A stretch of 64,000 nucleotides of DNA from Elusimicrobiales bacterium (GTDB taxonomy: Bacteria; Elusimicrobiota; Elusimicrobia; Elusimicrobiales; UBA9959): NCBI GenBank assembly GCA_028713125.1, contig JAQTOU010000007.1, positions 62,001 to 126,000 on the forward strand, written 5' to 3'. The notes under the pieces were generated by a model. The model saw only the letters and a list, made by a program, of their open reading frames with translations, was not told the DNA's origin and did no database searches. Below, piece by piece: positions 1 through 64,000 of the stretch. A program made the translations under genes and the position numbers. The first letter of the stretch is position 1, and each line of letters opens with the position of its first letter.

Positions 1-1
1 G

Positions 2-67
2 CCGGCAGCGGCCAAGGCGGGCCGGGGCTGGCTGGCTAAGCTTTTCAATTTCAATAAGGCATCGTAA
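2..67 (+). CDS. C-terminal end of an unidentified CDS truncated by the window edge (...PAAAKAGRGWLAKLFNFNKAS*)
   Basis: Open frame from base 2 to TAA 65-67 just upstream of ftsI; too short to assign a family. Confidence 0.35.
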   Translation, partial: PAAAKAGRGWLAKLFNFNKAS

Positions 68-178
68 AGCCGCCGCCTCCGCCGGGAGAGTACATGGCGG
101 ATACAAACAACCTCAGGAATCTGTTCGACAGAATCCCCGTCCACGGGGAATCCGGCTTCGCCCGGGTGGCAGCCGTTC

Positions 179-1870
179 ATGATAGCTCAAACCTTAAAAA
201 AAAGAATACAGATCTGCGCCGGTATAGCCGCGCTTCCGGCCTTTCTGATCTGCGCCAGGCTGTTCTGGCTTCAGACTTTTCGTCACGAAAATCTTTCCGC
301 TACCGCTTCTAAGGAGTTCAACAGGACCGTATCCGAAATAGGGCCCCGGGGCCGCGTCTTCGGCGCCTCCGGCGACCTGCTGGCCGAGTCGATAATGGCC
401 TGGGACGCCGGGCTTTTCAAGAAAGACATGAACGAGCCCGCCCGGGCCGTCGCCGACCTTGCCCGCATACTTTCATTGCCTCCTTCTTTCCGGGAAAAAT
501 TCCGGAAAGCCAAAAATTTCGTCCCGCTGAAAAGGGGCCTGGACAGACAGACTTACGAGCGCGTCAAAGCCCTTAACCTGAAAGGCGTGGTCCTGGACCC
601 GGTGCAGAGCCGCTATTACCCTTCCGGAGATCTCGCCAGGAGCATAATAGGCGTTACCCGCGAAGATAAGGGGCTCACCGGGATAGAACTTCTTTACGAC
701 AAGGTCCTCAGCGGCCGCGTCAGCAGGCGCGAGGTGGTGCGCGACGCCTCCGGCCGCGTGATCTTCCAGGCCAAAGAAGAGGAGTCCCGGCCCCGGGACC
801 TGCATCTTACCATCGACAAGAACATCCAGTATTTCGCCCAGGAGGCCTTGCGCAAAGCGGTGGAGAAGAGCCGGGCGGACCTTGGCATGGCATTAGTGCA
901 GGACCCCCGGAGCGGGCGTATCCTGGCAATGACCTCCTGGCCCCTGGACCTGGAAAAGATAGAGTCGGTCGAGTGGGTCTACGAGCCCGGCTCCACCTTT
1001 AAATCCGTGACCCTGGCCGCCGCGCTTGAAAAAGGCATCGTAAGCGAGAACTCCACGTTCTTCTGCGAGAACGGGGCCTGGGCCTTCAACAGCAAGGTAA
1101 CCCTGCATGACCACGAGCCCGAACAGACGCTCACTCTTTCCGGGGTAATAGAGCGTTCATCCAACATCGGCACCGCCAAGATAGGCCTCAAGCTCGGCGT
1201 CAAGGATTTTTATCTTTACACCAAAGCCTTCGGCTTCGGGGCGAAGTCGGGGCTTGGCTTCGTCGGGGAATCCGCAGGCATCCTGCGGCCGCTGGAGCGC
1301 TTCAAGCAGATAGACCTGGCCGTGGGCTCTTACGGGCACGGCATCGGCGCCACGCCGCTCCAGGTGATAAACGCCTATTCCGCCATCGCGAACGGCGGCA
1401 GGCTTTACGAGCCGCGCCTGGTGGAGAAGATAACCGAATTCGAGGGGGAGGAAGTGTTCAAGAGCGAGCCGGCCGTGATCAGGCAGGTCATCAGCCCGGG
1501 CATCTCCGGACGCGTCAAGGCGATACTCCGGGCCGTGGTGGTAAAAGGCACCGGCAAGCCGGCGGACGTACCGGGATATTCCATCGCGGGCAAGACGGGG
1601 ACTTCGGAGAAGATAGACCCGGTGACCGGCAAGTATCAGAAAGGCAAGAGCGTAGCCTCCTTCGCGGGCTTCTTCCCGGTGCCGGAGCCGCAATACACCA
1701 TCCTGGTGGTCCTGGATAACCCTAAAGGCCGGACCTACGGCGGAGAAACGGCCGCCCCGGCCTTCCGCGAAATAGCCGGGAAGATAATTAACCTCAGGGG
1801 CCTGAAACCGGATCTGCCGCTGCCCCGGCAGGGAAAGGAGCCGGAGGCCGCCCTTCCGGTGTCGGATTGA
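179..1870 (+). CDS. ftsI: Penicillin-binding protein / peptidoglycan transpeptidase (FtsI/PBP2 type)
   Basis: N-terminal TM; SxxK (EPGSTFKS), SxN (SSNIGTAK), KTG (AGKTGTSEK); followed by murE and murF. Exact start uncertain. Confidence 0.93.
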   Translation: MIAQTLKKRIQICAGIAALPAFLICARLFWLQTFRHENLSATASKEFNRTVSEIGPRGRVFGASGDLLAESIMAWDAGLFKKDMNEPARAVADLARILSLPPSFREKFRKAKNFVPLKRGLDRQTYERVKALNLKGVVLDPVQSRYYPSGDLARSIIGVTREDKGLTGIELLYDKVLSGRVSRREVVRDASGRVIFQAKEEESRPRDLHLTIDKNIQYFAQEALRKAVEKSRADLGMALVQDPRSGRILAMTSWPLDLEKIESVEWVYEPGSTFKSVTLAAALEKGIVSENSTFFCENGAWAFNSKVTLHDHEPEQTLTLSGVIERSSNIGTAKIGLKLGVKDFYLYTKAFGFGAKSGLGFVGESAGILRPLERFKQIDLAVGSYGHGIGATPLQVINAYSAIANGGRLYEPRLVEKITEFEGEEVFKSEPAVIRQVISPGISGRVKAILRAVVVKGTGKPADVPGYSIAGKTGTSEKIDPVTGKYQKGKSVASFAGFFPVPEPQYTILVVLDNPKGRTYGGETAAPAFREIAGKIINLRGLKPDLPLPRQGKEPEAALPVSD

Positions 1871-1928
1871 GCGAAAAAAGCCGGGCCCGGCTGTTCCGGA
1901 GCCGCCTCAAATTTTCTATCATTTAACG

Positions 1929-3422
1929 ATGAAGCTGTCCCGCATACTGGAGAATTCCGGAATAAAACATTCCGGGGCGGACCCTGACATAACCGCCGTC
2001 ATCAACGACTCCAGGCTGGCCGGGCCGGGCGCGCTTTTTTTCGCCCTTCCCGGCGCGAAGACGGACGGGGCGAACTTCATGCGCCAGGCGCTGGAGAAGG
2101 GCGCCTCCGCCGTGATCTCGGGCGTCGAAGCCCCGCCGGAACTGTGCGCCGCCTACCCTGCCGCCGTATTTTTCAAAGCAGTCGACCTGCCCGCGGCACT
2201 CTCGAAGACAGCTTCTAATTTTTACGGCCACCCGTCTTCCAGGCTCAAGGTTTTCGGAATAACAGGAACGAAGGGGAAGACCACCACCGCCTATTTGCTC
2301 GAGAGCATCCTGCGGCTGGCCGGCTCGAGGCCCGGCGTCATAGGGACCATCGATTACAGGGTGGACGGCCGCGTCCTTGCCCAGGCTTCGAACACCACGC
2401 CGCTGGCCCACACGCTTCAGGAGCTGCTGGCTAAAATGGTCGCGGCCGACGCTCTTACCGCCGTGCTTGAGATCTCCTCCCACGCCCTGGCGCTGGGCCG
2501 GGCGGACGACGTGGATCTGGACTGCGCCGTCTTCACCAATCTGCAGCGCGACCACCTTGATTTCCACAAGGACAGGGAAAGCTATTTTCAGGCGAAAGCC
2601 CGGCTCTTCGACCTGCTGGAGCGCTCGCCTAAGAACGAGAAATGCGCCGTGATCAACGCCGACGACGAGCGCGCCCCCTGGCTGATCAAACGCCTGAAGG
2701 GAAAAGTAAAGACCCTGACCTTCGGGATAGAGAACGGCGCCGATTTCAGGGCCGGCGGCGTGGAAGTGCTCGAGAGCATGACCCGCTTCACGCTGAAAGC
2801 CGGCGCGGAGGTCCTGCCCGTTAAACTTTCCCTGCTTGGCCGGCATAACATTTACAATGCGCTGGCGGCCATCGCCGCTGCCGCGGCAGGCGGGTACAAC
2901 CTGCGGGCCGCTATCGACGGCGTCGAGGCCCTGGCCAATGTGCCGGGCCGCCTCGAAAGGGTGGACCTGGGGCAGCCCTTCACCGTCTTCGTCGACTACG
3001 CCCACACCGACGCCGCCCTCGAGAACGTCCTTTCGAACCTCAGGCTGATGCCTCACGGCAGGATAATCACGGTATTCGGCTGCGGCGGCGACAGGGACCG
3101 GACCAAGCGCGGCCCGATGGGCGCGGTAAGCTGCTCGCTGAGCGACCTCGCCATAGTCACCAGCGACAACCCGCGCACCGAGGATCCTGCGCAGATCTTC
3201 TCAGATATAGAAAAAGGCATAGCCGGGAAATTCGCTAATTACGAAATTATCCCCGACCGGAAGACCGCGATAGCCAAAGCCGTGGCCGCCGCGGAAAAGG
3301 GCGACATAATACTTATCGCCGGGAAAGGCCATGAAACCTACCAGGTACTGAAGGACAGGACCATACACTTCAGCGACACCGAAGAAGCCGCCGCGGCGAT
3401 AAAGGAAAAGCAGGGCGCATGA
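1929..3422 (+). CDS. murE: UDP-N-acetylmuramoyl-tripeptide synthetase MurE (probably meso-DAP adding)
   Basis: GITGTKGKTTTAYLLESIL P-loop; DNPRTEDP motif, typical of DAP-adding MurE; 4-nt ATGA overlap with murF. Confidence 0.95.
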   Translation: MKLSRILENSGIKHSGADPDITAVINDSRLAGPGALFFALPGAKTDGANFMRQALEKGASAVISGVEAPPELCAAYPAAVFFKAVDLPAALSKTASNFYGHPSSRLKVFGITGTKGKTTTAYLLESILRLAGSRPGVIGTIDYRVDGRVLAQASNTTPLAHTLQELLAKMVAADALTAVLEISSHALALGRADDVDLDCAVFTNLQRDHLDFHKDRESYFQAKARLFDLLERSPKNEKCAVINADDERAPWLIKRLKGKVKTLTFGIENGADFRAGGVEVLESMTRFTLKAGAEVLPVKLSLLGRHNIYNALAAIAAAAAGGYNLRAAIDGVEALANVPGRLERVDLGQPFTVFVDYAHTDAALENVLSNLRLMPHGRIITVFGCGGDRDRTKRGPMGAVSCSLSDLAIVTSDNPRTEDPAQIFSDIEKGIAGKFANYEIIPDRKTAIAKAVAAAEKGDIILIAGKGHETYQVLKDRTIHFSDTEEAAAAIKEKQGA

Positions 3423-4762
3423 ACCTTCAAATTACACTCGGGCAGCTGGCGGAAGCGGTTAAAGGAAAGCTTGTAAAGGGCAAGCCCGAAACGCTTTTCA
3501 ACACATTTATCACCGATACGCGCAAGCAGAAGGCGGGGGATTTTTTCTGGGCCCTCAAAGGCGCCTCCTACGACGCGAACGACTTCCTGACCACGGCCCT
3601 GCCCGGCGCCGGCGGGTTCCTGGCCAGGGAAGACGCGCTGGCGGCCCTGAAAGACCTGCCGCCCTCGGTTGTGGCGGTCAAGGACACTCTTAAAGCTCTG
3701 CAGGACCTGGCCGCCTGGCACAGGCAGCGCTTCGAAATACCCCTTACGGCGATAACAGGCTCGAACGGCAAGAGCACCACCAAAGAGATGCTGAAGAGCA
3801 TTTTCTCGGCCGCCGGAGAGACCTGCTCTAACGCCGGGAACCTCAATAACCAGTTCGGCCTGCCGCTTTCGCTCCTTGAGCTTGCCCCAGCCCATAAGTT
3901 CGGGGTTTTCGAGCTGGGCGCTTCCCGGCGTGGCGACATAAAGGAGATAGGCGAAGTCGCGCGCCCCACCTGCGGGATAATAACCAATATCGGCCCGTCG
4001 CACCTTGAATATTTCGGCGACATGGAAACTATCTTCGAAACCAAGACGGAGCTCGCGGACTGCCTGGCGCCGGGGGGGGTACTCGTCTACAATTACGACG
4101 ACCAGTATCTTTCGCGCCTGAACGGGCGGAAGTTCCCGAAGCTCACTTTCGGCAGAAGCCCCGAGGCGGACCTGCGCATACTTGAAGGGGAACGCCTGAA
4201 GCTGGAGTATGACGGCCGGATACATGAGATCGACCTGCCGCACGCCGGCGGACATAACTATTACAATGCGGCCGCGGCCGCCGGGGCCGCTTTAGCGGCC
4301 GGGCTGGACTTCACCGCCATACGCAAAGGACTTGAGAGCTACACCCCCCCGCCTATGCGCCTGCAGGAGCTTAAAATAAAAGGCGCGACGGTCATACTGG
4401 ACGCCTACAATTCTAACCCGCAGTCAGTCGGTTCGGCTCTTAAGGCGATGCTTGGGAAGCCCAGGCCGCTTTACCTGATGCTTGGGGACATGAAGGAACT
4501 CGGCAAGCATTCAGCGCACTACCACACTGACCTCGGCGCGGCGCTGGCCCATATGGGCGCGGAGAAGGTCTTCCTGGCCGGGCCGGAAATGAAGGCCGCC
4601 GCCGGAGCTTACTGCAGGGCCGGGGGAAGCAGCATGGAATACGGGGAAAGCCTTGAAGACTGGCTGCCCGAGGCGCGCGAACTCATCTCCGCGGGAAAAG
4701 GCTCTTTCCTTATAAAAGCCTCCCGCTCGATGAAATTTGAAAGAATAGTAGAAGGCCTGTAG
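3419..4762 (+). CDS. murF: UDP-N-acetylmuramoyl-tripeptide--D-alanyl-D-alanine ligase MurF
   Basis: ITGSNGKSTTKEML...GNLNNQFGLPLSLLEL motif; position after murE. Confidence 0.95.
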   Translation: MNLQITLGQLAEAVKGKLVKGKPETLFNTFITDTRKQKAGDFFWALKGASYDANDFLTTALPGAGGFLAREDALAALKDLPPSVVAVKDTLKALQDLAAWHRQRFEIPLTAITGSNGKSTTKEMLKSIFSAAGETCSNAGNLNNQFGLPLSLLELAPAHKFGVFELGASRRGDIKEIGEVARPTCGIITNIGPSHLEYFGDMETIFETKTELADCLAPGGVLVYNYDDQYLSRLNGRKFPKLTFGRSPEADLRILEGERLKLEYDGRIHEIDLPHAGGHNYYNAAAAAGAALAAGLDFTAIRKGLESYTPPPMRLQELKIKGATVILDAYNSNPQSVGSALKAMLGKPRPLYLMLGDMKELGKHSAHYHTDLGAALAHMGAEKVFLAGPEMKAAAGAYCRAGGSSMEYGESLEDWLPEARELISAGKGSFLIKASRSMKFERIVEGL

Positions 4763-4791
4763 TTTTACATCCCGCTTATAAATCCCGAACT

Positions 4792-6447
4792 ATGCTCATA
4801 CCTAAATTATTTGACACTCTTAAGGATTATTCCGCCGAGAAATTCTCGAAAGACGCAACCGCCGGGCTCATCGTAGGCATAGTCTCCCTGCCGCTGGCCA
4901 TAGCTTTCGCCATAGCCTCCGGGGCCACTCCCGACAAGGGGCTCTACACCGCCATCATCGCCGGGTTCATCATCTCCGCCTTCGGCGGCAGCCGCGTCCA
5001 GATAGGCGGGCCCACCGGGGCCTTCGTCATCATCGTCTACCGCATTATCCAGCAGTACGGCTATAACGGCCTGCTCCTCTCCACGATAATAGCCGGGATC
5101 ATACTGGTGATCTTCGGCCTTTGCCAGTTGGGCTCCATAATAAAATTTATACCGTACTCCGTCATCACCGGCTTTACTTTCGGCATCGCCGTCCTTATTT
5201 TTATAGGGCAGATACCGGACTTCATGGGGCTGGCGCTCACTAATTTGCCCGCCGACGCGATCGAGAAAATGAGCATGATGGGCAGAAACCTGGACAAGTT
5301 CAACGTCTACGCCTTCGGCCTCGCCGCCTTCACCCTGCTGACCATCTGGCTGTCCGGTAAAGTGACCAAAAGGATCCCCGGCTCGCTGCTCGCCATCCTG
5401 CTGGCTTCGGCCGCCGCCTACTTCTTCGGTTTCCCTGTAGAAACGATCGGGTCCAGGTTCGGCCAGCTTCCGACCTCGCTTCCGCACCCGGCCCTGCCCG
5501 TCTTCGATTTTAACGCTATCAGGGGCCTGCTGAGCCCGGCCTTCACTATAGCGATGCTCGGGGCCATAGAGTCCCTGCTCTCCGCAGTGGTGGCCGACGG
5601 GATGATAGGCAGCCGCCACGATTCCAACATGGAACTGGTGGCGCAGGGCGCTGCGAATATAATCAGCCCGCTTTTCGGCGGGCTTCCGGCCACCGGCGCG
5701 ATCGCCCGCACCGCGACGAACATAAAGAACGGCGGGCGCACCCCGGTCGCCGGCCTGATAAGCTCGTTTACCCTGCTCATGATAGTCCTGCTGCTGGGCG
5801 GCCTCGTGAGCCACATCCCGCTGGCCTGCCTGGCCGGGATACTGATGTCCGTAGCCTATCACATGAGCGAATGGCGCTCCGTACTTGCGACTGTCCGACT
5901 CTCGAGGGGGGCCGCGGCCGTAACCCTCGTCACCCTGGGGCTGACCATTCTTGTAAACCTCACCGTCGCCATAGAGATAGGCATGATACTCGCCACCATG
6001 GCCTTCATCAGAGGAATGAGCGCGGCCAGCAATGTCAAGATGATAAAGGCCCTCCAGGCGGAGGACGGGGGCGCGGAAACGGACTTTGACGAGGACGAAA
6101 AATTCTCCGCGCTCCTGCCGGAGAAAGCCATGCTTTACGAGATCAGCGGACCGATGTTCTTCGGCGCTATTTATAAATTCAAAGAGGCCCTTGAGGAAAT
6201 AAGCCGCCCGCCGGCAGTGATCATCCTAAAGCTGACGCATGTCCCGTTCATAGACAGCACGGGCGTTAACGCGCTGAAAGAGGCCTTAAAAATTTTCGCG
6301 CGCTCCGGCACCAAATTCATTTTCTGCGGAGTTCAGCCCCAGGTAATGACCCGGCTTCTGCAGGGAGGGATCTCCGAAACCGTAGGCAGGGAAAGTTTTT
6401 ATAAAGAGCTGAAAACGGCCGTTGACCATGCCCGCAAGCTTTGCTGA
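4792..6447 (+). CDS. SulP family anion/sulfate permease with C-terminal STAS domain
   Basis: DATAGLIVGIVSLPLAIAFAIASG...PDKGLYTAIIAGF signature; STAS-like C-terminus with HVPFIDSTGVNAL. Confidence 0.93.
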   Translation: MLIPKLFDTLKDYSAEKFSKDATAGLIVGIVSLPLAIAFAIASGATPDKGLYTAIIAGFIISAFGGSRVQIGGPTGAFVIIVYRIIQQYGYNGLLLSTIIAGIILVIFGLCQLGSIIKFIPYSVITGFTFGIAVLIFIGQIPDFMGLALTNLPADAIEKMSMMGRNLDKFNVYAFGLAAFTLLTIWLSGKVTKRIPGSLLAILLASAAAYFFGFPVETIGSRFGQLPTSLPHPALPVFDFNAIRGLLSPAFTIAMLGAIESLLSAVVADGMIGSRHDSNMELVAQGAANIISPLFGGLPATGAIARTATNIKNGGRTPVAGLISSFTLLMIVLLLGGLVSHIPLACLAGILMSVAYHMSEWRSVLATVRLSRGAAAVTLVTLGLTILVNLTVAIEIGMILATMAFIRGMSAASNVKMIKALQAEDGGAETDFDEDEKFSALLPEKAMLYEISGPMFFGAIYKFKEALEEISRPPAVIILKLTHVPFIDSTGVNALKEALKIFARSGTKFIFCGVQPQVMTRLLQGGISETVGRESFYKELKTAVDHARKLC

Positions 6448-6496
6448 AGCGCGGCCGACCGGCATCGCTGCGGTCCGTATCACAGAGGGGGAATAA

Positions 6497-7414
6497 ATGA
6501 AAGCGCTCTTCTTTTGCCTCATTTTAGGTTCGACACAGGGCGCTCACCTTTATGCCCAGGACCTGAGATGCGTCACCCGCTACAGGAACTCTATGGCCGG
6601 CCTGGTAGCCTATACCGACTGCGGCAGCCCGGATGAGATAGCTCCGTATTCCGACGGGATCTCCTGGTTCTACAATATGAGCAGGGTGGACAGGTTCTTT
6701 AAGCAGAAGATCTCCGGAAGCCCGGCCCCCGCGGGGAAAACGGCGCCCGCCGAGCTGAACCCGCAGAAAGCCAACCTTAACGTTCTGCAGCTGGAAACCA
6801 GCGAATTTTTCGTCTACTCCTCCAGCGGGCAGCAAAAAGCCCTTATCGACGCCTACTACAGCGCGATGACCGCGCCCGTGCATCTCGCCGCCAAGACCTC
6901 TCCGGAAGGCAAGGCTGAATTACGCCGCAACCTGGACCAGATGATCCCGAACCTAGCGGCGCTTAAGGACCTGCTTAAAGCCGCGCTGGCCTACGAGAGC
7001 TTAAGCTGGGGCATGTCTCCAGAGGAGTTTAAAAAGAGCGCAGCGGCCGTTACGGAGATCTCTCCGGGACGCTACTGGCTTTCGTCCGAGATCGGCGGCG
7101 TGCACGCCCTGTCGGAATTCCGTTTCCTGGACGGCAGGCTTGTTTCGGCGTGCCTGTCCTTCCCGCCTCCGGGCCTGGCCCAGGCAGAACTGGAGCAGCT
7201 CCGGCTCCTGGTAAGCGAGATCTATTCCTGGCCGGAGAGCTGCGCGAGCGACGGCGAGGCGAACAACTTAACCTGCGTATGGAAAGCCGCGGATACCGAC
7301 ATCGACACCTCCCTGGTAAAGAGAGGCGGCGCGGAAGAGGTCGCTATCACTCTCACCTCACGGAAACTTCTGGACGAGCTTTCCAAAAGCAAAAAAACAG
7401 CCGGCGGCCAGTGA
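6497..7414 (+). CDS. Hypothetical secreted protein
   Basis: ORF with signal-peptide-like N-terminus MKALFFCLILGSTQGAHLYAQ and an RBS (agaggggga). Confidence 0.7.
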   Translation: MKALFFCLILGSTQGAHLYAQDLRCVTRYRNSMAGLVAYTDCGSPDEIAPYSDGISWFYNMSRVDRFFKQKISGSPAPAGKTAPAELNPQKANLNVLQLETSEFFVYSSSGQQKALIDAYYSAMTAPVHLAAKTSPEGKAELRRNLDQMIPNLAALKDLLKAALAYESLSWGMSPEEFKKSAAAVTEISPGRYWLSSEIGGVHALSEFRFLDGRLVSACLSFPPPGLAQAELEQLRLLVSEIYSWPESCASDGEANNLTCVWKAADTDIDTSLVKRGGAEEVAITLTSRKLLDELSKSKKTAGGQ

Positions 7415-7484
7415 CGCCGCGGACGCTTTTATCGCCTGCCACCGGCCGTAAGGATTCTACTGTCAAAATGAGCGCATAAAACGA

Positions 7485-7490
7485 TATAAT
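7485..7490 (+). promoter_or_regulatory. Candidate -10 element (TATAAT) upstream of the APC permease gene
   Basis: Exact TATAAT about 34 nt before ATG 7524; the -35 is weak. Confidence 0.4.
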
Positions 7491-7523
7491 TAGTCCTTAA
7501 TTGCATATTGCAGGGAGCCCAAA

Positions 7524-9050
7524 ATGAAACATATCTTCGCAAGAAAATCCCTTAAAAAACTTTTAGACGAGATGAAGGACGACAACCGCCTTAAAAGGGT
7601 GCTCGGACCTGTCACGCTGACCTCTCTCGGCGTAGGCGCGATAATCGGCGCCGGCATTTTCGTAGCTACGGGCGCGGCGGCGAAGGGCGTCGCGGGCCCT
7701 GCCCTGATGGTCTCCTACGCGCTGGCCGGCATCACCTGCATCTTCGCGGCGCTGTGCTACGCTGAATTCGCCTCGATGGCGCCGGTGGCCGGCTCGGCTT
7801 ACACCTACGCCTACACCACCATGGGCGAGCTGTTCGCCTGGATAATCGGCTGGGACCTCGTCCTCGAATACGCCGTAGGTTCCGCGACGGTAGCCAACGG
7901 CTGGTCCGGCTATTTCCAGAGCGTCATGGCCAAGTTCGGCCTGGCCCTTCCGGAGTACCTTCAGAAAGCGCATTTCGCCTACGACAACGGCCATTTCGTG
8001 GTCACCAATTCCTGGGTAAACCTGCCGGCTATCTGCGTCGTGATCTGCGTCAGCCTTATCCTGATAAAGGGCATCAGCGAAAGCGCCAAATTCAACGCCG
8101 CGATGGTATTTCTCAAGCTGGCGGCCGTGCTCTTTGTCATCTGCGTCGGGGCTTTCTACATCCACCCCGCGAACTATACTCCGTTCGCTCCTTTCGGCTG
8201 GACCGGGATAGGCTTTTTCGGCAAACACATGTTCGGCCAGATGAACGCCGGCGGCGACCCGATCGGGATGATAGCGGGCTCGGCGATAATCTTCTTTGCC
8301 TACATCGGCTTCGACTCGGTCTCCACTCACGCCGAGGAGGCGATCAATCCCAAAAGGGACATCCCGATAGGAATAATAGCTTCCCTCGTCATCTGCACCG
8401 TGCTCTATATCGCCGTAGTCGGAGTCCTGACCGGCATGGTCCCGTTCGCCCAGCTCAGCAAGGACGCGGCGGTCGCCGACGCCTTCAAGCAGGCCGGCCT
8501 CCCCTGGGCCGAGTTCATCATAGCGGCGGCCGGCGTAGCCGGCATCACCTCGGTGCTCCTCGTCATGATGCTCAGCGGCCCCCGCGTCTTCCTGGCGATG
8601 GCGCGCGACGGGCTGATCCCGGCCAAGTTCTTCGCGGACGTGCACCCGAAATTCCGCACCCCCTGGAAAAGCACCATGGCCATAGGGGTTTTTGTCTGCA
8701 TCCTGGCCGGCCTGCTGCCCATCGACGCCCTCCTGCACCTCACGAATATCGGCACGCTTTTCGCCTTCGTTATGGTCTGCGCCGCGGTTCTTATAATGAG
8801 GAAGATAGACCCGCACATAGAAAGGCCTTTCCGCTGCCCCTGGGTTCCGCTGATCCCTATGCTCGGGATCGCGACCTGCCTCCTTCTGATGACCTCCCTG
8901 CCCGCCGCGAACTGGTGGCGGCTTTTCGTCTGGCTCGCTCTCGGCCTGGTGATCTACTTCGCCTACAGCCGCAAGCACAGCTTCCTCGGCAGGGAACTCC
9001 GGGGGGAGAAAATTACCGACAGACCGGTGATACACGTCGAGGGGCATTAA
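7524..9050 (+). CDS. APC superfamily amino acid permease (cationic amino acid transporter-like)
   Basis: LGVGAIIGAGIFVATGAAAKGVAGPALMVSYALAG signature; ~12 TM pattern. Confidence 0.92.
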   Translation: MKHIFARKSLKKLLDEMKDDNRLKRVLGPVTLTSLGVGAIIGAGIFVATGAAAKGVAGPALMVSYALAGITCIFAALCYAEFASMAPVAGSAYTYAYTTMGELFAWIIGWDLVLEYAVGSATVANGWSGYFQSVMAKFGLALPEYLQKAHFAYDNGHFVVTNSWVNLPAICVVICVSLILIKGISESAKFNAAMVFLKLAAVLFVICVGAFYIHPANYTPFAPFGWTGIGFFGKHMFGQMNAGGDPIGMIAGSAIIFFAYIGFDSVSTHAEEAINPKRDIPIGIIASLVICTVLYIAVVGVLTGMVPFAQLSKDAAVADAFKQAGLPWAEFIIAAAGVAGITSVLLVMMLSGPRVFLAMARDGLIPAKFFADVHPKFRTPWKSTMAIGVFVCILAGLLPIDALLHLTNIGTLFAFVMVCAAVLIMRKIDPHIERPFRCPWVPLIPMLGIATCLLLMTSLPAANWWRLFVWLALGLVIYFAYSRKHSFLGRELRGEKITDRPVIHVEGH

Positions 9051-9061
9051 TAAGCGGACCC

Positions 9062-11650
9062 GTGACATTAAAAAAGATACGCGGCTCGGGCGGGAAGATA
9101 AATTCCGCCGGCTTGCTGTTCTGGAGCTCCGCGGCGCTGGCCGCGGGGCTTTCCGCTCTTCAGTTCAGCCGCTGCCCGGAAACCCTGGTTCAGAGCCTCG
9201 GCCCGTATTCAGACCGCGGGGAAATGATGCTGCACGCCGTGCGCGGGCTGGGAGTCGGCTACAGCATGCCGCTCATGAGCCTGCTGGCCGCGGCGCAGCA
9301 GCACCTGGGTTTTGACCCGGCCCTGCCCGCGCAGGTGGCGGGGCTGCTGGTCTGCCTGGCCTCCTACGCGATCGGGGCGCGCGGCGGCGGCCCGGCCCGC
9401 GGCATACTTTTCACCCTGGCGCCCCTGCTCGTGAACCTGCACCTCAAAACACAGCAGCTGGAGCAGGTCATCTACTCGCTCGCCCTGCTCAGCTTCCTGA
9501 ACCTGGAGCTGCTCCGCCAGTCCTGCCGCGGCCTCCTCATTTCCGCGGCCGCCGGAGCTGCCGCCGGAGTAACCCTGCTGATCCGTTCGCCGCTTTTCCT
9601 TTTCCCGCCGCTGGCCGCCCTCTACAGGTTTTTAAGCGCTAAGGCCGGAAGCCGCAAACTGCTGCTCGGGTCCCTGCTCTTCCTTATCTGCGCCTACGCG
9701 CCGCTGGCGCCCTGGGCCCGCCTGAACCACAGTCTCTCCGGGAGGTTCAACCTTCTGGAGGAGGAGCGCCCGGCCGCCAATGTAATAACCGGCGCGATGG
9801 GCATGGTTTACACCATAGAGGGGGACGCCAGGGCCCTGGCCGGGCTTTCGCGCACGGAGAGCGTCTATCCATGGGCGATAAAGACGGTTCTGGCCAGCCC
9901 GGTAAAATACGTCTTCGCGGTGCTCAAGCGGGTATGGCAGGTCTTCCTGATGTTCCCGCTCCTTTTCCTCCTGGCCGGCTGCGGGCTTTTTTTAAGCCGC
10001 TCCGCGGAAACCCGGTTCCTGGCTTTTTTCTGCGGCTATTTTATTTCCATCCACTGCCTGCTTTCCGTCGAGGAGCGCTATTTCCAGCCACTCTGGTACG
10101 CACTGGCCCTTATCCCGGCCGCCGGCGCCTGGGAACTGCTTAAAAAAACCGGGCTGGCCGCTGAAAGGCCTTCCCGGGATTATTTGACCGCGCCTTTATT
10201 CCTGCTCACGGCGGCCCTGGCCGTATACGCGCTTGGCTTCGTATGGCGCTACCCGGCGGCCTCGAAACCCGGGCTTATAGCCCTGCTGCCTGAATTGAAG
10301 AGGCACCCGGCCGAGCCCTGGCTTTTAATGAAAAAAGGGGAGACGCTTCTTTCCTTCGACCTTACCGAGGAAGGGCTGGACGCTTTTTCACAGGCCTGCG
10401 CCGAGAGCGGCGGCACACGGCCGTGCTATATAACCGCAGTCCTCAGAGCCAATGAGCCGCCCGCTCCGCCAAAAGAGGCGGCCGGAGACTGGGACCTTCT
10501 TTTGGTCAAGATGCTGCGCGAGCTTGAGCTGGACCGTGACGCCGCGGCGGCGGAAACTTTCAAAGCCGCCCATGCGCTCTGGCTGGAGAGAAGCAATATG
10601 ATAAAGGGCGGTTCGCCGGATCCGTCCGGGCCCGACCTGCGGCGCATTATCGAAACCAACAAAAGCTTCTGGGACGGTAATATTTATTCTGCCCTTTCAT
10701 ATTTCCCTCCGGAAGCCCGCGCGCGCATCATAAAGCGCCTGGCCGGGATAACCGGCCTTACCCCGGCGCTGAAAACCCTCGGGGCCGCCGCTGTGCGCTC
10801 GGCCGCCGGAGAAGAGGACACGCAGGGGTATGACGCCGCGCTGGCCTACGCCCGGGAACTAGTGAAAACCCCGTATTTCTCAAAGCCGGAAGCCGGCGCG
10901 CTGCCGCCGCGGCTCGACGCGCTGCTTTCCGCCCTGGCCGCGGCCGGAAAAAACGGAGCGGAGGCCGAGCTTCTCCTCAGGGCCGGACCTTCCGCCGGGA
11001 ACCTCGTCGAGCTGTACCTTAATTCCTCCGACATGGACAGGCTGGCCCGGACAGCCCTCGGGATCTCCCGCAGAAGCCCCGGGAGCTGCCTCTACCCGCT
11101 GCTTAGGTACCTGGCCCTGAAAGGAAACCGGGCGGAGGAAGCCAAAGCCGCTTCGGCGCTTGCGCGGGCCTTCGACAATTCCCCGCTTTTCATGCTTGCG
11201 GCGGCGGAGGCGCTCGCGGCCTCGGGAGACGGGCGGGAAAAAGCGGCGGCCCTGGCGGCCTTCGCCGGGAAGTCGCCGCTTCTGACAGGTCCGGGCCGGG
11301 AGAAACTGGCGCTTCTTTACCAGGACCTGGGCCTTTACAAAGAAGCGATGGCTGAAACCCGCGCTTTGCTCGGCCGGGACCCGCGCAATCCCGTGCTCAG
11401 GAACAGCCTGGGTGTCCTCCTGCTTTTCCTCGGCCGCGAGAAAGAAGCCGAAGCCGCCTTCAAGCAGGCCCTGGCGGAGGACCGGGCGGCATATTCTCCG
11501 GCGCTAAGCCTCGCGGCGATCTACTCGCGCAGGGGGAATCCGTCGGAAAGCGCCTCATTTTACAGAAAAGCCCTTGAAAGCCCCGGGCTCCCCGCCGCGG
11601 AAAAGATCCGCGTACGGGAAGAACTTAAAAAGCTGGGACAGGCCCCCTGA
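9062..11650 (+). CDS. Polytopic GT-C-like membrane protein with C-terminal TPR-like repeats; probable GTG start at 9062
   Basis: The listed ORF starts at 8915 inside the permease gene; in-frame GTG at 9062 follows the permease stop. N-terminal half hydrophobic; C-terminal half helical repeats (LGRDPRNPVLRNSLGVLLLFLGREKEAEAAFKQAL). Confidence 0.75.
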   Translation: MTLKKIRGSGGKINSAGLLFWSSAALAAGLSALQFSRCPETLVQSLGPYSDRGEMMLHAVRGLGVGYSMPLMSLLAAAQQHLGFDPALPAQVAGLLVCLASYAIGARGGGPARGILFTLAPLLVNLHLKTQQLEQVIYSLALLSFLNLELLRQSCRGLLISAAAGAAAGVTLLIRSPLFLFPPLAALYRFLSAKAGSRKLLLGSLLFLICAYAPLAPWARLNHSLSGRFNLLEEERPAANVITGAMGMVYTIEGDARALAGLSRTESVYPWAIKTVLASPVKYVFAVLKRVWQVFLMFPLLFLLAGCGLFLSRSAETRFLAFFCGYFISIHCLLSVEERYFQPLWYALALIPAAGAWELLKKTGLAAERPSRDYLTAPLFLLTAALAVYALGFVWRYPAASKPGLIALLPELKRHPAEPWLLMKKGETLLSFDLTEEGLDAFSQACAESGGTRPCYITAVLRANEPPAPPKEAAGDWDLLLVKMLRELELDRDAAAAETFKAAHALWLERSNMIKGGSPDPSGPDLRRIIETNKSFWDGNIYSALSYFPPEARARIIKRLAGITGLTPALKTLGAAAVRSAAGEEDTQGYDAALAYARELVKTPYFSKPEAGALPPRLDALLSALAAAGKNGAEAELLLRAGPSAGNLVELYLNSSDMDRLARTALGISRRSPGSCLYPLLRYLALKGNRAEEAKAASALARAFDNSPLFMLAAAEALAASGDGREKAAALAAFAGKSPLLTGPGREKLALLYQDLGLYKEAMAETRALLGRDPRNPVLRNSLGVLLLFLGREKEAEAAFKQALAEDRAAYSPALSLAAIYSRRGNPSESASFYRKALESPGLPAAEKIRVREELKKLGQAP

Positions 11651-11656
11651 TTTTCA

Positions 11657-12937
11657 ATGCCGCATAAAAAGATCTTCTTCGCCCTGTTTTCCGCTTTGCT
11701 GCTGGCGGGCCTGGCCCTGCGCGTGCACACGGTGGCCCGGATCCCTGGCCTTGCCGAGTACGACCCGCATTTCGAATACGCCGAAGAGGTCCGCGCGCAT
11801 TACGCGGCCGTCGCGGCGGAGCCTTACACGGGCCTGCGGGAGAAGCTGGACGGCTATAATTTTTCCAAAAGCGTGCGCGGGTTCCAGAACCGGATGCGGT
11901 GGCATCCGCCAGTCTATTACCTGAGCTGCGCGCTGGCCGCCTCGCTTTATCCGGCCGATACGGCCCTCCCGGTAAAAATATTTTCGCTGCTCTGCAACCT
12001 CGCCGCGCTCTGGCTGCTTTTCCTGCTGCTGCGCCATTTTTACAAGGACGACTACGAGCTGACCTTCCCGGCGCTCTGCCTGCTCCTCTTCCTGCCGGGG
12101 CATATCTCTTTCGCCAATCTTGCCAACAACGACGTGCTGTTCGCGCCCGTCTGCCTTTTATTCCTGCTCCTTTCCCTGAAATTGGGGGAGGAGCCTCTGA
12201 GCCACGTAAGGGTAATTTACCTCAGCCTTCTCTGCTCGTTCCTGCTGCTAATAAAATACCCGGGCTTGGTCTGCTTTATCTACCTGCAGGCCGTACTGCT
12301 GGGCCTCCTTCTCCGGCACAGGCTGCCGCGGGCGCAGTACTTCCGCGCGGCCCTCGCGGCGTGCGGCATCCCGCTTGCGCTGGCCGGCTGGTATTACTGG
12401 ACCAATTATTCCATCTGGGGAAACCCGCTCTATATGCCCGGCTACTCCAGCGTGCGGGAGCATGTTTACCTGAGCTTCCGCTTCATCGGCCTGCTTTACT
12501 CGCGGTTCAACGACTGGCATGAGTCCAGTTCAATCCTCACCGGTTTTTTTGCGTCCTTCTTTTCTTTCGACTGGATCAATACGGCGGCACGGGAGATAAC
12601 ACTGCGGAACGCCGTGTTCTGCCTCGCCCTGGCGCCTTTGTTGACCGCCTGCGCCGGGATCGTCTCGGGCGCGAAGAAAGAAAAGTTCCTGCCCCTGAAC
12701 CTGTTCCTGCTTTTGTCGCTGCTGTCCACCGGGAGCTTCCTGTGGAAATTCAACTCGGGGGCCGGCCCGCTGAAAAGCTGCTATGTGATGTTCCTCGCGC
12801 CGCTGTACCCGGTCTATTTCGCGGAAGGGCTCAGGGCGCTGAGGGCCAGAAGCCGGACGGCATATTATTTCGGCCTTGCCGCAGTGCTCTCCCTGAGCGC
12901 CTCGGTAATAATTTACTATCGCGCTTTTTTTCTATAA
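11657..12937 (+). CDS. Polytopic membrane protein, GT-C/PMT-like glycosyltransferase
   Basis: Multiple TM segments with acidic N-terminal loop (EYDPHFEYAEEV) and WHPPVYY. Confidence 0.7.
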   Translation: MPHKKIFFALFSALLLAGLALRVHTVARIPGLAEYDPHFEYAEEVRAHYAAVAAEPYTGLREKLDGYNFSKSVRGFQNRMRWHPPVYYLSCALAASLYPADTALPVKIFSLLCNLAALWLLFLLLRHFYKDDYELTFPALCLLLFLPGHISFANLANNDVLFAPVCLLFLLLSLKLGEEPLSHVRVIYLSLLCSFLLLIKYPGLVCFIYLQAVLLGLLLRHRLPRAQYFRAALAACGIPLALAGWYYWTNYSIWGNPLYMPGYSSVREHVYLSFRFIGLLYSRFNDWHESSSILTGFFASFFSFDWINTAAREITLRNAVFCLALAPLLTACAGIVSGAKKEKFLPLNLFLLLSLLSTGSFLWKFNSGAGPLKSCYVMFLAPLYPVYFAEGLRALRARSRTAYYFGLAAVLSLSASVIIYYRAFFL

Positions 12938-13093
12938 GCCGAGCCCGTGACCCTGGCCGGCGAACGGAATTTCCGCGCTTTGGGACCCGCCTCCTCCCGC
13001 CGGCCGTACAAGGCGCCCAAAAAATAATAAAATGTAAGGACAAAGATAAACTCCGCGGTCCGGACGAATTTTTAGTTTTTCCCCAAGGAAACA

Positions 13094-14179
13094 ATGCTTT
13101 ACTACGCGCACTACTTAAAAGACTTCTTCAGCCCGCTGAACGTTTTCCAGTACATCACCTTCCGGGCCGGCGGGGCTGTTATGACTTCGTTCCTCCTGAG
13201 CCTGCTGTTCGGCCCCTGGCTCATCGCCAAGCTTCGCAGCTACAAGATAGGCCAGGTGCAGCGCACCGACGGCCCGCAGACCCACCTGGCCAAGCAGGGC
13301 ACGACCACCATGGGCGGACTGCTCATCTTCCTGACGCTGGTAATTACCACCTGTCTCTGGGCCAGGATGGACAACCGGTTCATACTTCTGCTCCTGTTCA
13401 CCACCGTGGTCCTGGCCTTCGCCGGCTGGCTGGACGACTACACCAAGCTGGTTAAAAAGAATCCTAAAGGAGCGTCTTCCGCCTTTAAATTCTCGCTGCA
13501 GATCTTCGCCGCGGTGTGCGTGGTAGGCTACCTGGCTACGAACCCGCCGAACCCGCAGTACGCCAACTGGCTCTCCATCCCCTACACCAAAGAGCTTTAC
13601 ATCAATCTCGGCTTCCTCTACGCGGCCCTCGCAATGCTGGTGATAATAGGCTCCTCCAACGCTGTCAACCTTACCGACGGCCTCGACGGGCTCGCGGCCG
13701 GCTCGATCGTTTTTACGGCCCTGACCTTCGCCATCCTGGCCTATTCGGCCGGCAATGTAAAAGTGGCCTCGTACCTTAAGATCATTTACGTCGACGGAGC
13801 CGGCGAGATGGCGGTCTTTTTAGCGGCCATGATCGGGTCCTGCCTCGGCTTCCTCTGGTACAACGCCTACCCGGCCGAGGTCTTCATGGGCGATACCAGC
13901 TCCCTGTTCCTCGGCGGCGCAATAGGCACCGCCGCCATAGCCACCAAACAGGAGCTGCTTCTGCCGGTGGCGGGGGGGATCTTCCTGCTTGAAACGCTTT
14001 CGGTGATACTGCAGATGGGCTCCTTCAAACTTCGCAACAAGAAGCGCCTCTTCCTAATGGCGCCCATACACCACCACTTCGAGCTTAAGGGGATAGCCGA
14101 ATCCAAGGTGACGGTCCGGTTCTGGATAGTCGGCATCATGCTTGCGCTGACCGCGCTGGCTTCGCTGAAGATCCGCTAG
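13094..14179 (+). CDS. mraY: Phospho-N-acetylmuramoyl-pentapeptide-transferase MraY
   Basis: DGPQTHLAKQGTTTMGG, NAVNLTDGLDGLAAG, APIHHHFELKG motifs. Confidence 0.97.
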   Translation: MLYYAHYLKDFFSPLNVFQYITFRAGGAVMTSFLLSLLFGPWLIAKLRSYKIGQVQRTDGPQTHLAKQGTTTMGGLLIFLTLVITTCLWARMDNRFILLLLFTTVVLAFAGWLDDYTKLVKKNPKGASSAFKFSLQIFAAVCVVGYLATNPPNPQYANWLSIPYTKELYINLGFLYAALAMLVIIGSSNAVNLTDGLDGLAAGSIVFTALTFAILAYSAGNVKVASYLKIIYVDGAGEMAVFLAAMIGSCLGFLWYNAYPAEVFMGDTSSLFLGGAIGTAAIATKQELLLPVAGGIFLLETLSVILQMGSFKLRNKKRLFLMAPIHHHFELKGIAESKVTVRFWIVGIMLALTALASLKIR

Positions 14180-14202
14180 GCCCGCCCGGACCGGCTAAGC
14201 AT

Positions 14203-15573
14203 ATGTTCAATCCAGAAATTTTCAAAGGCAAAAGAGCGCTGGTGATAGGCGCCGGAAAATCCGGCGCGGCCTGCGCCAATTTGCTCGCCTCCAAAGGCTT
14301 CGCGGTCCTGCTCACCGAGGAGAAAGAAGCCGGCGCCGTCAAAGAAAAGCTTAAAGGACTGGCGCGCTCCGTAGAGGTAGAAACGGGCGGGCACGGTAAA
14401 GGGGTTTTCAGCTGCGGCTTCGCCGTAAAAAGCCCGGGGATGTCCCATACCAACCCGCTCATAGCGGCCCTGAAGAAAAAGAAAATTCCCGTTTTCAGCG
14501 AAATAGAGATCGCCCTCGCCTTCTCCGGAGCCGGCAAACTGCTGGCCGTAACCGGGACCAACGGCAAAACCACGACCACGGTGCTGCTTGGCGAAATAAT
14601 GAACGCCGCGCTCTCCGCCTCGGGCGGGCGCGCCCTGGTCTGCGGCAATGTCGGCATTCCAGCGGCGGAAGCGGCCCCGAAAGCCCGGGCCCGCGACGCG
14701 GTAGTCATGGAAGTTTCCAGCTACCAGCTCGAGGACAGCGCCTATCTCAAACCGGACGCCGCCTGCGTTCTGAACATCACCCCGGACCACCTCGACCACC
14801 ACGGCAGCATGGCGGCTTACGTGAAGGCCAAGGAGAAAGTATTTAAATTCCAGGACCCGGCGGCCTGCTGCGTTTTCAACTACGAGGACGTCTTTTGCCG
14901 CCGCCTCGCAAAAACCTGCCCGTCAAAGGTCTTGTTCTTTTCCTCGAAGCGCGCCGGCGGGAGACTGTCCGCCTGGGCCGCGGGAGGAAAGATAATTTTT
15001 AAAGCGGGCGCGGTCGTCTTCGCCGCCAGGCCGCCAGGCCTCCCCGGCGCCCACAACCTGGAGAACGCAATGTGCGCCGGGCTGATGGCCCTGCACTGCG
15101 GGGCGAAGCCCGCCGTAATAAGAAAAGCTTTCGCGGCTTTCCGCGGCGTCGAGCACCGCATAGAGCCGGCCGGGAAGATCGGCGGCGTTTCATTTATAAA
15201 CGACTCTAAGGCTACCAACGTTGATTCTACCCTGGTGGCGCTGAAGGCGCTCGGGCGGGGAAAGAACACCTGGCTTATACTGGGCGGCCTGGACAAGGGC
15301 AGCCCTTACGCGCCGCTGCTGCCGCTTATCCGCAAACACGTGAAGGCCGTCCTGACCATCGGCGCCGCCGCGCCGAAGATAGAAAAGGAGCTGGCCGGCA
15401 GCTGCCCCCTGATAAGCTCCGTCACGATGGAAAAAGCCTGCCGCGCGATACTGAAAATGGCGGCAACCGGCGACATCGCCCTATTCTCTCCGGCCTGCGC
15501 CTCCTTCGACCAGTTCAAGGACTTCGAGGACCGCGGCCGCAAATTCAAAACCTTCATCAGGACCCTCCTTTAA
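14203..15573 (+). CDS. murD: UDP-N-acetylmuramoylalanine--D-glutamate ligase MurD
   Basis: AVTGTNGKTTTTVLLGEI; NITPDHLDHHGSMAAYVKAK; FINDSKATNVDSTLVAL. Confidence 0.96.
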   Translation: MFNPEIFKGKRALVIGAGKSGAACANLLASKGFAVLLTEEKEAGAVKEKLKGLARSVEVETGGHGKGVFSCGFAVKSPGMSHTNPLIAALKKKKIPVFSEIEIALAFSGAGKLLAVTGTNGKTTTTVLLGEIMNAALSASGGRALVCGNVGIPAAEAAPKARARDAVVMEVSSYQLEDSAYLKPDAACVLNITPDHLDHHGSMAAYVKAKEKVFKFQDPAACCVFNYEDVFCRRLAKTCPSKVLFFSSKRAGGRLSAWAAGGKIIFKAGAVVFAARPPGLPGAHNLENAMCAGLMALHCGAKPAVIRKAFAAFRGVEHRIEPAGKIGGVSFINDSKATNVDSTLVALKALGRGKNTWLILGGLDKGSPYAPLLPLIRKHVKAVLTIGAAAPKIEKELAGSCPLISSVTMEKACRAILKMAATGDIALFSPACASFDQFKDFEDRGRKFKTFIRTLL

Positions 15574-16718
15574 TGGATTACGCCTCCACGCGGCACAAGC
15601 CGACCTTCAACACTATACAGAACCGCAGCCTGCGGTTCATGGACTACCCGCTCTTCTTCGTGGTCATCATCCTGCTGATGATAGGCCTGGTCTCGCTCTT
15701 CTCTGCAAGCGCGCTCTACTCTACGAACGAAGGTTTTGACACTCTCTACTACACTAAAAAGCAGGCTTTGTTCATCCTCACGGGCTTCGGACTGATGGCC
15801 CTGGCCGCCCGCGCAAACCTTGAGCGCATCCGCCCCTATATCAAGCCGGCGCTGATCGTTACCGCCGTGCTGCTGGTGGTAACCCTGTTCATGCCGAAGG
15901 TAGCCGGCGCGCGCCGCTGGATACCTCTGGGCTTTATGAAGCTCCAGACCAGCGAGTTCGCCAAGATAGTAGTGATGCTCTACCTGGCCGACTTCTTCGA
16001 CCGCAATATGAGCCGCATCAAGGAGAACTGGAAGGAACTGCTCAAGCCGCTTGTAACCTGCCTGGTCATCATGGGCCTGATAGCCGCCGGCCCCGACCTG
16101 GGCATCCCCGCGCTGATCTTCGGAGTAGCCCTGTTCATGGCGGGGGCCGCCGGCGTGCCTCTTAAGTTCACGCTTGCCCCGGTCCTTGCCGCGATCCCGG
16201 TAGTGATAGCGGAGTTTATCCTGCACCCTTACCGCATAGAGCGCGTCAGGGCCATGCTTTCGCCCTGGGAGCACGCAAAGGGAAGCGGCTACCAGCTGGT
16301 GCAGGCGATGCTGGCCGTCGGCTCGGGCGGCTGGTTCGGAAAAGGCATCGGCGCCTCCAAGCTGAAGCTGATGTACCTGCCCGTTCCGCACACGGATTTT
16401 ATCTTCTCCGTCGTGGCCGAGGAGCTGGGCCTCGTGGGGGGACTCTTCATCACCGGGCTCTTCACCGCCTTCCTGCTGAAGGGGGCCCGGGTGGCGCGCA
16501 ACGCTCCCAGCCTCTACACCGCGCTGGCGGCCCTCGGCCTCACCCTGCTCATCTCCCTGCAGGCCTTCTACAATATTGGTATGAACATCGGCATCCTGCC
16601 GACCAAAGGCATCGCTCTGCCTTTCTTCTCATACGGCGGCTCCTCCATCTGGGCGTCGATGATCATGGTGGGGATAATACTCAATATCTCGGCGCACAGG
16701 AGCGGACAGAAATGGTAG
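15573..16718 (+). CDS. ftsW: Cell division lipid II polymerase FtsW (SEDS family)
   Basis: SEDS motifs (HTDFIFSVVAEELGLVGG; NIGMNIGILPTKGIALPFFSYGGSS); start overlaps murD stop. Confidence 0.96.
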   Translation: MDYASTRHKPTFNTIQNRSLRFMDYPLFFVVIILLMIGLVSLFSASALYSTNEGFDTLYYTKKQALFILTGFGLMALAARANLERIRPYIKPALIVTAVLLVVTLFMPKVAGARRWIPLGFMKLQTSEFAKIVVMLYLADFFDRNMSRIKENWKELLKPLVTCLVIMGLIAAGPDLGIPALIFGVALFMAGAAGVPLKFTLAPVLAAIPVVIAEFILHPYRIERVRAMLSPWEHAKGSGYQLVQAMLAVGSGGWFGKGIGASKLKLMYLPVPHTDFIFSVVAEELGLVGGLFITGLFTAFLLKGARVARNAPSLYTALAALGLTLLISLQAFYNIGMNIGILPTKGIALPFFSYGGSSIWASMIMVGIILNISAHRSGQKW

Positions 16719-17821
16719 AAAAAAAACGGGCGCTCATAGCCTCCGGCGGCACCGGCGGACATTTCTACCCCGGCTTCGCGCTGGCGGTCGAGCTGCGCAA
16801 GCGCGGGTGGCAGACCCTTTTCCTGGTCAAGAAGGAAGATCTCTCGCGCCCCGCCCTGGAAGAGGCCGACCTCCCTTACGCCGAGCTGGATATGGTCTCC
16901 CTGCCGCGCAGCCTGAACCCATTCGCCCACGCGGCTTTCTTCTTCAGGTTCCTGAATTCGCTGGCTCTGGCCTTCAGGGTAATGAAAGATTTCAAACCTG
17001 ACGCCGTGATAGGTACTGGCAGCTACGTGGCCTTCCCCGCCCTCCTGGCGGCGCGCCTGGCCGGGGTTCCGGTCTACCTGCACGAATCGAACGCCAAGCT
17101 GGGCCTCGGCAATTACCTGGCCGGTTTTTTCTGCCGCAGGGCCGCGCTCGGCCTGCCGATGCGGCATAATCCTTTCGCAGGCAAATCGGCGCTGACCGGC
17201 ACGCCGATAAGGGAAGCCTTCCGCGCCATGCCGGCGCGGGCCGCCGCGCGAAGAGCGCTGGACCTCGACCCGGACAAATTCACGGCGCTGGTCTTCGGCG
17301 GGAGCCAGGGGGCCCGACGCCTCAACGCCGCCTTTATCAGCGCCGCCAAGGCCATGAAAGGGGACCTGCAGTCGGTGCACCTTACTGGCGGGAAGAATTT
17401 CGAAACGGTGAAGGCGGACTACGCCGCGGCCGGCCTGGAGAATTCTCCGGGCCTGCAGGTTTTCGACTACCGGGAAGACATGCCCGCCCTTTACGCCGCC
17501 GCCGACCTTGTCATCTCACGCTCGGGCGCCAGCACGGTGGCCGAGCTGGTCCAGCTCAGAAAGCCGGCCATCCTTGTACCGCTGCCCTCTTCGGCCGGCG
17601 GGCACCAGAAAGAGAACGCGCTGGCCCTCTCCGGGAGCGGCGCCGCTCTTTGCCTTGAAGAAAGCCCGGACTTCGACGCGGAGCTCGCCGCGGCGATCAG
17701 GAACTTCATGGAAAACCCCGACAAGGTGGCCGAGATGGCCTCCAGGCTGGAGACTTCCGGGATCCCCCGCGGCCTCGGGGCAGCGGCCCTGCTAGCCGCC
17801 CTTATAGAGAAGGGCGGATAA
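16712..17821 (+). CDS. murG: UDP-N-acetylglucosamine--N-acetylmuramyl-(pentapeptide) pyrophosphoryl-undecaprenol N-acetylglucosamine transferase MurG
   Basis: SGGTGGHFYPGFALA N-terminal loop; ISRSGASTVAEL motif; overlaps ftsW end. Confidence 0.96.
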   Translation: MVEKKRALIASGGTGGHFYPGFALAVELRKRGWQTLFLVKKEDLSRPALEEADLPYAELDMVSLPRSLNPFAHAAFFFRFLNSLALAFRVMKDFKPDAVIGTGSYVAFPALLAARLAGVPVYLHESNAKLGLGNYLAGFFCRRAALGLPMRHNPFAGKSALTGTPIREAFRAMPARAAARRALDLDPDKFTALVFGGSQGARRLNAAFISAAKAMKGDLQSVHLTGGKNFETVKADYAAAGLENSPGLQVFDYREDMPALYAAADLVISRSGASTVAELVQLRKPAILVPLPSSAGGHQKENALALSGSGAALCLEESPDFDAELAAAIRNFMENPDKVAEMASRLETSGIPRGLGAAALLAALIEKGG

Positions 17822-17919
17822 AGCCGGGCAGCACGACTTAACCGCGTGCCGGCGTTCTGCTCCTTCCTTAATATATACAGCTTCCTCCTCTCCTGCTGAT
17901 AAAACCTAGAAGCATTGCC

Positions 17920-17949
17920 CAAAGGACCTATATTTAATTAGGTCCTTTG
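17920..17949. repeat. Perfect 11-bp inverted repeat CAAAGGACCTA-N8-TAGGTCCTTTG
   Basis: Left arm 17920-17930, right arm 17939-17949, AT-rich 8-nt centre; 28 nt upstream of a consensus -35. Confidence 0.9.
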
Positions 17950-17976
17950 ACCGTTAGGGCCTGGGCCCGGCACCTA

Positions 17977-18005
17977 TTGACATTCGTCAACCCGTGCTGT
18001 ATAAC
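17977..18005 (+). promoter_or_regulatory. Sigma70-type promoter: TTGACA - 17 nt - TATAAC
   Basis: -35 at 17977-17982, -10 at 18000-18005, about 37 nt before the protease start. Confidence 0.75.
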
Positions 18006-18041
18006 ATAGCGGAAGATAACGCTGCAGTCACCGGAGGAGTT

Positions 18042-19070
18042 ATGAAGAACCTTGTAAAAACAACCCTGAGCGCGGCGGCGGCCCTGCTGATACTGCCTTT
18101 ACTCTCCTACTCTGAAGAGGCCAAAAGCATTTACGGCGCGGACGACCGCCTGGAATACTTTTCCGCTTCCCAGGACATGAAGACCCTTTCCGATTCGGTA
18201 GTTTCCCTGTGGAAAGCCGATTCCGTTGAGACCCTCAACCCCGGGGGCGTTAAGCTCAAGACCATGAACTTCGGCGACCGCCTCAATCTCTGCCCCGGCG
18301 AGAAGTTCCGCGAGCAGCCTATCGGCGCTTTCTGCTCCGGCTCCCTGGTGGGCCCGGACCTGGTAATGACCGCCGGCCACTGCATAAAGGACGCGGACGG
18401 TTGCGCGGCCGCGAGGATCGTATTCGGCTACTCCGTGAGAAGCGAGGGCGGCGAAGCCATAACCGCCATGCCCGCTTCTGAAGTATACAGCTGCTCCAAG
18501 ATAATCAAGCGCTTCCTCGGAGGCGAGCCGGGCTCAGCCAACCCCACCGGCCAGGCTCTCGGCCCGGACTTCGCGCTGATCCAGCTTGACCGCAAGGTAA
18601 CCGGCCACAAGCCCCTTGCTATCAACAGGTCGGCCAACCTCAAGAAAGGCGACGGGATCACCGTGATCGGCCACCCCGTGGGCCTGCCTCTCAAGGTAGC
18701 CGGCGGCGCCACCGTGCGCGACTTCTCCAAGATCGGCTACTTCGTGGCTGACCTCGACACTTTCGGCGGCAACTCCGGCTCGCCCGTGTTCAACACCAGG
18801 ACCAAGAAGATCGAAGGCATTTTGGTCCGCGGCGACGAGGACTTCGCGGACAGCCCCGCGGGCTGCACCACGATGGCCACCTACGAGCAGACCGGCGGCC
18901 GCGGCGAGGACGTGACCAAGATCTCGGCCCTCTCGGCCTCCATCCCGAAGCTGCCGGGCGAAAAGGCCAATAAAGACGCCGGCGAGGAAGGGGTAGAAGT
19001 GCGGCAGATGGATTCAAGCGCCATAGGCGCGGGCGATATCGCCCCGTCGAGGGTAATAAGCTTCGACTAA
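18042..19070 (+). CDS. Secreted trypsin-like (S1 family) serine protease
   Basis: RBS ggaggag before ATG 18042; signal peptide; TAGHC (His), DFALIQL (Asp), GGNSGSPVF (Ser). Start refined from listed 17994. Confidence 0.88.
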   Translation: MKNLVKTTLSAAAALLILPLLSYSEEAKSIYGADDRLEYFSASQDMKTLSDSVVSLWKADSVETLNPGGVKLKTMNFGDRLNLCPGEKFREQPIGAFCSGSLVGPDLVMTAGHCIKDADGCAAARIVFGYSVRSEGGEAITAMPASEVYSCSKIIKRFLGGEPGSANPTGQALGPDFALIQLDRKVTGHKPLAINRSANLKKGDGITVIGHPVGLPLKVAGGATVRDFSKIGYFVADLDTFGGNSGSPVFNTRTKKIEGILVRGDEDFADSPAGCTTMATYEQTGGRGEDVTKISALSASIPKLPGEKANKDAGEEGVEVRQMDSSAIGAGDIAPSRVISFD

Positions 19071-19093
19071 AACCGGTCCGGCTTAAGAAGACG

Positions 19094-19122
19094 CGCCCGG
19101 GGCCTTCCCCGGGCGTGTTTTT
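19094..19122 (+). terminator. Rho-independent terminator after the protease gene
   Basis: CGCCCGGGG-CCTT-CCCCGGGCG followed by TGTTTTTT. Confidence 0.85.
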
Positions 19123-19149
19123 TCTGCCTCTTGCGCGGACCGGCTTAAA

Positions 19150-19300
19150 TAATTACAATAACCAGGTAGTCAGGCGCAGCGAACATAAACTCTGTGTAAT
19201 CCGGGGGATCGGCCCCGGGGTGAAACGCGACCCCGCCTTAACGGGGTGTACCCACGGGAAAACGAGAAGGCATAGCCTTTCGCTTTCCCGTTTTTGTTTT
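19150..19300 (+). ncRNA. Candidate structured leader RNA (unassigned) ending in an intrinsic terminator
   Basis: Serial hairpins CCGGGG/CCCCGG (~19201-19218) and ACCCCG/CGGGGT (~19230-19247), then terminator stem 19255-19290 plus T-rich tract 19291-19300, just before an RBS and ATG 19337. Confidence 0.5.
19255..19300 (+). terminator. Rho-independent terminator / attenuator in a 5' leader
   Basis: CGGGAAA-a-CGA-(g)-AAGGC-ata-GCCTT-TCG-c-TTTCCCG followed by TTTTTGTTTT. Confidence 0.8.
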
Positions 19301-19336
19301 CCCGGCGCGCTAAAAGCACTAAGGAGAATAAAAGGC

Positions 19337-19872
19337 ATGGAACTCAAGACCCTCGCGTTAACCGTACTTATGTGTCCCGCCGCGGCCGCAGCCGCGGAAA
19401 CCTGGTTCGTCACGGACCTGGAATATTTCATGAAAAGCGCCGCCCGGGTAGAGGTCCCCGCCCCGTCCAGGTCCCATAACGGGAATAAGTACTTCAGCCG
19501 GGACTGCGCCAGCCTCGAGCTCGGCGCCGGCGAGGGGGACGTAGAGTCGGAGAAGGCGGAATTATACAGCCAGGAGTTCATAGAAGAGTGCAAGCCCCTG
19601 CCGCCTAAATCGAGCACTGCTACAGCAGGCCGCTCCGGGAATGGAGCAGGGGAGCGAAACTTCTTGCGAAGCCCCGCGAGATCCCCCCGGGAAAAAAGGA
19701 GGTTTTTGAGGTCTGCCTGGAGGGGGAGAACCTGGAACTTAAACCGCTTTCAGTTTTTTATATTTACAAGGCGGTAAGAGAAGGCGGGGAGGACGCGGCG
19801 TTCATACTTACGCCCTTAAGCGCCGCCCCTCCTGAAGAAACCAGGCCCGCCCGCCGGCCGGTCAAACCGTAA
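19337..19872 (+). pseudogene. Secreted hypothetical protein gene with an apparent -1 frameshift near 19606-19612
   Basis: RBS aaggag; MELKTLALTVLMCPAAAAAAETWF... in one frame to ...EECKPLPPK, then protein-like sequence continues one nt back (IEHCYSRPLREWSRGAKLLAKPREIPPGKKEVFEVCLEGENLELKPLSVFYIYKAVREGGEDAAFILTPL...) to TAA 19870-19872. Confidence 0.7.
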
Positions 19873-19966
19873 GTTCTCTACGGCCCGTGTTAGGGCTTGA
19901 CGGAGGCGCGTCCCGCGGATAGCGGTGTGACGGCATATACGCAAGTATTGTATCCTTATATCAGCT

Positions 19967-21232
19967 ATGAAACGCCTCGCTATTTTCTCGATCTGCGCCG
20001 CGGCGCTGCTGCAGGCCGGCTGTTCCTCCGTCACCGGCCGCCTGCTGGCGGACGACCCGCTCGTAAGGTCGGAGGCGATAGAAGCCGTGGCTAAATCCGG
20101 CGAGAAGTCAAAAAATAAAGCGGTCGCGCGTCTCAAGAAGATCCTGAAAAATAAAGATTCCCCGGACAGGGCCCGCGCCGCCGCCGCGATCGAGGACCTC
20201 GGGCCCGCCGCGGCCGGCGCGATCCCGGAACTGATAGCGGCGCTCAACGACGCGGACACGGACGTAGCAGACTCCGCCGACAGGGCTCTTAAAAGGCTGG
20301 ACGCGGCCACACCCGCTCTTGCAGCGGCCCTCATTACCACAGATCCCGCCCTCCGCTCCAAAGTAAGCCAGGCGCTTATCTACAAAGGGGCCGCGGCAGT
20401 GCCCGTGCTGATAAAGAATTTCGAAAAGGGGAAAAAGGAATTGGCCCTGTGGTCGGCGGCCGTACTTGGCCAGATGGGTCCGGCGGCTGAAAGCGCTGTC
20501 CCGGCCCTGGCGCGCGCGGCCATAAGTAATGACCCGGCGGTGGCAGGACAAGCCTCCGCGGCACTGTCCGCGGTCGGCGCCCCGGCGGGGCTCTGGCTGG
20601 CCGCGGCCTTAAGATCCGCTAACCCTTCTTCGCGCGCCGGGGCGTCGAAGGTCCTCTCTTCGATGACCCCCCCGCCGGCGGAGGCAGCTGAAGCTCTTAT
20701 AGGCGCGCTTGAAGACGCCGACGAAAAAGTGCGCGGCCAGGCGGCCATGGCCCTCGCCTCCTATCCTCCCGCCTCCTATAGTTCCCTGCCAAAGAATCTT
20801 GCCGCCGCGCTCGAAAAAGCGGCCGGCGGGACCGACGCCGCCGCCGGCTGGGCAAAGACCGCCATCGCTAAAGCGGCCCCCGCGGCTCCGGCTCCAAAGG
20901 CGAACGATACGGCCGCTCTGACGGCCGCGCTTAGAAGCCCGGACCAGGAAGCCAGGATCACGGCAGCCGCCGCGCTGGGCGCCATGGGGCCGGCAGCCTT
21001 CGAGGCTGTGCCGGATTTATGGATCGCTTTCAAGTCGAAGGACTGCCGCCAGCGCTCTGCCGCCGCCGGAGCCCTGATCCGGATAAATCCGCGCCTTAAA
21101 AAATACGGGGCTTTGTCCCGCGCGCTGGACAAGGTCTGTCCCGGGAAAAAGGCCAGGCGCCAGAACCTCCCCGGGCCGGCCGCGCCGGCGCCGGTTAAAC
21201 CCGCCAAGGCACAGCCGCCTTCTCATCCATAA
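19967..21232 (+). CDS. HEAT-repeat lipoprotein
   Basis: Lipobox LLQAGCSS; repeated ~35-aa helical units (AIEDLGPAAAGAIPELIAALNDAD; ALGAMGPAAFEAVPDL). Confidence 0.85.
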   Translation: MKRLAIFSICAAALLQAGCSSVTGRLLADDPLVRSEAIEAVAKSGEKSKNKAVARLKKILKNKDSPDRARAAAAIEDLGPAAAGAIPELIAALNDADTDVADSADRALKRLDAATPALAAALITTDPALRSKVSQALIYKGAAAVPVLIKNFEKGKKELALWSAAVLGQMGPAAESAVPALARAAISNDPAVAGQASAALSAVGAPAGLWLAAALRSANPSSRAGASKVLSSMTPPPAEAAEALIGALEDADEKVRGQAAMALASYPPASYSSLPKNLAAALEKAAGGTDAAAGWAKTAIAKAAPAAPAPKANDTAALTAALRSPDQEARITAAAALGAMGPAAFEAVPDLWIAFKSKDCRQRSAAAGALIRINPRLKKYGALSRALDKVCPGKKARRQNLPGPAAPAPVKPAKAQPPSHP

Positions 21233-21338
21233 ATCGCTCCGGGCCGGCAGTTTATATTTTTTGATATACTTGACTGCGGCGGGGCAACATAATATTTACG
21301 CGGTATTTACGAGAACCTATTCCGGCACTGGAGGATCA

Positions 21339-21674
21339 ATGAGCAGGAGCATGGAGCTAATAACCGTGGTGGTGCAGCGCAAGGACGGGCAGCGGGCCAT
21401 AGACGCGGCGCTTAAATCCGGCGCGCCCGGCGTTACCAGCTTTTACGGCCGCGGCACCGGCGTGAGGCAGAAACTGAGCGTTTTCGGGATGTTCATCGAA
21501 GCCGAGAAGCAGGTGATACTGATAGCCGCGACGAAGGAAACCGCGGACAAGATACTCGACGGGATAGTAAAGGAAGTCGAGCTGGATAAACCCGGCCGGG
21601 GTTTCGCCTATGTGCAGACCATCGGCAGGGTCGTGGGCTTCTACGAGGGAGAAGATGTTAAAGAACCTGCTTAA
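21339..21674 (+). CDS. PII-like (GlnB/PII superfamily) protein with shortened T-loop region
   Basis: Start refined to 21339 (RBS ggagg); MELITVVVQRKDGQRAIDAALKSGAPGVTSFYGRG...VILIAATKETADKILDGIVKEVELDKPGRGFAYVQTIGRVVGF resembles the PII fold. Confidence 0.75.
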   Translation: MSRSMELITVVVQRKDGQRAIDAALKSGAPGVTSFYGRGTGVRQKLSVFGMFIEAEKQVILIAATKETADKILDGIVKEVELDKPGRGFAYVQTIGRVVGFYEGEDVKEPA

Positions 21675-22539
21675 ACTTCTTCTGCTGGGCGCCCTGTCGG
21701 CGGGCGCCTCCAGCCTTCCTAATATGCTGGGGGGGATCTCCGGGCTGCCCGCTGCCGGAATACCGGGGCTGCCCGCGGCCGGGGCATCCGACGAAAGCTC
21801 GCGTGAGATGGGCCGCGAATTAGCCGACCTACAGAACACCGTGGCCGAGCTTAAATCGCTGGGCAACCCGCAGCCGAGGTCGGCGGCGGGGCTTTCCGAC
21901 GAGGAGCGCGGGCTGATGCGCGACGCCGCCCCGAAGCTGCAGTTCAAGTCCAACGAACTTACCAGGCAGCTGGGCCTGGCCGGCGGGAGCGGCGCCGCCT
22001 CTCCGCGCGGAATGGCGCTTCCGGGAGCGGCCGGTAAAATAATGAACCGGCTCAAGACGCGGGAGCCCGCAAAATTCCAGAGCTTTTCATCCTTCCGGTC
22101 GGATCTGCTGACTTTCTACGGCCAGCACCAGGCGGCGATGGCCTACGCTCTCTGGTTCATCCCCTCGGCGCTGGTCGTGTTTTCTTTCCTCCTTTTTCTG
22201 TGGAAGAAGTACACGCTCAGCATGATGCTGACTGGCGTGATCTTCGCCCTGGCCAGCTTCCTGATCTGGGCGCTTTCGGCGGCGGTAGGACTTTCGACCC
22301 TGCTTACGAAGCAAAGCCTGCTGGCCGTCCTGCCCCGCGAACTCTGGCTGTCGCCCGTAGTTTTCCTCGTAGTCTCCGCCGGGCTTCTGCGCCTGGCGGA
22401 CGAGAACTATCCCTTCTGGAACAAGACCATAAAGACTCTGTTCACCCCGATAGCGGTCTCCTGCATTTCCGCCGGCTGGCTGCGCGGCGCCGTTTTCCTG
22501 AAAGGGCTGGCCGGTTCCGCCGCCGCCCTCAGGACATAA
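21655..22539 (+). CDS. Hypothetical membrane protein with signal peptide and several C-terminal TM segments
   Basis: Start MLKNLLKLLLLGALSAGASS at 21655 overlaps the PII-like gene. Confidence 0.65.
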   Translation: MLKNLLKLLLLGALSAGASSLPNMLGGISGLPAAGIPGLPAAGASDESSREMGRELADLQNTVAELKSLGNPQPRSAAGLSDEERGLMRDAAPKLQFKSNELTRQLGLAGGSGAASPRGMALPGAAGKIMNRLKTREPAKFQSFSSFRSDLLTFYGQHQAAMAYALWFIPSALVVFSFLLFLWKKYTLSMMLTGVIFALASFLIWALSAAVGLSTLLTKQSLLAVLPRELWLSPVVFLVVSAGLLRLADENYPFWNKTIKTLFTPIAVSCISAGWLRGAVFLKGLAGSAAALRT

Positions 22540-22552
22540 AGGAAGAAAGCCG

Positions 22553-22930
22553 ATGAACCTTAAGAGCCGGCCGCTTACCTCGGAATTCCTCGCCGCTTTT
22601 TTCCTGGTGGGCGTGCCGCATTGGCTGACGCCTTACAATAAAACCAGCACGGCCGGCGTAATTATCGGCGGCGCGATCATCGCCGCCGTAGCCGCTGTCG
22701 CGCGCCTGCGCATACCGGCCGCCAGGTTTTCCGGCATAACCAGGGCGGCCGCCCTGGCCATGCCGGCCGCCGCCCTTGTCCGCGTGATCGTAGAGACGAC
22801 CATGGTGGACCCCACCTCCCACAACCTCTGGCCCTTCGAAATAGGCGCGGCCATGCTGCTCGGCTACGCAGGCGCCATCCCCGGCGCCCTGATAGGCGTC
22901 CTTATCTCCCGGTTTAAAGCCAAACAATGA
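22553..22930 (+). CDS. Small polytopic membrane protein
   Basis: Hydrophobic 125-aa ORF 14 nt after the previous gene. Confidence 0.65.
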   Translation: MNLKSRPLTSEFLAAFFLVGVPHWLTPYNKTSTAGVIIGGAIIAAVAAVARLRIPAARFSGITRAAALAMPAAALVRVIVETTMVDPTSHNLWPFEIGAAMLLGYAGAIPGALIGVLISRFKAKQ

Positions 22931-22945
22931 GCGGAGGTCTGAAAT

Positions 22946-23479
22946 ATGAAAAGATCATTTCCCCTGTCCAAGGTTTACAGCCTGCTAGAGTCCGGGCCGG
23001 TCGTCATGGTGAGCACCGCGCTGAAAGGGCGCAATAATATAATGACCATGTCCTGGCATACCATGATAGATTTCAACCCGCCGCTGGTGGGCTGCGTGAT
23101 CAGCGACCGGAACTATACTTTCGGCATCGTTAAAAAGACCAGGGAATGCGTCATCAATATCCCGACGCTGGAAATAGCTAAGAAAGCCGTGGCCTGCGGG
23201 AATGTCTCCGGAGCCAGGGCGGACAAGTTCAAGGAATTCGGACTGACCCCGGAAAAAGCCTCTACGGTCAAAGCCCCGCTGATAAAAGAATGCTACGCCA
23301 GCCTGGAATGCGAACTGGCCGACGCGCGCATGGCGGGAAAATACAATTTATTTGTATTCAAGGTGCGGAAGGCCTGGGTCGATACTTCAAAGAAGAACCC
23401 CAGAACCATACACCATCGCGGCGGCGAAGACTTTATCGTGGCCGGCAAGCCGGTAAAGCTGAAGTCCCGGATGGCGTAA
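22946..23479 (+). CDS. Flavin reductase family (FMN-binding split barrel) protein
   Basis: SGPVVMVSTALKGRNNIMTMSWHTMIDFNPPLVGCVISDRNYTFGIVKKTRECVINIP pattern. Confidence 0.88.
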   Translation: MKRSFPLSKVYSLLESGPVVMVSTALKGRNNIMTMSWHTMIDFNPPLVGCVISDRNYTFGIVKKTRECVINIPTLEIAKKAVACGNVSGARADKFKEFGLTPEKASTVKAPLIKECYASLECELADARMAGKYNLFVFKVRKAWVDTSKKNPRTIHHRGGEDFIVAGKPVKLKSRMA

Positions 23480-23516
23480 AAATAACAGGCCGCTCAAAAA
23501 GCGGCCTGTTATTTTT
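23480..23516. terminator. Bidirectional rho-independent terminator between convergent genes
   Basis: AATAACAGGCCGCT-caaaa-AGCGGCCTGTTATT followed by TTTT; A-tract on the other side. Confidence 0.9.
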
Positions 23517-23531
23517 TCCGGTTTTATTTGC

Positions 23532-23894
23532 TCAGCCTTCCCTGCGCACGGTCTCGTGGGAAAAGGCCGGCAGGCAGATGGCTATGTATTCGGCGCCCTC
23601 CGGCTCGGGGGTGGAATAGCGCACCCGCTCGCCCGGCTCCACCGTTATAGCCTGGCCGGCCCTGACCTCGAAAGTCTCCGACGGCGTCTCTACCCTGAGC
23701 ATCCCTTTCAGGACCAGGGTGTATTCCGAGAAGCGGGGGGCCTGCGGCGGTTCCTCCCAGCCGGCGGGACTCACCATGCGGGCAACGCTTATCGTCGTAT
23801 TCGCGGTATTGACCCGTCCTATGAATTCTTCTATAACCTTCGGCTTATTACCGGCCGCTTTCACTATGCTCGGCTTTTCTATAAATACAGCCAT
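23532..23894 (-). CDS. Cupin-domain protein
   Basis: APRFSEYTLVLKGMLRVETPSETFEVRAGQAITVEPGERVRY cupin-like motif. Confidence 0.85.
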   Translation of the reverse strand: MAVFIEKPSIVKAAGNKPKVIEEFIGRVNTANTTISVARMVSPAGWEEPPQAPRFSEYTLVLKGMLRVETPSETFEVRAGQAITVEPGERVRYSTPEPEGAEYIAICLPAFSHETVRREG

Positions 23895-24054
23895 GGTCCC
23901 TCCCGTACGAATCTCTTAGCGGTAATTTTACTAAAACCGGCGCCGCCCGCCATAGAAAAAATGGCCTTCCGCCTATTTACTATAATAGAAGGATGAAAAC
24001 TGTGAACAACATGTCAGACACCTTCCAGCTCCGCCGCCCGGCAGGGGCGACAGT

Positions 24055-25575
<1,521 letters not shown>

Positions 25576-25601
25576 AGCGCCGCTTATAAGCCCAAAAAGC
25601 G

Positions 25602-25670
25602 GGGCGGGCCCGATGGCCCGCCCTCTGCATGGGTCTCAACTGTACTTCGCTCATCCCAGGGGAGAGACCC
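25602..25670. repeat. Two consecutive inverted repeats downstream of pyk
   Basis: GGGCGGGCC-cgat-GGCCCGCCC (25602-25623) and GGGTCTC-N26-GAGACCC (25631-25670); no clear U-tract. Confidence 0.7.
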
Positions 25671-25785
25671 CTTCCCCGAATATAGTTTAACTCCGGAAAT
25701 TGCGAATTTCAATAGCCCGTTGGGTGTATCCGCATTATTTAAAAGGCCGGGATTCCGGCGATATTTAAATAAAGTAAAATATGGC

Positions 25786-26370
25786 ATGCCGGAAGAGAGA
25801 TCCAGAGAGCCGCAGGAAGACTTTGACCTGCTGGCTCAATTCAAAGCGGGCAGCGAGGACGCTTTCACCCGGCTGGTAGAAAAGCATTCCGGCACGCTGA
25901 TAAATTTCCTCCACCGCTACACCCGGAACCAAAGCACCAGCGAAGACATAGCCCAGGAAGCTTTCCTGCGCCTTTACAGGGCCGCCGCCGACCTGGAGCC
26001 GGGGAGCGCAAAACTCTCCACCATCCTGTACAAAATAGCCTATAACCTGGCGGTGGACTACGCCCGCAAGAGCAAAAGCCGCTCGGATAAAGCTCCCACG
26101 TCCAGCCTCGACTCTCCGTCGGCCGGTCACGGCGAGCCGGCCGCCGGCCGGGCGGCAACCCCCGACGCTATCTATGAAGCGAACCTCAGGAACGAAGAGA
26201 TAGCCGCGGCGCTGGCGGAGCTGCCGGACGCGCAGCGGCTCGCCATCATCCTGAGGGTCTATGAAGACCGCTCCTACGCCGAGATAGCGGAGATAATGGA
26301 CCTTTCCGCCGCCTCCGTAGAATCCCTTCTTTTCCGCGCCCGCCAGGGCCTTTCGAAAAAACTTAAATAG
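25786..26370 (+). CDS. ECF-type RNA polymerase sigma factor
   Basis: RYTRNQSTSEDIAQEAFLRLYRAA (sigma2); LPDAQRLAIILRVYEDRSYAEIAEIMDLSAASVESLLFRARQGL (sigma4). Confidence 0.93.
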   Translation: MPEERSREPQEDFDLLAQFKAGSEDAFTRLVEKHSGTLINFLHRYTRNQSTSEDIAQEAFLRLYRAAADLEPGSAKLSTILYKIAYNLAVDYARKSKSRSDKAPTSSLDSPSAGHGEPAAGRAATPDAIYEANLRNEEIAAALAELPDAQRLAIILRVYEDRSYAEIAEIMDLSAASVESLLFRARQGLSKKLK

Positions 26371-26423
26371 GGACCGCAAGTTTTCCGCGGTTTTTACGTT
26401 AAATAGCTTAAGAGGCAAACCTT

Positions 26424-27011
26424 ATGCTATTCAAATCCTGTACCGAAGTCGGCCAAAAACTCTCCGCTTATATGGACGGGGAGCTCTCGCCCGAAGACCG
26501 GGCCGGCCTTAAAGCCCATCTCGACAAATGCCCGGCCTGCTCGGCGGAACTTCTCAGCTATTCAGCGGTCGACAGCGGGATGAGGCTGCTGCCGCCCGTA
26601 GCGCCCAATCCTTTTTTCGCCGCTAAGGTCGCGGCGGCGGCACGCTCCCATAGCGGGGAAATCGTTTCTTTCCGGCGCTTCCTCCGCCTGCCGGTGCCCG
26701 CGATGGCGCTGATGGTCTCCTTCATCCTTATCAACCTCTTCACCTTCGCCTTCAATATCAACGCGATGGAGAACGGCCCTCGGCGGGAACTTGCCCGCAA
26801 AGTCGTGGCGCAGCTGGTCAGGCCGGCCAGCATAATAAATCCCGTAGCGATCGCGCGCCTCTGCGGCGAGTGCAATAAATATATGTGCCTGTGCATGCAC
26901 GAAGCCGGCAAAAAGAGCCTGTGTCCCTGCAAGGACTGCGAAATGGAGAAGATGCAGCAGCCCGGGAAGCCCGAGGCTATGAAGAATATGGAGGAACATC
27001 ATGTCCACTAA
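26424..27011 (+). CDS. zf-HC2 anti-sigma factor with a Cys/Met/His-rich C-terminal tail
   Basis: LSAYMDGELSPEDRAGLKAHLDKCPACSAEL; one TM; tail LCGECNKYMCLCMHEAGKKSLCPCKDCEMEKMQQPGKPEAMKNMEEHHVH. Confidence 0.88.
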   Translation: MLFKSCTEVGQKLSAYMDGELSPEDRAGLKAHLDKCPACSAELLSYSAVDSGMRLLPPVAPNPFFAAKVAAAARSHSGEIVSFRRFLRLPVPAMALMVSFILINLFTFAFNINAMENGPRRELARKVVAQLVRPASIINPVAIARLCGECNKYMCLCMHEAGKKSLCPCKDCEMEKMQQPGKPEAMKNMEEHHVH

Positions 27012-27255
27012 ACTGGCAATAGCGGCCCTTACGATGGCCGCGCTCTCTTTCGTTCATTTATTCGGCGTGGAAAAAGCCGGCATGGCCGTGGCCTTCGGAA
27101 CGATGGCCCTTAAGGACCCTTCGCTCACCCCGCATGGACAGAAACTTGCAATGGCCGCTATCATAACCGGCCTCGCCTACCTGGCGGTGGTGGCGGGCGT
27201 TTTCATCTTCCATATGCCCATGCTTAACGAACTGGCTTCGCATCTGGCAAAATAA
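27001..27255 (+). CDS. Small two-TM protein
   Basis: 84 aa, overlaps the anti-sigma gene end, hydrophobic. Confidence 0.7.
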   Translation: MSTKLAIAALTMAALSFVHLFGVEKAGMAVAFGTMALKDPSLTPHGQKLAMAAIITGLAYLAVVAGVFIFHMPMLNELASHLAK

Positions 27256-27257
27256 TC

Positions 27258-28490
27258 ATGAACAAACTGGCCGCGGGCTTCCTGATTTTAGCGCTGAGCC
27301 CCGCCGTAATGGCGGAGGAGGCCGCGCGCCTTAATCTCAAGAGCTACCTGGCCGAAGTGCGCACCGGCAACCCTGAAATAGCCGCCGCGACAGCATTGTC
27401 GAAAGTTTACTCCGCCAAGGTCAGCCAGTCCTGGCTGCCGATGGACCCTACCCTGGAGTTCGAGCGGATGTACGCTGCCGGCGCCCTCGGCGGCGGCGCG
27501 GCGGAGCGCAATATAATGATCCGGCAGGAATTCCGGAACCCCTGGAAAATGCGCCTCCAGAGAAAGGCCGCGGACGCGGAGAGCGGCTATTTCGGGGCGC
27601 AGAAGAACGACAGGGTCAACCGCACTCTGGCCGAGGCAAGAGCCGCCTACTACGAATACGCCCTGGCCTGGCAGTATGAACGAATTTACGCTGAAAATAT
27701 GGAGCTGGCCAAGAAACTGTCCAAGATAGCGGAAACCCGCTACTCCATAAGCCAGGGCTCGCAAAGCGACGCTATAAAAGCCCAGGTGGAGCTTTCGAAA
27801 GCGATGAACATGCTCATCACGGCGCAGCAGGAGAAGGAAACGGCCGGGGCCCGCGTCAACAACCTGCGCGGAAAGGATCCCGAGGAGCCGCTTGCCGAAC
27901 CGGAAGCCTTCGACGCTTCCGCGGCGCCCGCGGATTATAAAGCTCTGGCGGCGGCGGTTACGGCGAAGAACCCGGGCCTGCAGGCGATGGCCGCCCGCCG
28001 GAGAGCTTCTGAAAATAAATTAGCGCTGGCCCGGGCCGAATACGCGCCGGATTTCATGCTGAGCTGGCGCCGCCGCGGCTCCAAAGACGCGGCGATGGAC
28101 GGGACCTATGACGTCTCGCTCGGGCTCACCTTGCCGCTCTGGTTCAGCAAGCAGGGAGATATGAACAAGGAAGCCCGCGCCGAGCGGGACATGAGCGCCG
28201 CCGAATTCGAAGCCGCGAAGAACGCGGTGCTCCTGGAGCTGAAGGAAATCACCGTGAAGCTGGACTATTACCGCCGGCTGAAAGACCTCTACGGCGGCAC
28301 GGTGCTGTCGCAGGCGGAGCTTTCGCTGAAGGCTTCGGAGGCCGCCTACCAGTCCGGCGAATCCGATTTTATGGACCTCATGGACGCGAACCGCACTTTG
28401 ATCGAGACCAAGCGGGAATATTACGAATACGCCGCCGCCTACGCTTCCTGGCTGGCCCGCCTCGGCAGTTTGACAGGAGAAAGTTTATGA
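27258..28490 (+). CDS. TolC-family outer membrane efflux protein (CusC/CzcC-like)
   Basis: Signal peptide; OEP repeat pattern (LSKIAETRYSISQGSQSDAIKAQVELSKA...; SLKASEAAYQSGESDFMDLMDANRTLIETKREYYEY); first in the RND operon. Confidence 0.9.
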   Translation: MNKLAAGFLILALSPAVMAEEAARLNLKSYLAEVRTGNPEIAAATALSKVYSAKVSQSWLPMDPTLEFERMYAAGALGGGAAERNIMIRQEFRNPWKMRLQRKAADAESGYFGAQKNDRVNRTLAEARAAYYEYALAWQYERIYAENMELAKKLSKIAETRYSISQGSQSDAIKAQVELSKAMNMLITAQQEKETAGARVNNLRGKDPEEPLAEPEAFDASAAPADYKALAAAVTAKNPGLQAMAARRRASENKLALARAEYAPDFMLSWRRRGSKDAAMDGTYDVSLGLTLPLWFSKQGDMNKEARAERDMSAAEFEAAKNAVLLELKEITVKLDYYRRLKDLYGGTVLSQAELSLKASEAAYQSGESDFMDLMDANRTLIETKREYYEYAAAYASWLARLGSLTGESL

Positions 28491-29629
28491 ACAGGAAAGC
28501 ATTTATCTCCGGCATAATAGCCCTGGCCCTCCTTGGGGGGGGGCTAGCCTCCTACCGGCATTTCCACTCCGGGCACGGAGCGCAGGCCCAGGCCGGAATT
28601 TACTACTGCCCGATGCACCCGGATTACACTTCGGACAGGCCCGGGGACTGCCCAATCTGCGGGATGCACCTGGTCAAGAAAGAAAGAACGGCGCCGGCAG
28701 AGCGTAAAGTCAGGTTCTACAGGAACCCGATGAACCCCGCCGTCACCTCTAAAGTTCCGATGAAGGACGAGATGGGCATGGACTATCTCCCGGTTTATGA
28801 AGAGGAGGCCGGAAAGGCTTCGGTGGCCGGCCGCGGAACGGTCTCGCTTACTCCCGAAAAACAGAGGATGATAGGGCTTAAAACAGAAAAAGCGGCCTAC
28901 AGGACCCTTTCAAAAACTGTTCGCGCTTCAGGCAAGGTCGCCTACGACCCCGACCTGTACCGCGCTATCAGCGAATACAGGGAATCGCTGGCCTCTTATG
29001 AGCAGATCAAGGCGGGAACCTGGCAGGAGGCGATAGACCGCGCCAAAGCGGTGGTGGAGTCTTCGAAGATAAAACTGCGCCAGCTCGGCATAGGCGAGGA
29101 ACAGCTGGAATCAATGCGCAAGACCCCGGGGGAATACGACAATTTGCTTATCGCCGGTGAGAAAGTCTGGATCTACGCTCAGATCTACGAGTATGAATCG
29201 GCCTCGGTCAAGCCGGGCCAGCGCGCCGCTATAACTTCCCGCGCCTACCCCGGACGCGAGTTCACCGGCGTAGTCCGCTCCGTGGACCCGATCTTCTCCG
29301 AGGAGACGCGCACGCTGCGCGCGCGCATCGAGACCGACAATCCGGGAGGCGAATTGCGCTCCGAGATGTATGTGGAAGCCGTAATAAAGGCCGAGCTCGG
29401 GACGATGCTGGCCGTGCCCGTCTCCGCCGTGCTCAATACCGGCGAGAATGAAATAGCCTTTGTCATGAAGGACGAGGGGACTTTCGAACCGCGCGAGGTC
29501 AGGACGGGCCGCCGCAACGACGATTACGCCGAGATAGTCTCCGGACTGCGGGCCGGAGAGAAAGTGGTGACATCGGCTAATTTCATGATAGATTCCGAAT
29601 CCAGGATGAAAGCGGCGCTAGGAAATTAA
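28487..29629 (+). CDS. RND efflux periplasmic adaptor (CusB/CzcB-like) with N-terminal heavy-metal-binding domain
   Basis: YYCPMHPDYTSDRPGDCPICGMHLVKK HMBD motif; HlyD-like adaptor. Confidence 0.93.
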   Translation: MNRKAFISGIIALALLGGGLASYRHFHSGHGAQAQAGIYYCPMHPDYTSDRPGDCPICGMHLVKKERTAPAERKVRFYRNPMNPAVTSKVPMKDEMGMDYLPVYEEEAGKASVAGRGTVSLTPEKQRMIGLKTEKAAYRTLSKTVRASGKVAYDPDLYRAISEYRESLASYEQIKAGTWQEAIDRAKAVVESSKIKLRQLGIGEEQLESMRKTPGEYDNLLIAGEKVWIYAQIYEYESASVKPGQRAAITSRAYPGREFTGVVRSVDPIFSEETRTLRARIETDNPGGELRSEMYVEAVIKAELGTMLAVPVSAVLNTGENEIAFVMKDEGTFEPREVRTGRRNDDYAEIVSGLRAGEKVVTSANFMIDSESRMKAALGN

Positions 29630-29674
29630 GAAATAGAATGTAGGGTCGGAGTCGAATATTTTTTTACGGCCGTT

Positions 29675-32600
29675 ATGATCAAAAATATCATCGCTTTCTC
29701 CGCTAGAAACAGGGCACTGGTCCTGATCTTCGCGCTCGCCGCCTGCGTCGGCGGATTTTACGCCGTAAAGAACATTAACCTGGACGCCATCCCCGATCTT
29801 TCTGACACCCAGGTGATAGTCTATTCGAAGTGGGACCGCTCGCCTGACATAGTGGAAGACCAGGTGACCTATCCGGTTATAACCTCGCTGCTTGGCCTGC
29901 CCAAAGTGAAGACCATACGCGGCTTCTCCGACTTCGGCTTTTCCTACGTCTATGTCATCTTCGAGGACGGAACCGATATTTACTGGGCCCGCGCGCGCGT
30001 GCTGGAATACCTGAGCAAGATACTCCCGCAGCTGCCGGACGGCGTCAAGACCGAGCTGGGGCCGGACGCCACCGGCGTGGGCTGGATCTACCAGTACGCC
30101 CTGGTGGACAGGTCCGGCCGCCATGACCTGTCGCAGCTGCGCTCCTTCCAGGACTGGAACCTGCGCTACCAGCTGCAGTCGGTACCCGGCGTGGCTGAAG
30201 TGGCGGCTATCGGCGGCTTCCAGAAGCAGTACCAGGTGAACCTGAACCCTAATTCCCTGGCCGCCTACAATATCTCCATCGACAAAGTTCTTAAAGCCGT
30301 CCGCGACGGCAACGAAGAAGCCGGCGCGCGCCTGATAGAATACTCCGGCGCCGAATATATGATCCGCGGCAAGGGCTACGCGAAGTCCGCTAAGGATATA
30401 GAGGATATCGTAGTCGCGGGCGGCCGCGGCACGCCGGTTCTTTTAAAAAGCCTTGGTACCGTCACCTCGGGGCCGGAACTGCGGCGCGGCGTCTCCGACC
30501 TGGACGGCGAGGGGGATACCGTCGGCGGCATAGTGGTCATGCGCCACGGCGAGAACGCGCTTAAAGTCATCGAGCGCGTCAAAGAGCGGATAGAGCAGGC
30601 CAAAGCCTCCCTCCCGGAGGGGATGGAGATACTCACGGTCTACGACCGCTCGGACCTGATAAAAAAAGCCATCGCCACCCTTAAGCGCCAGCTCACCGAG
30701 GAAATGCTGATAGTGAGCCTGGTCATACTCGTCTTCCTCTGGCATATCCCGTCGGCAATTATCCCGATCGTCACCATACCGATCTCGGTGCTGCTCGCCT
30801 TTATCCCGATGTACTTCCTGGGCATCTCCTCCAATATCATGTCCCTCTCGGGCATAGCCATCTCTATCGGCGTGCTGGTCGACGGGGCGATAGTGGAGGT
30901 GGAGAACGCCTATAAAAAGCTGGAGCACTGGCAGAGCGGTGGGCGCAAAGGCGATTTCCACGCGGTGCGCCTGGAGGCCCTCCAGGAAGTCGGCCCGGCG
31001 GTTTTCTTCTCTTTGCTCGTCATCGCCGTGGCTTTCATGCCTATCTTCACGCTCGTAGACCAGGAGGGCCGCCTCTTCAAGCCGCTGGCCTATACCAAGA
31101 ACCTCACCATGTTCGTGGCCGCGCTCCTCGCCATCACGCTGGATCCCGCCCTGCGGATGATGTTCACCCGCATGGATTATTCGCAGTTCAAACCGGCCTG
31201 GCTGTCGAACATCTTTAACGCCGTCACCGTAGGGAAATACTATCCCGAGGAAAAGCATCCTATCTCGCGCCGGCTCTTTAAAATTTACGAGCCGGTCTGC
31301 CGCTGGACGCTGGAGCATCCGAAGAAAGTTATCAGCGCCGCGCTTTTCCTTATACTGACGACCATCCCGGTGTATTTGAAGACCGGCTCCGAGTTCATGC
31401 CGCCGCTGAACGAGGGAACCATACTTTATATGCCCACCACGCTGCCGGGCATCTCGGTCACCGAAGCGCAGCGCCTGCTGCAGGAACAGGACCGCATCCT
31501 CAAGTCCATCCCCGAGGTAGAGCGCGTTTTCGGCAAGGCCGGCCGCGCCGAAACCTCCACCGACCCCGCGCCTTTCTCCATGATGGAGACCGTGGCCGTG
31601 CTGAAGCCGCAGGACCAATGGAGGAAGAAAGACCGCTGGTATTCCTCCTGGCTCCCGGATTTCGCGCAGGCGCCGCTGCGGCATATCTGGCATGACCGTC
31701 TGAGCTGGGACGAACTGATCACCGATATCGATTCGAAAATGCAGTTCCCCGGCGTCTCGAACGCCTGGACCATGCCGATAAAGGCGCGCATCGACATGCT
31801 CACCACCGGCGTGCGCACGCCGGTAGGCATCAAGATCTTCGGCACGGACCTGAAAAAAATAGAGGAGACGGGGATAGAGGTAGAAAAACTGGTGCGGCAG
31901 GTGAAGGGGACCAGAAGCGTTTACGCCGAGCGCACGGCCGGCGGCTATTTCCTGGACTTCACGCTGAAGCGCGAAGCCCTGGCCCGCTACGGCCTCACCG
32001 TGAAGGAAGCGCAGATGGCCCTTATGACCGCTATCGGCGGCCAGAACCTGACCACCACGGTGGAAGGCCGCGAGCGCTACTCGGTGAACGTGCGCTACGC
32101 CCGCGACTTCCGGGACAATGTGGACAAGCTCGGCCGCGTCCTGGTCACCGCCGAGAGCGGCGTGAACGTCCCGCTCGCCCAGATCGCCGACATAGAGTTC
32201 CGCCAGGGCCCGGCGATGATCCGCGACGAGAACGGAATGCTCTCCGGCTATGTCTACGTGGATATCGAAGGCGTCGACGTCGGGACCTATGTCAGCAGCG
32301 CAAAGAAGCTGGTGGGGGAGAAACTCAAACTTCCCGCAGGCTACTCCCTGCAGTGGAGCGGCCAGTACGAGAATATGCTGCGGGTGCGCGAGCGCCTTAA
32401 AATTGTCCTGCCGCTGACCCTCTTCCTCATCTTCCTGCTGATCTACATGAACACCAAGTCGGCGGTCAAGACCTCGATCGTACTGCTGGCCGTGCCGTTC
32501 TCTCTGATAGGCGCGGTGTGGTTCGTCTACCTGCTCGGCTATAACATGTCTATCGCGGTCTGGGTGGGCATGATAGCCCTGATGGGCCTGGACGCGGAGA

Positions 32601-32917
32601 CGGGCGTTTTCATGCTGCTCTACCTGGACCTGGCCTACGACGATATGAAGAAGGCCGGCCGGATGAACTCCGCCGCGGACCTTGAAGAAGCCGTAATACA
32701 CGGCGCCGTAAAACGCGTGCGCCCGAAGATGATGACAGTAGCCGCGGCCTTCATGGGCCTGGTCCCCATAATGTGGGCCCTCAGCACCGGCTCCGACGTG
32801 ATGAAGCGCGTAGCCGCGCCGATGATAGGCGGCCTGTTCACCAGTTTCGCGCTGGAGCTGCTGATCTACCCGGTGGTCTTCTTCCTCTGGAAAAAGAAGG
32901 AGAACGCTTTTAACTGA
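29675..32917 (+). CDS. CusA/CzcA-family heavy metal RND efflux pump
   Basis: LDAIPDLSDTQVIVYSKWDRSPDIVEDQVTYPVITSLLGLPKVKTIRG signature; ~1080 aa. Confidence 0.96.
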   Translation: MIKNIIAFSARNRALVLIFALAACVGGFYAVKNINLDAIPDLSDTQVIVYSKWDRSPDIVEDQVTYPVITSLLGLPKVKTIRGFSDFGFSYVYVIFEDGTDIYWARARVLEYLSKILPQLPDGVKTELGPDATGVGWIYQYALVDRSGRHDLSQLRSFQDWNLRYQLQSVPGVAEVAAIGGFQKQYQVNLNPNSLAAYNISIDKVLKAVRDGNEEAGARLIEYSGAEYMIRGKGYAKSAKDIEDIVVAGGRGTPVLLKSLGTVTSGPELRRGVSDLDGEGDTVGGIVVMRHGENALKVIERVKERIEQAKASLPEGMEILTVYDRSDLIKKAIATLKRQLTEEMLIVSLVILVFLWHIPSAIIPIVTIPISVLLAFIPMYFLGISSNIMSLSGIAISIGVLVDGAIVEVENAYKKLEHWQSGGRKGDFHAVRLEALQEVGPAVFFSLLVIAVAFMPIFTLVDQEGRLFKPLAYTKNLTMFVAALLAITLDPALRMMFTRMDYSQFKPAWLSNIFNAVTVGKYYPEEKHPISRRLFKIYEPVCRWTLEHPKKVISAALFLILTTIPVYLKTGSEFMPPLNEGTILYMPTTLPGISVTEAQRLLQEQDRILKSIPEVERVFGKAGRAETSTDPAPFSMMETVAVLKPQDQWRKKDRWYSSWLPDFAQAPLRHIWHDRLSWDELITDIDSKMQFPGVSNAWTMPIKARIDMLTTGVRTPVGIKIFGTDLKKIEETGIEVEKLVRQVKGTRSVYAERTAGGYFLDFTLKREALARYGLTVKEAQMALMTAIGGQNLTTTVEGRERYSVNVRYARDFRDNVDKLGRVLVTAESGVNVPLAQIADIEFRQGPAMIRDENGMLSGYVYVDIEGVDVGTYVSSAKKLVGEKLKLPAGYSLQWSGQYENMLRVRERLKIVLPLTLFLIFLLIYMNTKSAVKTSIVLLAVPFSLIGAVWFVYLLGYNMSIAVWVGMIALMGLDAETGVFMLLYLDLAYDDMKKAGRMNSAADLEEAVIHGAVKRVRPKMMTVAAAFMGLVPIMWALSTGSDVMKRVAAPMIGGLFTSFALELLIYPVVFFLWKKKENAFN

Positions 32918-32935
32918 ATCGAAGAGGGAGCTGCT

Positions 32936-33115
32936 ATGGAAGAAACTAAAAAAGACTGCCGCGCGAAGAAACACCTTTGCGACCTGATGGCGGATAAAGC
33001 CGCCTTTGAAGCCGTGAAAGAGGCGGCAAAGAACGCTCGGTTCATCTGTAAAGCCTGCGGCCGGACCGCCGGAAAAGCGGAGAGCCTGTGCGATCCGCTA
33101 AGCCTGGACGCCTAA
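32936..33115 (+). CDS. 59-aa hypothetical protein with Cys pairs (below the ORF-track length cut-off)
   Basis: ATG 32936 to TAA 33113-33115: MEETKKDCRAKKHLCDLMADKAAFEAVKEAAKNARFICKACGRTAGKAESLCDPLSLDA; FICKACGR resembles half a zinc ribbon. Confidence 0.65.
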   Translation: MEETKKDCRAKKHLCDLMADKAAFEAVKEAAKNARFICKACGRTAGKAESLCDPLSLDA

Positions 33116-33176
33116 TATCAATACGCGGTGTACGGGATTTAAGGCGGGACAAATCGAGCGGTCAATGGAGGAAATT

Positions 33177-33623
33177 ATGAATAAGAAACTAACAATACTG
33201 TGCGGATTCGCCCTGGTATTGTCATGTTCCGCGGCTTTCGCCGCCGAAGGCGCCAAGCCGGAGAAAGCGGAGAACAAGGGCCAGGAGCAGAAGAAAGAAG
33301 CTAAAACCGCCGCTAAAGCGAAGGCTCCGAAAGCGGTCCTGCGCAAAATAGCGAAGGAAGAGATCGGCAAAGAGGCGGTCTGCCCTGTGACCGGTGAGAA
33401 ATTCAAAGTAACAGAAGAGACAATATCGGCTTCCTACAAGGGCAAAGTGTATTACTTCTGCTGCCCCGGCTGCGACAAAGGGTTCATCGCGAGCCCGGAG
33501 AAGTACCTGAACAAAAAGAAGGCTGAGCAGGCTAAGATCTACGTATGCCCCATGGGCGACTACCAGGGCGACAAGCCGGGCAAATGCCCCAAGTGCGGGA
33601 TGAACCTGTTAGAGAAGAAGTAA
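33177..33623 (+). CDS. Secreted YHS-like + heavy-metal-binding-domain protein
   Basis: Signal peptide; CPVTGEKFKVTEETISASYKGKVYYFCCPGCDKGFIASPEKYL (YHS-like); YVCPMGDYQGDKPGKCPKCGMNLLEKK (HMBD). Confidence 0.88.
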   Translation: MNKKLTILCGFALVLSCSAAFAAEGAKPEKAENKGQEQKKEAKTAAKAKAPKAVLRKIAKEEIGKEAVCPVTGEKFKVTEETISASYKGKVYYFCCPGCDKGFIASPEKYLNKKKAEQAKIYVCPMGDYQGDKPGKCPKCGMNLLEKK

Positions 33624-33685
33624 ATAGAAATTTCCGGGCCGGCTTGTACAGGCCCGGGAGAAGTAAAAAGTCACGGAGGTTACGC

Positions 33686-33772
33686 ATGCTGTTCGAAGAA
33701 CACAATGAAGTTGCTGTTGTGATAGTGAGCGAGCTCCACTGCGAGAAGCCTAAGTGCGATGAGCAGCCCTAA
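33686..33772 (+). CDS. Candidate RiPP precursor peptide (28 aa)
   Basis: RBS ggaggttacgcATG; MLFEEHNEVAVVIVSELHCEKPKCDEQP*; 96 nt upstream of a radical SAM/SPASM gene. Confidence 0.6.
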   Translation: MLFEEHNEVAVVIVSELHCEKPKCDEQP

Positions 33773-33792
33773 GCGCTGCTGAAGTAAAAGGA

Positions 33793-33842
33793 GGCAGCCT
33801 CCGCGCAAGTCCTGGCAAGAGCAGGGGCCCGCGGAGGCTGCC
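33793..33842. repeat. 13-bp perfect inverted repeat between candidate precursor and radical SAM gene
   Basis: GGCAGCCTCCGCG (33793-33805) / CGCGGAGGCTGCC (33830-33842), 24-nt spacer. Confidence 0.85.
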
Positions 33843-33868
33843 CTCCCATTACTTTTTCAATTTGAACT

Positions 33869-35083
33869 ATGCAAATTAAAGATTGCGTTTTAAAGCGCTC
33901 CCAGGACGGGATCTGGCTGTATCATACGGCCAGCGGCTACAAAGTAAAGATGAACCAGGAGGCGCTGGACGTCCTCGAGGCCATGGCCGCGCGCCTGGGC
34001 GCCGCCGAAATGACGGAAAAGGAGAAGCTGATCTACGACAAGTTAGCGGCCAAAGGCATCGCCGGCGAAGACACCGGCCGCGAAGAAGACCGCCGGATCT
34101 TTCTAAGGGAGAAGAGCAGACTGTCCTCGGTAGACCTGGAGTTCTCCGGCCGCTGCAACCTTAGCTGCGCGCACTGCTTCGCCGCGCTCTCACAAAAAGA
34201 TATGAGCCGGGAAACCCTTGAGAAGGTATTCGCGGGGATAGACGCCCTTGAACCGGTAAGCCTGACGATCAACGGCGGGGAACCTTTGCTGAACCCGCTG
34301 CTCCCGGAGGCGCTGCGGCAGGCGCGGGCGCGGCGGCTGCGCGTCACAGTGATGTCAAACGCTACGCTGGCCACCGAAGAAACCGCCGGGCTCCTGAAAG
34401 ACAACGCCGTGGCAAAAGTACTGGTCAGCCTGGATTTCTTCGAAGAAACGCACGACGCCATCCGCGGAAGCGGCGCCTTTAAAAGGGCCGTCCGCGGGAT
34501 AAAGTTTTTTATCGCCAGGAAACTGCCGGTCTTCATCTCTGCCGTGGTGCAGGAAAGCACGGCGGGACGCCTGGAGGAATTTAAAAACTTCTGCCTGGGC
34601 GAACTCGGGGCTTCCGGAATTAAGTTCTCCGCTGTCATGCCCATCGGCAGTGCCAAGGATTCGCCAAAGCTGGGGCTGTCCGCTGCGAAAACGAAGGAAC
34701 TCTACAACGATGGGCTGATACCGGCTCCCGGGGACGGCGACGGCGTTATCGCCAGGCTTGCCGAAGGACGCAAATTATATTGCAAGGCCGGTGTGAACCA
34801 GTGCTTCATCTCTGCGGACGGCCAGGTTTACGCCTGCCATTATTTCCAGAACATCGGAGAAAGCATGGGGAGCCTGGCCGACAGATCTTTGGAAACCATA
34901 TATAGGGAATATCAGGACGGCCGGGCCGTACCAGTGGACCTGGACTGGAACAAGCTGGAAAAGTGCAAAGCCTGCGTCCATTTCGCTAAATGTATGGGCG
35001 GCTGCCGCGCCAGGGCGAAAATACTCACCCGCAGCTGGCACGATCCTGACCCGTTTTCCTGCGGCATCTACGGCGTGGAGTAA
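33869..35083 (+). CDS. Radical SAM/SPASM protein with N-terminal PqqD-like (RRE-like) region; candidate peptide maturase
   Basis: CNLSCAHC (CxxxCxxC); C-terminal Cys-rich SPASM pattern (CKAGVNQCFISADGQVYACHYF...CKACVHFAKCMGGC...FSC); N-terminal GIWLYHTASGYKVKMNQEALDVLEAM. Confidence 0.85.
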   Translation: MQIKDCVLKRSQDGIWLYHTASGYKVKMNQEALDVLEAMAARLGAAEMTEKEKLIYDKLAAKGIAGEDTGREEDRRIFLREKSRLSSVDLEFSGRCNLSCAHCFAALSQKDMSRETLEKVFAGIDALEPVSLTINGGEPLLNPLLPEALRQARARRLRVTVMSNATLATEETAGLLKDNAVAKVLVSLDFFEETHDAIRGSGAFKRAVRGIKFFIARKLPVFISAVVQESTAGRLEEFKNFCLGELGASGIKFSAVMPIGSAKDSPKLGLSAAKTKELYNDGLIPAPGDGDGVIARLAEGRKLYCKAGVNQCFISADGQVYACHYFQNIGESMGSLADRSLETIYREYQDGRAVPVDLDWNKLEKCKACVHFAKCMGGCRARAKILTRSWHDPDPFSCGIYGVE

Positions 35084-35102
35084 GCGCCTGCGCTTCTTAA
35101 CA

Positions 35103-35143
35103 AAAAAGACTCCCCTGGACCTTCTGAGGGAGTCTTTTAATTT
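35103..35143 (+). terminator. Rho-independent terminator after the radical SAM gene
   Basis: AAAAGACTCCC ... GGGAGTCTTTT followed by AATTTT. Confidence 0.8.
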
Positions 35144-35224
35144 TGATACAATCACACTATACTGCAGGAAACGCTTTCAGGAATGCGAGGCGGCAGGAAC
35201 CTTTAGACCGCCACATGGAGAAAT

Positions 35225-36616
35225 ATGATCTTAAAAACAGTGGAAAATATGCAGACTGTCGACACTGTGCTGGACCTTATAGGCAATACCCCGCTGCTGA
35301 AGGTAAAACACCTGGACACCGGGAAATGCGAACTTTTCCTCAAGCTTGAGTGCCAGAACCCCGGCGGCTCGATAAAAGACCGCATCGCTCTCTCCATGAT
35401 AGCCGCCGCCGAGAAGGAAGGCAAAATTAAAAAAGGCGGAACGCTGGTGGAAGCCACAGCCGGCAATACCGGGCTGGGGCTGGCCCTGGTAGCCGCCCAG
35501 AAAGGCTACAAACTCATCCTCGTCATCCCTGACAAGATGAGCCAGGAAAAGATCTCCCATCTCCGGGCCTTGGGCGCGCAGATAATAAATACCCGCTCCG
35601 ACGTGGAGAAAGGCCACCCGGAATACTACCAGGACATGGCCGAAAGGATAGCCAAAGAAACTCCTAACGCTTACTTTATAAACCAGTTCGCCAACCCGGC
35701 CAATCCGGCGGCCCACGAGGAGAGCACCGCTCCCGAAATCTGGGAACAGATGGAGCACCGCGTGGACGCCGTGGTCTGCGGCGTAGGCTCCGGCGGCACG
35801 CTGACCGGTTTCGGCCGCTTTTTCTCGCGCGTTTCGCCTGGAACCGAAATGGTTCTCGCCGATCCGGCCGGCTCGGTGCTGGCAGACTATGTGAAGACCG
35901 GCAAGCTCGGAAAAGCGGGCTCCTGGTACGTAGAAGGCATAGGCGAAGATTTCATACCCTCTGTCGCCGACATGGCCCTGGTGAAGAAGGCTTACACAAT
36001 AACCGACGCCGAGAGCTTCACGGCCGTGCGCGAACTGCTCAAGAAAGAAGGCGTCCTGGCCGGTTCCTCTACGGGAACCCTCCTGGCAGCTGCGCTTAAA
36101 TACTGCCGCGAGAGCAAGACCGCCAAGCGGGTGGTCACCGTCGTCGGAGACAGCGGCAATAAATATCTTTCGAAAATGTTCAACGACTACTGGATGGCCG
36201 ACCAGGGCTTCATAAAGAGAACCGAGTTCGGCGACCTGCGCGACCTGGTCGGGCGCCCCTGCTCGGCCGGCTCGGTGGTCTCCGTAAAACCCGGTGACGC
36301 CCTGGTAACCGCCTTCCTCCGGATGCGGATGTACGAATACTCTCAGCTCCCGGTGATGGAAGACGGCCGCGTGGTAGGGCTGCTGGACGAGTCGGACATC
36401 CTCCTGGCCGTTCACAAGGATGTCTCCAACTACCGCAAACCCGTAAAAGAGCATATGACCCACAATTTGGTCACGGTACAGCCTTCAACCTCCCTAGAGG
36501 AGATAACCACTATCCTGAACAAGGACCTGGTGGGGCTGCTCAACTGCGACGGGAAGTTCTACGGCCTTATAACCCGCGTGGACCTGCTTAACCACCTGCG
36601 GCGCTCGCTGGCGTAA
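35225..36616 (+). CDS. cbs: PLP-dependent cystathionine beta-synthase-like enzyme with C-terminal CBS domain pair
   Basis: LIGNTPLLKVKHLDTGKCELFLKLECQNPGGSIKDRIALSMI; C-terminal CBS motifs. Confidence 0.9.
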   Translation: MILKTVENMQTVDTVLDLIGNTPLLKVKHLDTGKCELFLKLECQNPGGSIKDRIALSMIAAAEKEGKIKKGGTLVEATAGNTGLGLALVAAQKGYKLILVIPDKMSQEKISHLRALGAQIINTRSDVEKGHPEYYQDMAERIAKETPNAYFINQFANPANPAAHEESTAPEIWEQMEHRVDAVVCGVGSGGTLTGFGRFFSRVSPGTEMVLADPAGSVLADYVKTGKLGKAGSWYVEGIGEDFIPSVADMALVKKAYTITDAESFTAVRELLKKEGVLAGSSTGTLLAAALKYCRESKTAKRVVTVVGDSGNKYLSKMFNDYWMADQGFIKRTEFGDLRDLVGRPCSAGSVVSVKPGDALVTAFLRMRMYEYSQLPVMEDGRVVGLLDESDILLAVHKDVSNYRKPVKEHMTHNLVTVQPSTSLEEITTILNKDLVGLLNCDGKFYGLITRVDLLNHLRRSLA

Positions 36617-36640
36617 TTGAAGCAATTCAAGGAGAGTAAA

Positions 36641-37783
36641 ATGAAATTCGAAACAGCGCTGATGCACGCGGGGCAGGAAGCCGATAAGCAGACAGGGTCG
36701 GTCAATGTACCGATCTACCAGACCTCCACCTACAAACAGGACGCTATCGGCAAGGACCGGGGCTGGGAATATTCCCGCACCGGCAACCCCACGCGCAAGG
36801 CCCTTGAAGACTGCATAGCCGCGCTCGAAGGGGCGAAGTACGGCCTGGCTTTCGCTTCCGGCCTGGCCGCCGAGGCGACCGCCTGCCTGAGCCTGCTCAA
36901 GAAGGGCGACCATGTGGTGTCCGGCGACGACGTTTACGGCGGGACCTACCGTCTCTTCGAGAGAGTATTCAAGAAGTGGGGCCTGGAAGTCACCTATGCG
37001 GACTCCAAGAATCCGGCTGCTTTCAAAAAAGCGATGCGCCGCAATACCCGGCTTATCTGGGCGGAGACCCCCACCAACCCGCTGCTGAACATAACCGATA
37101 TAGCGGCGCTGGCCGAGATAGCTAAAAAGCACAAGGCCATCCTCGCCGTGGACAATACTTTCGCCACGCCCTACTTCCAGCGCCCGATAGAACTGGGCGC
37201 CGACATCGTGGTGCACAGCTCCACAAAGTACCTGGGCGGCCACAGCGACGTGGTAGGCGGCCTGATGGCCGTGGCGGACAAAGGGATCTACGAGGAAGTG
37301 AAATTCCACCAGAACGCGGCCGGCGGTATCCCCGGGCCCTGGGATTCCTGGCTTACGCTGCGCGGGATGAAGACCCTCGCGGTGCGCATGATGGCCCACG
37401 AGGCCAATGCCTTCGAGATAGCTGATTTCCTTACAGCCCACCCGGCGGTAGCCAAAGTCTATTATCCCGGGCTCACTACGCATCCCGCGCACGCCCTGGC
37501 CGACAGCCAGATGTACGGCTTCGGCGGCATGGTAAGCTTCGAACTGAAGGGGGGAAGGCCCGCCGCTGACGCCTTCTTTAAAAAGCTGAAGATCTTCATG
37601 CTTGCCGAAAGCCTCGGCGGGGTGGAGTCACTGGCCTGCTATCCGGCGACGATGACGCACGCCGCCATCCCCGAGAAAGACCGCCTGAAGCGCGGGATAA
37701 CCGCCGGGCTGGTCCGCCTTTCGGCCGGGATCGAGAATTCAGGGGACCTGATAAACGATCTGGAGCGCGCCCTTAAACGCTAG
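36641..37783 (+). CDS. Cystathionine gamma-synthase / gamma-lyase family PLP enzyme
   Basis: TALMHAGQEADKQTGSVNVPIYQTSTY; YSRTGNPTRKALE; VHSSTKYLGGHSDVVGG; RBS ggaga before 36641. Confidence 0.93.
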   Translation: MKFETALMHAGQEADKQTGSVNVPIYQTSTYKQDAIGKDRGWEYSRTGNPTRKALEDCIAALEGAKYGLAFASGLAAEATACLSLLKKGDHVVSGDDVYGGTYRLFERVFKKWGLEVTYADSKNPAAFKKAMRRNTRLIWAETPTNPLLNITDIAALAEIAKKHKAILAVDNTFATPYFQRPIELGADIVVHSSTKYLGGHSDVVGGLMAVADKGIYEEVKFHQNAAGGIPGPWDSWLTLRGMKTLAVRMMAHEANAFEIADFLTAHPAVAKVYYPGLTTHPAHALADSQMYGFGGMVSFELKGGRPAADAFFKKLKIFMLAESLGGVESLACYPATMTHAAIPEKDRLKRGITAGLVRLSAGIENSGDLINDLERALKR

Positions 37784-37784
37784 T

Positions 37785-38882
37785 ATGTCCCTGACAAAAG
37801 AAGAGCTTATCCGGTATTCGAGGCAGCTGGTCATTCCCGGCATGGGACCGGAGGGCCAGCAGAAGCTCAAGGCCGCCAAAATAGCCGTGATCGGCGCCGG
37901 CGGCCTCGGGTCCCTGGTTCTCGCCTACCTCGCCGGCGCCGGCGTCGGCGAGATCGGCGTCTTCGACTTCGGCCCGGTCGAGCTTTCAAACCTTCACCGC
38001 CAGCTTATTTACGGCACCGGAGATATCGGGAAGCTAAAGACAGAGCTGGCAAAGAAGCGCCTGCTTGAGATAAATCCGGAAATAAAAGTTAACGCGAACG
38101 AAGGCATCCTTACCGGCGACAATATCGGCGCCGCTCTGGCCGGCTATGACTATATCGCGGACTGCACTGACAATTTCCTGACCCGCGCCGCTATCAATAG
38201 AGCCTGCCTACAGTTGAAAAAGACTTACGTTCACGGCGCAGTCTTCCAGTTCGAGGGTCAATTGGCCGTCTTCGAGCCGCATAGCGGGCCCTGCCTGGGC
38301 TGCCTGGCCCCCGGAGCCGAGTCCCAGGAAAACCAGGCCTGCGCCGAAGCCGGCGTAATGGGCCCGGCCGCCGGGGCCATAGCCTCAATGCAGGCCCTCG
38401 AGGTCCTTAAACTTATACTCGGCTTTGAAACCCTGAAGGGAAAATTCGCGATGCTTGACTTCCAGCTGGCGGATTTCAACGTCGTTGAGCTGAAAAAAAG
38501 CCCGGACTGCCCTGTCTGCGGCGCGAAAGCCGGCGCTGACACCAAATTCATCGAAGCTCTCTCCGTCGACCTTATCACTCCGGAAGCGCTGAAAGCAAGG
38601 TTGGATTCCGGCAAGCCTCCGCGCCTGCTCGACCTGCGTTATCCCTGGGAGCATGACCTTTGCCATATAGCCGGAGACGCCTGGATCGACTTCGACGAGC
38701 TTCTTAAGAACGGCGCGGGCCTCGGCGCGGGCGAAGAGATCGTCCTTTACTGCAAAGGCCAGAGCAAATCGGCCGCGGCCTTCCGCGCCCTCCGCGCGAA
38801 AGGCTTTAAGAAAGTTTCAATCCTGAAAGGCGGCCTTGACGCCTGGGCTGAAAAGATGGAGAAAGGGATGCTCCGCTATTAG
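37785..38882 (+). CDS. E1-like (MoeB/ThiF/MOCS3-type) adenylyltransferase with C-terminal rhodanese domain
   Basis: YSRQLVIPGMGPEGQQKLKAAKIAVIGAGGLGS; DNFLTRAAIN; Cys pairs CLGC/CPVC; rhodanese VLYCKGQSKSAAAF. Confidence 0.93.
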   Translation: MSLTKEELIRYSRQLVIPGMGPEGQQKLKAAKIAVIGAGGLGSLVLAYLAGAGVGEIGVFDFGPVELSNLHRQLIYGTGDIGKLKTELAKKRLLEINPEIKVNANEGILTGDNIGAALAGYDYIADCTDNFLTRAAINRACLQLKKTYVHGAVFQFEGQLAVFEPHSGPCLGCLAPGAESQENQACAEAGVMGPAAGAIASMQALEVLKLILGFETLKGKFAMLDFQLADFNVVELKKSPDCPVCGAKAGADTKFIEALSVDLITPEALKARLDSGKPPRLLDLRYPWEHDLCHIAGDAWIDFDELLKNGAGLGAGEEIVLYCKGQSKSAAAFRALRAKGFKKVSILKGGLDAWAEKMEKGMLRY

Positions 38883-38978
38883 TCCTCCGGCCCGAAGACT
38901 CCCGCCCCGGCCGCAATATTTCAAGCTCAAAATATGTTTCAATAACAGTGTACCGGGATCTCCTTAAACGGAACTTTT

Positions 38979-40073
38979 ATGCCTCAAGCCAAGCAGCCGG
39001 CAAAGACCCTCAGCCCTTTAAAAGACCTTTATGCTTTTCTGGAGAAAGACCGGCGGATAGCGATCGTTTTCGTGCTTGCCGCCATGTGCTGTGTCGGCGT
39101 TCTTGATTACGCGACTGGCGAAGAGTACAGCTTTTCTATATTTTACCTGGTGCCCATCTCCTTTGCCGCCTGGAGCATGGGCCGGAACGTCGGGATCTCC
39201 GTCTCGCTCGCCGGGAGCGCGGTATGGATAGGCATCGATTTCCTTCTCGATCATCAGAAATACGGCTACTCGCGGGTTTCCTACTGGAACTCGCTGGTCG
39301 GGTGCGCTTTCTTCTTAGTGGTTTCAGTCCTTATCTCGAAGCTGAACAGCACCCTGAAAAGGGAGAAATCCATTTCTGAAATGAAGACCCGGATGATATC
39401 TTTTGTAAGCCACGAAATTAACAATTCACTGACAAGCATGAACATGACGCTCGCGCTCCTCGACGAGGAGAACCTGACGTCCTCTCCCGAAAGAAGAAAA
39501 ACCATGTACGACGTACTTGCCAGCGTCTATTCCGTCATAAGGCAGACTTCCCTGAATTTTCTCAACCAGGCCCGTATGCAGGAAGGGAAGCTCGTCATGG
39601 ACAAGGTGCTGACCGATCCCCTTAAAGTGATCTCCGGCACCGCCGACCTGATCAGCCCGCTGGTGGCGGACAAGGGGCTGGAGCTGACCATAAGCAGGCC
39701 GGAAAGCCCGGTGCTTGTCCTGGCCGATCCGGACGCGCTGCTGCTGGTGATCACGAACCTGGCCGGGAACGCCGTAAAATACACTCCGAAGAACGGGAAG
39801 ATCAGTATACGCCTGAGCTTTGACGGAGAAAAAGCCCTCTTCGAAGTTGAGGACACCGGAATAGGGATGAGCGGTGAAGAGCTGGAAAAAATAGCCACTC
39901 CCTACTACCGGACGGAGGATGGCAAGAAAAAGGCGAAGGGCTTCGGGATCGGGCTTAACCTGTGCAGGGAGATAATACAGGCCCACGGCAGCTCGCTTAA
40001 CATAGAAAGCGAAAAAGGAAAGGGAACTAAAGCCGGTTTTTATCTTCCGGCTTCTGACGCGCCCGCTAACTAG
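38979..40073 (+). CDS. Membrane sensor histidine kinase
   Basis: N-terminal TMs; H-box FVSHEINNSLTSM; HATPase N/G boxes (NLAGNAVKYTPKNGK; VEDTGIGMSGEEL; KGFGIGLNLCREII). Confidence 0.92.
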   Translation: MPQAKQPAKTLSPLKDLYAFLEKDRRIAIVFVLAAMCCVGVLDYATGEEYSFSIFYLVPISFAAWSMGRNVGISVSLAGSAVWIGIDFLLDHQKYGYSRVSYWNSLVGCAFFLVVSVLISKLNSTLKREKSISEMKTRMISFVSHEINNSLTSMNMTLALLDEENLTSSPERRKTMYDVLASVYSVIRQTSLNFLNQARMQEGKLVMDKVLTDPLKVISGTADLISPLVADKGLELTISRPESPVLVLADPDALLLVITNLAGNAVKYTPKNGKISIRLSFDGEKALFEVEDTGIGMSGEELEKIATPYYRTEDGKKKAKGFGIGLNLCREIIQAHGSSLNIESEKGKGTKAGFYLPASDAPAN

Positions 40074-40121
40074 CGCTGCCTTCACGATGGGCGCCTGGCG
40101 GTACGCCGGCACAACGCACGT

Positions 40122-42782
40122 ATGAGATTTTCCTTCACTAAACTGGTCCCGTCCCTGGTCAGGCAGGGAGTAAGATCGCAGGCGGCCGTACTGTCGAAGA
40201 ACGACCATAGGCTTCTGGATAGCTGCTCACTGCCGCCCGAGAAGGCCCTCTCGGAGCTGAAGACCTCCAAAGACGGCTTAAGCGACGCCCAGGCCGAGGC
40301 GGCCAGGGAGCTTTACGGTTTCAACGCCCTCACCCGCAAAGAAAAGAAATTCTTCGTTTTCGAGATCCTCGAACGGTTCAAGAACCCGCTCGCGGTGCAG
40401 CTGCTCATCATCGGCGGGATCTCTCTCTGGATGGGCGACGACCGCTCCGCGGTGGTAGTCGGCGCGATGGTTTTCCTCAGCGTCATCCTTTCCTATGTCC
40501 AGGAAACCCGCTCCGGCAAGGCCGTGGAGCAGCTTCAGAAGATGGTCCAGGCCAACACGCTGGTCATCCGCGGCGGGAGGGAGACGGAGATCCCCACTGT
40601 AGAGGTGGTTCCCGGCGACATCGTGGTCCTGCACGCCGGGGCAATAATCCCCGCCGACCTCCGCCTTGTCTCGGCCAAGGATTTCTACCTGAGCCAGTCG
40701 GCGCTCACAGGCGAGTCCATGCCGATAGAGAAGTCCGCCGAGCTGCCCGGCCCGGCGCCGAAGAACGTCATAGAGCTGCCGAACGCCTGTTTCCAGGGCA
40801 GCTACGTGGTCAGCGGGGCGGCGCGCGGCGTAGTCGTGAACACCGGCGAGAGCACATATCTCGGCTCCATCTCCGCCAAGCTCACCGGCGAGAAGGGACA
40901 GACCAGCTTCGACAGGGGCATACAGGATTTCACCTGGCTGATGATCCGCTTCATGGCCGTGATGGTCACCTGCGTTTTCCTGATAGTCGGCCTCACAAAG
41001 GGCGACTGGGTGAGCGCGCTGCTCTTCTCCATGTCGGTGGCGGTGGGGCTCACGCCGGAAATGCTGCCTATGATACTCACCGTGAACCTCTCCAAGGGCG
41101 CGCTGGTGATGTCGAAGAAAAAAGTGATAGTAAAGCGCCTGAACTCGATACAGAATTTCGGCGCGATAGACATACTCTGCACGGACAAGACCGGGACTAT
41201 CACCCAGGACAGGATAGTGCTGGAGAAGTTCGTGGACGTGACGAACCGCTCCAGCGAGGACGTGCTGCGCTACGCCTACATGAACAGCTATTACCAGACG
41301 GGCCTGCGCAATTTGCTGGACCGCTCCATCCTTTCCCATACCGAGCTGGACGTGGAGAAGACCTGCAGGAAGGTGGACGAGATCCCTTTCGACTTCAAGC
41401 GCAAGCGCATGTCGGTGATCATTGAATACGAAGACTCCCACGTTATGATCACAAAGGGCTCCGTGGAGGACGTTTACAGCGTCTGCGGCTCGTGCCAGAT
41501 CGACGACGAGGCGCTCCCGCTGATAGACGTGATGAAGCGTGACCTGATGGAGGAATACGAGCGCCTTTCCAGGACCGGCTACCGGGTGCTGGCCGTCGCC
41601 TACAGGGAATTCGCCAGGGACAAGACCGTCTTCGGAGTGCAGGACGAGGGGGACCTGGTGCTGCTCGGGTATCTCGCCTTCTTCGACCCGCCCAAGGATT
41701 CCGCCGCCAAGGCGCTGGCCGGGCTGGAGAAGATGGGCGTAAGCATAAAGATACTCACCGGCGACAACGAGCTGGTCACGCAGAAGATCTGCTCCGACGT
41801 AGGGCTGGCTTCCGGGAGCGTGATAACCGGCGGGGCCCTGGCGGAACTGGACGAGGCGGGCGTCTCGGCGGCCGCGGAGAAGAACACTGTCTTCGCCCGG
41901 CTTTCGCCTTCCCAGAAAGAGCAGATCATCGCCGCGCTGCAGAAGGCCGGGCACGTGGTCGGCTACATGGGGGACGGGATAAACGACGCGCCCGCCCTGA
42001 ACCTGGCGGACGTCGGGATCTCCGTCGACACGGCGGTGGACGTGGCCAAGGAGTCCGCCGACATCATCCTCCTGGAGAAGGACCTGATGGTGCTGGAGGA
42101 GGGGATAATAGAAGGGCGCAAGGTCTTCGGCAATATCACCAAATACATCAAGATGGGCGCCAGCTCCAACTTCGGCAATATGTTCAGCGTGGTCGGCGGC
42201 AGCTACTTCCTCCCTTTCCTGCCGATGCTGCCGATACAGATCCTGATGAACAATCTGCTCTACGACATCTCCCAGATCGGCATCCCGACGGACAATGTGG
42301 ACGAGGAGTATCTCAGGAAGCCCAAGAAATGGAACATCGCCAATATAAAGAAGTTCATGCTGGTCGTCGGGCCGATCAGCTCCGTTTTCGACTACGCCAC
42401 TTATTTCCTGATGCTTTATTTCTTCGGCTGCATCGCCTTCTCCGCCCCGGGCGCCGCGCTGGCTGACAAGGTCCACCTGGAGAAACTTTTCCATACGGGC
42501 TGGTTCGTGGAATCTTTGCTGACGCAGACCCTCATCGTCTATATCATCCGCACTAAAAAGATCCCTTTCCTGGAAAGCGTGCCCAGCCTGCCGATGGTGT
42601 TCGCCACGGTAATGGCGGTAACCATAGGCGTGTTCCTGCCCCATACGCATTTCGCCGACAAGCTGGGCTTCGTGCCTCTGCCCGGCGTCTACTGGCTGTG
42701 GCTCGGCGGCTTCCTGCTGCTTTACGCGGTGCTCACCCATAACGTAAAAGTCTGGTTCTACCGCAAGTTTGGAGACGACTAA
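40122..42782 (+). CDS. mgtA: P-type ATPase, MgtA/MgtB-like magnesium transporter
   Basis: DKTGTITQD phosphorylation motif; GYMGDGINDAPALNLADVGISVDTAVDVAKESADIILLEKDL; MgtA-like overall. Confidence 0.9.
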   Translation: MRFSFTKLVPSLVRQGVRSQAAVLSKNDHRLLDSCSLPPEKALSELKTSKDGLSDAQAEAARELYGFNALTRKEKKFFVFEILERFKNPLAVQLLIIGGISLWMGDDRSAVVVGAMVFLSVILSYVQETRSGKAVEQLQKMVQANTLVIRGGRETEIPTVEVVPGDIVVLHAGAIIPADLRLVSAKDFYLSQSALTGESMPIEKSAELPGPAPKNVIELPNACFQGSYVVSGAARGVVVNTGESTYLGSISAKLTGEKGQTSFDRGIQDFTWLMIRFMAVMVTCVFLIVGLTKGDWVSALLFSMSVAVGLTPEMLPMILTVNLSKGALVMSKKKVIVKRLNSIQNFGAIDILCTDKTGTITQDRIVLEKFVDVTNRSSEDVLRYAYMNSYYQTGLRNLLDRSILSHTELDVEKTCRKVDEIPFDFKRKRMSVIIEYEDSHVMITKGSVEDVYSVCGSCQIDDEALPLIDVMKRDLMEEYERLSRTGYRVLAVAYREFARDKTVFGVQDEGDLVLLGYLAFFDPPKDSAAKALAGLEKMGVSIKILTGDNELVTQKICSDVGLASGSVITGGALAELDEAGVSAAAEKNTVFARLSPSQKEQIIAALQKAGHVVGYMGDGINDAPALNLADVGISVDTAVDVAKESADIILLEKDLMVLEEGIIEGRKVFGNITKYIKMGASSNFGNMFSVVGGSYFLPFLPMLPIQILMNNLLYDISQIGIPTDNVDEEYLRKPKKWNIANIKKFMLVVGPISSVFDYATYFLMLYFFGCIAFSAPGAALADKVHLEKLFHTGWFVESLLTQTLIVYIIRTKKIPFLESVPSLPMVFATVMAVTIGVFLPHTHFADKLGFVPLPGVYWLWLGGFLLLYAVLTHNVKVWFYRKFGDD

Positions 42783-43559
42783 ATGAAAAGTATTTTAACG
42801 GCGCTTCAGGACGGCAGGCTTATAGAGCTGCCTGAGACCGACAAGAACAAGGCCCTGGGCTACATGGCCAACATCATGGAGGCCATCCCCGAGGTCAGCT
42901 CTAATATCGACGTGGCCGGGGGCGTGCTCGAGCGCGAGGGCCAGGCCAATACCGGCATCGGGAAAGGCTGGGCCTGCCCGCATATACGCGTGGAAGGCGA
43001 CGGGGAGCTTTTTTCGGTGCTCGGCTGGAGCCCGGCCGGCATAGATTACGGCGCCCCCGACAAGGCGAAGGTTCACCTGCTGGTGATGTACTACATACCC
43101 GGCAACCAGCGGATGGCTTACCTTAAGGAACTCTCCGGGCTGGCCAAGGCCATACAGAAAGGCCAGGGGATAGAGAATATACAGAAGGCCGCGTCCCTCA
43201 ACGACGTGCGCAACGAGCTGCTGAACTGGGTTTCCGCGTCCATAGACAACACTATGCCGCAGGCCAAGGCCCGCATGATAAAGCTGGAGGCGAAGCATGC
43301 CCAGGCGGCTGGAGAGGTTTGCTTCACGGCCCAGGGCCTCGAGCGGCTAGTACCTTTTTACGTGATCACCGGCAACGGGTCCAAGAACATGGCGCTGGCC
43401 CAGGACGCGGAACTGGTCCGCGCAATCGAGGCCGCCGATCTCGGACAGCTGGCCGAAAAGCAGGATTTCGAGCCGGGGGGCTATAAGGTCTTCGTGCGGT
43501 CGAGGGCCCTTTACAAACCTGACCGGGCAATGTACGACTGCATCGCCGTCAAGCGCTGA
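42783..43559 (+). CDS. PTS EIIA-type-2 / EIIA-Ntr-like domain protein
   Basis: GIGKGWACPHIRV with His in the expected EIIA PH motif; start abuts mgtA stop. Confidence 0.75.
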   Translation: MKSILTALQDGRLIELPETDKNKALGYMANIMEAIPEVSSNIDVAGGVLEREGQANTGIGKGWACPHIRVEGDGELFSVLGWSPAGIDYGAPDKAKVHLLVMYYIPGNQRMAYLKELSGLAKAIQKGQGIENIQKAASLNDVRNELLNWVSASIDNTMPQAKARMIKLEAKHAQAAGEVCFTAQGLERLVPFYVITGNGSKNMALAQDAELVRAIEAADLGQLAEKQDFEPGGYKVFVRSRALYKPDRAMYDCIAVKR

Positions 43560-43597
43560 GCGGCGGCCCTCCGCGGGGATCAAAGAAGCTCATTGTT

Positions 43598-46120
43598 ATG
43601 AAAAAGATCGCCAGATATGCGGTTCCCTTCTTCGGCGTGGCGCTTTTCGCGGCGGCCATGCTTGCGCTCCACCACGAGCTGCAGCATTATTCCTACCACC
43701 AGATAGCGGCGGAGTTCAGATCGCTGCCGTACTGGAGGATCCTGCTGGCCGTCCTGCTGACCGGTCTCAACTACACCATTCTGACCTGCTACGACCTCCT
43801 GGCTTTCCGGTACCTGGGCCGCGCACAGCCCTACTCCAAAATAGCGCCCGCTTCTTTTACCGCCTTCGCCTTCAGCAATAATATCGGAATGGCCGCCCTG
43901 TCCGGCGGCTCCATCCGTCTTAGGCTATACTCGGCGCAAGGCCTGTCCTCCCTCGACATAGCCCGGATAATAGGGTTTGGCATAGCCACTTTCTGGCTGG
44001 GAGTGCTTTCGCTCGGCGGCGCCGTTTTCCTCCTGCACCCGCCGGCGCTTCCGGCCGGTTTTTCCCTCCCGTTCTCCTCGCTGCGGGCCCTGGGGCTGTT
44101 CATGCTTTCCGCCGCGGGGCTCTACCTGGGGCTGGCAGTCCGCGCGAAGCCTTTCAGCCTGCGCGGCTTCGAGCTGAACCTGCCGCGCCCCGGCCTCGCC
44201 CTGATGCAGCTGGCCGTCTCGGCAGTGGACTGGGCGGTAGCCGCCGGCGTTCTCTTCGTTCTCCTTCCCTCTTCCGGCAGTTTCGGCTATTTCGACCTGC
44301 TGGCCGTGTTCATGCTGGCGCAGGTCGCCGGCCTCGCCAGCCAGGTCCCTGGCGGCCTGGGCGTGTTCGAGACCATAATAATCGTCTTCGCGGGCCGGCA
44401 GACCGACCCTGCCCAGGTCATGGGCGCCCTGCTCGCCTACCGCGTCGTTTACTACCTGCTGCCGCTGCTGGCCGCTTCGGCCTACCTGGCCCTGCACGAA
44501 CTGCCGCGCCGCGCCGGCGCCCTGCTGCGCCTCGCGCCCGGGCTGGTCCCGCAGGCCCTGTCCATAGTGGTCTTTACCGGCGGCGCGGTGCTCCTTTTTT
44601 CCGGGGCTACGCCCGGAGTCCACTCCCGGCTTTTGCTGCTTGGGGCTTTCCTGCCCCTGCCGCTGCTCGAGGCCTCCCATTTCCTGGCCAGCGTCGGCGG
44701 CGCGGCGCTGCTGGTGATAGCGCGCGGCCTCCAGCGCCGGCTGGACGCCGCTTATCACGCCGCCACTCTGCTCCTAGGAGCCGGCATAGTGCTCTCGGTC
44801 CTCAAGGGCCTGGACGTAGAAGAAGCCCTGTTGCTCTCCGCGATGCTCGCGGCGCTTTATGTCTCACGCAGTGAGTTCTACCGCAAAGCTTCTCTCCTCG
44901 CCGAAAGCTTCAGCCCCGGCTGGATAGCCGCTGTCCTCCTGGCTGTCGGCGCTTCGGTCTGGCTGGGCCTTTTTTCCTTCAAGCATGTAGAGTATTCTAA
45001 TTCACTCTGGTGGCAGTTCGAGGCCGCTCATAACGCCCCGCGCTTCCTGCGCGGCAGCGCCGGGGCCACCCTGGCCGTGCTGCTGTTCGCGCTTTCACGG
45101 CTTTTCAGGGCCGCCCGGCCCGAAATTACTTCCCCGTCCGCCCCCGACCTGGAACTGGCGGCTAAAATAGCCGCGGCCTCAGGCGACACTTCGGCCTGGC
45201 TGGCCCTGCTCGGAGATAAAGAAATTATTTTCAGCGAAAAGAAAGGCGCCTTCCTGATGTACTCGGTGCGCGGCCGCAGCTGGGTCTGCCTCGGCGGCCC
45301 GGTCGGCCCCGAAGCGGAGCGCAGGGAGCTGCTATGGCGCTTCGCGGAGCTCTGCGACGAGCACGGCGGCCGCCCGGTTTTCTACGAGGTCCCGGCGGCG
45401 GACCTGGCTTCCTTCGCGGACCTCGGGATGACCTTCCTTAACCTGGGCGAGGAGGGGAAAGTCCCGCTCGCCGGTTTCAGCCTGGAGGGCGGCGCGCGCA
45501 AGGCCCTGCGCCAGACCGTGACCAAGGTCGAGAAGGAGGGGTTCGTCTTCGAAGTGGTCCCCAGGGAACAGGTTCCGGCCCTGCTGCCAGAGCTCCGGCG
45601 TATCTCGGACAGCTGGCTCGCGGAGAAGAAAACGCGCGAGAAAGGCTTCTCTCTCGGCTATTTCAGCGAGGATTATATAAGATATTTCCCCTGCGCCCTC
45701 GTAAAGAAGGACGGGGCGCTGTTCGCCTTCGCCAATATCTGGACCGGCGCCGGAGAGGTCTCCGTGGACCTGATGCGCTACGTGCCAGGTTCCCCCAACG
45801 GCGTTATGGATTACCTTTTCACGAAACTGATGCTGTGGGGAAAGGAGGGCGGCTACGCCGCTTTCGACCTGGGCATGGCGCCGCTTTCCGGGATACAGGT
45901 TCACGCGCTCTCCCCGCTGGGGAGCCGGCTGGGCAGCTTCCTCTACCGCCACGGCGAGAACTTCTACAACTTCCAGGGCCTGCGCTCCTACAAGGAGAAA
46001 TTCGACCCGCTCTGGTCCCCTCGCTACCTGGCCTCCCCGGGAGGGCTCGCTCTGCCCGGGATAATAATGGACGTCACCGCGCTGGTCTCCGGCGGCATCA
46101 AGGGAGCCGTCTCGAGATGA
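43598..46120 (+). CDS. mprF: MprF-like lysyl-phosphatidylglycerol synthase/flippase
   Basis: N-terminal ~14 TM; C-terminal DUF2156-type domain (WVCLGGPVGPEAERRELLWRFAELCDEHGGRPVFYEV; FDLGMAPLSG). Confidence 0.92.
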   Translation: MKKIARYAVPFFGVALFAAAMLALHHELQHYSYHQIAAEFRSLPYWRILLAVLLTGLNYTILTCYDLLAFRYLGRAQPYSKIAPASFTAFAFSNNIGMAALSGGSIRLRLYSAQGLSSLDIARIIGFGIATFWLGVLSLGGAVFLLHPPALPAGFSLPFSSLRALGLFMLSAAGLYLGLAVRAKPFSLRGFELNLPRPGLALMQLAVSAVDWAVAAGVLFVLLPSSGSFGYFDLLAVFMLAQVAGLASQVPGGLGVFETIIIVFAGRQTDPAQVMGALLAYRVVYYLLPLLAASAYLALHELPRRAGALLRLAPGLVPQALSIVVFTGGAVLLFSGATPGVHSRLLLLGAFLPLPLLEASHFLASVGGAALLVIARGLQRRLDAAYHAATLLLGAGIVLSVLKGLDVEEALLLSAMLAALYVSRSEFYRKASLLAESFSPGWIAAVLLAVGASVWLGLFSFKHVEYSNSLWWQFEAAHNAPRFLRGSAGATLAVLLFALSRLFRAARPEITSPSAPDLELAAKIAAASGDTSAWLALLGDKEIIFSEKKGAFLMYSVRGRSWVCLGGPVGPEAERRELLWRFAELCDEHGGRPVFYEVPAADLASFADLGMTFLNLGEEGKVPLAGFSLEGGARKALRQTVTKVEKEGFVFEVVPREQVPALLPELRRISDSWLAEKKTREKGFSLGYFSEDYIRYFPCALVKKDGALFAFANIWTGAGEVSVDLMRYVPGSPNGVMDYLFTKLMLWGKEGGYAAFDLGMAPLSGIQVHALSPLGSRLGSFLYRHGENFYNFQGLRSYKEKFDPLWSPRYLASPGGLALPGIIMDVTALVSGGIKGAVSR

Positions 46121-47484
46121 AAGCTTTCCTGCTGGCCGCCCTGCTGTTGCTGCCCGGCGCGTCCGCGTATGCGGCCGAAAGCTCGCTCGAGTTCGGCCGC
46201 TTCGGGACCGTGGCCGTCTACAGGCCGAAAAAAATAGAAAGCGTGGTCATCTTCATTTCAGGAGACGGCGGCTGGAACCTTGGCGTGGTGGACATGGCGC
46301 GGATGCTGCGCAACAGCGGGGCGCTGGTCCTGGGCGTGGACATAACTAAATACTTCAAGGCGATGCGCGCGTCGAATGACGACTGCTGGTACCCGGCGGC
46401 GGACTTCGAGTCCCTGAGCCAGTTCGCGCAGAAGGACCTGGGCCTGCCCGAATATATCAGGCCCGTAGTGGCCGGCTTCTCTTCGGGCGCCACGCTGGCT
46501 TACGCGCTTCTGGCCCAGGCCCCGCCCAACACTTTCAAGGCGGCGGTCAGTCTCGGGTTCTGTCCCGACCTCGATACGCCAAAGCCGCTGTGTAAAGGTT
46601 CAGGCCTCGCCCACGGGCCTTTCATTCCGAAGACCGGCTATGTTTACGCCCCGGCGGCAATGCCGGCGCCGTGGGTGGCCTTCCAGGGGCTCGAAGACAA
46701 GGTTTGCGACCCGGCCGCTACCGAGAGCTTTGTGAAAGACGTGCGCGGCGGGGATATAGTACTGCTCCCGAAAGTAGGCCACGGCTTCGGCGTGCAGAAG
46801 CGCTGGGTGCCGCAGTTCGAAGCGGTCTTCAAGCGCCTCACGGCGATAGAGAAGCCCACGGCCCAGCCGGCGGCGGTGGCCGACCTTCCGCTGATACAGC
46901 TGCCGGCAAAGACCGAACGCCCCTATTTCGCGGTCATCATTTCCGGCGACGGCGGCTGGGCCGGTATAGACCGGGAGGTGGCCTCGGCGCTGTTAAAGGA
47001 CGGTGTGCCGGTAGTCGGGCTGGACTCGCTTAAATATTTCTGGAAGGCCAGGAAGCCCGAGGGAGTGGCGGCTGACCTCTCCCGCGTGATAGACCATTTC
47101 TCAAAAGACTGGGGGAAGGAAAAGGTCCTCCTGGTCGGCTATTCTCGCGGCGCGGAGGTTCTCCCGTTCGCGGCCAACAGGCTTATGCCGGAAGCAAAGG
47201 CCAAAGTGGCGCTGCTTGCGCTGCTTGGCCCTGGCCGCAAAGCGGAATTCGAATTCAAACTGACCGACTGGCTGGGCGACAGCGGCGGCGGCATGCCGAT
47301 AAAACCGGAGGCGGAGGCCTGGTCGGGCTCCCCGGTGGTATGTTTCTACGGCAAGGCCGACAAAGGTAATTTGTGCGAAATCCTGGACCCCGCGCGCTTC
47401 ACCGTCGTCAAGCTGGGCGGGGGACATCATTTCGGCGGCGCCTACGCCGAGATAGCGGCCCGAATACTGAAAGAAATACGCTGA
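46117..47484 (+). CDS. acvB: AcvB/VirJ-family secreted alpha/beta hydrolase with two VirJ-like modules
   Basis: ATG overlaps mprF stop; FISGDGGWNLG and IISGDGGWAGI; two GxSxG elbows (GFSSG, GYSRG). Confidence 0.88.
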   Translation: MKAFLLAALLLLPGASAYAAESSLEFGRFGTVAVYRPKKIESVVIFISGDGGWNLGVVDMARMLRNSGALVLGVDITKYFKAMRASNDDCWYPAADFESLSQFAQKDLGLPEYIRPVVAGFSSGATLAYALLAQAPPNTFKAAVSLGFCPDLDTPKPLCKGSGLAHGPFIPKTGYVYAPAAMPAPWVAFQGLEDKVCDPAATESFVKDVRGGDIVLLPKVGHGFGVQKRWVPQFEAVFKRLTAIEKPTAQPAAVADLPLIQLPAKTERPYFAVIISGDGGWAGIDREVASALLKDGVPVVGLDSLKYFWKARKPEGVAADLSRVIDHFSKDWGKEKVLLVGYSRGAEVLPFAANRLMPEAKAKVALLALLGPGRKAEFEFKLTDWLGDSGGGMPIKPEAEAWSGSPVVCFYGKADKGNLCEILDPARFTVVKLGGGHHFGGAYAEIAARILKEIR

Positions 47485-47664
47485 AAGGGCGGGGGCTCCC
47501 CGAACATGCGCCGCCAGGCGCTTCTGAAGAAGTCCGGCGGGCCTTTTGCCATCCACAAAACAACTTTGATACAATGACTGTATACGGCGGGAAAACAGCT
47601 GCCGGGCGGCACCCGCCCAAAGCTCCACCAAGACCCCAGGCCGCCGATACCCGCAGGTCTTCTT

Positions 47665-49107
47665 ATGCCTTATAAAAACCTGAAGAAATTCATAGATACG
47701 CTCGAAGCGTCGGGCGAGCTGCGGCGTATCAGGGCCGAAACCGACCCCGACCTCGAGATCACGGAGATAGCCGACAGGGTTTCAAAGACCGCCGGCCCCG
47801 CGCTTCTCCTTGAAAATGTAAAAGGCTCGGAATATCCTCTCCTGATAAACGCCTTCGGCAGCTACAAGCGCATGCAGCTCGCGCTGTCCTGCGGCTCTTT
47901 CGACGAGATCGCGGCCAGGATAGAGGCGAACATAAAGATGCGCCCGCCGGAAGGCCTTCTGGGAAAGATCAAGATGCTTTTTACGCTTAAAGAGCTGGCC
48001 GGCTTCATGCCGAAAAAAGTCAGCGGCGCGCCCTGCCAGGATAAAGTTTATACCGACGGCCCCCTGCTGGACCGGCTGCCCATCCTTAAATGCTGGCCCG
48101 GAGACGGCGGGCCTTTCATCACCCTTCCCGCCGTGATAACCAAAGATCCCGATACCGGCGCCCAAAACGTCGGCATGTACCGGATGCAGAAATACGACAA
48201 TACCTCCACCGGCATGCACTGGCAGTACAATAAGGACGGCACCCGCCATTTCGACAAATACAAATCGCGAAACCAGCGGATGGAAGTGGCCGTGGCGCTG
48301 GGCGGCCCGCCCTCCGTCACTTACGCCGCGTCCGCGCCGCTGCCGCCGGATATAGACGAGCTGCTGTTCGCCGGCTTCATAGATTCCAAGCCGGTCGAGA
48401 TCGTGAAGGCCAAAACCGTGGACCTCTTCGTTCCCGCCGAGGCCGACTTCATAATCGAAGGCTACGTGGACCCCGCCGAGGAGCGCACAGAAGGACCGTT
48501 CGGCGACCATACCGGCTTTTACTCCGCCGCCGATAAATACCCCGTCTTCCACGTAACCGCGCTTACCTGCCGGAACGACGCCGTCTACCCGGCCACCATA
48601 GTGGGGAAACCGCCGATGGAAGACTGCTACATGGCCAAGGCCACGGAAAGGCTCTTCCTGCCCCTGCTTAAAATGGTCATCCCGGAAGTCGTGGACATGG
48701 AGCTCCCCATCGAGGGAGTGTTCCATAACTGCGCGCTCGTTTCGATAGACAAGAAATACCCGGGCCAGGCGAAAAAGGTCATAAACGCCATGTGGGGCCT
48801 GGGCCAGATGGCGTCCACCAAATTCATAGCCGTCTTCGACAAGGATATCGACCTGCGCGATTCCGGCACGGTCCTGTGGAAACTGCTGAACAATACCGAC
48901 CCGAAGCGGGACCTGCTGATGTCGGAGGGGCCGCTCGACGCGCTCGACCACAGCGCCCCGCACGCCAACTTCGGCGGCAAAATGGGCATAGACGCCACCC
49001 GCAAAACGCGCGAGGAAGGCATGGGCAGGGACTGGCCGGAAGAGATAGTGATGTCAGCCGAAATCAAAGAGAAAGTCACGCGCCGCTGGAAGGAGTATGG
49101 ACTTTAA
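47665..49107 (+). CDS. ubiD: UbiD-family decarboxylase (menaquinone context)
   Basis: KFIDTLEASGELRRI; EGPFGDHTGFYS; ALDHSAPHANFGGKMGIDAT. Confidence 0.93.
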   Translation: MPYKNLKKFIDTLEASGELRRIRAETDPDLEITEIADRVSKTAGPALLLENVKGSEYPLLINAFGSYKRMQLALSCGSFDEIAARIEANIKMRPPEGLLGKIKMLFTLKELAGFMPKKVSGAPCQDKVYTDGPLLDRLPILKCWPGDGGPFITLPAVITKDPDTGAQNVGMYRMQKYDNTSTGMHWQYNKDGTRHFDKYKSRNQRMEVAVALGGPPSVTYAASAPLPPDIDELLFAGFIDSKPVEIVKAKTVDLFVPAEADFIIEGYVDPAEERTEGPFGDHTGFYSAADKYPVFHVTALTCRNDAVYPATIVGKPPMEDCYMAKATERLFLPLLKMVIPEVVDMELPIEGVFHNCALVSIDKKYPGQAKKVINAMWGLGQMASTKFIAVFDKDIDLRDSGTVLWKLLNNTDPKRDLLMSEGPLDALDHSAPHANFGGKMGIDATRKTREEGMGRDWPEEIVMSAEIKEKVTRRWKEYGL

Positions 49108-49939
49108 GAAACTCTCCGGGCTGCTGATGCCGGAGCAGACGCTGTTCGCGCTGCCTTTCGCCTGGCTCGGCGTCCTCTTCGCGCGCGGCCACGGCTTCCG
49201 CACCTGGCTGCTGGTCACCGTAGCGCTCGCCGCCGCACGGACGGCCGGCATGGCTTTCAACAGGGCGATAGACGCCCGCATAGACGCGGCCAACCCGCGC
49301 ACCAAAGACCGCGCCATTCCCAAAGGCGAGGTGAAGAGGATAGAAGCCGTCGGGCTGGCGCTTATCTCCTGCCTCGCGCTGATAGCCGCCTCTTTCATGC
49401 TGAACCGGCTGTGCTTCTACCTGTCTTTCGCCGCAGTGGCGCTCCTCGCCGGCTATTCCTACTTCAAGCGCTTCTCGGCGTCGTCGCATTTCTGCCTCGG
49501 TTTTACCGAGGCCGCCGCCCCTATAGGCGGCTATCTCGCGGTCACCGGCCGCCTGGACCTGCTTTCCCTGGTGCTGGGGGCCGCCATAATGCTGTGGATA
49601 GCGGGCCTGGATATAGTTTACGCTCTGCAGGACAAAGATTTCGACAGACAGGCGGGGCTGCACTCTATCCCCGCAGCTTACGGCGACAAACTCGCGCTTG
49701 CCACCTCCGCGCTCTGCTACGGTGCCTCTTTCAGCGCGCTGGTGGCGGCGGGACTTATGACCGGGATGACATTTCCCTACTGGGCCGCGCTGCTCTGCGT
49801 CGCCGGGCTTTTTGCGTACCAGCAAAGAGCGGCGCGCGGCGCCGACATCCTCTCGGCTATGCCTAAGATCTTCAGGGTTAATATGTACGTCTCCCCTGCC
49901 CTGCTCGCGGGCGCCCTTGTCGACAGCCTGCTAAGATAA
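49097..49939 (+). CDS. mqnP: UbiA-family prenyltransferase (MqnP-like)
   Basis: RTAGMAFNRAIDARIDAANPRTKDRAIPKGEV; DIVYALQDKDFDRQAGLHSIPAAYG. Confidence 0.92.
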   Translation: MDFKKLSGLLMPEQTLFALPFAWLGVLFARGHGFRTWLLVTVALAAARTAGMAFNRAIDARIDAANPRTKDRAIPKGEVKRIEAVGLALISCLALIAASFMLNRLCFYLSFAAVALLAGYSYFKRFSASSHFCLGFTEAAAPIGGYLAVTGRLDLLSLVLGAAIMLWIAGLDIVYALQDKDFDRQAGLHSIPAAYGDKLALATSALCYGASFSALVAAGLMTGMTFPYWAALLCVAGLFAYQQRAARGADILSAMPKIFRVNMYVSPALLAGALVDSLLR

Positions 49940-49949
49940 TGGAGATTTT

Positions 49950-50588
49950 ATGATCGCAGTAGCTATAACCGGGGCCAGCGGGCCGATACTCGGCATCAGG
50001 CTGATAGAAGAGCTCCTTAACTCCGGGAAGCCCGTTTACGCCGTCGTTTCCGATGCCGCCTGGAGCGTGATCGCGCACGAACTTTCATACAGGAAGGCCG
50101 GGCCCGCCCCGCTGGCCGCGCTCCTTTCAAAGAGGGGGAGGACCTCCTCGCTTAAGCTGTTAAAAGAATTCGACAGCCATGATTTTTTCTCGCCTTTAGC
50201 CAGCGGCTCTTCGCCTTTCGAAGCGATGGCGGTAGCCCCCTGCTCGATGAAGACGCTATCAGCCGCGGCCAGCGGCTACGCCGACTCGCTCATCACGCGA
50301 GCCTGCGACGTGGCCCTGAAGGAGAAAAGGAAACTTATACTTGTCCCGCGCGAAACGCCTCTCAGCGCGATACACCTCGAGAACATGCTTAAGCTCTCCC
50401 GCGCCGGCGCGGTGATACTGCCGCCAGTCCTGGGCTTTTACTCCCGCCCGGGGACCATAGACGACATGGTGGATTTCGTGACGGGGAAAATACTGAACCT
50501 GCTTGGAGTAAAGCACCGCCTTTTCAAAAGCTGGGAAGAGCAGGCTTCAGCCACGGCCGCTAAAACCGGGAAGCGCAAAGCCCCCTGA
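49950..50588 (+). CDS. ubiX: UbiX-family flavin prenyltransferase
   Basis: MIAVAITGASGPILGIRLIEELL; APCSMKTLSAAASGYADSLITRACDVALKEKRKLILVPRETPLSAIHLENML. Confidence 0.95.
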   Translation: MIAVAITGASGPILGIRLIEELLNSGKPVYAVVSDAAWSVIAHELSYRKAGPAPLAALLSKRGRTSSLKLLKEFDSHDFFSPLASGSSPFEAMAVAPCSMKTLSAAASGYADSLITRACDVALKEKRKLILVPRETPLSAIHLENMLKLSRAGAVILPPVLGFYSRPGTIDDMVDFVTGKILNLLGVKHRLFKSWEEQASATAAKTGKRKAP

Positions 50589-50603
50589 CCATTTCAGCAA
50601 CAG

Positions 50604-51704
50604 ATGAAAAAACTCCCCGACACCATAAGCGACAGCGCGCTGCGCCCGATCGCTAAAAAAGTCTACGAGGGAAAACCCGTGTCCCCTGCGGACGCGCGCC
50701 GGCTGCTCGCCACGAACAGCATCCTGGACCTGGGCAGGATCGCCTCTCATGTCCGGGAGAAGTTGCACGGCGACGCCGCCTACTACGGAGTAAGCATCAA
50801 CCTGAATTTCACCAATATCTGCGAGCTTCGCTGCCCGCTCTGCGCTTTCTCGCGCGGGAAAGGAGAGCCGGGCGCCTACCTGCTCGCGCTCGCCGATATC
50901 GAAAGGCGCGTAAAGAACGCCGTCGCGGACGGGGTGGACGAAGTCCACATAGTAGGAGGGCTCAACCCGGAGTTGAAACTGTCCTACTTCGAGGAAATGC
51001 TGCGGCTGATAAAGACCATAAAACCCGGCATCTTCATAACGGCTTTCACCGCGGTGGAAATAGATTATTTTGCCCGCAACGAGGGCATCTCCTTGGAGGA
51101 AACGCTCAGGAGGCTGATGGCCGCCGGCCTCGGCGCGATGCCGGGTGGGGGCGCCGAGATATTTTCTTACCGCGTAAGGAAAACCATCGCCCCGCTCAAG
51201 ATCCCTGGCAAACGCTGGCTTGAAATAATGAAGACCGCCCACCTGGCCGGCCTCAAGACCAATGCCACGATGCTCTACAACCACCTGGAGACGGATGCCG
51301 ATATCGTAGACCACCTCGGCAGGATCCGGGACCTGCAGGAGGAAACCCGCGGCTTCAAGACTTTCGTCCCGCTCCCCTTCCATGGAGAGAACACCGGGAT
51401 AGCCGCTAAGCGCGCCGTCACCACCGGCTATGACGATATCCGCATTTACGCCGCCAGCCGGATCTTCCTGCATAATGTGCCGCATATAAAGGCCCTCTGG
51501 ATGTACCTGGGCGAGAAAATGGCGCAGGTGCTCCTCCGGTTCGGCGTGGACGATTTCTCCGGCACCTACTCGGGAGAAAAGGTGGTGCACGCCGCCGGAG
51601 CCGCGACCGCCGACCGCGGCACGGAAGCCTTCCTCAGGCGGCTGATACTCAACGCCGGGCTAAAGCCCGTGCGCACGACCGCCGCCTACGGAGCGCGCAA
51701 ATGA
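50604..51704 (+). CDS. mqnE: Aminofutalosine synthase MqnE (radical SAM)
   Basis: NFTNICELRCPLCAFSR; GAMPGGGAEIFSYRVRKTIAPLKI; TNATMLYNHLET. Confidence 0.92.
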   Translation: MKKLPDTISDSALRPIAKKVYEGKPVSPADARRLLATNSILDLGRIASHVREKLHGDAAYYGVSINLNFTNICELRCPLCAFSRGKGEPGAYLLALADIERRVKNAVADGVDEVHIVGGLNPELKLSYFEEMLRLIKTIKPGIFITAFTAVEIDYFARNEGISLEETLRRLMAAGLGAMPGGGAEIFSYRVRKTIAPLKIPGKRWLEIMKTAHLAGLKTNATMLYNHLETDADIVDHLGRIRDLQEETRGFKTFVPLPFHGENTGIAAKRAVTTGYDDIRIYAASRIFLHNVPHIKALWMYLGEKMAQVLLRFGVDDFSGTYSGEKVVHAAGAATADRGTEAFLRRLILNAGLKPVRTTAAYGARK

Positions 51705-52510
51705 AACTGGGCCGCATAGACTACCTGAACTGCTATCCCTTTTATTACCATATGCTGGAAAAGGAGCCGCTGCGGGGCGTCACCGTTTACCCGGCGCTGC
51801 CCTCGGAACTGAACCGGATGATGGCGAAGAAGGAGCTGGACATGAGCCCCGTCTCCGCCGCGGCCTACGCGGACATAAAACAGGACGCCCTGCTGCTGCC
51901 GGATTTCTGCATCAGTTCCACGGGGCTGGTGAAATCGGTGATCTTGGCCAGCCGGTTCCCGATAGAGGACCTGGGCGGAAAAGCCCTCGGTCTCACTTCG
52001 GCCTCCCGCACCTCCGTCGTGCTGCTAAGGATAATCCTGAAAAAGTTTTACGGCGTCGAGCCGGTTTACCGCGCGGCGGGGCCGCGCCCAAGCCTTAAGG
52101 ATTTCGAAGCGGCCCTGCTGATAGGGGACGACGCGATGACCGAAGAGATCGACAAGGCGCCTTACAGGTACGACCTGGGCGAGCTCTGGCTGAAGAAAAC
52201 CGGGCTCCCGGTAGTCTTCGCCGTTTTCTCCGTTACAAAGGCGGCGGCCGGGTCCGACCCTTCCGGAGTGAGGGCCGTGGTCGACTCCTACAGGGCCTCC
52301 CTGCGCTGCCTCGCTGAGGAAAAGCAGGCGCTGGCAGCCAAAGCCGCGCTTAAATACCCCGGCGTAACCCGCGATATAAACGATTACCTGGATACCCTGC
52401 GCTACGAGTTCACCGACGACCGGAAGGCCGCTTTGAAATATTATTTTTCGGCCGCCTCCGAGCTGGGGCTGCTGAAGGAAGTAAATGCGCTTGAATTCGT
52501 AAACCTATGA
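51701..52510 (+). CDS. mqnA: Chorismate dehydratase MqnA
   Basis: MKLGRIDYLNCYPFYYHM; LPSELNRMMAKKELDMSPVSAAAYA. Confidence 0.93.
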   Translation: MKLGRIDYLNCYPFYYHMLEKEPLRGVTVYPALPSELNRMMAKKELDMSPVSAAAYADIKQDALLLPDFCISSTGLVKSVILASRFPIEDLGGKALGLTSASRTSVVLLRIILKKFYGVEPVYRAAGPRPSLKDFEAALLIGDDAMTEEIDKAPYRYDLGELWLKKTGLPVVFAVFSVTKAAAGSDPSGVRAVVDSYRASLRCLAEEKQALAAKAALKYPGVTRDINDYLDTLRYEFTDDRKAALKYYFSAASELGLLKEVNALEFVNL

Positions 52511-53589
52511 CCGCGAAAGAAAGCCTCAAGAAAAAGATCTTGGCCGGCAGGCGCATCTCGCCCGCCGAAGCGGACGCCCTTTTCTCCTGGGACCTCCTTG
52601 AGCTGGGGGGAGCCGCGGACATGAGGCGCAGGCTTATACACCCGGTGAACACGGTAGGTTTTATCCTGGACCGGATCATCAACTTCACGAATGTCTGCGA
52701 AGCAGCCTGTGACTTCTGCGCCTTCCACGCCGGGGCGGCCCTTAAGCCCTACGAGCTTTCCATGCCTGAGATCCTTTCCAAGATAGAGGAGCTCCAGGCT
52801 CTGGGTGGGACGCAGGTAATGCTGCAGGGCGGCCTTCACCCGCGGCACACGCTCGCCACCTATACCGGCATGGTCAGGGAAATAAAAAAACGCTTCCCCG
52901 CTGTCTGCCTCCATTCTTTTTCTCCAAGCGAACTGGCGCATATCTCCGCGAAGAGCGCGGTTCCCCTGGACCGCGTTATCGCCGATCTTCAGAGCGCCGG
53001 CCTCGACTCCGTGCCCGGCGCCGCGGACATGCTGGTAGACCGGATACGCGCGAAAGTCAGCCGCAAAAAGATCCGCACGGACGAATGGGTTGAAGTAATG
53101 CGCGCCCTGCACCGCCATGGGATGAAGTCTTCCGCCACCATGACCTACGGGATGGGGGAAACGCAAAAAGAAAGGATCGCTCACCTGGAAGTGGTCCGAA
53201 GAGTGCAGGATGAGACCGGCATCTTCAGGGCTTTTATCCCATGGTCTTTCTCGCCAAAGCGCACTAAGATGGAGAGCATGGCTCCAGCTACCGGCATCGA
53301 CTATCTTAAGATCGTGGCCGTCTCCCGTATTTTCCTGGACAATATCCGCTACATACAGGCCGGCTGGCTTACGGAAGGCCTGAAGCTCGCGCAGATCGCC
53401 CTCGCAATGGGCGCTAACGATATGGGCGGCGTGCTGACCGAGGAAAAAGTGGTGAAGGCTACCGGCGCCGGGACCAAAGCGGGAATGGCGGAATTCATCG
53501 ACCTTATAAAGAACGCGGGAAAGATACCGGTCCTGCGGGATTCCGACTATAAGATCCTGGACCGGCGGCCCGGCGGGAGGCTGAAATGA
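52507..53589 (+). CDS. mqnC: Cyclic dehypoxanthinyl futalosine synthase MqnC (radical SAM)
   Basis: NFTNVCEAACDFCAFHA; LDSVPGAADMLVDRIR; SSATMTYGMGE. Confidence 0.92.
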   Translation: MTAKESLKKKILAGRRISPAEADALFSWDLLELGGAADMRRRLIHPVNTVGFILDRIINFTNVCEAACDFCAFHAGAALKPYELSMPEILSKIEELQALGGTQVMLQGGLHPRHTLATYTGMVREIKKRFPAVCLHSFSPSELAHISAKSAVPLDRVIADLQSAGLDSVPGAADMLVDRIRAKVSRKKIRTDEWVEVMRALHRHGMKSSATMTYGMGETQKERIAHLEVVRRVQDETGIFRAFIPWSFSPKRTKMESMAPATGIDYLKIVAVSRIFLDNIRYIQAGWLTEGLKLAQIALAMGANDMGGVLTEEKVVKATGAGTKAGMAEFIDLIKNAGKIPVLRDSDYKILDRRPGGRLK

Positions 53590-54380
53590 CCGCGCTGACC
53601 CTCGCCTTTTCGCCCTGCCCGAACGACACTTTTATTTTCCACGCCCTGCTCCACAAGCTTATAGACACGGGCGATTACTCCTTTTCCGCCAGTATCGACG
53701 ACGTAGAGGCCCTGAACACGGCCGCTTTCGCCCGGCGCTTCCAGGTCACCAAACTTTCCACGGGCGCCTACCTCCGGCTCAGGGACCATTACGAGCTGCT
53801 TGATTCCGGGGCGGCCATGGGCTTCGGCTGCGGCCCGCTCGTGGTGTCGGCAAAAGGTCATTCTTTGTCCTCCGCCTCCAGGATAGCGGTGCCGGGCGCC
53901 AACACTACGGCCCTGCTGCTGATGAAAAGCTGGAACCCGGGGCTGAAGAACCTTGTCGAGGAGCGCTTCGACAGGATACTTCCGGGGATAAAAGCCGGCA
54001 AATACGACGCGGGGCTGGTTATACATGAGGGCAGGTTTATCTACCGGGATTACGACTGCGTCCAGGTCGCGGATCTGGGCGCCTGGTGGGAAAATGAGAC
54101 CGGCTGCCCGATACCCCTCGGCTGCATCGCGCTCAGGAAAGGCCCGGACACCGCGCCCCACCGGGAGAACATAGAGCGGCTGATAAGAGAGTCCGTGATC
54201 CGAGCGCGCGCCCATCCGGAAGAATCCCGCGCTTTCATCCGCGGCCACGCCCCGGGCGCGAGCGATGAAATAATCGACGCCCACATAAAACTGTACGTGA
54301 ACGACTTCTCGGTTTCGATAGGCGAGGCGGGGAGAAAAGCTTTTAAGGTCCTGGAGGAAAGATGCAAAGAAAGCCTGTGA
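53586..54380 (+). CDS. mqnD: 1,4-dihydroxy-6-naphthoate synthase MqnD
   Basis: LAFSPCPNDTFIFHALLHKLID; DVEALNTAAF; GAAMGFGCGPLVVS. Confidence 0.93.
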   Translation: MTALTLAFSPCPNDTFIFHALLHKLIDTGDYSFSASIDDVEALNTAAFARRFQVTKLSTGAYLRLRDHYELLDSGAAMGFGCGPLVVSAKGHSLSSASRIAVPGANTTALLLMKSWNPGLKNLVEERFDRILPGIKAGKYDAGLVIHEGRFIYRDYDCVQVADLGAWWENETGCPIPLGCIALRKGPDTAPHRENIERLIRESVIRARAHPEESRAFIRGHAPGASDEIIDAHIKLYVNDFSVSIGEAGRKAFKVLEERCKESL

Positions 54381-54979
54381 CCTGCCTCATAATGGCTACG
54401 CTGCTGGAGGCGGAGCCGTTCATAAAGGGGCTTTCCCTGAAAAGAACCTCCTCAAAACCTTTCCCCGTATACCGGGCCGGGAACCTCGCCGCCGTCATTT
54501 CCGGCATCGGCAAGGCCAACTGCGCCATGGCGACCGCCTACGCCTGCCTGGAACTCGGGCCGCGGCTCCTCGTCAACCTCGGGGCCGCCGGAGCCACGGA
54601 CGCCGCGCTCCCGCTCGGCGCGAACCTGCACGTCTACCTCGCCGTGGAATTCGACAGGCCTGGCTTGAGAACGAAATTGCCGCACGAGCACAGTCCCGAA
54701 GTCCTGAAAGGCTTTTCCCTGGCCGCTATCGCCACCCAGGACCGCCCGGTGCTGGCGGCCGCGGAAAGGCGGGTCCTGGCGGAAAAGGCGCGGCTCGTGG
54801 ACATGGAAAGCGCCTCCTTCATCCAGACTTGCAGGAAGTTCGGGAAGAAATGCTACGTCTTCAAATTCGTGACCGACACGCCCGCCCACACCCACGGAAG
54901 CGCTATCGTCGACAATATAGAGAAATACCGGGACAGTTTCTTTGAGTTCTTCAAGAGTTCGGTCTTAACCCGCCTTTGA
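54362..54979 (+). CDS. mqnB: Futalosine hydrolase-like nucleosidase MqnB
   Basis: Phosphorylase-superfamily pattern (VISGIGKANCAMATAYACLELGPRLLVNLGAAGA; LVDMESASFIQTCRKFGKKCYVFKFVTD); operon context. Confidence 0.85.
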   Translation: MQRKPVTCLIMATLLEAEPFIKGLSLKRTSSKPFPVYRAGNLAAVISGIGKANCAMATAYACLELGPRLLVNLGAAGATDAALPLGANLHVYLAVEFDRPGLRTKLPHEHSPEVLKGFSLAAIATQDRPVLAAAERRVLAEKARLVDMESASFIQTCRKFGKKCYVFKFVTDTPAHTHGSAIVDNIEKYRDSFFEFFKSSVLTRL

Positions 54980-55017
54980 AGGGCCCGCCCTTCCGGGCGC
55001 GGCCACCGCAGGCTCAC

Positions 55018-55161
55018 TTAAAAAGGCATTCCGATCTTCATGCGCGTCTGCGCGTCCTTGCTGTCCGGGTTCAGGCCGGCAAGATAACCAAGAGGCTTGT
55101 CAAGGAAGAGGTTAAATGCCGGGTGCCGGGTCCTACAGCGAAAGGTTCTATTGAAAGGCAT
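55018..55161 (-). pseudogene. 47-aa minus-strand ORF, possible 3' remnant of an outer-membrane-protein-like gene
   Basis: Reverse frame reads MPFNRTFRCRTRHPAFNLFLDKPLGYLAGLNPDSKDAQTRMKIGMPF*; C-terminal Phe as in many OMPs. Confidence 0.3.
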
Positions 55162-55215
55162 AAATATATATAATTATAGGGTAGATTTAGCGACAAACAG
55201 AACAGGAGAAACAAA

Positions 55216-55788
55216 ATGAAAAAGACCATACTGATTTCCATAGCGGCCCTGGCCTTAAGCGCCGGCCCGGCTTTCGCCGTAGAGGCCCATAAGGCCCCGG
55301 CAAAGAGCAGCTGCGCCGACTGCCCGATGCATAAACAGGCCGCCGCCAAGAAGTGCTCCAACAAAATGTGCCCCGAAGCGATGGAAGGCGTGGAGACCGT
55401 CGCGAAGAACACGGCCACCGGCGTAGAAATAACTATGACCGCGAAAAATCCGGAAACCATCGCCAAGGTGCAGGAGCTTACCCTGGTCCATTACAGCAAC
55501 AAGGACACTATGGACAAAGAGTGCCCCGCCAGGGTAGAGGGCGCCGAGTCCAAGGTAGAGAACACCGCCACCGGCGTGAAAGTGCTCCTCATCGGCAAGA
55601 CTCCCGCGGCCATAAAGAAGATCCAGGCCGCCTCCGCCAAGGAACACATGAAGGCCGGCTGCCCCGAAGAGCACGGCAAAAAAGAGGCCAAGGTCTCCAA
55701 GAAATACGCCTGCCCCATGAAATGCGCCGAATCCGACAAGCCGGGCAAATGCCCCAAGTGCGGAATGAACATGACGGAGAAAAAATAA
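55216..55788 (+). CDS. Secreted protein with a tandem ~50-aa repeat and C-terminal heavy-metal-binding domain
   Basis: Signal peptide; repeated CP..(M/V)EG.E..V.NTATGV units; C-terminal YACPMKCAESDKPGKCPKCGMNMTEKK. Confidence 0.85.
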   Translation: MKKTILISIAALALSAGPAFAVEAHKAPAKSSCADCPMHKQAAAKKCSNKMCPEAMEGVETVAKNTATGVEITMTAKNPETIAKVQELTLVHYSNKDTMDKECPARVEGAESKVENTATGVKVLLIGKTPAAIKKIQAASAKEHMKAGCPEEHGKKEAKVSKKYACPMKCAESDKPGKCPKCGMNMTEKK

Positions 55789-56460
55789 ATGGTATCAGCT
55801 CTACTCAAGCAGGTTTCTTTTTTCAACGGCCTGAGCAACGTCGAACTTAACAAAGTGCTCGCCATAGCGGGGGTAAAGAAGTACGCCGCCGGCCAGATGG
55901 TCTTCGCCAAGGCGGACCTGGGGAACCAGTTCTTCGTGGTCAAGTCCGGCCGCATCAAGATCTTCACCTCGGTGGGCCCCGAAAAGAAAAAGACCTTCGC
56001 CTTCCTGAAGAAAGGCGATTTCTTCGGCGAGATGTCCCTGCTCGGCGGAAAGACCCGCTCGGCCTCGGCCCAGGCCGCCGAGAACAGCGAGCTGTTCGTC
56101 ATCCCGAAAAAGAACTTCAAGAAGCTGATACTCGAGAACCCCGACTTCACGCTCAAGCTGCTGCACACGCTGGTCGAAAGGCTCAACAAGTGCAACAAGG
56201 ACGTGGAATCGATGCTGTTCCACAATATCCTGGGCAGGCTGGCCGACGCTATCCTGGAACTTTCCAAGGACAAGCACTCCAAGCCGGTCAAGATGGCCAT
56301 CAATCAGAACGAGCTGGCGCAGTACCTCGGGACCACCCGGGTACCTGTCTGCCGCGCCATCAGTACGCTAAAGCGCAGCGGCGTCATCGACTACCGCCGC
56401 GGCGAGCTGATCATCCTGAACTCCGCCCGGCTGCATTCCATCGCCGGGAAAACCAACTGA
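55789..56460 (+). CDS. Crp/Fnr-family transcriptional regulator
   Basis: cNMP-binding fold (GQMVFAKADLGNQFFVVKSGRIKIF...KKGDFFGEMSLLGGKTRSASA); C-terminal HTH (NQNELAQYLGTTRVPVCRAISTLKRSGVIDYRRGELIIL). Confidence 0.93.
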   Translation: MVSALLKQVSFFNGLSNVELNKVLAIAGVKKYAAGQMVFAKADLGNQFFVVKSGRIKIFTSVGPEKKKTFAFLKKGDFFGEMSLLGGKTRSASAQAAENSELFVIPKKNFKKLILENPDFTLKLLHTLVERLNKCNKDVESMLFHNILGRLADAILELSKDKHSKPVKMAINQNELAQYLGTTRVPVCRAISTLKRSGVIDYRRGELIILNSARLHSIAGKTN

Positions 56461-56470
56461 CGGCCGCCGC

Positions 56471-57718
56471 ATGATAAACTCCCTGCGCGGTTTCCGCGAC
56501 CTGCTTCCCCCCGAGTCGGACCTCTTCGCGCGCATTGAAGCCGCGGCGAGGGAAGTGTTCGGCCTGTACGGCTACCAGGAAATAAGGATCCCCGCGCTGG
56601 AAAAGAAAGAACTGTTCGTTAAATCCACAGGCGACACCACCGACATAGTGGAAAAAGAAATGTACGCCTTCACCGACGGCGGTGGCCGCGAGGTCGCCAT
56701 GCGTCCTGAGGGAACCCCCGGGATCGTGCGCGCCTATATCGAGCATAATCTTGGACAGACCGGCCGCAACGGCAAATACTTCTATATCGGGACCATGTTC
56801 AGGGCCGAGCGCCCCCAGGCGGGCCGCTACCGCGAGTTCACGCAGATAGGGGCGGAGCACATAGGCAATCCGTCGCCGGCGGCCGACGCGGAAAGCATCT
56901 CGATGCTGATCCGCCTGCTGGAGAAGCTGGGAGTAGAAGGCTGCTCGGCGGAGATAAACTCCCTTGGCTGCGCCGAATGCCGCAAAGCCTACCGGGAGAT
57001 CCTGCTGGCTTTCCTGCGGGCGCGGGCCGAGAAGCTCTGTGAGCCCTGCCGGGGCCGCATAGAGCGCAACCCGCTCAGAGCGCTGGACTGCAAAATAGAC
57101 GGCCCCGCCCTGGCTGAAGCGGGCCCCAAGCGCTCCCTCTGCCCCTCATGCACGGAGCATTTTGATAAGACCCAGCATCTGCTCGCAGCCGCCGGCGTAA
57201 GCTACAAGGTCAACCCCGGCCTGGTACGCGGACTGGACTATTACACAGGCACCGTCTTTGAAGTGCGGACCACCGCGCTCGGCAGCCAGGACGCGCTCTG
57301 CGGCGGAGGCCGCTACGACGACCTGGTAAAGTCCATGGGCGGCCCCGTAGCCCCGGCCATAGGCTGGGCTATCGGCGAGGACCGGGTAGCCATGCTCCTC
57401 AAGGACAAACCCGCCCCCGATAACGCGCCCAAAACTTTTATCGTAGCCGCCGCCAAGGAAGCAGGGGACAAAGCCTTCGCCCTGCTGACGTCCATGCGCG
57501 CCGCCGGCATAAGTTCGGACTTCTCCAACTTCGAGCTCAGCCTGAAATCCCAGATGCGCTCCGCCGACAAGAGCGGGGCCGCCTTCGCCTTGATAATCGG
57601 CGAGGACGAACTCAAAGCAGGAACCTGCGCCGTGAAGTCCCTTAAAGAGCACGGCGAGCAGCAAACGGTCCCGCTCCAAGACGCCCCTTCACACCTAAGC
57701 AAGCTTCTGAAGGCTTAA
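56471..57718 (+). CDS. hisS: Histidyl-tRNA synthetase
   Basis: RGFRDLLPPES; RPEGTPGIVRAY; VRGLDYYTGTVFE. Confidence 0.96.
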   Translation: MINSLRGFRDLLPPESDLFARIEAAAREVFGLYGYQEIRIPALEKKELFVKSTGDTTDIVEKEMYAFTDGGGREVAMRPEGTPGIVRAYIEHNLGQTGRNGKYFYIGTMFRAERPQAGRYREFTQIGAEHIGNPSPAADAESISMLIRLLEKLGVEGCSAEINSLGCAECRKAYREILLAFLRARAEKLCEPCRGRIERNPLRALDCKIDGPALAEAGPKRSLCPSCTEHFDKTQHLLAAAGVSYKVNPGLVRGLDYYTGTVFEVRTTALGSQDALCGGGRYDDLVKSMGGPVAPAIGWAIGEDRVAMLLKDKPAPDNAPKTFIVAAAKEAGDKAFALLTSMRAAGISSDFSNFELSLKSQMRSADKSGAAFALIIGEDELKAGTCAVKSLKEHGEQQTVPLQDAPSHLSKLLKA

Positions 57719-57773
57719 TTTTTTGCTGTAAAACTAAAGAACCATATTTCGCGTCAGTTTAACGGAGGGGTGG

Positions 57774-57891
57774 CAGGGGTGTTGCTCGACGAACCCTTTG
57801 CGGAAGGGGGGGCCCCGCCCTAATTATCCCGGGCGGGGGGAAACCGACGTAAGGGTTTCCATCTTCCAGGGTTCGCCGGGCAATACCCCTG
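57774..57891. repeat. Long imperfect inverted repeat enclosing two smaller hairpins between hisS and aspS
   Basis: 24-nt arms 57774-57797 and 57868-57891 pair with 2 G-U wobbles and 1 mismatch; inside are GGAAG/CTTCC, CCCCGCCC/GGGCGGGG and GGAAACC/GGTTTCC. Confidence 0.85.
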
Positions 57892-57953
57892 ACAGGCCCC
57901 CGACTGGTCATCTCGCGGAACAATACCCAAAGTAATTCTTTAAAAGGCAACAT

Positions 57954-59732
57954 ATGACAACAACAACCCCTTCAAAAAGCACCGCCCTCCGCACGCACAC
58001 CTGCGGCGAGCTCAACGCCTCCCACGCCGGGCAGACCGTCACCCTCGCCGGCTGGACCGACGTAAAGCGCAACCACGGAGGCGTCCTCTTCATAAACCTC
58101 CGCGACCTCTACGGCGTCACCCAGGTAGTAGCCAACCCCGGCAGCCCCGTCTTCCAGACGGCGGAAGAGGCCAAAAGCGAATACGTCCTGCGCGTGACCG
58201 GCAAAGTAGCCCTGCGCCCCGGCGCTAACGCCAATAAGAACATGCCCACCGGCGAAATAGAGATCGAAGCCTCCGAAATAACCGTCCTCAACCCCTCCCA
58301 GCCGCTCCCTTTCGAGCTGGGCGAGCACGCCGGAGTCTCCGAAGAAACCCGCCTTAAATACCGCTTTCTCGACCTCCGGAGGCCACGGATGGCGAAGAAC
58401 ATGGTGCTGCGAAGCCGCCTTTCCCAGGTAGTCCGCAACTACCTTTACGGCCTGGATTTCAACGAGATAGAAACGCCGCTGCTCACCCGGTCCACCCCCG
58501 AAGGCGCGCGCGACTTCGTGGTGCCCTCCCGCAACAACCCGGGCGAGTTCTACGCCCTGCCCCAGTCCCCGCAGCAGTTCAAGCAGGTCCTGATGATGTC
58601 CGGCATGGACCGCTACTTCCAGCTCGCCCGCAATTTCCGCGACGAAGAGCTGCGCTCCGACCGCCAGCCCGAGCATACCCAGATCGACCTCGAGATGTCC
58701 TTCGTCGACGAGCAGGACATCGCCCGCGTCGTGGAAGGCATGATGAAGGCCGTCTTCGCCTCCCTGGGCGAGGAAGTCTCCGCCCCTTTCCCCGAGATGG
58801 AATACTCAGACGTGATGCTTAAGTACGGCTCCGACAAGCCCGACCTCCGCTACGCCATCGAGATCAAGGACTGCTCGGAGGTCTTCAAAGCCTCCGGCTT
58901 CAAGGTTTTCTCCGAAGCCCTCGCCGGCGGCGGCGTGGTGCGCGCCATTAAAGGCGAAAAAGCCGCCGCCTTCAGCCGCAAAGACATGGACAGCCTGACG
59001 GACCTGGTCAAAGCCCGAGGTGCCAAAGGCCTGGTCTGGCTCCGGTTTAAAGAAGGTAAATTCGAATCCCCGACCCTCAAGTTCATGACCGAACCCGAGC
59101 TCGCCGCGCTCAAGGACCTGCTCGCCGTGAACGAAGGCGACGCGGTCTTCATAGCCGCCGACAAAGCCGCGGTGGCCGCGCCCTGCCTCGGCGCGCTCCG
59201 CACCGAACTTATCTCCCGCCTTAAGCCGCCCCCGTCGACGAAAAGGGCCTTCCTCTGGGTCCGCCATTTCCCGCTGCTCGAGAAAGACCCCGAGAGCCCC
59301 AACTGGACCTTCACGCACAACCCCTTCACCGCGCCGCTGCCCGGCGAGGAAGGCAAGCTCGACACCGACCCCGGCAACGTGCTCTCCTGCCAGTACGACC
59401 TGGTGCTCAACGGCGTCGAGCTCGGCTCCGGCTCGGTGCGCAACCACAGCCGGGCGATGCAGGAAAAGATCTTCGGCCTGATGGGCTACGACAAGGAGCA
59501 GGTGCAGCGCCGCTTCGGAATGATAGTTAACTCCCTGGACCTGGGCGCGCCCCCGCACGGCGGCATAGGCATAGGCTATGACAGGCTTATAGGCCTGATC
59601 TGCGGGACGGACTCCATCAGGGACGTCATAGCTTTCCCCAAGACTACCAGCGGCGCCTGCCTCATGAGCGACGCCCCGTCAATTATCGACGAGAAGCAGC
59701 TGAAAGAGCTGCATCTTAAGATCACTGATTAA
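57954..59732 (+). CDS. aspS: Aspartyl-tRNA synthetase
   Basis: RTHTCGELNASHAGQTVTLAGWTDVKRNHGGVLFINLRD; RNFRDEELRSDRQPEHTQIDLEMSF; GIGIGYDRLIGLICG. Confidence 0.97.
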   Translation: MTTTTPSKSTALRTHTCGELNASHAGQTVTLAGWTDVKRNHGGVLFINLRDLYGVTQVVANPGSPVFQTAEEAKSEYVLRVTGKVALRPGANANKNMPTGEIEIEASEITVLNPSQPLPFELGEHAGVSEETRLKYRFLDLRRPRMAKNMVLRSRLSQVVRNYLYGLDFNEIETPLLTRSTPEGARDFVVPSRNNPGEFYALPQSPQQFKQVLMMSGMDRYFQLARNFRDEELRSDRQPEHTQIDLEMSFVDEQDIARVVEGMMKAVFASLGEEVSAPFPEMEYSDVMLKYGSDKPDLRYAIEIKDCSEVFKASGFKVFSEALAGGGVVRAIKGEKAAAFSRKDMDSLTDLVKARGAKGLVWLRFKEGKFESPTLKFMTEPELAALKDLLAVNEGDAVFIAADKAAVAAPCLGALRTELISRLKPPPSTKRAFLWVRHFPLLEKDPESPNWTFTHNPFTAPLPGEEGKLDTDPGNVLSCQYDLVLNGVELGSGSVRNHSRAMQEKIFGLMGYDKEQVQRRFGMIVNSLDLGAPPHGGIGIGYDRLIGLICGTDSIRDVIAFPKTTSGACLMSDAPSIIDEKQLKELHLKITD

Positions 59733-60613
59733 TGGCCTTCCCGAAATGGATAGTGGACGAGGTTCGCCGCAACAAGGCGGACCTGCGCGGCTCCGCGGCT
59801 GCCGGCACCGCCGGCGAGCTGGCCAGGCGCGCCCTCCACACCGTCTGCGACGAAGCCCGCTGCCCCAATAAGGGGCGCTGCTTCTCCGAAGGCGAAGCCA
59901 CCTTCCTGATACTGGGAGACACCTGCACGCGGAATTGCGGCTTCTGCGCCGTTAAAAAAGCGAAGCCGCTGCCGCCGGACAAGGGGGAGCCGCGCCGCGC
60001 GGCCGAGCTCTGTAAAAAGTGGGGGCTTAAATACGCTGTCTTCACCTCGCCCACCCGCGACGACCTGCCCGACGGCGGAGCCGGCCATTTCGCCGAAACC
60101 AACCGCCTGATCAAGGAGCTCTCGCCGGGCATAAGGACGGAGCCGCTCATCCCGGACTTCCAGGGCGATATCAAGGCCCTGGAAACCGTCCTGGACTCCA
60201 ACCCCGACGTACTTGGGCATAACCTGGAGATGGTCTCCGGCCTTTACGCGGGCGCCCGCGCCGGATCCGACTACGGCCGCTCCCTGCGGCTGCTCTCCAA
60301 TTCCAAAAAGCTCAGGCCGGACATATTCACCAAGTCCGGAATAATGTTCGGCCTGGGGGAAAAGCCCGAGGAGCTGCTCAGGGCCCTGGGAGACCTGGCC
60401 GCGCACGGCTGCGACCTGCTGACGCTGGGGCAGTACCTCGCGCCGTCGAAAAGCCACCGCCCAGTCGAAAAATACTATACCGAAGAAGAATTCGCCCGCT
60501 GGGGGGAAAAGGCCCGGGCTGCCGGGTTTAAAGCCGTGCTGTCAGGCCCGCTGGTACGTAGTTCCTACCGGGCAAGCCGCCTTTACGCGGAGGCCGCCGC
60601 GAAGCCTCTCTAA
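59732..60613 (+). CDS. lipA: Lipoyl synthase LipA
   Basis: CDEARCPNKGRC auxiliary-cluster motif; CTRNCGFC radical SAM motif; TSPTRDDLPDGGAGHFAET. Confidence 0.96.
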   Translation: MAFPKWIVDEVRRNKADLRGSAAAGTAGELARRALHTVCDEARCPNKGRCFSEGEATFLILGDTCTRNCGFCAVKKAKPLPPDKGEPRRAAELCKKWGLKYAVFTSPTRDDLPDGGAGHFAETNRLIKELSPGIRTEPLIPDFQGDIKALETVLDSNPDVLGHNLEMVSGLYAGARAGSDYGRSLRLLSNSKKLRPDIFTKSGIMFGLGEKPEELLRALGDLAAHGCDLLTLGQYLAPSKSHRPVEKYYTEEEFARWGEKARAAGFKAVLSGPLVRSSYRASRLYAEAAAKPL

Positions 60614-60621
60614 GACACCTA

Positions 60622-61338
60622 ATGGACAACTTTCAAAAAGACAAAGAAGCTCTATCCTGGCTTACCCGCGCATGGGACGACTATGCGGGCAATCTCCCGC
60701 TGCTGCTCCCGGCGCTCCTGTTCCAGGCCGCGCTTGCCTCCGGAACCTTCTACCTTATAAGCCGCTTCCGCTCGCTCCTGCCCGCAATGCCCTATATGCT
60801 TTTCGTGCTGACACCCGTCTCCACCGGGGCGAACCTGCTCTACATCAAGATAGCCAGGGGCAGCGGCGCGCGCTTCACGGACCTGTTCAGCGCCTTCCCG
60901 GTCTATCACCGCGCGGTCGCTGTAAGTATCGTCCTCGGCTTTGTAACCATGGGCGGCGCGCTTCTCCTGATAGTGCCGGGCGTCGTACTGTACCTGGCCT
61001 ACTGCTTCAGCGAATACGCCGTCGTCGACCGCCGGACCGGGATAAAAGAATCTTTCGCGCTCAGCGCGGCGATCACAGAAGGCTGGAAGAGCCGCCTCCT
61101 GGTCCTATTCAGCCTTATAGTGCTTATAAACGTTTTTGTTCCCGACATCTATCTCGTCACCGGGCCGCTGAAAACTCCCTCGGCCAGCCTTGATCTTAAG
61201 CCGTGGACCGTCGCGGCGGCGGCGCTTAAGACCCTGGTTTTCCTCCCCTGGCTATGCCTGGCTATGGCCCGAGCCTATAATTTCCTCCTGCTTCCGCCCG
61301 GCCCCGAACCTGCGCCGGAAGAGACCCCGGTTGACTAA
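60622..61338 (+). CDS. Polytopic membrane protein, YciC/GPDP-membrane-domain-like
   Basis: Several TM segments; LLIVPGVVLYLAYCFSEYAVVDRRTGIKESFALSA pattern. Confidence 0.7.
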   Translation: MDNFQKDKEALSWLTRAWDDYAGNLPLLLPALLFQAALASGTFYLISRFRSLLPAMPYMLFVLTPVSTGANLLYIKIARGSGARFTDLFSAFPVYHRAVAVSIVLGFVTMGGALLLIVPGVVLYLAYCFSEYAVVDRRTGIKESFALSAAITEGWKSRLLVLFSLIVLINVFVPDIYLVTGPLKTPSASLDLKPWTVAAAALKTLVFLPWLCLAMARAYNFLLLPPGPEPAPEETPVD

Positions 61339-61447
61339 AATCATAGGCATTACGGCCCATATTTCCGCGGTCCTTTAGCCCTTTAATAACCCGGGGGGAA
61401 AAGGTAGAATTACATTGTAGTTAAAGGTTAAGCAGGAGGAATACTGA

Positions 61448-62311
61448 ATGAAAAGATTAGCCCTGATAGCAGCCGCCATGCTGAGCGCCTCGGCGTTAAG
61501 CGCGGCCGAACTCAATACCATTTCCGCCGGATACATAAAGATCTCCAAAATAGACATCCCCGCCCCGGTCCTCCAGCCGGTCGAAGCGGCCAAATGCAAC
61601 CACGTCACCGTGGAGATAACGAGCAAACTGTACCTCATGCCCCAGACTTCGAAAAGCCTGCTTTTCACCTACGCCAAGAACGAAGCCGAATTCAAGGAAT
61701 TCACCGCCATGTGGACCCCCATCCTGAACAAGTTCGGTATGAAGGTAACGGGCACCGAATACAAGAACGAGTTCGGCATACTTAATTACGAATCTCCCGA
61801 AGGCCTGGTAGTGCGCGACTTCCTGGCCGAGGACATGAATTACGACGCCCTCAGCTCGACCACGATCGTGAAGCTCCAGCACGAGCTCCTCGAGCCGCTC
61901 GAACAGGCCGGGATGACGCCCATCGCCGCCCTCAACATAAAGAACGAGGTCTTCAGGCCCACTTTCAAGCTCTATTACCTCACCAAGCCCGACGCGAACA
62001 TGGACCACGAGGTCCAGCTCCGCCAGCTTAAGAACGGCGAAGACATAGACTTCGACCTGCTGGCCAATGCCGTTAAGCTGGTCAAGAAGGACGCTTCCTT
62101 CTCCATGGTCTATATCGGCAAGCTCCTTGGCTTCAAGTCCAAGCTGGCCACCGACACCGCCGCCGCCGCGGTCTCCCTGGAGAACTACAAGAAATTCCTC
62201 GCGGAGAACAAGAAGGAATTCATAGCCTCCAAGGTGCTGAAGCTGGATGAGCCGTTCACCTCCGGCGACCACACCTTCAACTACCTGCTTAACATGTACT
62301 TCTTCCAGTAA
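61448..62311 (+). CDS. Hypothetical secreted protein
   Basis: Signal peptide MKRLALIAAAMLSASALSAAE; RBS caggagg. Confidence 0.75.
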   Translation: MKRLALIAAAMLSASALSAAELNTISAGYIKISKIDIPAPVLQPVEAAKCNHVTVEITSKLYLMPQTSKSLLFTYAKNEAEFKEFTAMWTPILNKFGMKVTGTEYKNEFGILNYESPEGLVVRDFLAEDMNYDALSSTTIVKLQHELLEPLEQAGMTPIAALNIKNEVFRPTFKLYYLTKPDANMDHEVQLRQLKNGEDIDFDLLANAVKLVKKDASFSMVYIGKLLGFKSKLATDTAAAAVSLENYKKFLAENKKEFIASKVLKLDEPFTSGDHTFNYLLNMYFFQ

Positions 62312-62330
62312 GCCGGCCGATACAGAACAG

Positions 62331-62366
62331 AAAAACCCGTCCGCTTAAAAGCGGACGGGTTTTTTT
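62331..62366. terminator. Bidirectional rho-independent terminator between convergent genes
   Basis: AAAAACCCGTCCGCT-taaa-AGCGGACGGGTTTTTTT. Confidence 0.92.
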
Positions 62367-62386
62367 ACGCCCTAAGGCAGGTCTTG

Positions 62387-62944
62387 CTACAGGCCCAGGT
62401 CGGCCGCTATCTCCCTCATCGCACCAAGTGAAAGCTCCACAAATTCGTCCAGCTTTAGGCCCAAGGCCTCGCACTCCATTATTATTCCCCGGTCCACCGA
62501 AGCGGCGAAGCGCTTATCCTTCATCCGCTTCGTGACGGAAGAGGCTTTCACGCTGGCGAGCTTCCTGTCCGGGTAAACCATGGCGGTAGCCGTTATCATG
62601 CCGGTTATTGTCTCGCCGGCGGCCAGCGCCTTGTGGAAGGTCTCGGAGCGCTTTACCCCGCCGTGAGCCGCTTCATTATGCATTTTTACGGCTTCGATAA
62701 GGCTTTCCGGGAGGCCGTTCTCCTTAAGGATGCGGACGGCCTCGTGCGTATGGCGCGCCAGGTCCCCGGCGGTAAGCTCCACGTCGATATCGTGCAGCAG
62801 CCCGGCCAGGCCCCAGAGCCCGGCGTCGGCGCCGAGGCGCGCGGCCAGGGCCCGCATCACGGCCTCAGAGGCCAGGCAATGCCGGACCAGGTTCTCGTTC
62901 TTTAAATGCGTCCTGAGAAGCTCTAGGGCTTTTTGGCGTTCCAT
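62387..62944 (-). CDS. HD-domain protein
   Basis: VRHCLASEAVMRALA...LWGLAGLLHDIDVE...HTHEAVRILKENGLPE pattern. Confidence 0.85.
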   Translation of the reverse strand: MERQKALELLRTHLKNENLVRHCLASEAVMRALAARLGADAGLWGLAGLLHDIDVELTAGDLARHTHEAVRILKENGLPESLIEAVKMHNEAAHGGVKRSETFHKALAAGETITGMITATAMVYPDRKLASVKASSVTKRMKDKRFAASVDRGIIMECEALGLKLDEFVELSLGAMREIAADLGL

Positions 62945-62948
62945 GGAT

Positions 62949-64000
62949 CTAGAATTCCGCGTAGCCGGGCACGCGGGGGAAGGCGGTCACGTCGCGTATG
63001 TTAGAAATGCCGGTTACCAGCATCATCATGCGCTCGAAACCCAGGCCGAAGCCGGAGTGGGGGACTGAGCCGTACCGGCGCAGGTCCAGGTACCACCAGT
63101 AGCCGGCAGGATCGATCCCGGCGTCGGCCATCTTCTTTTCAAGCACGTCGAGGCGGTTCTCGCGCTCGCTGCCGCCGATGACTTCGCCTATCCGCGGCAC
63201 CAGGACGTCCATCCCGCGCACGGTCCGTCCGTCGTCGTTAAGCTTCATGTAGAAAGCGGCGGCGTCCTTCGGCTTGTTATAAAGTATCACCGGCTTCTTG
63301 AAATACTGCTCCACCAGGAAGCGCTCGTGCTCCGAGGCCAGGTCCACGCCCCAGCTCACCTTCACGTCGAAGCGCTCGTTCACGGGCTCGAGCAGTTTTA
63401 CGGCGTCGGTGTAGGTCAGGCGTTCGAATTTGTTCCCGGTGATATTCTTAAGATTATCCATCAGCGCCGGCTCGACGAACTTCGCGAAAAGCTCGATATC
63501 GGAGGGGCATTTCTCGAGGACGCTGTTCGTTATGGACTTTATGAAATCCTCGGCCAGCTCCATGTCGTCTTCCAGCTCGTAGAAGGCCATTTCCGGCTCG
63601 ATCATCCAGAATTCCGAGGCGTGGCGATAGGTGTTGGAATTTTCCGCCCTGAACGTGGGCCCGAAGGTGTAGATCTTGCCGAGCGCCAGCGCGAGGCTTT
63701 CGCCCTCCAGCTGGCCGGTGACCGTCAGGTAGGTTTTTTTGCCTAAAAGCTCCTGGGAGAAATCTATCTCGCCCTTTTCGGTCCTGGGCGGATTGGACAG
63801 GTCCAGGGTCGTCGCGGTGAACATTTCCCCGGCGCCTTCCCCGTCGGAGGAAGTTATAATGGGCGTATGGACGTAGAAAAAGCCTTTATCGTGGAAATAC
63901 TTGTGCACGGAGTAAGCCAGCTCGGCGCGGATGCGCAGCATGGCCGAGTATTTGTTGGTGCGCGGGCGGAGGTGGGCCACGGTGCGGAGGAATTCGTCGG
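62949..64000 (-). CDS. asnS: Asparaginyl-tRNA synthetase, N-terminus beyond window
   Basis: TNKYSAMLRIRAELAYSVHKYFHDKGFFYVHTPIITSSDGEGAGEMF; TGQLEGESLALALGKIYTFGPTFRAENSNTYRH; frame stays open to the window edge. Confidence 0.95.
   Translation of the reverse strand, partial: DEFLRTVAHLRPRTNKYSAMLRIRAELAYSVHKYFHDKGFFYVHTPIITSSDGEGAGEMFTATTLDLSNPPRTEKGEIDFSQELLGKKTYLTVTGQLEGESLALALGKIYTFGPTFRAENSNTYRHASEFWMIEPEMAFYELEDDMELAEDFIKSITNSVLEKCPSDIELFAKFVEPALMDNLKNITGNKFERLTYTDAVKLLEPVNERFDVKVSWGVDLASEHERFLVEQYFKKPVILYNKPKDAAAFYMKLNDDGRTVRGMDVLVPRIGEVIGGSERENRLDVLEKKMADAGIDPAGYWWYLDLRRYGSVPHSGFGLGFERMMMLVTGISNIRDVTAFPRVPGYAEF

Follow-up and report, generated by a model that had tools for sequence, protein, structure and literature searches.

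Radical SAM chemistry in peptides is known mainly for antibiotics and redox cofactors. The maturases SkfB, CteB, and SuiB, of the sactipeptide, ranthipeptide, and streptide systems, each combine an N-terminal domain of about 80 residues, a radical SAM barrel, and a Cys-rich auxiliary-cluster domain, and a short precursor gene adjoins the enzyme. Mycofactocin likewise has a short precursor, MftA, with a C-terminal Val-Tyr, beside a SPASM enzyme, MftC. Sactipeptides and ranthipeptides are distinguished by Cys thioethers that attach to an alpha and a non-alpha carbon, respectively. A different chemistry underlies the bufferins, copper-binding RiPPs made by multinuclear iron (MNIO) enzymes with DUF2063 partners and exported through Sec signals (PMC12452194).

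We analyzed a 64,000-nt stretch of an Elusimicrobiales genome (the window, whose features described below all lie on the + strand) in which two genes share the precursor–maturase layout. A 28-aa peptide gene (33686..33772; MLFEEHNEVAVVIVSELHCEKPKCDEQP) is followed, after a 96-nt gap, by a gene (33869..35083) whose 404-aa product is a radical SAM/SPASM maturase that starts with an 80-residue domain. An earlier note had proposed the pair as a RiPP system; its coordinates, peptide sequence, ribosome site, inverted repeat, and motifs agree with the window sequence and Pfam, and its interpretation is supported overall, with the peptide presumably modified. On balance, we favor the view that the pair represents a new two-gene family of radical SAM RiPPs with soft-metal ligands as its invariant core residues and a probable role in copper-type metal or thiol stress. 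The adjoining enzyme probably modifies the peptide, and the pair is, as far as found, confined to Elusimicrobiota.

A conserved peptide gene beside a radical SAM gene

Orthologs of the enzyme were present in 13 of 342 Elusimicrobiota genomes, at ∼39%–84% identity. A related peptide gene lay within 0.1–4 kb of all 13 complete orthologs examined, contrary to the absence of a peptide near homologous enzymes that the earlier note had named as fatal to its proposal. The peptide directly precedes the enzyme at 11 of the 13 loci; at L062 it lies 1.3 kb upstream with XdhC genes in between, and at L061 it is on the other strand, 4 kb away. Eleven of these peptides have an MLFEEH-type start, and two are divergent (L062, MYFVEQNDLVVEFPEHAHCEGCGN; L063, MIFEECDDRTVEFTDKAHCEPCEK). 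Two loci (L054 and L057) have a second peptide gene beyond the far side of the enzyme gene and facing it, L059 has a peptide without an adjoining enzyme, and in one genome (G004) the enzyme is truncated and there is no peptide. The peptide family thus defined has 18 copies (alignment A2, the two divergent copies, and L032). One genome, G019, carries three enzyme copies of different subtypes (L055, L061, and L032), each with a peptide and one cut by a contig end, which suggests either that copies were acquired by transfer inside the phylum or that the assembly is mixed.

A degenerate DNA pattern of the peptide start had 14 matches in 10 of the 342 genomes, and the reversed pattern had none. Nine of these 10 genomes bear the enzyme (Fisher p = 4e-14, ignoring relatedness of genomes); in the tenth, G017, the contig stops 92 nt past the peptide, and an enzyme gene beyond that point may simply have escaped assembly. 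The relatives, namely, the 13 enzyme-bearing genomes and G017, are all metagenome-assembled and mutually related, and significance values therefore overstate independence. The peptide had a pN/pS of 0.31 in frame across the 18 codons that run from residue 2 to the conserved Cys; the two shifted frames gave 1.31 and 1.16. The peptide frame is under purifying selection, with protein-level conservation strongest at the N terminus, far from the cysteines. Given the association with 13 of 13 orthologs, the pattern matches against the reversed control, and the coding-type selection, the window peptide is a real gene and not a chance ORF. Distances between peptides tracked those between enzymes (Mantel r = 0.65, p = 1e-4, 13 loci), also within the genus (r = 0.55, p = 0.007). 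The pair therefore has the marks of a precursor and its maturase: a conserved short gene beside the maturase gene and co-varying with it.

No enzyme relatives were found outside Elusimicrobiota. A scan of wider bacteria with two degenerate patterns, which had limited recall, returned Elusimicrobiota only, plus a disregarded Ruminococcus match of 21% identity; some of the matching records were the same contigs as the genus relatives already analyzed. The viral contigs and plasmids searched held no relatives, the peptide matched no curated family or precursor model (best E of 0.05, at chance level), and we found no paper on this peptide or enzyme family in the open-access literature.

Every copy of the peptide has a His-Cys pair and, 2, 3, 4, or 6 residues on, another Cys, so that the C-x4-C spacing first thought to be fixed gives way to one of 2–6 residues between the cysteines. 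Other than His, Cys, and Cys, no core residue is constant across copies, and consequently no fixed crosslink acceptor is readable. Four copies (L056, two in L057, and L061) have a tandem core, for example, MLFEEHNDV-AVAIVSKPHCADMGCDGDS-AVAVVSKPHCADMGCDGDN (hyphens are not part of the sequence), and occur where the enzyme falls in a single supported clade (L056, L057, and L061). The repeat unit starts at about AVAVVS, which places the leader at about MLFEEHNEV and, in the window peptide, the core at AVVIVSELHCEKPKCDEQP; EVAVVIV, which had been taken for the leader strand, does not fit this division. The precursor begins MLFEEH and has no signal sequence.

The metal and cysteine gene neighborhood

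Upstream of the pair, the window encodes a heavy-metal RND efflux system of CusC, CusB, and CusA type (27258..32917; 27258-28490, 28487-29629, and 29675-32917, respectively). CusA scores 1081 bits against TIGR00914 (CusA/CzcA), above the cut-off, and the best model for the adaptor is CusB, below the cut-off. A gene for a YHS and HMBD heavy-metal-binding protein with a signal-like N terminus follows (33165..33623; Pfam HMBD, 8e-11; YHS, 5e-9). Between CusA and this gene is a 59-aa Cys-containing ORF (32936-33115; RFICKACGRTAGKAESLC), possibly a small zinc-ribbon protein of the island; similar ORFs of 66 and 71 aa adjoin the YHS/HMBD gene in L082 and L085. Downstream of the pair are a cystathionine beta-synthase-like (CBS) enzyme with PLP and CBS domains (35225..36616; TIGR01137, 431 bits with a cut-off of 510), a PLP enzyme of the cystathionine gamma-lyase/synthase (CGL) family (36641..37783; Pfam Cys_Met_Meta_PP, 1e-155; CGL/CGS models), and a MoeB/ThiF adenylyltransferase–rhodanese fusion (37785..38882; Pfam ThiF, 8e-74; Rhodanese, 5e-17). 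No leader protease or exporter was recognized in the loci.

The YHS/HMBD gene is directly upstream of the peptide at nine loci and is its commonest immediate neighbor. Most genus copies have Cus genes nearby, as do L062 and L063, the latter also with an SO_0444-family Cu/Zn efflux gene (over the cut-off) and a CsoR-family repressor; L064 and L065 had no Cus genes within the stretch read. Within the taxonomic family, the association of CusA with the enzyme was modest (p = 0.02), and the enzyme went together with CGL presence (7/9 versus 10/50, p = 0.001). Roughly 10 of 14 enzyme loci have a CBS, CysK, or CGL gene within about 10 kb, and the two deep clades of the enzyme tree both include loci with CBS/CGL or CysK/CGL neighbors. 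At L066, from the window's own family, CysK-CGL adjoins an enzyme that groups with those of another family, which suggests transfer.

Four loci without the pair (L082, L083, L085, and L086) have much the same Cus-CBS-CGL-MoeB-YHS/HMBD operon. The island thus does not require the pair, which appears to be an optional addition to it, and a strict tie of the pair to the Cus operon is weakened accordingly. The pair-less island of L085 has a heavy-metal P-type ATPase (7639-9954), over the copper-ATPase subfamily cut-off, between CusA and a cysteine synthase. XdhC-family genes adjoin the peptide or enzyme at L059 (10042-10563, by eye only), L062 (4852-5646, between peptide and enzyme), and L067 (114-914), loci that represent two families; an XdhC-type protein could be an accessory factor.

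These neighbors bear on a second reading, in which the peptide is a RiPP of this enzyme and its product serves sulfur or molybdenum-cofactor chemistry instead of metal resistance, through sulfide or persulfide handling or by acting for a Mo/W enzyme as a chaperone or peptide-derived cofactor. Such a role would suit the CBS/CGL neighbors, which span both deep enzyme clades as Cus genes do not, the MoeB–rhodanese fusion in the window, the adjoining XdhC-family genes, and the MoaA/MoaC/MoeA-like genes seen by eye in L066. However, XdhC and Mo-cofactor genes are missing near most copies, no Mo enzyme is consistently linked, and the place next to the peptide is most often taken by the YHS/HMBD protein; we therefore consider this reading rather unlikely, and retain a soft-metal or thiol-stress product as the preferred one.

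The enzyme and the signals around the peptide gene

By its motifs, the enzyme belongs to the radical SAM/SPASM superfamily (Pfam Radical_SAM, 3e-16; SPASM, 3e-7). It has the radical SAM motif C96-x3-C100-x2-C103 and the full seven-Cys SPASM layout (C305-x12-G318-x4-C323...C366-x2-C369-x5-C375-x3-C379...C398); the cluster cysteines are invariant in the 13 enzyme sequences, and both Pfam domains were found in 13 of 13. An extra Cys at position 312, present in most of the enzymes, is absent from the clade of L064, L065, and L066, suggesting that a site on Aux I may be open in these enzymes; a site of this kind in CteB takes a substrate cysteine (PMC6231123).

The window enzyme fell below the cut-off of all 25 listed curated models, including GeoRSP, PqqE, ACGX, and other systems of radical SAM RiPPs. 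The best NCBIfam model was mycofactocin MftC (TIGR03962; 111.6 bits with a cut-off of 265); the PapB model gave 82 bits with a cut-off of 340, and the curated StsB model was likewise below its cut-off. Membership among the anaerobic sulfatase maturases, which had been raised as grounds for dismissing the RiPP proposal, can be set aside, with 63.6 bits against a cut-off of 349 (TIGR03942). An AlphaFold2 model of the enzyme (pLDDT 75, pTM 0.78, with the C-terminal part of the SPASM region poorly modeled) had SkfB, SuiB, and CteB as its top Foldseek matches and nearest solved structures; these peptide maturases were also among the top profile matches.

Whether the N-terminal domain is an RRE, defined as a bbb-aaa winged helix (PMC12710340), bears on a PqqD-like N terminus having been proposed for the enzyme. 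PqqD profiles do not bear this out: None of the 13 members matched PF05402, and hhalign to a local PqqD set did no better than shuffles. The predicted fold (AlphaFold2, pLDDT 75) lends it weak support, with three strands and a pair of helices in a bbb-aa layout and a third helix that is short, and the nearest folds by Foldseek are the RREs of SuiB, TbiB1, the MccB peptide clamp, and SkfB, none of them significant (best E of 0.18). The RRE-like character that the model suggests is thus unproven. The window's own genome (G000) has ∼19 further radical SAM matches (E ≤ 0.001) as well as a single discrete PqqD-like gene (C35:43631-43831), and may thus encode further RiPP-like systems.

The enzyme might instead act on another substrate, a cofactor or a larger protein, and leave the peptide as an unmodified metal binder. 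Even unmodified, the HC-x-C motif could plausibly serve as a metal site, and the enzyme scores against many SPASM families, heme and sulfatase types included, always far below the cut-off. We regard this as unlikely in view of the co-occurrence at 13 of 13 loci, the co-divergence, and an architecture like that of peptide maturases, all of which agree better with a modified precursor.

The peptide gene is preceded by a Shine-Dalgarno sequence, ggagg (33675..33679), 6 nt from its ATG, and a cggaggtaac-type site is kept in relatives; a comparable site is not obvious before the radical SAM gene in the window. A short hairpin, ccgggcc...ggcccgg (33634..33657), separates the YHS/HMBD gene from the peptide, and GC hairpins like it also stand upstream of the peptide in several to many genus copies. 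The gap between peptide and enzyme holds a terminator- or attenuator-like inverted repeat (33790..33846). Across 12 peptide copies, RNAalifold predicted 19 pairs in this hairpin, nine with compensatory changes. Orphan and convergent peptide genes are among the 12, which argues that the hairpin belongs to the peptide gene. Terminator-like matches in the region were not above the shuffled background in number. The hairpin, together with a ribosome site that is strong for the peptide and not obvious for the enzyme, fits an excess of peptide over enzyme.

A cysteine-responsive leader peptide, controlling the radical SAM and cysteine genes through the hairpin, would also present Cys and His codons in a short ORF, then a conserved hairpin and, as in the window, cysteine-synthesis genes, but we reject this very improbable reading. 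The peptide has only two Cys codons, and it is the protein sequence that is conserved, most strongly at the N terminus, far from the cysteines. Cores are duplicated in frame, and some copies are orphaned, converge on the enzyme gene (L054 and L057), or lie 4 kb off on the other strand (L061) or 1.3 kb upstream before XdhC genes (L062).

A proposed product and its described counterparts

For the soft-metal RiPP that we favor, we propose that the strong ribosome site and the hairpin before the enzyme gene would yield more peptide than enzyme, and that the N-terminal LFEEHNEV segment would dock as a strand on the putative RRE-like domain. The radical SAM cluster would then generate a 5'-deoxyadenosyl radical, oxidizing the core AVVS-xx-HC-x(2-6)-C, most likely to a Cys thioether or another Cys/His-centered crosslink. 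The product may work in parallel with the Cus efflux pump and the cysteine supply, either binding a soft metal of copper type or buffering thiol stress; this role is suggested by His, Cys, and Cys being the only invariant core residues and by the metal and cysteine gene neighbors.

The precursor/maturase family is apparently undescribed and comes from a little-studied, mostly uncultured phylum. Its simple two-gene architecture is well suited to co-expression, and its natural variation, with Cys spacings of 2–6 and tandem cores, offers a ready series for probing enzyme recognition. If the metal link holds, the products of radical SAM chemistry would extend to metal-handling peptides.

Compared with SkfB, CteB, and SuiB, whose general layout it shares, the enzyme is only 15%–20% identical, and its N-terminal domain is not significantly an RRE. 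The precursor is unrelated to theirs: Each unit has only two core Cys, and a single His-Cys pair is invariant. No antibiotic-type transporter or immunity genes were seen near the two genes. The system resembles mycofactocin in its short precursor beside a SPASM enzyme, but the MftC cut-off is far from reached, no other mft genes were recognized nearby, and the window precursor does not end in Val-Tyr. Action of a SPASM enzyme on Cys, as proposed here, recalls the PapB-type ranthipeptide maturases; unlike their substrates, the peptides of this family have no Asp/Glu that is kept at a constant distance from a Cys. With the bufferins it shares a possible role as a Cys-containing RiPP tied to copper-type stress, but it does not qualify as one, as the modifying partner is a radical SAM enzyme and the precursor has no signal peptide. 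We tentatively suggest, as one possibility, that a radical SAM enzyme here makes a metal-binding RiPP comparable to bufferins and methanobactins: A single maturase would convert the core, one unit or a tandem, into a soft-metal ligand that works together with efflux of Cus type and a cysteine supply dedicated to it.
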